Source: Chamaesiphon sp. 341R_metabat_111
Lineage (GTDB): Bacteria; Cyanobacteriota; Cyanobacteriia; Cyanobacteriales; Chamaesiphonaceae
Length of the DNA: 34,433 nucleotides
NCBI GenBank assembly: GCA_025351825.1
Contig: JANXVE010000038.1
Coordinates: 1 to 34,433, forward strand
Direction: 5' to 3'
This document shows, in pieces, positions 1 to 34,433 of the stretch (within the stretch, counting starts at the first letter, position 1; each line of letters starts with the position of its first letter). The translations under genes were made by a program, and so were the position numbers. The notes beneath the pieces were generated by a model. It had not been told where the DNA came from. It searched no databases and worked only from the letters and a program-made list of their open reading frames with translations.

Positions 1-2
1 GA

Positions 3-122
3 CTTGCACTCAATGAGCATCTACTTGAGAGATTTATTTCCATGTTAGGGCTTGACCAGACTTTGATTAAAGCCCATCCTAACTATGACAGCCTTCTACA
101 GTATGGCTCGTTGGCTCCATAA
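3..122 (+). CDS. C-terminal fragment of an unrecognised protein (runs off left edge)
   Basis: An open frame enters from the left edge and stops with TAA at 120-122, giving about 39 residues that end in ...QYGSLAP. It overlaps the start of the truncated ABC gene in another frame by up to 38 bases. I do not recognise the family, and the piece does not resemble the missing membrane part of the ABC exporter. It may be the true tail of an upstream gene or chance coding in a degenerate region. Confidence 0.25.
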   Translation, partial: LALNEHLLERFISMLGLDQTLIKAHPNYDSLLQYGSLAP

Positions 123-996
123 ATCTGTCCGGACTATTGTAGTATACGGACTACCCCAAATCGGCAAATTCTCAGCAGAGTTGCTGTCGGGCTATATCCT
201 TACCATGTCATACCTGATGCGCCCGATTAGTACCCTGTTATCGATTTTACCGAGCTTAAGCCAAGCAGGTGTGGCACTGCGGAAGATCGACACGCTGGGA
301 TTGTCTCTAGCTAGCCGTGCTGAAGCTCTGACACGGATAACTAGCAGTCAGAATGAGTTTAAGCGGATTGAAATTAGGCAAGCTACCCACAGCTATCAGT
401 TAGCTGGAGCAGATACTACTTTTACACTAGGTCCGATCGATCTTACCCTCCAGCCTGGTGAATTGGTATTTATTGTTGGTGGTAATGGCAGTGGCAAATC
501 TACTTTGGCAAAGCTATTAACTGGCTTGTATGTGCCAGATGGTGGTGAAGTTAAGCTAGATGGCAACTTAATTGACGATCGCAATCGTGAATTATATCGA
601 CAGTTATTTTCGACAGTATTTGCTGACTTCTACTTATTCGATCGATTTATCGGTTTACACTCAGCCGATGTAGATGCTCAAGCTAAAACGTACCTGGAGC
701 AACTCCAACTCACCCATAAAGTCTCCGTTCAAGATGGTAAACTTTCCACTCTCACCCTTTCTCAAGGTCAGCGCAAACGGTTAGCCCTGCTCACCGCCTA
801 TCTCGAAGATCGCCCAATTTACCTATTCGATGAATGGGCAGCAGACCAAGATCCATTTTTCCGCGAGATATTCTACCAACAGCTTTTACCCGAACTAAAA
901 CAACGTGGTAAATTAGTCATCGTCATCAGTCATGACGATCGATATTTTCATCTAGCCGATCGAGTCCTCAAGTTAGACTATGGGAAAATTGTTTAG
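85..996 (+). pseudogene. N-terminally truncated cyclic-peptide export ABC transporter (SyrD/PvdE-like)
   Basis: The protein (303 aa) has a complete ABC ATPase domain: Walker A GGNGSGKST at 132-140, signature LSQGQ at 225-229, Walker B YLFDE at 246-250 and H-loop His283. Before it lies only the last part of a membrane domain, with the SGYILT...YLMRPI stretch at about 35-47 typical of cyclic-peptide exporters. Intact members of this family are roughly 540 aa with six membrane segments, so about 240 residues are missing. The frame upstream of ATG 85 is closed by stops at 46 and 76. Residues 1-18 are not hydrophobic, as if a recombination or deletion junction lay there. ATG 103 is an alternative start. 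A working half-transporter is unlikely, so I call it a remnant, although an expressed stand-alone ATPase cannot be excluded. No peptide synthetase gene is visible. Confidence 0.7.
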
Positions 997-1440
997 TTGA
1001 TAGTTAATAGTTGATATTTGATAACGAACTACTTAGTCTCCCAGTCTCCCAGTCCCCCAGTCTCCTAGTCCCCACACTCCGCCAAATTACCGTATTAATT
1101 GTATCGATCGACACTCCATTGGTGCAGTGTCATACTTAACTTTTTCTGAAATATTAAATAAAGTCGATCGGAACAGAATCGTTGCAGCCTATAATAGATG
1201 TCATCTTAACGATCGATAATTTGACAGTTAACTGTATCGTGACTATCAGTATTTAAGCTGGTAAAGCGATTAGGCTATGTTATGCCAGTGTTGAAAATAG
1301 TAAAGCTTGTGTGTGGCAATTATTGCCAAGTCAAACTAGGCAGCTCGAAAGAGCCACTCTGAATTAATGACTCAAGCGACTTAATTCAAATTGAGATCGA
1401 GTAGAACACCTTTAAATCTAACTGTAAGGAGCACCCCCAA
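997..1440. other. Intergenic region with C/T-rich repeat and porin 5' leader
   Basis: This 444-base gap holds no convincing gene. At about 1038-1075 there is a CTCCCAGTC-type simple repeat of the kind that recurs elsewhere in the window. A TATAAT hexamer at 1190-1195 could be the -10 element for the porin, which would give a leader of over 200 bases. No matching -35 hexamer is obvious at 17 bp. The porin ribosome binding site, AAGGAG, lies about 11 bases before ATG 1441. Confidence 0.4.
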
Positions 1441-3036
1441 ATGTCATCAGCATTCTGGAAATCTGTATTAATTAGTCCCGTAGCCTTGAGCGTCAGTCTG
1501 TTATTAGCCAGCGGGTCGATGGCGGCACCAATTAGGGACAATCCCCATGTAGCACCAATCAAATTAGCGGCTGGTGAAGCAGCTCCGACCAATCCTGCTG
1601 AAGTTGCTTCCGATATCGTCAAGCCTGGGGACTGGCAATATACCGCCCTTCAAGGTGTTGCTGCCAAATATGGCTGTGGTGCTAACCTCACCAATCAGCC
1701 TGTTTCGCAACTAGAATTTGCTCGTGTCCTGAATACTTGCTTGGCAAGAGTAGAACCATTACTCGCGCAACAATCACCATCAGCCCCACCATCACCATCA
1801 GCTCAACCAGGCACTCAACAACCACCAGCAGTAACTGCGGCGGATCTCGAAGTCATCAAAAGATTGACTCAAGAATACCGCGCTCAACTGACTGAAATCG
1901 ACGTTCGGCTGACTGGTGCTGACAAAAAAATCGCTCAGGCGCAAGCAAATCAATTTTCTACTACTACCAAGCTCAAAGGTGAGGTAATCTTCAACTTAGC
2001 TGGGACTACTAGTGGATCGAATTCTAATAATACGGTACTTGGCGATCGAGTGCGGCTACTGTTTGAAACTAGCTTCAATGGTCAAGACAGGCTCTGGACC
2101 AGACTCGCAACTGGCAACCAACCTGGTGTAACTGGCAACCTCAAGAATGGCTCAACTGCTGAAGGTGCTCAGGTATCTGAAAGCAACAATAATAATGCTG
2201 TTGGTATTGACTGGTTAGCTTATCAATTTCCTGTTAGCAATACCAATGTCTACGTAGCTGCATACAACGGTCTTCACGTTGATTATGCCCCTAGCTATGG
2301 ATCGAATTTCGATGACTTCACAGGTGGTAGTGGTGCCCTCTCAAACTTCGCTGAATCTAGCCCCATCTACAAAATTGGTGGTGGTGCTGGAATTGGTACT
2401 AGTTTACCATTTGCAGAGAATGGGTTAAAATCCTTGACCGTCGGATACTTTGCTGGTGCTACTAGTGCCAATAGACCCGTCGCTGGTCAAGGTTTATTCA
2501 ATGGTGACTATGCCCTACTCGGACAGTTGAACTTTAAACTGTCCGATAAATTAGATGCTGGTCTAACCTACGTCAATAGCTACCATACTGGGGCTAATGC
2601 TATTTATAACTTTGGTGGCGGCTCTGGTGGCTTAACTGGTACTGGGCTGGCGAACTTAGCTACTGCTGGTACTAAGGCAAATTCTTACGGTGCTGAGTTT
2701 GCATTTAAGGCCAGCGACACGCTAGCATTCAATGGATTTGTGATGAATACTAGTGCTGACAAAGCGACAATTGGTAAACAAGATCTCTGGAGCTATGGTG
2801 CTGGGGTATCAGTTCCCAATATTGATGGCAAAGGTGGTTTAGCTGGGTTGTTAGTTGGTGCAGAGCCTTATGTTGGTGGTGTTGGTAGCGTCCCTTATCA
2901 CATCGAAGGTTTCTACAAGTACAAATTTAGCGACAACCTCAGTATCACACCTGGATTAATTTATCTCACTGCGCCTAATCAAGTTAATAGTAACGGTGCC
3001 TTAATTGGTGTTGTAAGAACTACTTTCACTTTTTAG
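1441..3036 (+). CDS. SLH-domain outer-membrane porin (cyanobacterial iron-uptake/OprB-like family)
   Basis: Predicted 531-aa trimeric-type porin of the cyanobacterial outer membrane. A signal peptide covers about 1-29 (hydrophobic core, then SMAAP). An SLH-like segment lies at about 57-107 (DIVKPGDWQYTAL...EFARVLNTCL) and would anchor the protein to peptidoglycan-linked polymer. A Pro/Ser-rich linker follows at 112-130 and a short coiled coil at about 133-170. From about 176 the Gly/Asn/aromatic-rich alternating pattern is that of a beta-barrel, and the chain ends in ...TFTF, with the terminal Phe expected for BAM-dependent insertion. The AAGGAG ribosome binding site supports ATG 1441. The gene is monocistronic, closed by a strong terminator. 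Family members are annotated as general or iron-uptake porins; the solute cannot be read from sequence. Confidence 0.9.
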   Translation: MSSAFWKSVLISPVALSVSLLLASGSMAAPIRDNPHVAPIKLAAGEAAPTNPAEVASDIVKPGDWQYTALQGVAAKYGCGANLTNQPVSQLEFARVLNTCLARVEPLLAQQSPSAPPSPSAQPGTQQPPAVTAADLEVIKRLTQEYRAQLTEIDVRLTGADKKIAQAQANQFSTTTKLKGEVIFNLAGTTSGSNSNNTVLGDRVRLLFETSFNGQDRLWTRLATGNQPGVTGNLKNGSTAEGAQVSESNNNNAVGIDWLAYQFPVSNTNVYVAAYNGLHVDYAPSYGSNFDDFTGGSGALSNFAESSPIYKIGGGAGIGTSLPFAENGLKSLTVGYFAGATSANRPVAGQGLFNGDYALLGQLNFKLSDKLDAGLTYVNSYHTGANAIYNFGGGSGGLTGTGLANLATAGTKANSYGAEFAFKASDTLAFNGFVMNTSADKATIGKQDLWSYGAGVSVPNIDGKGGLAGLLVGAEPYVGGVGSVPYHIEGFYKYKFSDNLSITPGLIYLTAPNQVNSNGALIGVVRTTFTF

Positions 3037-3081
3037 TTGAATCAATCATTTGACCAATAGTAAGTCAAATTTCATTTCTAG

Positions 3082-3120
3082 CTAGCTAAAAGAGTTATTT
3101 AACTTTTAGCTAGTTTTTTA
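3082..3120 (+). terminator. Rho-independent terminator of the porin gene
   Basis: A perfect 11-bp stem (CTAGCTAAAAG at 3082-3092 with CTTTTAGCTAG at 3103-3113) and a 10-base loop are followed by TTTTTTATT. It begins 45 bases after the porin stop codon. Confidence 0.85.
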
Positions 3121-3198
3121 TTATTTGAATCCGATCGTTTACATATTGCTATCCCCAATAATTAGATCTGGATACACATCGATCTCAATTATTTAGTC

Positions 3199-3708
3199 TC
3201 AACTTAAATACTTAGGTGGAATCACGCAATGAAGCTGTGCCATTTCAATTCCTATTTGACGATCTAAAAATTTTAAACCGATCGTGCCGCCCTTTTTGAG
3301 GATTAACTTGTGGCAGACTTTGCCAAATACGAGTAATTCAGCCCACTCACTCAAAGTTGGTTCGTGTCCGACCAAAGCCAGTCGAGAAATAGCTGTGTTC
3401 GGAGGTCTAGCATTCCAATCCGTCAGCCAAGCAGATAGATTGCCGCCTGGTTTGAGGTCTGAAGATAGCTCTAGTTGAGAACTAAGTTGGTTGTCGATGA
3501 GGATTTCTGCTGTTTGGCGAGCGCGAACAAGTGGACTAGTAATAATCAAGTCAAAAGTTAGTTCTAATTTTTGAAATTTGTGAGCAACTTGTGTAAAATT
3601 TTTGCGTCCTAGTTTAGTAAGTGTTCGGATTTCATCACTAGCAATTAAATTTGGGATGAGGAAGTCTGGATCTTCTGCAATACCGTGGCGAATTAGATAT
3701 AAATACAT
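3199..3708 (-). CDS. sixA: Phosphohistidine phosphatase SixA
   Basis: A 169-aa histidine-phosphatase-superfamily protein. The N-terminal motif LIRHG places the catalytic His at residue 8 with Arg7. SPLVRARQTAEIL (58-70) supplies the second phosphate-binding Arg, and VGHEPTLSEW (113-122) carries the second catalytic His115. Length and motifs match SixA, which removes phosphate from histidine-containing phosphotransfer domains in phosphorelays and from NPr in Enterobacteria. In cyanobacteria the physiological target is not settled. It is divergently transcribed from the membrane-protein gene at 3858, and two small palindromes occupy the shared 149-base gap. Confidence 0.88.
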   Translation of the reverse strand: MYLYLIRHGIAEDPDFLIPNLIASDEIRTLTKLGRKNFTQVAHKFQKLELTFDLIITSPLVRARQTAEILIDNQLSSQLELSSDLKPGGNLSAWLTDWNARPPNTAISRLALVGHEPTLSEWAELLVFGKVCHKLILKKGGTIGLKFLDRQIGIEMAQLHCVIPPKYLS

Positions 3709-3728
3709 ATTTTTTTAATTATTTGCGG

Positions 3729-3797
3729 CTAGTTATCGATTAATCTGGATGATAACTAGTGGGTGACTATTTGTGAACGATCGATAGATCTATCGAT
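3729..3797. promoter_or_regulatory. Two inverted repeats in the divergent sixA/membrane-protein promoter region
   Basis: A 9-bp perfect inverted repeat (CTAGTTATC at 3729-3737, GATAACTAG at 3751-3759, 13-base spacer) is followed by an 18-bp perfect palindrome ATCGATAGATCTATCGAT at 3780-3797. Both lie between divergent genes, where operators are expected. The second is made of GATC/CGAT words that are generally abundant here, so chance is possible. Confidence 0.35.
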
Positions 3798-3857
3798 TGT
3801 TGGGGAACTATAAAATTGGGTAATAAATATCTTAAGGATATCTTGGGTGCAGTAGTT

Positions 3858-4520
3858 ATGACACAGAATATGGGTGAGTTTGCAGATGGACGCAAACGAC
3901 GGTTTGATTGGGCGGCGATTTTACCCAAGCGACAAGCTTGGATTCAGACTTTAATTTTATTGCCTTTTGGCTTGCCAGTGGCTAGCTTCTTGGGTTCGAG
4001 TTGGAATTTTTCAATTAATGCCATTATTGACGAGCAGCAGTATCTGGTGGCTGCGATCTCGATGGTGTTTAATATTTTACTCCCCAGTTTATTTTTTGCT
4101 TTCTTATTCCATTGGGGCTGGTACATCTGGAGACAATCACCAGTTACCTGGTACCCCCATCGGCAGTCATTGTGGGCGGGAGTTTATGCTACAGGTACAA
4201 TTGCAGTATCATTTGCGATCGTAGAGCTATTTAATCAGACGGTGGGAGTCTGCGGTAATGGCGGCTGGGGTGACATTGGCGATAATTTATTTTGCAATCT
4301 CAACGGCTATGGCTTTGAATCCAGATCCTGGTTTGGAGTTTGGTTCATCATCGCTGCTTATTGCTATCAGGCTCAAGGATTAATTAGTCGAATTTATCGG
4401 CACTATTCGCCATCAACCGATGTCAATGATTCTACGTCTCCAACTGCTCATAGTGAATTAGCTACCGATGATTTTGGATCCAATCCCCTCGATATCACTG
4501 CCACTAACGTTGAAGAATAG
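3858..4520 (+). CDS. Hypothetical four-helix inner-membrane protein
   Basis: A 220-aa protein of no family I recognise. After a basic, cytoplasmic-looking N-terminus (DGRKRRFDW) there are four likely membrane helices: TLILLPFGLPVASFL, a second in AAISMVFNILLPSLFFAF, a third in AGVYATGTIAVSFAIV and a fourth in FGVWFIIAAYCY. A loop with several Gly and two Cys (VCGNGGWGDIGDNLFCN) lies between helices 3 and 4. The C-terminal 40 residues are Ser/Thr/Asp-rich and probably disordered. ATG 3858 is preferred over the in-frame TTG at 3816; ATG 3870 is also possible, and no strong ribosome binding site decides. The next gene starts 30 bases downstream on the same strand, so the two are probably cotranscribed. 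Confidence 0.65.
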   Translation: MTQNMGEFADGRKRRFDWAAILPKRQAWIQTLILLPFGLPVASFLGSSWNFSINAIIDEQQYLVAAISMVFNILLPSLFFAFLFHWGWYIWRQSPVTWYPHRQSLWAGVYATGTIAVSFAIVELFNQTVGVCGNGGWGDIGDNLFCNLNGYGFESRSWFGVWFIIAAYCYQAQGLISRIYRHYSPSTDVNDSTSPTAHSELATDDFGSNPLDITATNVEE

Positions 4521-4550
4521 ACCGAGCACTTTTCGTCCCAATGGTAAAAT

Positions 4551-5378
4551 ATGACTAAATCGACTCAGCAGGCTCAAACAAGTAAATTGCTCAACCGAAA
4601 TCGTCATATTTTCAAACTGGGAAGCCTGTACCGCACCTTAATCGGTACAGCTATCGTTTGTCTGAGTTGCTGGGGGCAAAGCTTGCCAAGTGGTGCTAGT
4701 CCCATCACTGCCCAGGGCAGATCGAATCTAGTCGCTCAAACACCCGCTCAACCTGAGACACAACCAGCCGCAGGTAATAATAATTCGATCGAGATCGCCC
4801 CTGAAATTCTCAAGGGTAGCCCCGTTTTGCAGAAATGGCTCAAAGGGATTCCCGATGTCCAGGACGACATCAAAACCGAACCCAGCTTTCGGACACGGGT
4901 AAAAGTTGGCTACTCTCAATATCCCTCCGCCAATCAAGCTGGCGGATTTCATGCTGCTGTTGACGATATTTTCTTCGGGCGGAGCGGACTCTCAGCCAGT
5001 ATCAATTACAATTCTGCATCAACTGGCAAGCGCACCGCCTACGGTGTCGATGCTCAATATTATCTATTCCCACTCGGTGGTTATGTAAATATCACGCCAC
5101 TGGTGGGATTTCGCCATCTCGAAACCGATAAATACAACCGCGATGGTTTAAATCTGGGTGCAAAAGTGATGATCGTACCTTCCCGTGGCGGTGGTGCTGA
5201 TGTAGCGATTAGTCAAAGTTGGGTAGGATTTGGTAGCCCGACAGAAACAGGTTTGACGACATTCTCGGTTGGCTATGCCATCACTGAAAATCTGCGCCTG
5301 TCTACAGACATCCAGCAACAAAACGCCAAGGAAAACTACGACAGCCGCGTCGGCTTCGGCGTAGAGTGGATGCCGTAG
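4551..5378 (+). CDS. Predicted outer-membrane beta-barrel protein
   Basis: A 275-aa protein with a long signal region: a basic N-terminus, then a hydrophobic stretch LIGTAIVCLSCWG at about residues 31-43, with cleavage probably before the Gln/Pro-rich segment near 65. Residues about 110-275 form repeated alternating strands rich in Gly, Tyr and Asn (for example VRVGYSQYPS-like, SASINYNS, YGVDAQYYLFP, VNITPLVGFR, FGVEWMP), as in small outer-membrane barrels. No catalytic motif is visible. It follows the inner-membrane protein gene by 30 bases, so an envelope-spanning partnership is conceivable but is inference only. The stop at 5376-5378 is just 7 bases before a block of dispersed repeats. Confidence 0.6.
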   Translation: MTKSTQQAQTSKLLNRNRHIFKLGSLYRTLIGTAIVCLSCWGQSLPSGASPITAQGRSNLVAQTPAQPETQPAAGNNNSIEIAPEILKGSPVLQKWLKGIPDVQDDIKTEPSFRTRVKVGYSQYPSANQAGGFHAAVDDIFFGRSGLSASINYNSASTGKRTAYGVDAQYYLFPLGGYVNITPLVGFRHLETDKYNRDGLNLGAKVMIVPSRGGGADVAISQSWVGFGSPTETGLTTFSVGYAITENLRLSTDIQQQNAKENYDSRVGFGVEWMP

Positions 5379-5385
5379 TTGTCTT

Positions 5386-5614
5386 GCCTCCTCCCCGCAT
5401 CCTCGGGGAGGACTGAGGTGGGGTATAGATCTCCGCAGCACCAATAAGACTTCTTACCTCCTCCCCTTTCTAAGGGGAGGACTGAGGTGGGGTAGAGATC
5501 TCCGCCTCAAAACCAATAGACTTCGCTTGGAATTGGCATATCCCCCCGATCCCCGCTTGAATTGACGCGGAGATCTATACCCCACCCTAGCCCTCCCCTT
5601 ATAAAGGGGAGGGG
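5386..5614. repeat. Cluster of MITE-like arms: two direct copies and one inverted copy
   Basis: Three related ~50-bp units occur: 5386-5436 and 5456-5505 in one orientation (CTCC..GGGGAGG..GTGGGGTA.AGATCTCCGC) and 5567-5614 inverted (GCGGAGATCTATACCCCACC...). Each carries its own small CCTCCCC/GGGGAGG hairpin. Related arms recur at 12129-12343 and 20792-20840. The 5456-5614 pair has the form of a small element with terminal inverted repeats. It encodes nothing and lies between convergent genes. Confidence 0.75.
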
Positions 5615-5653
5615 ACAAATTTAAGAGGGGAATTGAGATCGCGGCCTGATTAG

Positions 5654-7000
5654 CTAATGATGCTGGTGATCGTTTAACCAGTAAAAATGAGTATGCTCGA
5701 TCGAAGGATGATCGTGAGCATGGACGTGAATCCCCCCATCGTGCCCGTGCTGATGGAGTAGCTCGTGCTTGTGACTGTGAACATGAGAAATAGCCTCATG
5801 TTCATGACTAGAGGCTGCTGGCGCGAAGGATAACTGCACAAATACCAGCACCGCCAATCCAATCCCGCCGGATATTGAAAACATCCACTCAGAATGCGCT
5901 GTACCAAGCCATCCCGCCAAAGGATAAGCAAAGCCCCACCACAGATGACTCCAGGCAAAATGCGCCGCGTAGACCTGTCCCTGTCGATGTTTGGGGATGC
6001 GATCGCCAATCGCAATCTGAGTCGGCAGATCGATCGCATTTTTACCAATCCCCACACATAGCCATAGTAAAATCAGGCCGAGAAAAGTCGATCGATCTGC
6101 AAAAAACATCGAGATTATCATCAAGATCGCACCGCCAAACATCAGCCAATGACGCGCCAGATATTTTTGCGTCGCAGCCACAATAAGCGCAGCAATCACC
6201 ATCCCCACTCCAAATGCCATCATTGCCCAACCGTACTCTCGATCGCTTAAATGTAAGATCGATCGAATATAACTCACAGTATTGACTAAAACTTGCCCGC
6301 CAATAATTGCACCAACTAATTGTAGTAACAGCGCGTAACGTAAGAATCCATCCCCAAATAATAACCGCGTCCCCATCGTCAATCGCGACCAATAACTAGT
6401 CTGTGGAGCAACTTCAGGGCTAGAACTAGCCACAGTCAACGGCTGACGCACCGAGAGAATTACCAGCGCAGCCAAGAAAAAACTACCGCTATCCAGCCAA
6501 AAAATTGTCCGCGCACCCAACCAACCCGCCATCACCCCAGCCAATCCTGGCCCAATCATACTCAAAGTTTGATAAGTAACTGAAGCCAGAGCCATTGCCG
6601 GAGCATACTCCTGAGGCTGAGTCACAATCGGAATAGTTGCCTGATAAGTCGGCGTGAAACAAGCATGAAAAATATTTATGAGTAGAACAACTGCATACAA
6701 CTGCCAAACAGTCTGAACAAAGGGCAATAGTCCCACCAACAACATCCGAACTACATGAGTACCGACCAAAATCGACTTACGATCTAACTTATCCGCAATT
6801 ATCCCCACAATTGGAGCACAAACAATAAACGCAACAATCCGACAAGTCAGAGCCGTAGCCAAAATACCAGGAGCACGATCTCCAGCCAAATCCACAGCTA
6901 ATAACGCCAATCCCAACCACGTCAGCGCGTCGCCGAGCAAACTAATTGCTTGAGCAGTATATAAGCGGGCAAAAGTTGGATTTTTGAGAGCTTGAAACAT
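5654..7000 (-). CDS. MFS exporter with histidine-rich C-terminal tail (NreB/NrsD-like metal efflux candidate)
   Basis: A 448-aa major facilitator with 12 predicted helices, an MFS loop motif (GIIADKLDRKS) between helices 2 and 3, and start ATG 7000 (the in-frame TTG 7003 is less likely). The last ~50 residues form a hydrophilic tail with 18 histidines arranged as HxH and HxHxH pairs. MFS pumps with this architecture include NreB of Achromobacter and NrsD of Synechocystis, which export nickel, and the histidine tail binds metal. Nickel or cobalt/zinc efflux is therefore the best guess; the metal is inferred from architecture only. A perfect 12-bp inverted repeat lies 58-87 bases upstream, consistent with a metal-responsive repressor, but no regulator gene is adjacent. 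Confidence 0.7.
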   Translation of the reverse strand: MFQALKNPTFARLYTAQAISLLGDALTWLGLALLAVDLAGDRAPGILATALTCRIVAFIVCAPIVGIIADKLDRKSILVGTHVVRMLLVGLLPFVQTVWQLYAVVLLINIFHACFTPTYQATIPIVTQPQEYAPAMALASVTYQTLSMIGPGLAGVMAGWLGARTIFWLDSGSFFLAALVILSVRQPLTVASSSPEVAPQTSYWSRLTMGTRLLFGDGFLRYALLLQLVGAIIGGQVLVNTVSYIRSILHLSDREYGWAMMAFGVGMVIAALIVAATQKYLARHWLMFGGAILMIISMFFADRSTFLGLILLWLCVGIGKNAIDLPTQIAIGDRIPKHRQGQVYAAHFAWSHLWWGFAYPLAGWLGTAHSEWMFSISGGIGLAVLVFVQLSFAPAASSHEHEAISHVHSHKHELLHQHGHDGGIHVHAHDHPSIEHTHFYWLNDHQHH

Positions 7001-7057
7001 CAATTAGCGGTCAACTTCTAGATAATTATGGCAAGAGTAACCCGTACTATTCTCAAA

Positions 7058-7087
7058 ATCAAAATGTTCTTATATGAACATTTTGAT
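7058..7087 (-). promoter_or_regulatory. Probable operator: 12-6-12 perfect inverted repeat upstream of the MFS exporter
   Basis: Arms ATCAAAATGTTC (7058-7069) and GAACATTTTGAT (7076-7087) are exactly complementary around a 6-base spacer. The repeat sits 58-87 bases before the exporter ATG, where a promoter operator is expected. There is no T-run, so it is not terminator-like. GAACAT half-sites are reminiscent of ArsR/SmtB-type metal-sensor sites, but the arm order is not the classical one and the binding family is a guess. Confidence 0.6.
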
Positions 7088-7260
7088 GGAGACCAGCTCG
7101 AAAAACATTCACAAGGAAATAGATATGATGACCTGTAACGAACGATGGATCGATCGAACAACAAAAACGACCTAAATTTGCGATCGAACACATTGCAGCC
7201 AACCGCATTAAAACACTAAATTATAGTACCCCTTCCGGTTGAAAATACTAGTGCTAACCG

Positions 7261-7370
7261 TAGATCCAGGGTACCCCTACAGATAACTTGTAGGGGTGCC
7301 CTCTCTTGTCGTTTTCTTATTCGGGGGTTCCCCCCGAATAAAAACGCCGCTTCATGGGTACCCACGGGAT
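7261..7370. repeat. Dispersed repeat with two hairpins (TGTAGGGGTGCCCT core and GGGGG/CCCCC stem)
   Basis: The first hairpin pairs 7268-7281 with 7289-7302 (13 of 14 bp). The second pairs TTATTCGGGGG at 7317-7327 with CCCCCGAATAA at 7331-7341 around a 3-base loop. The second hairpin and the following CGCCGCTTCATG recur at 30981-31020, and the first recurs at 11088-11121. The rest of the 7001-7424 gap shows no gene. Confidence 0.7.
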
Positions 7371-7424
7371 GTAGCAGTAATAGTATCTATGCATTGGTGC
7401 AAAATGTGAGTAAATCGCTTCTAA

Positions 7425-9038
7425 TTAAGAAACAACTGGTTCCGCCACAGCCACAACAGGTTCCATCGCAACCGCCGCCGCCTTGACCTTCGCCTCACCA
7501 GCCAAGAACTCCGCCACCTGAAGCTCAATCTCCGTGCGGACAATCCCCCTGTACTCCAAGAAATGTTCGATTTGGGCACAGACACCCAAATAGCTACTAA
7601 CCCCGCCTGGATTGACCTGGAGCATACTCCAGAGATTGCGCCAGAACTGCCAGCGAGTAGAGCGAACCACCCCTTGTCGCCAGCAAATAGTCAAGAATGC
7701 CTGAATCACAATCCAGCTAATTGCCTTCTTGCGCCCTTCCCCCTTATCGGGATAAGTAGCTTGACCTAGTGTGAGAAAATGGCGGTAAGTTCGATCGAGA
7801 AACTTCGATGGCTCGTATAATTCATCAAAAGCATCCATGTACTCGTAGGCAATTTCTTCCAGCGGACGAGTCGGCACAAAATTCATCAGCGTAGTCTGAT
7901 TGATATTCGCACCCTCTACCCGCATTCGACCTTCCTTGGTCAACCGATGCCACAGAGCGGTATCGGGCAAGGCTTGGAGCATACTAAATACCGCAGTCGG
8001 AATATTTGTCTGCTCGACAAACTGGACGATTCTTTTGCCAGCACCTGTCTTCTCACCATCGAAACCAATGATAAATCCAGCCATCACCCGAATTCCGGTA
8101 GCGGCAATTTTATCAACCGCTTCACTGAGCGAACTGCGCGTATTTTGATGTTTTCGAGTCAGTGCCAAACTTGCTTCATCTGGAGTTTCAATCCCCAAGA
8201 ACACCGCTCCAAAGTTACACTTGACCATTTCATCCATTAGCTCTTGGTCATTTGCCAAATCCACCGAAGCTTCAGTTGCAAAGGAGAATGGATACTTATG
8301 TTCGACCATCCACGGCAAGAGTTCTTTCAAGAATAACTTAACGTTCCGTTTATTACCGATGAAATTGTCATCCACCATAAAAATACTCCGCCGCCAACCC
8401 AACTCGTAGAGATAGTCGAGTTCTGCCAGTAGCTGTTCTGGGGCTTTAGTACGGGGTTTGCGACCGTATAGCACGATAATATCGCAGAATTCACACTGAA
8501 ATGGACAGCCCCGCGAAAACTGCACCGACATCTCGGCATAAGCATCGAATTCCAACAGTTCAAACCGAGGCACTGGCGTAATTGTCACATCGGGACGTTC
8601 CCCATTCGGAGCGCGGAAGGTACCCGACTGTTGCCCTTGAGCGACTGCTTCGACAAATAACGGAATTGTTAGTTCGCCTTCATCCAAAATTAAATAATCG
8701 GCAAAGTCTGACACCTCGTGAGGTAATGCCGTCGGGTAGGGTCCCCCAACCGCCACTTTTTTACCACGGCGTTTAGCTTCTTGGATCTGAACCAATAAAT
8801 CTGGTTTTTGGACGATCATTGCCGAGCAAATCACCATTTCCGACCAGTTCCACTCGGCTTCAGTTACTTCCCGCACGTTCAAATCGACGAGCTTATAGTT
8901 CCACTCTTGGGGCAAAATTGCAGCGACAGTAATCAGTCCCAGCGGTGGTAACATGGCTTTGCGACCGAGCAGTTCGATCGTTTTTTCAAATGACCAGAAA
9001 CTTTTGGGGAAGCGAGGGTAGAGAAGTAGAACGTTCAT
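7425..9038 (-). CDS. B12-binding-domain radical SAM protein, DUF4070 family
   Basis: A 537-aa radical SAM enzyme. Residues 1-130 form the cobalamin-binding-like Rossmann domain (MNVLLLYPRFPKSFWSFEKT; LGLITVAAILP; AVGGPYPTALP). The 4Fe-4S motif CPFQCEFC gives ligands Cys178, Cys182 and Cys185. Then come the SAM-barrel features (FMVDDNFIGNK, FLGIETPDE, GFIIGFDGE) and a C-terminal DUF4070-type region. The tail is Ala/Val-rich. The start is placed at ATG 9038, which has a TTTGGAG ribosome binding site; a longer in-frame start at 9062 is less likely. Class B radical SAM proteins include methylases such as the hopanoid 2-methylase HpnP, but the substrate here is unknown. No hopanoid or tetrapyrrole genes are nearby. 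Confidence 0.85.
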   Translation of the reverse strand: MNVLLLYPRFPKSFWSFEKTIELLGRKAMLPPLGLITVAAILPQEWNYKLVDLNVREVTEAEWNWSEMVICSAMIVQKPDLLVQIQEAKRRGKKVAVGGPYPTALPHEVSDFADYLILDEGELTIPLFVEAVAQGQQSGTFRAPNGERPDVTITPVPRFELLEFDAYAEMSVQFSRGCPFQCEFCDIIVLYGRKPRTKAPEQLLAELDYLYELGWRRSIFMVDDNFIGNKRNVKLFLKELLPWMVEHKYPFSFATEASVDLANDQELMDEMVKCNFGAVFLGIETPDEASLALTRKHQNTRSSLSEAVDKIAATGIRVMAGFIIGFDGEKTGAGKRIVQFVEQTNIPTAVFSMLQALPDTALWHRLTKEGRMRVEGANINQTTLMNFVPTRPLEEIAYEYMDAFDELYEPSKFLDRTYRHFLTLGQATYPDKGEGRKKAISWIVIQAFLTICWRQGVVRSTRWQFWRNLWSMLQVNPGGVSSYLGVCAQIEHFLEYRGIVRTEIELQVAEFLAGEAKVKAAAVAMEPVVAVAEPVVS

Positions 9039-9143
9039 GAGATTATCTCCAAATAACGGCATTCCCCGTTAGGTAGAATGATGGACGTGTATTACTAATT
9101 GACTATAGTTTAGTCGCTTTTGTTTCGATCGGGTCTAAAATCA

Positions 9144-9629
9144 CTATAGAAATTTGCGAAGATCGAATTCGACTGAGATATTATCTGTACTTGAATCAGT
9201 TTGACGGGGATCCATTGATGCTGACAACATCAGCAAAATCCGCTCGGTATAATCAACTGCACCACATAATTCTTGCGCTAATAACTCCAATCCTCCGTTG
9301 GCGTATTCTTCAAAGATGTTAATTCGCTGCTGCTCAAAATCAGCTCGATCTGGTGAAATCACGTTGATATTTTCAGTCGCGGCGATCGCAATTAGTTTCA
9401 TCACCGGATCGTACCCACGGGAAATAAATACTTCCATACTAATCGGCCCTGGTTCTTTCTTGGAAATTTCGCCCAATGGTACTCGTCGATGTTGTTTGGC
9501 ACCCAGTACTGCTGCAAACAACATCGCATCGGCATAAGTCTGAAATGGACTATTATTATCAGCCGCTGCAACTAACGACCTGACTAATTCTGCTTTGTCC
9601 CTGGCTACTCGAATCCGATTTTCAGACAT
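9144..9629 (-). CDS. Homologue of Dnd-system-associated protein 4 (DNA phosphorothioation-associated), isolated
   Basis: A 161-aa soluble protein. Features recalled from the family annotated as DNA phosphorothioation-associated protein 4 are an N-terminal RVARDKAELVRSL helix, SPFQTYADAMLFAAVLG (about 27-43), RRVPLGEISKKEPGPISMEVF (about 48-68) and a C-terminal FEEYANGGLELLAQEL...DYTERILLML segment. Family members are usually reported beside dnd/dpt genes that replace a non-bridging phosphate oxygen with sulphur or restrict DNA lacking it. No dndA-E or dptF-H gene lies in this window: neighbours are a radical SAM gene (386 nt away, same strand) and an MFS gene. Biochemical role unknown. The assignment rests on motif memory and should be checked by a profile search. 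Confidence 0.6.
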   Translation of the reverse strand: MSENRIRVARDKAELVRSLVAAADNNSPFQTYADAMLFAAVLGAKQHRRVPLGEISKKEPGPISMEVFISRGYDPVMKLIAIAATENINVISPDRADFEQQRINIFEEYANGGLELLAQELCGAVDYTERILLMLSASMDPRQTDSSTDNISVEFDLRKFL

Positions 9630-9686
9630 GGGTAGAGTAATTAATAATTGTAGAATAAGAAACTGGGTGGGTATTGCTTGCCCAGC

Positions 9687-10928
9687 TTATACTTTTTGAC
9701 TTTTGGGGTCGGGTTTGAGTGCGAACGTTGCAATTAGGATGCCCAGAATTGAGAGAATTGCAGTGGGAATAAAGGCATTGGTATAGCTACCAAAAATATC
9801 TTTGGCATTACCAGCAACTAGTGTCCCAGCTAAAGCTCCTGCCCCATAAGCTGTAAAAACTATGCCATAGTTTTTAGTGTAATTAGAAGGGTTGAACATC
9901 GATAGTGTGGCCGTAGGTGCGATCGCGAGCCATCCACCTAGAGATAACCAGAGTAAACTGAAAGCAAAAAAGTAGTTGACAACTTGATCTCTACCAGTAT
10001 TTAACATCACGATCGAAGCAACTAAAATCATCACATAAGAGAGGATCGCGGCCATTTTGGGCTTGATTCGATCGGTTAACCAGCCGAAAATTGGGCGACC
10101 AATGCCGTTAAAGATGGCAAAAATCGATACCGATGCCGTAGCTGTATCGGTGTCCAGTCCGATGATTTCTTTGCCGACGTTAGTTGCAATCCCCACCGCC
10201 ATCAAACCAGCCAGGGTACCGATCGCATAGCAGCTCCACAGTGCAAAAAAGCTCGGCGAACTCAGCAACCGATCTGGCTCGGTACTAGCTCGGCTGGGAA
10301 TAGACTGGGGACTGGGTTGCCAGTTTGCTGGCGGAAACCTAAGCTGGGTCGAGATCGCCACTAAAATCACTGTAAAAGCTACACCAAGAATTCTAAACGC
10401 GCTGTCGATGCCATAAGTATCGATCAGAAACTTGGCGAGGGGTGCCGTAATCAATGGTGATAGACCAAAGCCAACTACAGTTAAACCGACAGTCAATCCC
10501 TTGAGATCGGGAAACCACTTAGCAGTAACAGAGATCGGCACACCATAGACAATTCCAACGCCAGCTCCAGCAATCAAACCATAAGTCACAATAAGTAAGG
10601 GAATACTGGTGGCAAAACTGGACAAGAAATACCCCAAACCAACAATTGCCCCCCCGACAGCAGTTACTTTAGCTGCACCATAACGTTCGATGTATCTACT
10701 TGCGATCGGCATCAAAATGGCAAATACTACCAGCAATGTCGCAAAAGGTAACAATGTGTCGGTTGCCCCAACGGTCACTTTTTGCAGTTTAAAAGCTTCT
10801 GTCAGCGGCTTGCGAAAAATGCTCCAGGAATAAACCGTACCCAAGCAGAGCATCGCTGTAATGCCCAGCGGTAAAAATAGCCATCGACCTTGCCGAGCAG
10901 GTAAGCCAAATACTTTCAGGTCGTTCAC
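9687..10928 (-). CDS. OFA-family MFS transporter (oxalate/formate antiporter-like)
   Basis: A 413-aa, 12-helix major facilitator. Diagnostic OFA features are the first-helix signature GTVYSWSIFRKPL, the YGLIAGAGVGIVYGVPI segment in helix 4, the RPIFGWLTDRI loop after helix 8, and the overall length. The family transports monocarboxylates or dicarboxylates such as oxalate/formate, lactate or pyruvate; the substrate here is unknown. The start is GTG 10928, preceded only by a weak AAAAAGA. It is on the same strand as the Dnd-associated-like gene, 57 bases upstream of it, so the two may share a transcript. Several small inverted repeats lie in the 10929-11114 upstream region, but none is strong enough to call an operator. 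Confidence 0.85.
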   Translation of the reverse strand: MNDLKVFGLPARQGRWLFLPLGITAMLCLGTVYSWSIFRKPLTEAFKLQKVTVGATDTLLPFATLLVVFAILMPIASRYIERYGAAKVTAVGGAIVGLGYFLSSFATSIPLLIVTYGLIAGAGVGIVYGVPISVTAKWFPDLKGLTVGLTVVGFGLSPLITAPLAKFLIDTYGIDSAFRILGVAFTVILVAISTQLRFPPANWQPSPQSIPSRASTEPDRLLSSPSFFALWSCYAIGTLAGLMAVGIATNVGKEIIGLDTDTATASVSIFAIFNGIGRPIFGWLTDRIKPKMAAILSYVMILVASIVMLNTGRDQVVNYFFAFSLLWLSLGGWLAIAPTATLSMFNPSNYTKNYGIVFTAYGAGALAGTLVAGNAKDIFGSYTNAFIPTAILSILGILIATFALKPDPKSQKV

Positions 10929-11087
10929 GATCTTTTTTGCGCCTCAATAGTCTAGACAAATTTGTACTTATAAGCCATGAAGTATAGACGAAAAGTGATT
11001 CATCACCTACAGTACAAGTGCAAAAACTCACATCTTGCACCGATACATCTAGACTAGTCAAAGCATAGATCTAAGGGTACCCACGAG

Positions 11088-11121
11088 GGGCACCCCTACA
11101 GGTTAATTGTAGGGGTGCCCT
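11088..11121. repeat. Hairpin repeat upstream of map
   Basis: GGGCACCCCTACA at 11088-11100 pairs with TGTAGGGGTGCCC at 11108-11120 around a 7-base loop. The same core appears at 7268-7302. It lies between the divergent OFA-transporter and map genes. Confidence 0.7.
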
Positions 11122-11170
11122 CGATCTACAGAGAAAGTATTAAAATGGGAAAAGCACAATCTGCTCCCGC

Positions 11171-11213
11171 TCTCAATTCTCAATTCTCAATTCTCAACTC
11201 TCAACTCTCAACT
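11171..11213 (+). repeat. Tandem 7-mers in the map leader
   Basis: Six consecutive heptamers, three of CTCAATT type then three of CTCAACT type, lie about 30 bases before the map start codon. This C/T-A pattern could alter the 5' untranslated region length. No coding is associated. Confidence 0.7.
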
Positions 11214-11241
11214 AACTTTATCCAGCCTGCTCCATCCCAAC

Positions 11242-12063
11242 ATGAATATTCTCACCGACTTACTCAAGCCTCAAGCCACCCGCGAAAAGAAGCAATCAAA
11301 GGGAATCCAGATTAAAACTGAGCGCGAAATTGGCATCATGCGCCAATCTTCAAAAATTGTCGCTACAGTTTTGAAAGAAATTTTGGGGATGGTAGAGCCA
11401 GGGATGACTACCGCAGATTTGGATGCTTATGCAGAAAAAAGGATTCGGGCGATGGATGCGATTCCTAGTTTCAAGGGTTTGTATGGGTTTCCAGCAACTA
11501 TTTGTGCCAGCATCAATGATGAAGCAGTGCATGGCATCCCCCACCGCAAGAGAGTGATCAAGCAGGGCGATGTGCTCAAAGTTGATACTGGAGCGTTCTT
11601 TCAGGGCTTTCACGGCGATTCTTGCATCACGATCGGCGTAGGCACCGTTACCCCTGCTGCTGCTAAACTAATTCGGGTAGCTGAAGAAGCCCTCTATAAG
11701 GGCATAGAACAGGTGAAAGAGGGTGCTTACCTCCTAGACCTCGCAGGAGCAGTTCAAGACCACGTCGAGGCAAATGGCTTTAGTATCGTCGAAGATTTTA
11801 CCGGACATGGAGTAGGGCGAAATCTCCATGAGGAACCATCGGTATTTAATTTCCGCACGCGGGAGATGCCAAATGTGAAGTTGAGAGCGGGGATGACGAT
11901 CGCGATCGAGCCAATCATCAATGCTGGCTCGAAGATTACCAAAATGATGCCAGATAAGTGGACTGCTGTCACGATCGACAAGTCTTTATCGGCTCAATTC
12001 GAGCACACTGTGCTGGTAACTAAAGATGGCTATGAGATTTTAACCGATCGGAATTTAGTTTAA
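11242..12063 (+). CDS. map: Type I methionine aminopeptidase
   Basis: A 273-aa M24-family metallopeptidase that removes N-terminal methionine from nascent proteins. Metal ligands are all present: Asp115 (KVDTGAF), Asp126 (HGDSC), His189 (GHGVGR), Glu223 (AIEP) and Glu254 (FEHTV); His97 (DEAVHGIP) is the usual substrate-side histidine. The catalytic core begins near residue 22 ([13 protein letters not shown]). The first ~20 residues are a basic extension whose start ATG 11242 lacks a clear Shine-Dalgarno, so a slightly later start (for example ATG 11338) is formally possible but would remove conserved sequence. The stop is 3 bases before a long perfect palindrome. Confidence 0.93.
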
Positions 12064-12066
12064 TCG

Positions 12067-12124
12067 ACTCAAGCAAAATAGGTAGGGGCAATTCATGAAT
12101 TGCCCCTACCTATTTTGCTTGAGT
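12067..12124. repeat. 58-bp perfect palindrome downstream of map
   Basis: Positions 12067-12095 and 12096-12124 are exact reverse complements with no spacer; the centre is ATTCATGAAT and the flanking part is GGTAGGGGCAATTC and its complement. Transcribed, it would fold into a 29-bp hairpin, perhaps stopping map transcription although no T-run follows. Its core GTAGGGGC resembles the other short hairpin repeats of this window. Confidence 0.95.
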
Positions 12125-12128
12125 TGTG

Positions 12129-12343
12129 GCGTGGATCTTTACCCCACCCTAGCCCTCCCCGAGGATGCGCGGATGCGCGCGCTGTTCGGGTTCCCCGACA
12201 GTGGTAGCGCACCAAGCAGGAGAGGGGACAAGAGTCCCAATTTTCAAAGGGAAATTCGTCCCACATATTAAGTTGAATGCAGTCAACGATAACCTAGCTC
12301 CTCCCCTTTCCAAGGGGAGGTTGGGTGGGGTATGGATCTACGC
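12129..12343. repeat. MITE-like element, ~215 bp with imperfect terminal inverted repeats
   Basis: The left end (12129-12160, GCGTGGATCTTTACCCCACC...) and right end (12298-12343, ...GGTGGGGTATGGATCTACGC) are imperfect inverted repeats. The interior at 12177-12229 carries a hairpin (TGTTCGGG / CCCCGACA with GCGC flanks) that is also present at 33541-33585. It has no open frame. Related arms occur at 5386-5614. A target-site duplication is not evident. Confidence 0.75.
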
Positions 12344-12358
12344 ATCATCCCTCCTAGA

Positions 12359-13249
12359 CTATTTCACCACTTGAGGTTTAGGAGCAGTGGTGAATTTAGC
12401 GGGCGCAGTTGCAGCAGGTGCAGCAGGTGCCACAGGTGCTGGAGCACTCAGATTAGGAGCTACCGAAACCTTCGGTGGCTGGGTTGCTTGAGCCAACTGC
12501 TTGATTTGATCCTTGTACTCAGACGGCGCGAGATCTACCGCCGCAGTCATCAGGGATTGCGCTTCGGTGAGATTGCCCATTTGCTTGAATACCAACGCTT
12601 TTGCCAGGATGGGGCGGAAATCTTCTTTATTAACTTCGATTAAAGCATCGTAAATACCCAGTGCGTCAGCATTGCGCTGCTGGGTGAGATAAACTTGCGC
12701 TAGTAAAAGCTTGAGTGGTGTGGCATCAACACCCGCTACAGTCGTCTTCAAAGCGGTCTGGACAGCACCCATTGCTGCTTCAGGACGCTTTGCTTCCAGG
12801 AGTAAGCTAACGAGTCCTTGGAGAGCGTTAATATTCTGAGGTTGAATAGTTAGGACTGTTCGATAACCAGCGGTAGCACCTTCTTTGTCGCCTAGATACT
12901 GTTTAGTTTGAGCGAGCAGCACCGTATAGTCAGAGGTCTGAGGGTTGAGTGCCGCAATTTTTTCGAGCGGCAATAAGCTCCCTTTGATGTCCCCCAATTG
13001 CAACCGTGCATCGAGCAAACCCTTGAGCGCGACTTGGTTTTCTGGTTCTCGTTTGAGCACCTGCATATAACCTTGGGCTTGAGCTTGAATCTGAGTCGTT
13101 TGAGTGGTAGAAAGATTACCTGACTCAGTGGCGACGGCTGCACCACCGTCTAGCACCACGTTGAACAGTGGAAATAATGAGAATCCAGTTAAAGCCAGTA
13201 GTGACACAGATACAACTAGATTAATGGCCCAGCGATGACGTTTGAACAC
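12359..13249 (-). CDS. Membrane-anchored tetratricopeptide-repeat protein
   Basis: A 296-aa protein with a basic N-terminus and one membrane helix at about 8-30 (INLVVSVSLLALTGFSLFPLF), then TPR-type helix pairs from about 54 to 245 (LKREPENQVALKGLLDARLQLGD; LNPQTSDYTVLLAQTKQYLGDKEGATAGYRTVLTIQPQN), and an Ala/Pro-rich tail at 258-296. TPR arrays act as protein-binding scaffolds; the partner is unknown. The start is GTG 13249, with GGGGGCAG a few bases upstream. The gene is on the same strand as DUF4335 and DUF3038, separated from them by a 159-base repeat-bearing gap, so cotranscription is possible but unproven. Confidence 0.75.
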   Translation of the reverse strand: MFKRHRWAINLVVSVSLLALTGFSLFPLFNVVLDGGAAVATESGNLSTTQTTQIQAQAQGYMQVLKREPENQVALKGLLDARLQLGDIKGSLLPLEKIAALNPQTSDYTVLLAQTKQYLGDKEGATAGYRTVLTIQPQNINALQGLVSLLLEAKRPEAAMGAVQTALKTTVAGVDATPLKLLLAQVYLTQQRNADALGIYDALIEVNKEDFRPILAKALVFKQMGNLTEAQSLMTAAVDLAPSEYKDQIKQLAQATQPPKVSVAPNLSAPAPVAPAAPAATAPAKFTTAPKPQVVK

Positions 13250-13303
13250 AGACTGCCCCCTAAATAATTTTTATCCTAATCTAAAAGCGGTTGCTTTTGC
13301 CTG

Positions 13304-13407
13304 AGGGCGTGGGAGCAGGGGAGCACGGGAGCATCGGAGAATAAGACGCTTGTGTCTCCCTATCTCCCCATCTCCCCATCTCCCACGCCCCCGTGCTCCC
13401 ACGCTCA
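13304..13407. repeat. G-rich/C-rich imperfect inverted repeat
   Basis: A left arm of GGGCGTGGGAGCAGGGGAGC type (from 13304) and a right arm ending near 13405 (CCGTGCTCCCACGCTC) are largely complementary around a C/T-rich loop. A similar element lies at 23134-23280. It sits between DUF4335 and the TPR gene and could fold in their transcript. Confidence 0.6.
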
Positions 13408-13408
13408 A

Positions 13409-15817
13409 CTACGGTTCCATAAAACTATCAACATTCCCATCCGGCTGAAGCACGACTCGAATTTTCTGGTCGGTACCGCCTGGAGCTGGGGACACTAGCT
13501 TTTGTCCGGTTTTGATGATTTTAGACTGGTTGAGATAGGTGGTTGCGGCGGCACCTTGAGCTGAGATGCTGCGGACTAGCCCACTTTTGCCGCTAATTTG
13601 GACAACGTACTGCAAGGGATTTTGTTGGCTGCTGGTTGGTTTCCATTTTGATTGGAAATAGCTTCTGGTGGCTTGGATGGCCGGACTATCAATCGAATCA
13701 GAAGGCCAATTGCTGCTGCTATTGGTAGGTAACGGTTGAGCTGGTACGAGCGGTAGGCTGCTAGGATTCGCATCCCCACCACCAGTCTGTTGCTGTACTG
13801 GGTCGATGAAATTGGGATTTGCCGGAACTGGGGTACCCTGCTCGAATAGGGGCTGAGGCACTACGCCGACTCCAGTCGGGATACCTGAGTTTGATTTGGC
13901 ACTTTTGGCTGCTGCTGCTGGATTGGCTTTTTTGGTAGCTTTGGCTCCAGCGCGAGTCGAACTTCCAGGCATCTGTGTAGAGTTGCCCGCACCAATTCCA
14001 ATCCCTGGTAAATCTGATGGCAGTAGAATCGGTTGTGTCGATACTGATACTGTCCCAGACTCGATCCCAGGGGATTTGCTGTTTGGCCGTCCAGTGGGTT
14101 TGGTTGCGCTGCCAATCATCGACGGCATCACTGGATTTAGACCTGATTTCGCGGCTGGACGCAATAGGCGATTGGAGCTAGTACTATTTACATCTAAGGG
14201 CGATCGGTCAGCACTGAGGGGATTTGGTGCGATGCCAGATTGCGCGCTGCTGCGAGGTAAAGTGCTCAAGATGCCTGGTCTGGTATTTTGAGCTGTAATT
14301 CCGGTAGTTGTGGGGACTGAGCTGGGTTTTCCCTCTAGTGTCGAGGGCAGGGGTGCGGTACCAATCTGGCTATTGGCTTGAGTTGGTTGAATGCCTGTGT
14401 TAATCGGTGCTTTATTTGGTAGCGGGGACTGAATACCAGCACTAGCAGTGTTCGGATTCGTCGGCGACTGAGTAGGAACGATCGGCGTGAGATTGGTTGT
14501 AGGTGCTGTTACAGGCTGCTCGTTCCACTGTTTGGGTGTCGTTGCATTCGTTGGCTCGGGATCCACGATTGGCGGTGCCATAGCGGCGGTGACAGTTTTT
14601 TTCACTACTGCCATATCGGGCATTTTGACCTTGCTGGTGGCATCTTTGAGCGGATTGGGCTTGGAATCAAATAATAAGTATGGTATCCCAACAGCTACAG
14701 CGGCAGCAGCAGCCCAAGGCACCACTGACAGCAAGGAAACTGATGAGCGCGAACGGCTAGGAGTCCGAGTCCGATTAAAAACTTGGCTAGTTTGCGATCC
14801 GGTCGATCCGGCTGCTGCTCTTGGTAAATTTGGGAGTCTGGATAGGGATACAGTTGTGGCATCGACATCGATCGATCCGTCGTGACCATAACCTGGAATA
14901 TTCGCCTGACTGAGTGTAACTGAGCGTTCTTGCTTGGTCACTACTTCCGCTGCCGCGTGCTCATCCAAGACGGTGGAGAGGTCGAATAATTGAATTGGTG
15001 TGAGGGTAATCGTCTCCCCGGAACTGCTGTTGGCCAAGTCGCCCAAATGAAGCTGTCGATCGAGGGATCTTTCGTTGCCCGTCAGATATGGTGTAGTGGG
15101 AGACTGTCGATTTCCCGCTCTGGCAGCTAAATCCTCGACTTCACGTTGCCCAAACCCAGACTTGACCCCAGCATCCGCGCCCAGTGGCATATGTTTTTGC
15201 TTGGTCTTTTTCGATTTTTTACCGCTACTTTTGTTCCAACCACCAAATAGTTTGGAGATCCCCGAAGTAGCGGCTGAGTTCGATCGATCGTCGGTGTCAC
15301 TAGATCCGATCGATTGGGCTGAGATATTGCGTAATCCAGGTAGATTGTTCATTAATCCCGATTGTGTTGGTAGATGATTGTTGTTGGGGTCTAGTCTCCG
15401 ATTGTTGGCGGAGCCGCTCTGTTCTCCTGGGGGAGAGGCTGTGCCTAAGGGCAGGCTATCGCCACCGCCAACAATCGTTGCTGAAGGAATTGAGTCTGAA
15501 GTAATGTTAGTACTCAGATCTGGCAGGGGGAATTTGGCAACCAGCTCGGTGATATAACTACTGACTACTTGCTGAAGTAGGTTCAGTTGAGGAAAGTTGC
15601 CGTGCAAGGTGATGTACTCTGAGTCCCCGCAATCCGAACGATCTAACTGAAGCGTAAAATCAACGGGAGGCTGTGGCTGCGGTTGGTGTTGCCTGTCGGA
15701 TACAACATCTGCCTCGGAGCCGAGCGAACCAAGCCCAGAAGGATTGCTTGTCGTTGAGACAATCAATTTACAGGTCAAAGCTGTATATGTTCGCGTTGTC
15801 AAGTGATTTGATTCCAT
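13409..15817 (-). CDS. DUF4335 protein with central membrane helix and long disordered region
   Basis: An 802-aa cyanobacterial protein. The DUF4335-type N-terminal part covers about 8-100 (TRTYTALTCKLIV; VDFTLQLDRSD...YITLHGNFPQLNLLQQVVSSYI), and a second conserved segment lies at about 256-293 (LHLGDLANSS...ITLTPIQLFDLSTVLDEHAA). One membrane helix is at about 360-383. A Pro/Ser/Thr/Asn-rich, probably unstructured stretch runs from 390 to about 710. A compact C-terminal domain (about 711-802, YFQSKWKP...LQYVVQISGKSGLV) resembles TonB-C-like energy-transducing domains in shape. The architecture suggests a cytoplasmic domain tethered to a periplasm-spanning linker. Function unknown. The start is only 7 bases after the DUF3038 stop, so the pair is very likely translated from one message. 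Confidence 0.75.
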   Translation of the reverse strand: MESNHLTTRTYTALTCKLIVSTTSNPSGLGSLGSEADVVSDRQHQPQPQPPVDFTLQLDRSDCGDSEYITLHGNFPQLNLLQQVVSSYITELVAKFPLPDLSTNITSDSIPSATIVGGGDSLPLGTASPPGEQSGSANNRRLDPNNNHLPTQSGLMNNLPGLRNISAQSIGSSDTDDRSNSAATSGISKLFGGWNKSSGKKSKKTKQKHMPLGADAGVKSGFGQREVEDLAARAGNRQSPTTPYLTGNERSLDRQLHLGDLANSSSGETITLTPIQLFDLSTVLDEHAAAEVVTKQERSVTLSQANIPGYGHDGSIDVDATTVSLSRLPNLPRAAAGSTGSQTSQVFNRTRTPSRSRSSVSLLSVVPWAAAAAVAVGIPYLLFDSKPNPLKDATSKVKMPDMAVVKKTVTAAMAPPIVDPEPTNATTPKQWNEQPVTAPTTNLTPIVPTQSPTNPNTASAGIQSPLPNKAPINTGIQPTQANSQIGTAPLPSTLEGKPSSVPTTTGITAQNTRPGILSTLPRSSAQSGIAPNPLSADRSPLDVNSTSSNRLLRPAAKSGLNPVMPSMIGSATKPTGRPNSKSPGIESGTVSVSTQPILLPSDLPGIGIGAGNSTQMPGSSTRAGAKATKKANPAAAAKSAKSNSGIPTGVGVVPQPLFEQGTPVPANPNFIDPVQQQTGGGDANPSSLPLVPAQPLPTNSSSNWPSDSIDSPAIQATRSYFQSKWKPTSSQQNPLQYVVQISGKSGLVRSISAQGAAATTYLNQSKIIKTGQKLVSPAPGGTDQKIRVVLQPDGNVDSFMEP

Positions 15818-15824
15818 TGTATGT

Positions 15825-16454
15825 CTATGTATTTACTTGTGCTGAAGAATAATCGCTTGGTTGAATCGGGATCGGGGGGATAACTGTTGCCTGAGATCGC
15901 TGTAACAATCCCTGCCAAAGCCGTTGATGTCCGTTGTTACTACCATAAAATAACAGGTCGAGCAGTAAATTTAGGGCTGCCTGTGAGAGTGACTCAAATG
16001 AATGTGTAGCCTCTGAATCCATTGCCTCATCACTCAGACGAGCTTGGTAGATGATAATAAAATTGTCGATGTATGCCGCCAAAGATGGAGATTCTAGGGG
16101 TAATCGATCGACTCGAACGAGCTGCTGCCAATCAGTCATCGTTTGACGCACCACCATTTGATACTTGCGCGCCAACCGATTGACGATCGATACTAGCAAC
16201 CGTAGCTGTGCGAGATCGAGCTGTTTTGCTACTGCAAACTTGACATGAGGCCATTCCCTGCGCCAGTCTGCGAGGATCCTGTGAAGGTCGATTTCCTCGG
16301 CGATTTGACCGATCTCCTGTCGATCGATTTGAGCGAGTGCGGTGATGGCAATCATTACCAGCTCCAGATCTAGATTCATCTTGTGTAATCGGTCTGAGTC
16401 GATCGATAATTCGTTCGGCAGATCCTCCCACTTGGCAGTTGATGCAGACATCAT
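15825..16454 (-). CDS. DUF3038 protein
   Basis: A 209-aa soluble, helical cyanobacterial protein of the DUF3038 type: LDLELVMIAITALAQID (about 29-45), the region around WPHVKFAVAKQLDLAQLRLLVSIVNRLA, and a C-terminal SFESLSQAALNLLLDLLFYGSNNGHQRLWQGLL. No catalytic residues or membrane helices are evident. The consecutive Met codons at 16454 and 16451 leave the start uncertain by one residue. In other cyanobacteria DUF3038 and DUF4335 genes are commonly adjacent, as here, suggesting a shared process. Function unknown. It is the first gene of a minus-strand unit reading into DUF4335. Confidence 0.75.
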   Translation of the reverse strand: MMSASTAKWEDLPNELSIDSDRLHKMNLDLELVMIAITALAQIDRQEIGQIAEEIDLHRILADWRREWPHVKFAVAKQLDLAQLRLLVSIVNRLARKYQMVVRQTMTDWQQLVRVDRLPLESPSLAAYIDNFIIIYQARLSDEAMDSEATHSFESLSQAALNLLLDLLFYGSNNGHQRLWQGLLQRSQATVIPPIPIQPSDYSSAQVNT

Positions 16455-16926
16455 TTAATAAAGACAAAACATATAAGCTATCGATGTCGAGCACACGGCT
16501 TGCGGAAGCAAAGTAGAAAAGCTATCTAACTAACTTATCCTCGCCGTCAGGTACTCCTTAAATGCGTAATCGTCCACTCCTAATCCAGAAGTATTTAAGA
16601 TGATAAATGTTTCCAGTGGATTTGGGCTTTTCAAGCCTGGTAATCCTCAGCTATTTACCAAGGTTCGATTAACTTTTTTTACATATGATACCAACAATTG
16701 TATCATAGTCAATTATTTATCCGTAATTAGACGTAACTATTGACTCCAGCCCTGTGTACTTACAAATATAAGCTGCTTTGTTCTTCACCCATTTCCAAGC
16801 TTCTCAACCCCAGGTTTTGGTAGAATAAAAGTATCAAACTGTCCATTACCAACTAAATCGCGATCCGATCGGGCACAATGACAGGAGACAGTTGACCTTT
16901 TTCAAAATTTAGAGCAAAAAATTAAC
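16455..16926. other. Divergent promoter region between DUF3038 and the carbonic-anhydrase-like gene
   Basis: No gene is seen in these 472 bases. There is an inverted repeat ATGATAC (16685-16691) / GTATCAT (16700-16706) with an 8-base spacer, in AT-rich sequence that could be an operator for either divergent gene. The remainder shows no strong hairpin, tRNA-like or repeat structure. Confidence 0.4.
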
Positions 16927-17511
16927 ATGCGGGATAGTTGTCAGTGCTTTCAGAACGATGATGCAGATCGAGTCAAGTCGTCTAATCCGAATCGCCGTCA
17001 ATTTCTCCGTCACCTAGTTGGTACCGGAGTGCTGATTACCGCTAGTACGATCGCACCCACTCTGGCTAGAGCGGAAACAAAAACCCCCAAAGCACTCGTC
17101 TTAAGTTGTATCGATTACCGCATTCTTGAAGCAGAACGCTATTTTCTCTCACTCCAAAGTCTCGGCGGACAATATGATTTCGTGGCTCTAGCCGGAGCCT
17201 CCCTCGCCCTGAGCGGGATGCCGCACCAGTACGATGCCGACGCATTTTGGGATCAGTTAGATATCTCCTATCGCTTACACAGTATCAAAAAAGTGATTAT
17301 TCTCGACCATGAAGACTGTTCTGTCTATGAATACAAGATCGAACCCAATCTTGCCGCCAATCCCACACTGGAACTCACCACCCACACCGAATACCTCAGC
17401 CGAGCCTACTGGGCAATCCGCGACAGGTATCCCGATCTCAACATTGAACTCTATTTCGTCAAGTTGAATACAGAAGTGAAGTTGATTTCGCCGTTGGCAA
17501 AGGTGGTTTAG
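16927..17511 (+). CDS. Tat-exported beta-carbonic-anhydrase-like protein
   Basis: A 194-aa protein with a twin-arginine signal (NRRQFLRHLVGTGVLITAS, Arg23-Arg24) ending at LARA around residue 49. The mature part has a beta-carbonic-anhydrase-like metal site: CIDYR gives Cys61, Asp63 and Arg65, and DHEDC gives His128 and Cys131. Cys61, His128 and Cys131 would bind zinc, and the Asp63/Arg65 dyad is the usual catalytic gate. At about 145 mature residues it is shorter than classical beta-CAs, so CO2 hydration is plausible but unproven. Tat export implies folding and metal loading in the cytoplasm before delivery to periplasm or thylakoid lumen. It stands alone, with no carboxysome or transporter genes nearby. 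Confidence 0.7.
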   Translation: MRDSCQCFQNDDADRVKSSNPNRRQFLRHLVGTGVLITASTIAPTLARAETKTPKALVLSCIDYRILEAERYFLSLQSLGGQYDFVALAGASLALSGMPHQYDADAFWDQLDISYRLHSIKKVIILDHEDCSVYEYKIEPNLAANPTLELTTHTEYLSRAYWAIRDRYPDLNIELYFVKLNTEVKLISPLAKVV

Positions 17512-17695
17512 GGGTTAGGCTTTAGACTTTGGACTTTGGGCTTTAGGGGTTAGGCTTTAGGGGTTAGGAAAGAGAGAACGCAAGCGTTCTGCACATCTAG
17601 GCTTCACTCTAAATGCTCCATCCATAGAGCCTAAAGCCTAGATCCTTTTCCAAAGCTTTCCCTAAAGCCTAAAGCCCAAAGCCTAAAGCCTAAAT
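17512..17695. repeat. Heptamer-type repeats (TTTAGGC family) in opposed orientation
   Basis: Direct copies of TTAGGCTTTAGG-like words fill 17512-17575, and complementary CCTAAAGCC words fill about 17629-17695. The region can therefore fold on itself. It begins just after the carbonic-anhydrase-like stop and may end that transcript. A short piece of the same motif follows the protease gene at 22619-22630. It resembles the short tandemly repeated heptamers described in cyanobacteria. Confidence 0.75.
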
Positions 17696-17852
17696 AGTGA
17701 TATCCGCAAACCCAAATGTTAATTCCGCGATTAAATATGGCAATAATAAAACTGAAGCTACACTAAAAGATATCTTACGTCTGGGATCGCAGATTGCTCA
17801 ACGGACAAAATAGTCAGTATCAGGTGCAGGTCTAAGGATATAAACAAAATAT

Positions 17853-19703
17853 ATGCATAACAGTTCCCACATCAAGTCGAAGCGATTTTCTAAGTCATTG
17901 TGGCGATTAGCGGCTGGCTTGCTGGTCGCTCAGGGAGTTGTCTGGAGTAGTCCGGTGTTGGCAAAACCCAACGATCCCAACGCACTCACCTATGGAGAAC
18001 TATTTAAAGAAGTAGATCGGGGTACCGTCTCGAAAGTAGAACTCGATCCAGCTACCAAAGTTGCCAAAGTCACCCTCTCAGGTGGTACGCCTGAGAACAG
18101 AATTCGCAGCAAAGAAGTATTGTTACTAGAAGACAACTCAGAGCTGTTTAACAAGCTCAATACTAAGGGCGTAGAAATTAGCGTGCAGCGATCTGCTGAC
18201 AAAAACGCGATTTTTGGACTACTCGGCAATGTTCTCTTATTAGTATTCGTAATTACCGTACTGTCTGCCATTATCCGTCGATCGGGTGCTGGTGGCGGTC
18301 AAGCGATGAGTTTTGGCAAATCCCGCGCGCGCTTTCAGATGCAGGCGAAAACGGGTGTGATGTTTGATGATGTCGCCGGAATTGAAGAAGCCAAGGAAGA
18401 ACTCCAAGAAATCGTCACTTTCTTACAGCAGCCAGAACGGTTTACCTCTGTCGGTGCCAAGATTCCGAAGGGTGTACTCCTAGTCGGTTCCCCAGGAACT
18501 GGTAAAACCCTGATGGCAAAAGCCATTGCTGGTGAAGCAGGCGTACCATTCTTTAGCATCTCCGGTTCGGAGTTTGTCGAAATGTTCGTCGGTGTGGGTG
18601 CTTCCCGCGTCCGCGATTTGTTCAAAAAAGCAAAGGAGAATGCCCCTTGCCTAGTCTTCATCGATGAAATCGACGCAGTTGGTCGTCAGCGGGGCGTAGG
18701 CATCGGTGGTGGTAACGATGAGCGCGAACAAACGCTCAACCAATTGCTGACCGAGATGGACGGATTTGAGGGCAATAATGGTGTCATCGTCATCGCTGCT
18801 ACCAACCGCGCTGATGTCCTCGATGCCGCACTACTCCGCCCAGGACGATTCGATCGACAAGTTAAAGTAGAGTTACCTGACTGTAAAGGTCGTTTGGCAA
18901 TTCTCAATGTCCATATTCGCGACAAGAAAGTCGATCCGTCTGTCTCTCTAGATCTCATCGCCCGCCGGACAACTGGCTTCAGCGGTGCAGACTTAGCCAA
19001 CCTCCTAAATGAAGCGGCAATCTTCACCGCTCGCCGCCATAAAACAGCGATGACGATGGCAGAAATCAACGATGCGATCGATCGTGTCGTGATGGGCATG
19101 GAAGGTCGCTTCATCCCCGATGGTAAAGCGCGCCGTCTAGTTGCCTACCACGAAATCGGTCACGCCCTAGTCGGAGCAATCATGGGCTGTAACCCGCTTC
19201 AGAAGGTGACAATCCTCCCTCGTGGTGGCTCCAAAGGCGCAGCTTGGTACCTACCCAATGAAGAAGAAGGTCTAACCTCTCGCTCTGAATTCCTCGCCGA
19301 TATCGCCATGACAATGGGCGGACGTGCCGCCGAAGAAGTAATCTTTGGCGACTCCGAGGTAACTTGGGGTGCTAGTTCGGATATCGAATCAGTCACCAAT
19401 ACTGCCCGCAATATGGTGACTCAGTACGGCATGTCCAGCCTGGGCAAGCTCTCCCTCGGCTCGAATGGTGACTATTCCGAAGAAGTCGCTGCGAAGATCG
19501 ATCGAGAAATTCGCGCACTGATCCAATCTGGACATCGCAAAGCAGTCGAAATCATCGATAGCAATCGCGAGTTAGTTAATCTCCTTACCGATCTATTGCT
19601 TGACAAAGAAACGATCGAAGGTGAGGAATTTCGCCAGATTATCGATCGAGAAACTGGTCGGAAGGAAACACTTCAACCGATTCGGATTCGCTCTGGATCT
19701 TAA
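17853..19703 (+). CDS. ftsH: ATP-dependent zinc metalloprotease FtsH
   Basis: A 616-aa membrane AAA+ protease. Two membrane segments lie at about 17-37 and 119-141 with the ~80-residue exported domain between them. The AAA module has Walker A GSPGTGKT (212-219), pore motif MFVGVG (244-249), Walker B LVFIDEID (267-274) and SRH arginines in LRPGRFDR (Arg329, Arg332). The protease has HEIGH (zinc ligands His433 and His437, catalytic Glu434) and the third ligand Asp510 in GASSD. Cyanobacterial FtsH hexamers degrade damaged D1 and other membrane proteins; which paralogue this is cannot be fixed here. ATG 17853 has a distant AAGGATAT upstream. It is closed by a strong hairpin terminator. Confidence 0.97.
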
Positions 19704-19719
19704 TTAGGTCGATTAAGCC

Positions 19720-19754
19720 AAAAGCCCGACTTCTTTTAAAGAAGTCGGGCTTTT
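19720..19754. terminator. Bidirectional terminator between ftsH and the ABC ATPase gene
   Basis: A 14-bp perfect stem AAAAGCCCGACTTC (19720-19733) with GAAGTCGGGCTTTT (19741-19754) and an AT-only loop. It has T-runs in both readings and lies between convergent genes. Confidence 0.9.
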
Positions 19755-19768
19755 AATAGCAGTTAAAA

Positions 19769-20761
19769 CTAATCTGATTTTTCAGCATTGCCAGATTGAA
19801 ATATTTGACCAATCACATCATCGATCGGTGGATCGGTGATACTGAGATCGACGACTTCTAATTCTCCCAGCAGTTGAGAGACAGTTTTGGTCAGTATTTC
19901 TTGTGGCACCAGAAAACTAGTGGATGCACCATCAACTTCTTTGACTTGAGCATACTGTTCTAATCGATCGAGCGCGTAAACATGAGCAAATTCTACGTTC
20001 ACTTCCCGACATGGTGAAAATCTTTCAATCAAGCCATTGAGGCTACCATCGTAGATTAATTGCCCTTGATGGATGACCAATACTCGATCGCACAGTGCCG
20101 TAATATCAGTCATATAGTGACTAGTCAGCAAAATCGTCGCCTTATATCGCTGATTATATTCTCGCAAAAATTGCCGCACTGCCACCTGAGCATTGACATC
20201 CAAGCCCAATGTCGGCTCATCGAGAAATAATACTTGTGGCTCGTGAATTAATGCCGCCAGCAATTCAGCTTTCATCCGTTCGCCGAGGGATAACTTCCGT
20301 ACGGGCTGGGTGAGTTTGCCCTGTAGAGTCAGCATTTCAGACAGTTCATGGATGCGTAGCTCGGCAGTTCGATCGCTCAAACCATATACAGCCGCATTCA
20401 TCTTGAGTGAGTCTAGCGCGGGTAGATCCCAGATTAACTGCTGCTTTTGCCCCATCACTAGGGTGATTTGTTTGAGGAAAGTAGTGTCGCGCTTGAAGGG
20501 GATGTGCCCAGCCACATTTACCGAGCCAGTGGATGGATGGATCAGACCACTAAGCATCTTCAGAGTGGTGGTTTTACCCGCCCCATTTGCTCCCAAAAAG
20601 CCGACAACCTCTCCAGCCTCAATTTGGAAGGAAACATCCTTTACAGCGTCGATTTGCCTGTACTTGCGGTGGAAGAAATGATCGATCGCCCCTTTCAATC
20701 CAGGTTCTTTGATCGCCACTGGATATACTTTACTCAATCGATCGACAGTGATACTGGACAT
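19769..20761 (-). CDS. ABC transporter ATP-binding protein (COG4586-like, ABC-2 exporter type)
   Basis: A 330-aa cytoplasmic ATPase. Walker A GANGAGKT (57-64), Q-loop near Gln105-107, signature in the variant form LSLGERMK (157-164), Walker B VLFLDEP (177-183), D-loop GLDV and H-loop His215. The ~40-residue N-terminal lead and long C-terminal domain after residue 245 fit the COG4586 class of exporters, whose two permeases are usually adjacent. Here no permease gene is present; the next minus-strand gene upstream is GST-like. Permeases may be encoded elsewhere. ATG 20761 is the start. Substrate unknown. Confidence 0.85.
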   Translation of the reverse strand: MSSITVDRLSKVYPVAIKEPGLKGAIDHFFHRKYRQIDAVKDVSFQIEAGEVVGFLGANGAGKTTTLKMLSGLIHPSTGSVNVAGHIPFKRDTTFLKQITLVMGQKQQLIWDLPALDSLKMNAAVYGLSDRTAELRIHELSEMLTLQGKLTQPVRKLSLGERMKAELLAALIHEPQVLFLDEPTLGLDVNAQVAVRQFLREYNQRYKATILLTSHYMTDITALCDRVLVIHQGQLIYDGSLNGLIERFSPCREVNVEFAHVYALDRLEQYAQVKEVDGASTSFLVPQEILTKTVSQLLGELEVVDLSITDPPIDDVIGQIFQSGNAEKSD

Positions 20762-20791
20762 GCAGAATAGTTGGGAGGGGACTTGTGGGTA

Positions 20792-20840
20792 GCGGAGATC
20801 TTACCCACCCCGCCCTACGGGCACCCCTCCGTGGAGGGGA
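20792..20840. repeat. Degenerate arm of the MITE-like repeat family
   Basis: GCGGAGATCTTACCCACCCC at 20792-20811 matches the arm seen inverted at 5567-5587. It is followed by a CCCCTCC/GGAGGGG hairpin at 20824-20839. It lies in the 190-base gap between two minus-strand genes. Confidence 0.55.
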
Positions 20841-20874
20841 TTTTAGCCCTAGTGTATGTGTGAGAATCTTCTAA

Positions 20875-21684
20875 TTAGTCGATCGCAATCGTAGTTGGCG
20901 CAGTTGCTTTTCCAGGTCGATTGCTATTCATGTCTGGCTTGTGGGGTTTGCGGAAGTCAGCGTATAACTTATCGCGCCAGGTGAAAAATAGATCGTAGTC
21001 GGGATTGTCAGCGAAACCAGGTACGCCTTTACCTTTGAGGTTGTCGGCGATATTGAGGTAAGGGCCAGCGGGAATCTTGAGCAAGAGGCTCAATCCGGCT
21101 ACCGTCAAGTCTGCCAGAGTAGGGGTATCACCCGTGAGATAAGCACAAGAATTTTGGGTTAGTAGTAGGCAGATTGATTCGAGGCTGCGGTGCATCTCAG
21201 CTTTGGCGGCTCTAACAGCATCTGGCGTTAGACCTAATCCTAAGCCTAGTACATCGATCGCTTCTCTGGGAATCGAGCTAACCAAATTTCTGAGGATATC
21301 CGGTGTACCAACAGGTAAAATAGAAGTACGCAGGTTGCTACTCTTAAGGCTTTCTAAGAGGATCGTCCGTCCGCCAATGCCGATCGAGTTATCCGCCCAT
21401 TGTTCGAGCAGCAAGCAGGTGGCTTTTTGTTGAGGATTGGTCGGGATAATTGGCCGATCTGGATAAGTTTTGTCTAAATAAAGCGCGATCGCGGTAGAGT
21501 CAGCAATAACTGTATTACCGTCTTTGAGTACGGGTACCTGTTTTTGACCCGATAGCCGAAATAACTCCAGTTGACCCATCCCAGGTACAACTTCGATTTT
21601 GCGGTATGCTAACCCTTTGTAGTCTAGAATCAATCGCACTTTTTCCGAAAAATGGGACAATTCAAATTGATATAGTTCCAGCAT
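20875..21684 (-). CDS. Glutathione S-transferase family protein
   Basis: A 269-aa GST-fold protein. The N-terminal thioredoxin-like domain (about 1-75) starts MLELYQFELSHFSEKVRLIL and contains the cis-Pro segment KQVPVLKDG and the ADSTAIALYLD glutathione gamma-Glu site. A longer helical C-terminal domain contains LTGDTPTLADLTVAGL (the N-capping-box region). The Ser after FEL may act as the activating residue. A C-terminal 20-residue Pro/Thr/Lys-rich tail is extra. The start is taken as ATG 21684; an in-frame GTG at 21720 would add 12 residues that do not belong to the fold. Substrate unknown. No operon partner is evident. Confidence 0.85.
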   Translation of the reverse strand: MLELYQFELSHFSEKVRLILDYKGLAYRKIEVVPGMGQLELFRLSGQKQVPVLKDGNTVIADSTAIALYLDKTYPDRPIIPTNPQQKATCLLLEQWADNSIGIGGRTILLESLKSSNLRTSILPVGTPDILRNLVSSIPREAIDVLGLGLGLTPDAVRAAKAEMHRSLESICLLLTQNSCAYLTGDTPTLADLTVAGLSLLLKIPAGPYLNIADNLKGKGVPGFADNPDYDLFFTWRDKLYADFRKPHKPDMNSNRPGKATAPTTIAID

Positions 21685-21794
21685 GTCTTTTGCTTTTCCG
21701 ATCGTAATTGACAACAGCACTACTTTCTATCCTAAAACATCCTTAGTGAAATGCATGTCCATAAGACTACGGTTTTCACGCCGATCTGATTTTA

Positions 21795-22616
21795 ATGTCT
21801 AAGCTCACTCCACCCGATCTCGTCGAATCTTCAACCTGGCAATACTGGATTGCCAGAGTGGTGCCGATGCTGTACGTTACAACGTTTACTCTGTTGCTAC
21901 CGACAATCCTAACTAAATTTTTTGGGGGATCTGAAGTAAGTGCGATCGAGGAGCAGCGATTGCAGCAACATCTACGATCGATCTCGATCGAGATTCTGGC
22001 ACACGGTGAAACGATCGGTGCGGGGGTACTGATTGCCAAACAACAGCGTGTCTATACTGTGATTACCAACGCCCATGTAATCCAATCTGCTAGTGCCCCA
22101 TTCCAACTTCAGACCCCCGATGGACAGATCTACGCCGCCGCTTTAGTTACTCCGCCCATCGGTCAAAACCGCGATCTGAGTATGCTGCGGTTTCAAAGTC
22201 TCGATCGAACTTACATCACCGCTAAATTAGCCACAGCTAGCCCTAAATCGGGCGATCGAGTCTGGTCGGCTGGATTTTCACTCAAAGGGACCGATCGGAC
22301 CATTGAGGACACTCCTCGCCCAACCTCACAGCCAAGTATTGCCAGTGGTCAAATCGTCCAAATCTTACCGATGCCGATCGCTGGTGGCTATAATATTGGC
22401 TCAGATCTACCGATCGAGCATGGGACTAGCGGCGGTGCGTTAATCGATCGATCGGGTAAATTAGTTGGTATCAATGGCGTTCAAGTCAAGTCCCTGTGGA
22501 ATAATCCAGAAATCCTCGAAGATGGTTCCAAAGTCGGCGATGTCCTTCACCACCAAATTAGAAATTCTCACTGGGCAATTCCCAGTAATTTTATTAGAGA
22601 GTTTGCACGGCTTTGA
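21795..22616 (+). CDS. Membrane-anchored trypsin-like serine protease (no PDZ domain)
   Basis: A 273-aa protein with an N-terminal membrane helix at about 19-40 and a trypsin/HtrA-type protease domain from about 60. The triad is His94 (TNAHVI), Asp127 (NRDLSML) and Ser212 (GTSGGAL). The C-terminus ends at the protease fold (HWAIPSNFIREF), with no PDZ domain, unlike DegP/HtrA family members of 350 aa or more. The anchor suggests activity on the periplasmic or lumenal face; the target is unknown. ATG 21795 is the start and no clear Shine-Dalgarno is present. The stop is 42 bases from the tmRNA terminator hairpin. Confidence 0.82.
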   Translation: MSKLTPPDLVESSTWQYWIARVVPMLYVTTFTLLLPTILTKFFGGSEVSAIEEQRLQQHLRSISIEILAHGETIGAGVLIAKQQRVYTVITNAHVIQSASAPFQLQTPDGQIYAAALVTPPIGQNRDLSMLRFQSLDRTYITAKLATASPKSGDRVWSAGFSLKGTDRTIEDTPRPTSQPSIASGQIVQILPMPIAGGYNIGSDLPIEHGTSGGALIDRSGKLVGINGVQVKSLWNNPEILEDGSKVGDVLHHQIRNSHWAIPSNFIREFARL

Positions 22617-22658
22617 TATTAGGCTTTAGGATTCAGTGAATCGTTCGGCAAAATCAAA

Positions 22659-22687
22659 ACCCGATCGAAACTAATCTCGATCGGGTC
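22659..22687 (-). terminator. Terminator of tmRNA
   Basis: A 10-bp perfect stem ACCCGATCGA (22659-22668) / TCGATCGGGT (22677-22686) with an 8-base loop. On the minus strand it is followed by a T-rich stretch (TTTTGATTTT). It begins 13 bases beyond the tmRNA 3' end. Confidence 0.75.
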
Positions 22688-22698
22688 TTAAAATATTA

Positions 22699-23094
22699 TG
22701 GAGCTGGGCAGAGTCGAACTGCCGTCCGCCCTGGGTATTAACTTTCCGCTCATTCACAGGTATAGTCTATCTAATCCTCAAGACGGGAGTGACCAATTGT
22801 CCCAGGTCGCAGGATGCTCTGATGAATCTTAGTTATTTAGCCCACCAGAGAAAACTAAATAAAGCATCCGTTGAGGGTTATCTATAGTATTTAACGGAGT
22901 CATACTATAAATGCTCGACCTTAGAAATTAATCTTAAGAGTTTTTTTAAGCGGCTACTGGAGCTGCTTTACGAGCGAAAGGTACAATGTTGTTTGCATCT
23001 AAATTTATTTGAGCCGATATTTACGAGAGTGGACTCCCTCTCGACCTGAATCACAGTGCAGCTTTCGCCAACACGTCGAAACCTTTACAGCCCC
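22699..23094 (-). ncRNA. ssrA: Transfer-messenger RNA (tmRNA)
   Basis: The 5' end GGGGCTG (23094-23088) pairs with CAGCTCC at the 3' end to make a 7-bp acceptor stem, followed by discriminator A at 22699. CCA is not encoded. The T-arm GTTCGACTC and the 5' GGTTTCGACG segment are typical of one-piece tmRNA. The resume codon GCA starts at 22996 and the tag frame runs to TAA at 22946, giving ANNIVPFARKAAPVAA, a cyanobacterial tag. It rescues stalled ribosomes together with SmpB. Confidence 0.97.
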
Positions 23095-23104
23095 GAATAT
23101 TTCT

Positions 23105-23133
23105 ATTATATAGTGTTTTTCAGGAATTGTCAG
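23105..23133 (-). promoter_or_regulatory. Promoter of tmRNA
   Basis: On the minus strand, -35 CTGACA (23133-23128) and -10 TATAAT (23110-23105) are separated by exactly 17 bp. The -10 ends 10 bases before the tmRNA 5' end. This is a strong sigma-70-type promoter, in keeping with an abundant RNA. Confidence 0.8.
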
Positions 23134-23280
23134 GGGTACGGGGGCATGGGGGCGTGGGGGCGTGGGGGCGTGGGGGAGTGGGAGTACGGGAGTACGGGAG
23201 ATAGCGCAGCAAGTGTCTTCACTCTCCCAAGCACAGCACCCACGCCCCCGTACTCCCACTCCCCACACCCCCCACACTCC
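23134..23280. repeat. G-rich/C-rich inverted repeat with G-quadruplex motif
   Basis: Five GGGGG tracts (23140-23144, 23148-23152, 23156-23160, 23164-23168, 23172-23176) are spaced by 3-base loops. An 18-bp perfect inverted repeat pairs 23173-23190 with 23247-23264. It fills the gap between the tmRNA promoter and the LpxB-like start codon. A related element lies at 13304-13407. Confidence 0.85.
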
Positions 23281-24552
23281 ATGAAACTCCTCTGTATCAG
23301 CAACGGACACGGTGAAGATGCGATCGCATTACCCGTCCTCCAAGAATTGCGAAAACTAGCTCCATCTATTGAAATAGTTACCTTGCCGATCGTGGGTGTG
23401 GGAAAAGCTTATAGTAATAATGGTTTCTCGATCGCGGGGCAGGTTCAGACGCTGCCATCGGGAGGATTTAATCAGGATAGTCGCCAATTGGTGCGAGATT
23501 TGCAGGGAGGATTGGCGGGATTGACGATCGAGCAAATTCGGACGGTGCGGGAGTGGGGCAAATCTGGGGGAAAGATTCTGGCGGTGGGCGATATTATGCC
23601 GCTACTATTTGGGTGGTTGAGTGGGGCTGATTATGCTTTTATCGGGACGGCAAAATCGGAGTATTATATTCGGGATAGTCAGGGTCAGATTTTAGCTTCC
23701 CAGCGAGATTCGATCGAAGTAAAGACCGGATCTTATTATTTTCCGTGGGAACGCTGGTTATTGAGTAGAAATAGGTGCAAGGCAGTATTTCCACGAGATA
23801 AATTAACGGCTGAAAATCTCCGACAATATCAGATTCCAGCTTTCGATCTGGGTAATCCAATGACGGATGGTGTTGCTCTAGATCCGCAAATACCGATTTT
23901 TTATCGACCTCAATCGGTACAGAGCGAACTAGCTCGTCCGTTAATTGTCACGTTACTACCAGGGTCACGTCCACCAGAAGCGTATGCAAATTGGACACAA
24001 ATAATTATCGCTGTAAATAGTCTGATTCCAGTCTTTTCTAAGCAGGAAATTATCTGTTTAGCGGCAATTACCCCCACGTTAGATTTAGCGATCTTACAGA
24101 GCAATTTGGATGAATTAGGTTGGGTACGAGTGGTCGATCCTGACACCAATCTTACTGATATTATTCCCGATCCGAGTGCGACTTATTATCGACGAGATCG
24201 GGCGACGATCGTCATTAGTACTCAAGCTTATCGGCAGTGTATGCAGCAAGGAGACTGTGCGATCGCAATGGCAGGGACAGCTACAGAACAATTTATCAGT
24301 CTGGGTAAGCCTGCCTTTATTATTCCAGGTGCTGGCCCACAGTTTACGCCAGATTTTGCCGAAGCGCAGACGCGGCTATTGGGTGAGTCGGTAATTTTGG
24401 TGGCTCAGGCACAGGATGTGGGGGTGGAGATGCAGCGATTATTGGGACAGCCGGATAAGCTACAATCGATCGCACGGAATGGACTATTACGTATGGGTAC
24501 ACCTGGTGCCGCGAAACGAATTGCAGCCTGTTTAGTCGAGAGAATCGATTAA
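23281..24552 (+). CDS. Lipid-A-disaccharide synthase-related protein, paralogue 1
   Basis: A 423-aa GT-B-fold protein of the LpxB-related type. The N-terminal domain has LLCISNGHGEDAIALPVLQEL, LPIVGVGKAY and LPSGGFNQD. The C-terminal sugar-nucleotide-binding region has VTLLPGSRPPEA (about 220-232) and AIAMAGTATEQFISLGKPAFIIPGAGPQFT. True LpxB joins UDP-diacylglucosamine to lipid X; these related proteins have no proven substrate. The start is ATG 23281, at the first conserved residue; the longer open frame upstream runs through the G-rich repeat and the tmRNA and is rejected. It is about 31% GT-B-like by eye to the gene at 26916-28160, with which it shares NGHGED and AGTA.EQ motifs. It lies 5' of a small TA-like pair and an MsbA-like exporter. 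Confidence 0.82.
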   Translation: MKLLCISNGHGEDAIALPVLQELRKLAPSIEIVTLPIVGVGKAYSNNGFSIAGQVQTLPSGGFNQDSRQLVRDLQGGLAGLTIEQIRTVREWGKSGGKILAVGDIMPLLFGWLSGADYAFIGTAKSEYYIRDSQGQILASQRDSIEVKTGSYYFPWERWLLSRNRCKAVFPRDKLTAENLRQYQIPAFDLGNPMTDGVALDPQIPIFYRPQSVQSELARPLIVTLLPGSRPPEAYANWTQIIIAVNSLIPVFSKQEIICLAAITPTLDLAILQSNLDELGWVRVVDPDTNLTDIIPDPSATYYRRDRATIVISTQAYRQCMQQGDCAIAMAGTATEQFISLGKPAFIIPGAGPQFTPDFAEAQTRLLGESVILVAQAQDVGVEMQRLLGQPDKLQSIARNGLLRMGTPGAAKRIAACLVERID

Positions 24553-24584
24553 TTAGTTAAAATGGCTAGAGCTAGGAAAAATGA

Positions 24585-24893
24585 GTGAAAAAATTATCGG
24601 AAATTCAGAGGCTGTTACAGACTGGAGAATTTGAATTTACCCGTCATGCTTTCAAGAGAGCTATTGAGCGAAATATTAGTGAATTAGAAATTATTCAGGC
24701 GGGTGCGAATGTCATTATTATCGAAGATTATCCAGATGATAAATATTCCCCTAGCTGCTTGCTGTTGGGATTGACAATTTCAGGTAGAGTATTGCATCTT
24801 CAGGTGTCACGGACGGATGCAGATCTATTGAAGATTATTACTATTTACGAACCAAATAATAACGAGTGGATCGATTATAGAACTAGGAGATAA
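24585..24893 (+). CDS. DUF4258 protein (possible RelE/MqsR-like toxin)
   Basis: A 102-aa protein of the DUF4258 type: FEFTRHAFKRAIERNISELEI (about 15-36), then IEDYPDDKYSPSCLLLG and LHLQVSR, ending in a basic WIDYRTRR tail. The domain is a small RNase-like fold found in toxin-antitoxin pairs, but I see no proof of activity. GTG 24585 is the start, preceded by TAGGA; an ATG at 24581 is out of frame. The next gene begins 2 bases after the stop, and its YgiT-type zinc finger is the usual partner, so this is the toxin-side candidate. Confidence 0.7.
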   Translation: MKKLSEIQRLLQTGEFEFTRHAFKRAIERNISELEIIQAGANVIIIEDYPDDKYSPSCLLLGLTISGRVLHLQVSRTDADLLKIITIYEPNNNEWIDYRTRR

Positions 24894-24895
24894 TA

Positions 24896-25123
24896 ATGTT
24901 TAGATGTCATCTTTGCAATTCCATGAAATCACACACAGAAAATATTAGCGAGGTGTTTCAGATTAATGGTAAGTTTCATCTTGTCGAAAATATTCCGAGC
25001 ACGATCTGTGATAAATGTGGTGAGACGACTCTGAGTCGAACGACGACAGAACATATCAGATCTATGCTGCATGGTAGTTCTCAGCCGATTGAAACAATTT
25101 CAATGGACGTTTATGCTTACTAG
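24896..25123 (+). CDS. YgiT-type zinc-finger protein (MqsA-like antitoxin N-domain)
   Basis: A 75-aa protein with two CxxC pairs, CHLC (4-7) and CDKC (38-41), which would hold one zinc ion. This is the N-terminal YgiT/MqsA finger that binds the toxin; the DNA-binding HTH half of MqsA is absent, as in many short cyanobacterial forms. The start ATG 24896 is 2 bases after the DUF4258 stop, so translation is probably coupled. It lies between the LpxB-like gene and the ABC exporter. Autoregulation cannot be inferred without an HTH. Confidence 0.72.
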   Translation: MFRCHLCNSMKSHTENISEVFQINGKFHLVENIPSTICDKCGETTLSRTTTEHIRSMLHGSSQPIETISMDVYAY

Positions 25124-25179
25124 GTTGTGCGAACAAACCACAAGCTGATAGCGTCTAGTAAGTATTATTTAGCGATCGA

Positions 25180-26913
25180 GTGGCTCCTTTGAAACAGCGT
25201 TCTACCTATTGGCAGCTTCTTCCTTATATTCGTCCTCACCAGTTGACAATTTTGGGGGCTTTATTGTGGATTGTCATCTTTACTGCTTTTTGGCCAATTC
25301 AGGCTTGGTTAGCTGGACAAATTAGTAAATATGTCGGTACCAATGTTGAAATGTTGACTAAATTTGCCTTAGCTGGTGGATTGGTATACGTTTTACAAGG
25401 GATTGCTCAATATTCGCAAAATACCTTGATGGCAAAGGCTGCTTTTGGGATTACGCTGGGCTTACGACAGCGTACTTATGGACACTTGTTACGATTAAGC
25501 AGCGATCGATTATCACAGATGCAGTTAGGTGATTTATCTTATCGACTAACGGAAGATATCGATCGAATTGGCGAGACGATTAATAAAGTTTTTTATCAAT
25601 TTATTCCATCAGTCTTACAATTAGTTGTGGCGTTGGGATATATGATTATCCTAAATTGGCAACTGACTTTAGCCGTATTGATTATTGCGCCAGTAATTGC
25701 GGTGCTAGTCGGCTGGTTTGGCGAAAAATTGCAACGACAATCGCTCAAGAGTCAGAATCGAATTGCCGATTTGTCTTCACTAGTTACTGAAGACTTAGCT
25801 AGTATTAAGCTGATTCAATCTTTTGCGGCTGAAGATTATGTCTTGAAAAAATTTGAGCAGGAGTCGGAGTTCAATCGTCAGGCAAAATATTTAACAGAGC
25901 AAATCAAAGCTTTTCAGTATCCAGTATTGAGTTTCTTACAAGTAATCGCTATTTTATTTGTATTTGTCTTGGCTGGGTTACAAATTTCAGTTGGAAATTT
26001 AACAGTCTCTCAGTTTGTAATTTATCTGACCAATATTGTGTTGATTATTAGTCCAATCGCAATTGTGACTAGCAATTATAATGAACTGAAACAGGCGGAA
26101 TCCTCAGTCGATCGAGTATTTGAACTGCTCAGTATTCCTCAGACAATTATCGATCGACCCGATGCGATCGAGTTATCTCGCATTACTGGTAAAATTGATT
26201 ACCGTCAGGTCAGCTTTGGTTATACTTCTGACAAGCAAATCCTAAAATCATTCGACTTAAATGTTCAGCCTGGTGAAACTATTGCGCTGGTTGGTACCTC
26301 TGGTGCTGGTAAAAGTACAATTCTAAGTTTATTGAATCGATTCTATGATGTGTCTTCTGGGAGCATCTCGATCGATGATATGGATATCCGCGATGTCACA
26401 TTAAAAAGTCTGCGCCGTCAAATCGGGATCGTGCCGCAAGATACTGTATTGATATCTGGCACCATCGCTCAAAATATCGCTTTTGGACAAACAGAGTTTG
26501 ATATTAGGGCAGTAGAAGAAGCTGCAAAAATTGCCAATGCACATCAATTTATTTCTCAACTTTCTCAAGGATACTATACCTATGTCGGTGAGAAAGGGAC
26601 GACATTATCTGGTGGTCAAAAACAACGGATTGCGATCGCTAGAGCGGTATTATTCAATCCCCGCATCTTGATTCTTGACGAAGCAACTTCGGCTCTAGAT
26701 TCTGAATCAGAGAGCCTGGTGCAGGAAGCACTAGAACGAATCATGGCAGACAGAACCGTGTTTATTATCGCTCACCGTCTAGCCACAGTCCGCAAAGCCG
26801 ATCGAATCCTAGTGATTGAAAATGGCGAAATTGTCGAAGCGGGAACTCATCCCGAACTGATCGAAAAAACTGGACGGTATGCTCAGTTTTATGCCCGACA
26901 ATTCAGCCAGTAG
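25180..26913 (+). CDS. MsbA-like ABC exporter (fused membrane and ATPase domains)
   Basis: A 577-aa half-transporter that would dimerise. Six membrane helices lie between about 20 and 300. The ATPase has Walker A GTSGAGKST (372-380), Q-loop Gln420, signature LSGGQ (476-480), Walker B ILILDE (496-501) and H-loop His532. Type IV (MsbA-fold) exporters flip lipids, lipid-linked sugars or drugs. Its position between two LpxB-related glycosyltransferase genes favours a lipid or glycolipid substrate, but this is inference from neighbours only. The start is GTG 25180, with no strong Shine-Dalgarno. The stop is 3 bases from the stop of the convergent paralogue 2. Confidence 0.87.
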   Translation: MAPLKQRSTYWQLLPYIRPHQLTILGALLWIVIFTAFWPIQAWLAGQISKYVGTNVEMLTKFALAGGLVYVLQGIAQYSQNTLMAKAAFGITLGLRQRTYGHLLRLSSDRLSQMQLGDLSYRLTEDIDRIGETINKVFYQFIPSVLQLVVALGYMIILNWQLTLAVLIIAPVIAVLVGWFGEKLQRQSLKSQNRIADLSSLVTEDLASIKLIQSFAAEDYVLKKFEQESEFNRQAKYLTEQIKAFQYPVLSFLQVIAILFVFVLAGLQISVGNLTVSQFVIYLTNIVLIISPIAIVTSNYNELKQAESSVDRVFELLSIPQTIIDRPDAIELSRITGKIDYRQVSFGYTSDKQILKSFDLNVQPGETIALVGTSGAGKSTILSLLNRFYDVSSGSISIDDMDIRDVTLKSLRRQIGIVPQDTVLISGTIAQNIAFGQTEFDIRAVEEAAKIANAHQFISQLSQGYYTYVGEKGTTLSGGQKQRIAIARAVLFNPRILILDEATSALDSESESLVQEALERIMADRTVFIIAHRLATVRKADRILVIENGEIVEAGTHPELIEKTGRYAQFYARQFSQ

Positions 26914-26915
26914 AA

Positions 26916-28160
26916 TTATGATTGCGGGTCGGTTTTTAAAAATAAATCGCTGAAAACCCGCGCCATTGCGTCGCCGCCACCAGGATTACCAATTCGCTCC
27001 AGTCCATTCGATCGACATTGGGCGAGGTATTCGTCATCTCCTAACGTGCGCTGAATCGCTTGTGCGGCTTGGGTAATGGTTTCAGTCGTAGCTGCTTTAG
27101 TCCCGATCGTTTGGACAGAAGATCCCAGCAAGCGCATTTGCGCCTCAGCAAAAACATAGGTAAACTGTGGCCCAGCACTGGGAATTTGAATAATCGGTTT
27201 GCCCAAACCAACTGCTTGCTCGATCGCAGTGCCAGCCATTCCCGCAACTAGATCGCACTGCTGTAAAATATCTGCAAAGGCATCGTAAATACACCGTACC
27301 CGAATCTGATGTTTGGGATGAGTCAAATCACCTGTGGCATGATACTCCCACCCTCTTTGCTCTGCTAACTGCTGGAGGAGAACTGTTCCCGCATCATCTG
27401 ATAAACACAAATTCGGGGTAACAGCAGCGCAGAACTGAATCCCATCAGGAAATAATGGAGTTGTCGCGATCGCTAAATCTAGAAGTAACTGTAAATTGGT
27501 ACCAGCTTCGGGTAATCTACTTCCTGGTAATAATGCAACGAGAGGAATATTTGGTAATAACTGTAAATCCTTTCCAGTTAATTCCAACGCATCCATCGCC
27601 GGAAAACCAACAAAGATCGCTTTATCATAACCCAACCCGTTTAACATCTGAGCCGTATATCGATCGCGTGTGAAAATCTGCCGACAGCGATCGGATTTTA
27701 GCAACCAGTCGGTTAGTAGTGGAAATTTCATCCGATCCTCATAATATGCCGAACTCGATACCATAAATGAAATATATGGTTTACCAGTAAGATAAGCACC
27801 CAATAACACCACTACATCTCCAACAGCTAAAATTGCAGTGCAATGCCGACCATATTTACGAATAGCTTGAACCTGCCGCCAGAGTAAAGTGAGCAAACCA
27901 GATTTAACATCATCAACTAACTTCAATCGATCGCTATAAACAAATCCACCCGATGGCAAAGCTTCCGTCGGACCAATAATATTTACATCCAAATTGCGAT
28001 AAGCATTGCCATATCCCACGATCGGCATCGCCCCAATTTCAACATCTGGTTGTTGTTGGCGCAATGCTTTTAAAATTTGGATAGCATTAAGATCTTCACC
28101 ATGTCCATTACTCAGGAATAAAACTTTTCTGGTTCGTTTGTTTGAGTCTGAACTGTTCAT
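26916..28160 (-). CDS. Lipid-A-disaccharide synthase-related protein, paralogue 2
   Basis: A 414-aa GT-B-fold protein of the same LpxB-related family as 23281-24552. Shared landmarks are KVLFLSNGHGEDLNAIQIL, MPIVGYGNAY, LPSGGF, ALLPGSRLPEA, and MAGTAIEQAVGLGKPIIQIPSAGPQFT. It differs in the middle third and clearly represents an old duplication rather than a recent copy. ATG 28160 is chosen because the longer start is GTG 28172 with no better ribosome binding site. It converges on the MsbA-like exporter with a 3-base gap. A GT4 gene lies 125 bases downstream of its start region on the same strand. Donor and acceptor unknown. Confidence 0.82.
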   Translation of the reverse strand: MNSSDSNKRTRKVLFLSNGHGEDLNAIQILKALRQQQPDVEIGAMPIVGYGNAYRNLDVNIIGPTEALPSGGFVYSDRLKLVDDVKSGLLTLLWRQVQAIRKYGRHCTAILAVGDVVVLLGAYLTGKPYISFMVSSSAYYEDRMKFPLLTDWLLKSDRCRQIFTRDRYTAQMLNGLGYDKAIFVGFPAMDALELTGKDLQLLPNIPLVALLPGSRLPEAGTNLQLLLDLAIATTPLFPDGIQFCAAVTPNLCLSDDAGTVLLQQLAEQRGWEYHATGDLTHPKHQIRVRCIYDAFADILQQCDLVAGMAGTAIEQAVGLGKPIIQIPSAGPQFTYVFAEAQMRLLGSSVQTIGTKAATTETITQAAQAIQRTLGDDEYLAQCRSNGLERIGNPGGGDAMARVFSDLFLKTDPQS

Positions 28161-28284
28161 TCTTTTAATCACAGAGGCACAGAGAGCTAGAATATCCTAG
28201 GGGCAGGTTTATGCTAGAGATTAAATACCTGACAACCATTCGTAAACGAACATGCCCTAACCACACTAGCAAAGATTGCATGGT

Positions 28285-29424
28285 TTAATTCAGGAGTCTA
28301 GTATATAAATCTTCTGTTTTAAATAACATTCGATCGAGTGCAAAGTACTCCTCATATCTCTTACGTCCATTTCTCGCAAATTCATCAACTAACTCAGGCC
28401 GATCGAGTAAATATTGCAACTTTTCAGCCAAACTATCCACATCTTGGGGCGGGATGATAAATCCAGTCTGACCATCGGCTACTTGTTCGACAATACCACC
28501 GATACTAGTCCCAATCACAGCTTTTTGTTGAGCCATTGCTTCCGCACATGCGAGGCTGCAAGCTTCTTGCAATGATGGCAAAACAAAGAAATTAAACAAG
28601 CTCATTAGTTCGGGGAGATTATTCACATAACCAGCAAAAATTGTTTGCTTGGCAATACCTAAATCTTCAGCTTGTTGCTTGAGTTGTTGTTCCAACTCTC
28701 CCACACCAGCAATCACTAACCGCAAATTTGATTTATCATTTGCTACTCGTGCAAATGCTTGTAATAAGTAAGTTAATCCTTTTGCTTCAGATAATCTGGC
28801 AGCCGTACCGATAATAGTTTGGTTACTAGGATTTAGACCGAATTTTTGAGCTAAAGAATCTACGATCGATCGATCCAATATCGGTGTCGGGACACCATTA
28901 TAAATCATCTCCAGTTTAGCCGGATTCATCCCAAACTTGACCAAGATATCGTACTCAGTCTGACAGACACAAATCACTCTTGTTGCCCACAGATTGGCAA
29001 AGATGCAAGCTAATCGATAACTAATATCAGCACTGGCTCCATGATAGCCATGCACCGTAAATACGATCGGTAGTTTAGGAAATAACAGCCGCAGTGGAAT
29101 CATCAATTCATGAGCACCATGAACGTGAATCAGATCGATTCTCTTACAGAGAGGCTCCGCCAACGATTGACGTTGATTTGCTGCTTTAATTCCAGCAACT
29201 AATTCTCGTAATCCTCGAAAGAAATTTCGATCCCACGAGGTAAATTCAGTGTAATTTAGCTGCTTATCTAAAAACAGTGGTAGTGTTTTACCTGTTGGTG
29301 CCAGTAGTGAAACTTGATACCGCTGCTGAAATTCTTCAATCAAGCTTAATGCCTGTTTCTCGGTACCACCCTGTTCTAAATAAGGCAAAACATAAACCAA
29401 GTGTTTGTTATTTCCCATAATCAT
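28285..29424 (-). CDS. GT4-family glycosyltransferase
   Basis: A 379-aa GT-B glycosyltransferase. The N-terminal acceptor half begins YVLPYLEQGGTEKQALSL, and the C-terminal GT4 half has GTAARLSEAKGLTYLLQAF (donor phosphate contact) and the EX7E motif at Glu287-Glu295 in SLQEACSLACAEAMA. These retaining enzymes build exopolysaccharide, LPS or glycolipid chains; the sugar is unknown. ATG 29424 is used, although ATG 29418 is also in frame. It follows comB by 23 bases, so the two are probably cotranscribed, and the LpxB-like paralogue 2 is downstream. Confidence 0.87.
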   Translation of the reverse strand: MIMGNNKHLVYVLPYLEQGGTEKQALSLIEEFQQRYQVSLLAPTGKTLPLFLDKQLNYTEFTSWDRNFFRGLRELVAGIKAANQRQSLAEPLCKRIDLIHVHGAHELMIPLRLLFPKLPIVFTVHGYHGASADISYRLACIFANLWATRVICVCQTEYDILVKFGMNPAKLEMIYNGVPTPILDRSIVDSLAQKFGLNPSNQTIIGTAARLSEAKGLTYLLQAFARVANDKSNLRLVIAGVGELEQQLKQQAEDLGIAKQTIFAGYVNNLPELMSLFNFFVLPSLQEACSLACAEAMAQQKAVIGTSIGGIVEQVADGQTGFIIPPQDVDSLAEKLQYLLDRPELVDEFARNGRKRYEEYFALDRMLFKTEDLYTRLLN

Positions 29425-29428
29425 GTAA

Positions 29429-29445
29429 GGTGGGCATTGCCCACC
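29429..29445. repeat. 17-base palindrome in the comB-glycosyltransferase gap
   Basis: GGTGGGCATTGCCCACC is palindromic around a single central base. It nearly fills the 23-base space between the comB stop and the glycosyltransferase start, so it could form a hairpin near the start codon. Confidence 0.75.
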
Positions 29446-29447
29446 AA

Positions 29448-30188
29448 CTAGGGTTTTAATGATTGCAGCACGCCCAAGCTAGTCTGAATCGGGACAATAT
29501 TTAGTGTGTCAGGAGTCGCACAAAACTTGAGATCGTCAAAGCATTCTAACTTAACCAATCTTTGACCGTGGCTAGCTAGGTAAAATAAATCTAGTAGATT
29601 ATCCTGCCACTGCCGATATAATGCGATCGAAGCTACCAATTCATCATTACCAGCCACGTCCGATAACTTTACACCCAACTTAGTAATGATACTATCGGCG
29701 ATCGCTCCTGCACACACAGTATCCTCTAGAGAGTAATCACCCTCCCAGCCCGATCCTACCATCCAGACTGTCTCCGGCTGCTGAGAGACAACGTAATCCA
29801 CGATCGCATGACGATTGACTAAAGCAGCGGCGAGGACGATTTTCGCGCCTTGGATCCGCTCTAATGTTCGAGTACCATTCGTGGTGCTGATAAATAACCG
29901 CTTACCTTTTACTACTGCTGGCGTACAGTCCAGCGGTGAATTCCCCAAGTCACAACCAGCTACCTTCGCCCCACCCCGTTCGCCACCACGCAACCGCAAC
30001 TCTGCTGGCCATTTTTCACTCACTTGCATGAGGACATCCATGTTGCTAAAAGCTTGGATTGCTTCAGCTCCAGAGTTTAATGCTGCCGAGATTGTAGTGG
30101 TAGCTCGTAGTACGTCGATCGCGATCGCGCATACTGGCAATTCGCCTGATGGTGTGCGTTCGGGAGTATGGTAGGTATATAATTTCAC
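29448..30188 (-). CDS. comB: 2-phosphosulfolactate phosphatase-family protein (ComB homologue)
   Basis: A 246-aa protein of the ComB family. Landmarks are [14 protein letters not shown] (24-37), [28 protein letters not shown] (about 99-109), [19 protein letters not shown] and LASHGQRL. In archaea ComB dephosphorylates 2-phosphosulfolactate in coenzyme M synthesis. Cyanobacteria are not known to make coenzyme M, so the physiological role here is uncertain. The start is GTG 30188, matching the conserved [10 protein letters not shown] opening. It is the first gene of a unit reading into the GT4 gene, and is divergent from the broken nuclease-like gene. Confidence 0.85.
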
Positions 30189-30286
30189 AGTTTAAAATCG
30201 AAGTAGTTTTGCGCGTAGATTCTTTTGCTGGCCCAATTTAATCTTAATCCCACTCGTACCCCAAAAATTTTTATCCCTTAAATGTT

Positions 30287-30913
30287 ATGGCTTACAATAA
30301 TTTCACACTTGAATCAGTTAAGAGTCAATTCGGTCTGAAGTTAATCGACAATCATTTTTGTGAGTTTTTGCCAGTTGCTGAACCCCAATTAGAATTTCTA
30401 ACTATTTTTGATGAATCGTTTATGTTAGGAAAGGCAGCTAGAACGGAAAAAGCTAAATCAGAACTGTTAGTTAGTCCGATTTTAGTTCAAGCTAGAAGAT
30501 TAGCGAGTCAAAAAGTCCAGCTATTTTCTGGAGAAGAGTTTGACGTAGATCGAGAACGCGGTTTAAATGGATTTTGTGATTTCTTATTTAGTAAATCTGA
30601 AAATCCATTTACTATCGATGCTCCGGTGTTGATGCTGGTCGAAGCTAAATGAGGAGAGATCGAGACTGGATTGGGTCAATGTGTGGCTGAAATGTTAGCA
30701 GCACAGCTTTACAATCAAAATCAAGACCAAACTATTTCAACTATTTATGGCTGTGTGACTAGTGGTACACTCTGGCAATTTCTTAAACTAGAAGATAAAA
30801 ATGTAACTATAGATTCTACTAGCTATTTAGTTACTCCAGTACAAAAAATTCTTGGTATTCTTAAATCGATATTGAGTGAGAATCAAACAGCAAACCCTCA
30901 AGATTTAGGGTAG
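30287..30913 (+). pseudogene. PD-(D/E)XK nuclease-fold gene with one in-frame stop
   Basis: The frame is open from ATG 30287 to TAG 30913 except for a TGA at 30650-30652. The first part (121 aa) has a helix with Glu59, then Asp98 (NGFCDFL) and EAK (Glu119, Lys121), the D-(ExK) pattern of the PD-(D/E)XK nuclease fold. The part after the stop continues the same frame without a gap: GEIETGLGQCVAEMLAAQL is the helix expected next. I therefore read it as a single gene of about 208 residues inactivated by a nonsense change just after the catalytic lysine. Readthrough or two split products cannot be ruled out. The 3' end, from about 30902, overlaps a repeat element. I do not recognise a named family. 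Confidence 0.65.
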
Positions 30914-31042
30914 GGTAATGTCTTGTCGGTGTCTTGACGCACACAAACGGGAGGTTTCCTCTCGTTTGATGTATCGCTTTTTTATTCGGAGGTTCCCTCC
31001 GAATAAAACCGCCGCTTCATGAATTACCCCTACCCTAGATCT
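30902..31042. repeat. MITE-like element, ~141 bp, with internal hairpins
   Basis: The ends GATTTAGGGTAGGGTAAT (30902-30919) and ATTACCCCTACCCTAGATC (31023-31041) are imperfect inverted repeats. Inside are a hairpin at 30945-30967 and a perfect 12-bp stem TTTATTCGGAGG (30981-30992) / CCTCCGAATAAA (30996-31007). The latter and the following CGCCGCTTCATG are shared with 7317-7355. It provides the last codons of the broken nuclease-like gene. Confidence 0.75.
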
Positions 31043-31061
31043 TGAGAGTTAAAGCATGTGT

Positions 31062-32234
31062 CTAATATTCCAATACTGAAGAATCGACTTCTCGACTCCA
31101 CGCCTGAATTCCACCCTTAACATTTGTACCCTCAATTCCCGCTGCTTGAAGAATTGCTAGGGCTTTCGCCGATCGACCACCCATCTTACAATGAGCGATG
31201 AGGCGATGACCATTGAGCGCAGCCTTGACTTGCTCGATCCCCTTGCCATTTTCGATATCTGGTAACGGAATCAAAATCGCGCCAGGAATTTTGGCAATCT
31301 CATACTCATTCGGATTGCGGACATCAATCAAGACGAAATCATCAGCATCACTGTCAATTAGTTGCTTGAGTTCGGTCACAGTCATTTCTGTTAGCATACT
31401 TTGTTGCTCCGCTTCAGCCGCTTGTGCTTGAGGAATTCCACAAAACATTTCATAATCGATCAATTTCTCAATCACCGGACGGACGGGATTGGGACGCAGC
31501 TTCAACTCGCGGAACTTCATTTCTAGGGCATTGTACAACACCAATCGACCGCTGAGAGTCGTGCCCTGACCGAGGATGATCTTGACCGTTTCCGTCGCCT
31601 GGATCACGCCGATAATGCCTGGGAGGATGCCCAAAACACCACCTTCGGCACAAGAAGGTACCATGCCTGGTGGTGGTGGCTCTGGATAGAGATCTCGATA
31701 GTTTGGCCCACCTTGATAGTTGAAGACTGTCGCTTGTCCTTCAAACCGGAAGATCGACCCATACACGTTGGGTTTATCTAATAAGACACAGGCATCATTG
31801 ACCAAATAACGAGTGGGGAAGTTATCTGTACCATCAACGACAATATCGTAAGGGCGAATAATGTCTAGCGCATTCGCCGAACTCAAGGCTGTCTCGTAGA
31901 GATCTACCTGACAGTAAGGATTGATTTCATGAATTCGGTTCTTCGCCGATTCGATTTTGGGCTTACCCACCCAGGAAGTACCATGAATCACCTGACGCTG
32001 AAGATTGGAGTGGTCAACCACATCAAAATCCACGATGCCGAGCCGACCAACGCCAGCAGCAGCAAGATAGAGTAACAATGGCGAACCGAGTCCACCCGTG
32101 CCGACACAGAGGACACTGGCGGCTTTGAGGCGTTTTTGACCTTCAAGGCCGACTTCAGGGAGAATCAGATGCCGCGAATAGCGGGCATATTCCTCTGGTA
32201 ATAACTGGATTTCGTCCAGATTCGGATTGAGCAT
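31062..32234 (-). CDS. moeB: MoeB/ThiF-type adenylyltransferase fused to a rhodanese domain
   Basis: A 390-aa E1-like enzyme. The adenylation domain has the nucleotide loop VGTGGLGSP (44-52), the YSRHLILPEVG opening and VVDGTDNFPTRY (132-143, with Asp137 near the nucleotide). The rhodanese domain (about 283-390) has the active-site Cys349 in AHCKMGGRSA. Such fusions activate MoaD or ThiS/Urm1-like sulphur carriers by C-terminal adenylation and can pass on persulfide sulphur. The CxxC zinc pairs of E. coli MoeB are not visible: only Cys195 and a lone Cys265 remain, which appears common in cyanobacterial forms. ATG 32234. No MoaD gene is adjacent. Confidence 0.88.
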   Translation of the reverse strand: MLNPNLDEIQLLPEEYARYSRHLILPEVGLEGQKRLKAASVLCVGTGGLGSPLLLYLAAAGVGRLGIVDFDVVDHSNLQRQVIHGTSWVGKPKIESAKNRIHEINPYCQVDLYETALSSANALDIIRPYDIVVDGTDNFPTRYLVNDACVLLDKPNVYGSIFRFEGQATVFNYQGGPNYRDLYPEPPPPGMVPSCAEGGVLGILPGIIGVIQATETVKIILGQGTTLSGRLVLYNALEMKFRELKLRPNPVRPVIEKLIDYEMFCGIPQAQAAEAEQQSMLTEMTVTELKQLIDSDADDFVLIDVRNPNEYEIAKIPGAILIPLPDIENGKGIEQVKAALNGHRLIAHCKMGGRSAKALAILQAAGIEGTNVKGGIQAWSREVDSSVLEY

Positions 32235-32517
32235 AGCTAGTCTAATTAAAGCTGATGATTGGTGATTTCAACAGCGATCGCTAAGAGGTTTGGTATCTAG
32301 AAACTAACTAGCACTCTGACCGTCGCCGTTAGCAAAGCGTTGGCTCTGCCAAGGTGGTCTACAGGCACAAATATTTAGATTTGAACACTGTTTACCAAAC
32401 TGATAGATCTTATTCTACCTCGTTTGTGGAGCATATTTACAGCTAGATCGATCTGGTCAAAGTCTTCAGTAGACATTAAAATGAAGATCGGATGTGCAGT
32501 AAAAATGCCACTTAAAC

Positions 32518-32787
32518 ATGCTGACGCTCATAGACCGAATTAACCAAAAGCTTCCCCACGTTTCTGAATCACGACTTCAGCAAATTTGGGATTTAATTGA
32601 CTCAGCGGAGCCAAATCTAGCTGGTGCTGAAAATATCGACCTGAACTCACTACGGAAACTTCCGCCTCAAGAACGCGATCGAATTGTCACTAGACAAGCT
32701 CAAAGCATCGCACACCTATTCCAGTCTGGATCGGAATTATTAGAATGGTCTGACGAATACGTCGAAGATGACAATTGGAATGAGTAA
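32518..32787 (+). CDS. Small acidic protein, probable antitoxin to the MazF-type toxin
   Basis: An 89-aa protein of no named family. Residues 1-30 look helical (LIDRINQKLPHVSESRLQQIWDLID), and a C-terminal acidic tail (EWSDEYVEDDNWNE) could wrap a basic toxin surface. No ribbon-helix-helix or AbrB motif is obvious to me. The stop at 32785-32787 overlaps the next start by 8 bases if that start is ATG 32780. The gene order, small partner then MazF, is the standard antitoxin-toxin order. No good ribosome binding site precedes ATG 32518. Confidence 0.6.
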   Translation: MLTLIDRINQKLPHVSESRLQQIWDLIDSAEPNLAGAENIDLNSLRKLPPQERDRIVTRQAQSIAHLFQSGSELLEWSDEYVEDDNWNE

Positions 32788-33154
32788 TTTTATTTTAGAG
32801 CCTCAACGGGGCGAGATCTGGTGGGTCAAATTTAATCCGACTAGAGGTGATGAAATCGCCAAGACCCGACCTGCAATAGTTGTCAGTATCAATAGTCTTA
32901 GTGATGGTGGACTCAAAGTAAAGTTAGTCATCCCAATTACCGCATGGAGAAATGACTTTGCGAATATTCCTTGGCTTGTACCAATCGAGTCGTCAGAATT
33001 AAATGGATTGCAGAAGTTATCAACAGCTAATCCTTTGCAGACGAGAGCTGTATCGATCTATCAAGATCGCTTCGGGGCTAAAATAGGTACTTTAGAAAAT
33101 GAGGTTTTAGAGCAAGTTGTGTTGGCTCTAGCGTTGGTAACTGGTGTGAGCTAA
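32780..33154 (+). CDS. MazF/PemK-type endoribonuclease toxin
   Basis: A 124-aa protein of the PemK/MazF fold: QRGEIWWVKFNPTRGDEIAKTRPAIVVSIN (conserved RGEIW and RPAIV landmarks), then VIPITAWRNDF, and a C-terminal helix LEQVVLALALVTG. MazF toxins cut mRNA at short sequences when the antitoxin is lost. The start is either ATG 32780 (overlapping the upstream stop) or ATG 32768, four codons earlier; the family consensus starts near residue 8, so this does not matter for the domain. It is translationally coupled to the upstream small gene. Target sequence unknown. Confidence 0.82.
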   Translation: MSNFILEPQRGEIWWVKFNPTRGDEIAKTRPAIVVSINSLSDGGLKVKLVIPITAWRNDFANIPWLVPIESSELNGLQKLSTANPLQTRAVSIYQDRFGAKIGTLENEVLEQVVLALALVTGVS

Positions 33155-33163
33155 GTAATTAAC

Positions 33164-33197
33164 TAAAATAGGGATACACCCGAAGGCATATCCCTAT
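33164..33197 (-). terminator. Probable terminator of rpmA
   Basis: A 9-bp perfect stem ATAGGGATA (33168-33176) / TATCCCTAT (33189-33197) with a 12-base loop. On the minus strand it is followed by TTTAGTT. It lies 25 bases after the rpmA stop, between convergent genes. Confidence 0.65.
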
Positions 33198-33221
33198 GTT
33201 GCGATCGATCGAAAATCAATA

Positions 33222-33488
33222 TTACGCTGCGACTGGTACTGGATAAACGCTAATTTTCTTGCCGTTTTTGCCTCTGCGCTCAAAGGTGACAACGCCATCA
33301 ACTAAAGCGTAGATGGTGTAATCTTTGCCCAAACCGACGTTGTTACCAACATGGAATGAGGATCCACGTTGACGAACGATGATATTACCAGCGCGGACTA
33401 CTTCGCCACCGTATTTTTTGACACCCAATCTCTGGGCGTTTGAATCTCTGCCGTTTCTAGTACTACCTGTACCCTTCTTAGAAGCCAT
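33222..33488 (-). CDS. rpmA: 50S ribosomal protein L27
   Basis: An 88-aa L27 protein: [20 protein letters not shown] start, then [22 protein letters not shown] and a C-terminal strand ISVYPVP. The basic N-terminal arm reaches into the peptidyl-transferase centre. The glycine-rich start has no cleavable extension of the Firmicutes type. It is downstream of rplU in the same operon but separated by 113 bases, which contain a repeat element rather than the usual short spacer. Confidence 0.97.
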
Positions 33489-33520
33489 AATTTACCTCGG
33501 ATTACTAAAATTATTTGTTA

Positions 33521-33595
33521 CTCCCCTCCTGGGAGCGTTGCGCGCTTGTCGGGTTTCCCGACAGTTTAGCGCAACAAGACAGGGGTAGGGGTGGG
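33521..33595. repeat. Repeat element inside the rplU-rpmA operon
   Basis: CTCCCCTCCTGG (33521-33532) and the right end CAGGGGTAGGGGTGGG (33580-33595) are inverted arms around a TGTCGGG (33547-33553) / CCCGACA (33557-33563) hairpin with GCGC flanks. The core is shared with 12177-12229. It would fold within the L21-L27 mRNA. Confidence 0.75.
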
Positions 33596-33601
33596 TTCCG
33601 G

Positions 33602-33961
33602 CTATGCAGCAACTGCAACAGCTTCAGCGGTGGCGATCGCAGCACCATTGACACTGATAGAATCAATCATCAAGCGAGTTACTTCTTGACGGTGCCCACG
33701 TTTTTTGCGGGTTTTCTTTTTAGGCTGCATCTTGTAGACGATGATCTTGCGGGCACGGTAGTGACGCATGATTGTGCCTTCGACGGTTACACCAGCGACT
33801 AGTGGTTGACCGATTTGGATGCTGCCGTTGTTTTCGAGTAAGAATACTTTATCGATCGAGACGGTGCTATCTGCCTCACCAGGTAACAATTCGATATCAT
33901 AGAACCGACCTGGCTCGACTCGCATCTGCTTGCCACCAGTCTCAATAATTGCGTAAGTCAT
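33602..33961 (-). CDS. rplU: 50S ribosomal protein L21
   Basis: A 119-aa L21 protein, near the usual 103 aa plus a C-terminal Ala/Val-rich extension ([17 protein letters not shown]-like). [18 protein letters not shown] is the conserved opening, which fixes the start at ATG 33961; the frame stays open 23 codons further but this is not conserved. [24 protein letters not shown] is the basic rRNA-binding part. It is first in the rplU-rpmA operon and binds 23S rRNA early in assembly. Confidence 0.95.
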
Positions 33962-34109
33962 AAATTTAATGATGTGAAATGCCGTAAGGGTAGTCGGGTT
34001 GCGAGTGCAACAGACATTTGTGATGCTCAAGCTTGAGCATGACCCGATCCGAGCGTAGTTATAGACAGCTACCTATTATGACAGGTCAAGACCTATAGAG
34101 TCAAATAAT
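33962..34109 (-). promoter_or_regulatory. Leader region of rplU with an 18-bp palindrome
   Basis: This 148-base gap holds the rplU promoter and leader. ATGCTCAAGCTTGAGCAT at 34023-34040 is a perfect palindrome. No clear -35/-10 pair was found. A cis-regulatory L21 leader, as exists in some bacteria, is possible but not shown. Confidence 0.35.
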
Positions 34110-34433
34110 TTAATATCGATCGGCCTGCATTTGAGCAGTATCAGACAACTGAGGGATTTCGGTATACTTGCCCAGTGCTGACATCACAATGCCATAGCCA
34201 GCCATCGCCAATGTGCCAAAGAAAACGGTATTCATCAACACTTGAGTCAGGGCTTCGATTCCAGGTATTTTTAGGAATACATATTGCAGCAGCAATTGGC
34301 ACAGTGAAATCAATATTCCAATCAAAATCGCCTGGATCACATTGAATCGGATAAATCGACTAATCCGAGGATTGATTGCTACACCAATGTATAGCCCCAA
34401 AAATAAAATGAATCCACCAAAGCCATTGTTAAT
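34110..34433 (-). CDS. Tic20-family protein (3' part, runs off right edge)
   Basis: The last 107 residues of a Tic20-like membrane protein; the start lies beyond the window. The frame continues to the edge with ...NNGFGGFILFLGLYIGVAI. Typical features are ISRFIRFNVIQAILIGIL (the RFN.QA signature), a helix at QLLLQYVFL, then FGTLAMAGYGIVMSALGKYTEIPQLSDTAQMQ. Tic20 in chloroplasts is part of the inner-envelope protein import channel; the cyanobacterial homologues have no fixed role. It is on the same strand as rplU, 148 bases upstream of it. Confidence 0.85.
   Translation of the reverse strand: MNNGFGGFILFLGLYIGVAINPRISRFIRFNVIQAILIGILISLCQLLLQYVFLKIPGIEALTQVLMNTVFFGTLAMAGYGIVMSALGKYTEIPQLSDTAQMQADRY

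Follow-up and report, generated by a model that had tools for sequence, protein, structure and literature searches.

Multi-copy small RNAs of cyanobacteria include the Yfr2 family. Prokaryotic MITEs, another class of short elements, are normally intergenic, as stated in the available part of PMC10969869. The nickel exporter NrsD of Synechocystis PCC 6803 is presented in the available part of PMC4284471 as an MFS permease whose C-terminus is rich in histidine and which is under the control of NrsRS and InrS. CsoR sites are described as G-tract pseudopalindromes (PMC3902906, available in part).

The window analysed here (the whole stretch of 34,433 nucleotides; contig C2 of genome G000, 4.06 Mb in 202 contigs) comes from a genus that was analysed in nine genomes (G000-G008) and is Chamaesiphon by named records. 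It encodes a protein resembling the NrsD and NreB nickel exporters: it is an MFS permease, and its C-terminus is rich in histidine (NrsD was compared by its partly available description). Unlike nrsD, the gene is solitary, without recognised nrsBAC- or nrsRS-like genes alongside. An inverted repeat lies ahead of it, as in the InrS/CsoR operators of nrsD-like genes; unlike these operators, however, the repeat contains no G-tract. It belongs to a 194-bp non-coding element, of which it forms the 3' hairpin (Table 1). The annotation of a metal exporter thereby loses a probably false operator and gains a genus-specific non-coding element, which was found in each of the nine genus genomes examined and is conserved well above its flanks. 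If transcribed, the element would represent an RNA regulator specific to the lineage of this little-studied cyanobacterium.

Table 1. Features of the exporter gene and of the region upstream of it (positions in the window).
Feature	Position	Strand	Basis
MFS exporter gene, NrsD/NreB-like	5654..7003	minus	ORF, 449 aa from TTG; MFS_1 and MFS_3 matches
Histidine tail of the exporter	5657..5806	minus	50 codons, 18 His, 11 HxH steps
Conserved 194-bp non-coding element (copy B in G000)	7039..7232	minus	covariance model R1, 176.1 bits (not independent, R1 having been built from 13 copies including this one)
Short T-run after the hairpin	7055..7058	minus	TTTT here, longer in other copies; consensus scan without terminator call
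Palindrome, 3' hairpin of the 194-bp element	7058..7087	minus	-13.2 kcal/mol as RNA, z -5.4
-10-like box TATAAT, towards the 5' end of the element	7220..7225	minus	sequence; no full sigma-70 promoter flagged

The exporter and its relatives

Pfam profiles place the exporter in the MFS fold family (PF07690, E 5.7e-36; PF05977, E 4e-15); the nearest NCBIfam model is TIGR00900, with a score under the cut-off of the model. Translation starts more probably at the ATG at 7000 than at TTG, judging from an 81% identical ortholog that begins there. The named records nearest to the exporter are Chamaesiphon MAGs with 87% and 81% identity (the loci of the sister genomes are L007 = G007:C375 and L008 = G004:C28). 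Most matches are annotated as 'MFS transporter'; the plasmid protein H2, annotated as 'nickel resistance protein', matches at 47.5%, and H8 at 45.3%.

The first-pass annotation had described a C-terminal tail with 18 histidines in HxH patterns, comparable to NrsD and NreB, and this tail is indeed present. Among 80 relatives, 47 possess at least 10 histidines within the last 60 residues. The other 33 include four truncated readings and are mostly records from Bacteroidota, Ignavibacteria or Deinococcota; about 10 are cyanobacterial. Neighbours were listed for 46 of the 80 relatives, picked mainly by the histidine tail, and Pfam was run on 14 neighbours. As in the nrs setting, some relatives adjoin RND pumps (L021, L026, L055) or metal regulators, i.e., a CsoR-family repressor (L036) and a response regulator (L038). 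Furthermore, a P-type ATPase with a heavy-metal domain (L047), histidine kinases (L029, L034), a TetR regulator (L011) and a DUF326 protein (L030) were found next to relatives, as were unrelated or unassigned proteins (RuBisCO small subunit, L012; XisI, L053; DUF3084 and a protein of no family, both L009). No regulator gene was recognised beside the window exporter by domain search of the window ORFs. The histidine tail, its spread among the relatives and the metal-efflux neighbours of some of them make it well supported, by analogy, that the protein is an ordinary NrsD/NreB-like metal efflux pump. Directly 3' of the gene (5382-5612) there are repeats with CCTCCCC...GGGGAGG hairpins and GAGGTGGGGTA motifs.

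The palindrome as a presumed operator

In the first-pass annotation, metal efflux was combined with control by a metal-sensing repressor encoded elsewhere, for which the palindrome would be the operator. The efflux part agrees with the analysis of the exporter; the operator part found no support. The palindrome itself, ATCAAAATGTTC-TTATAT-GAACATTTTGAT, is the exact 12-6-12 inverted repeat that had been reported, and if one mismatch is allowed it extends to arms of 15+15 without a spacer. Even with up to 3 mismatches allowed, the window contains no second match (100 shuffles gave an expectation of 0). Inverted repeats with arms of at least 12 and a loop of at most 12 occur five times in the real window vs 0 in 15 first-order Markov shuffles, and 13 have arms of at least 10. 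The palindrome is non-random, yet it is not unusual among the hairpins of the window.

A regulon sharing this site was rejected. The 24-base core, AAAATGTTC-N6-GAACATTTT, has one further exact copy in its own genome (G000:C65:40761-40784; L002:1501-1524), which falls within a radical-SAM gene (ArsS-like by eye), where it corresponds to the codons KMFFKEHF, and is therefore regarded as a coincidence. Looser matches with 2-3 mismatches were not more frequent in this genome than those of a reversed control pattern, and ATCAAAATGT-N(6-16)-ACATTTTGAT occurs in it once. When the core was searched in the order and 21 loci were read (L147-L167), 11 lay within radical-SAM genes, again ArsS-like by eye; the remaining 10 are intergenic or at gene edges, without explanation. 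In many cyanobacteria these KMFFKEHF codons, which are conserved in the ArsS-like gene, read as the perfect palindrome, which makes them a trap for motif searches.

The operator reading has in its favour that the palindrome lies 55-84 bases upstream of the first listed codon of an exporter of metal-efflux type, and that some relatives do have such sites. In L041, for example, CGTATCCCCCCTGGGGGGATACG precedes the aligned start by about 36 bases; this is a G-tract palindrome, the kind expected of a CsoR/InrS-type site. However, inverted repeats with arms of at least 10 were found within 250 bases upstream of just 4 of the 80 relatives, and the sister locus L007 is the one with the sequence of the window. 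Even there, in G007, the outer arms are kept but the centre and the spacing are altered. No element is present upstream of the G004 exporter, the closest other one (81% identical to that of the window). The palindrome arms are kept in 3 of 11 genomes of the family, in G003 at two sites unrelated to any exporter, and the flanks of the arms are alike too. Between genomes, the site does not follow the metal gene: copies of the element adjoin cobK, a kinase gene, an aldo/keto reductase gene and others. Sharing of the site with unrelated repeat copies had been named in the first-pass annotation as evidence against an operator; such sharing is seen across the genus, but its own genome has just one other, diverged copy of the element. 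A repressor of the CsoR type was not found either: genes of the CsoR/RcnR/InrS type (PF02583, E 1e-5) were detected in none of the nine genomes of the genus, whereas 6 of 14 named control genomes were positive. We regard control of the exporter through this palindrome as very improbable.

Extent and distribution of the 194-bp element

A 69-base composite query, made from copies of three genomes, matched all nine genomes of the genus, with a best E value per genome of 3e-9 or lower; the matches include six genomes that were not used in composing it. Longer alignments revealed a unit of ~194 bases with sharp ends. The covariance model R1 was built from 13 copies. As all nine genomes supplied copies for it, its detection of the element in 9/9 genomes is not independent, and the 69-base query is the better evidence. 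Using R1, 16 intact copies were found (2, 1, 1, 2, 3, 3, 2, 1 and 1 in G000-G008, respectively), numbers that are lower bounds because several genomes are incomplete. The identity comparison was limited to these copies and left aside a split copy in G003, a 106-base piece on G004:C5 and, where contig G006:C54 ends, half a copy. The split copy (L172:133-1165, on G003:C52) precedes a DUF790 gene; the insertion that interrupts it is bounded by a 34-base inverted repeat and carries an ORF without Pfam match.

In the sister genus, R1 did not detect the element in either of two genomes. In an order sample of 291 genomes, searched with stricter filters at which weak matches are lost, 38 of the 282 genomes outside the genus gave weak matches of at most 32.8 bits, mostly to the hairpin alone. 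The equally filtered phylum sample (386 genomes, including one of the genus) reached E 1e-5 in G000 only. Possible distant homologues in G166, G178, G244, G272 and G259 (24-30 bits) were treated as chance matches because the GTAC ends were absent on reading. There was no match to the element on phages or plasmids.

Positions of the copies and their conservation

The window copy is separated from the ATG of the exporter by 38 bases and lies in the interval between this gene and a radical-SAM gene; the same interval holds a copy in G007. The radical-SAM gene (7425-9062) encodes a B12-binding protein with DUF4070 that is present in eight of the nine genomes. Its best matches in seven other genomes of the genus are 85-98% identical, whereas relatives of the exporter beyond G004 and G007 do not exceed 50%. 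No clean empty site was seen at this position in the six other loci read. The second copy of this genome (G000:C85:22854-23047) is situated 32 bases past the CbiJ/CobK gene and ahead of a convergent gene, which resembles the DUF790 gene adjoining the G003 copy. The position after cobK is also occupied in G005, G006 and G008. The cobK-like gene of G004 has one internal TAG (L183; G004:C86:149-886). Further common positions are the interval between an unassigned gene and the aldo/keto reductase gene (G003, G006), the one after a PknG-like kinase gene (G003, G004) and the one after an unassigned gene (G001, G002). Of 14 copies assessed, 13, at six positions, are downstream of the neighbouring gene and on the same strand, and one is opposite. 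As the downstream genes differ in kind and direction among the copies, a riboswitch for the exporter was rejected.

For ten pairs of copies at common positions (among the 16 intact ones), the element is 60-92% identical vs 39-61% for the 100-base flanks and 44-48% for shuffled sequences; the flank values of 57-61% stem from the cobK position. This difference from the flanks suggests that the element is under selection.

In the phylogenetic tree, copies group by position at the radical-SAM gene (100/99) and in G001/G002 (94/91), as do two of those after cobK (95/89), but the pairs next to the aldo/keto reductase gene and the kinase gene are not united. Moreover, G003_C is paired with G004_b (97/95), and G004_D with a copy from its own genome, G004_abc (84/78). 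The pairings across positions and within one genome make some movement or conversion of copies possible.

A domesticated MITE is the main rival explanation. Like MITEs and ERIC-like repeats, the element is short and intergenic, has candidate inverted ends and keeps a constant length near 194 bp; its several copies are at positions that partly differ between genomes, and the grouping of G004_D with G004_abc is what duplication or conversion would produce. The ends of the element are alike in inverted orientation (mean score 15.4 vs 12.3 for shuffled sequences). However, the ends match no better within one copy than between different copies, and reading of the flanks revealed no obvious target duplication. 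Unlike MITEs and ERIC-like repeats, the element has 1-3 intact copies per genome and is kept at common positions above the conservation of the flanks, although unselected copies should have decayed as the flanks did. Nor was an autonomous partner found on plasmids or phages. We consider a MITE origin unlikely, though a serious competitor.

Hairpin, ends and a candidate small-RNA gene

The hairpin is A/T-rich and followed by T, and it folds in all five copies tried (-8 to -15 kcal/mol). Its cells are paired to 96% in 15 copies vs 27-58% when the pairing is slid. Eight of the 11 pairs are invariant, the ordinary columns have no two-sided change, and 115 of 500 shuffles pair equally well. In four cells, from four copies, A-U is changed to G-U, by which pairing in RNA is kept and DNA symmetry is broken. 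In addition, an A-U insertion is paired in two copies; an extra A in one arm is unpaired in five. The G-U cells and the paired insertion are more consistent with a hairpin in RNA than with a palindrome in DNA.

These data also bear on a conserved DNA site, i.e., binding of a chromosome-organising or transcription protein, for example, to the palindrome and the nearby bases. Such a site would account for a conserved, low-copy, intergenic element without supported RNA structure past the hairpin, but not so readily for conservation over ~190 bases, for the loss of DNA symmetry in the G-U copies or for the spacing of the hairpin arms, which varies by one base among copies. We regard a DNA site as improbable.

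No conserved RNA helix besides the hairpin was supported in the element alignment: the best other helix scored 0.68, within the shuffled range of 0.16-0.97. A wider RNA fold was rejected, as RNAalifold gave weak long-range pairs in one alignment and the hairpin alone in the R1 alignment. The window element on its own folds with z -2.64. At the 5' end, TANNNT is present in 15 of the 16 copies vs 2-6 of 16 in five other regions, a post hoc count, since the -10-like box had been spotted before counting. The consensus scan of the window called neither a sigma-70 promoter nor a terminator at the element.

The combination of a -10-like box at the 5' end with a hairpin and T-run at the 3' end is suggestive of a small-RNA gene. 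We give this reading, in which the element represents a candidate small-RNA gene family, about an even chance. Transcription would begin just past the TANNNT box, and the putative transcript of ~160 nt would end at the hairpin and T-run. It would be a trans-acting RNA, and the exporter gene downstream would be a separate metal efflux gene of the NrsD type. The GTAC motifs at the two ends of the element resemble terminal inverted repeats; they count against a small-RNA gene, which does not need them. Like Yfr2-type RNAs, the element is non-coding, intergenic, conserved and present in more than one copy in several genomes; unlike them, it has no Rfam match, was found in one genus only and is an RNA by prediction. 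Searches of the open-licence PMC literature on Chamaesiphon non-coding RNAs, repeats and MITEs, and on cyanobacterial MITEs and multi-copy small RNAs, yielded nothing recognisable as the element among the papers listed. A more specific proposal, to which we assign somewhat less than an even chance, is that of a family undescribed in the searched sources and specific to Chamaesiphon, with its own -10 box and the palindrome as a terminator-like structure, selected at several chromosomal positions and trans-acting; the matching GTAC-TATT end motifs might even drive convergent sense/antisense transcripts.

Several other candidates were rejected. Some copies have ~50 open codons, but the stop-free length is like that of shuffled sequences (mean 49.4 vs 45.9); there is no codon periodicity in the element, and frames break, so that a small protein was discarded. 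6S RNA (RF00013) was matched in seven of the nine genomes, never at the element; in this genome it is located at G000:C197:12915-13103. Rfam matched the element nowhere: 11 loci yielded four matches at E ≤1, all under the gathering score and outside the element.

Other features of the window

A perfect 58-base palindrome with 29-base arms and no loop (12067-12124) is found just past the ORF 11242-12063 (methionine aminopeptidase by eye). Two further hairpin types each occur twice in intergenic regions, one with TGTAGGGGTGCCC arms (7268-7302 and 11088-11120) and another with TTATTCGGRGG arms (7314-7344 and 30980-31008); both are likely to be dispersed repeats or terminators. A second MFS gene (9687-10928) scores above the cut-off of the L-lactate transporter model NF049980, and a tmRNA gene is present at 22699-23094 (tag ANNIVPFARKAAPVAA).
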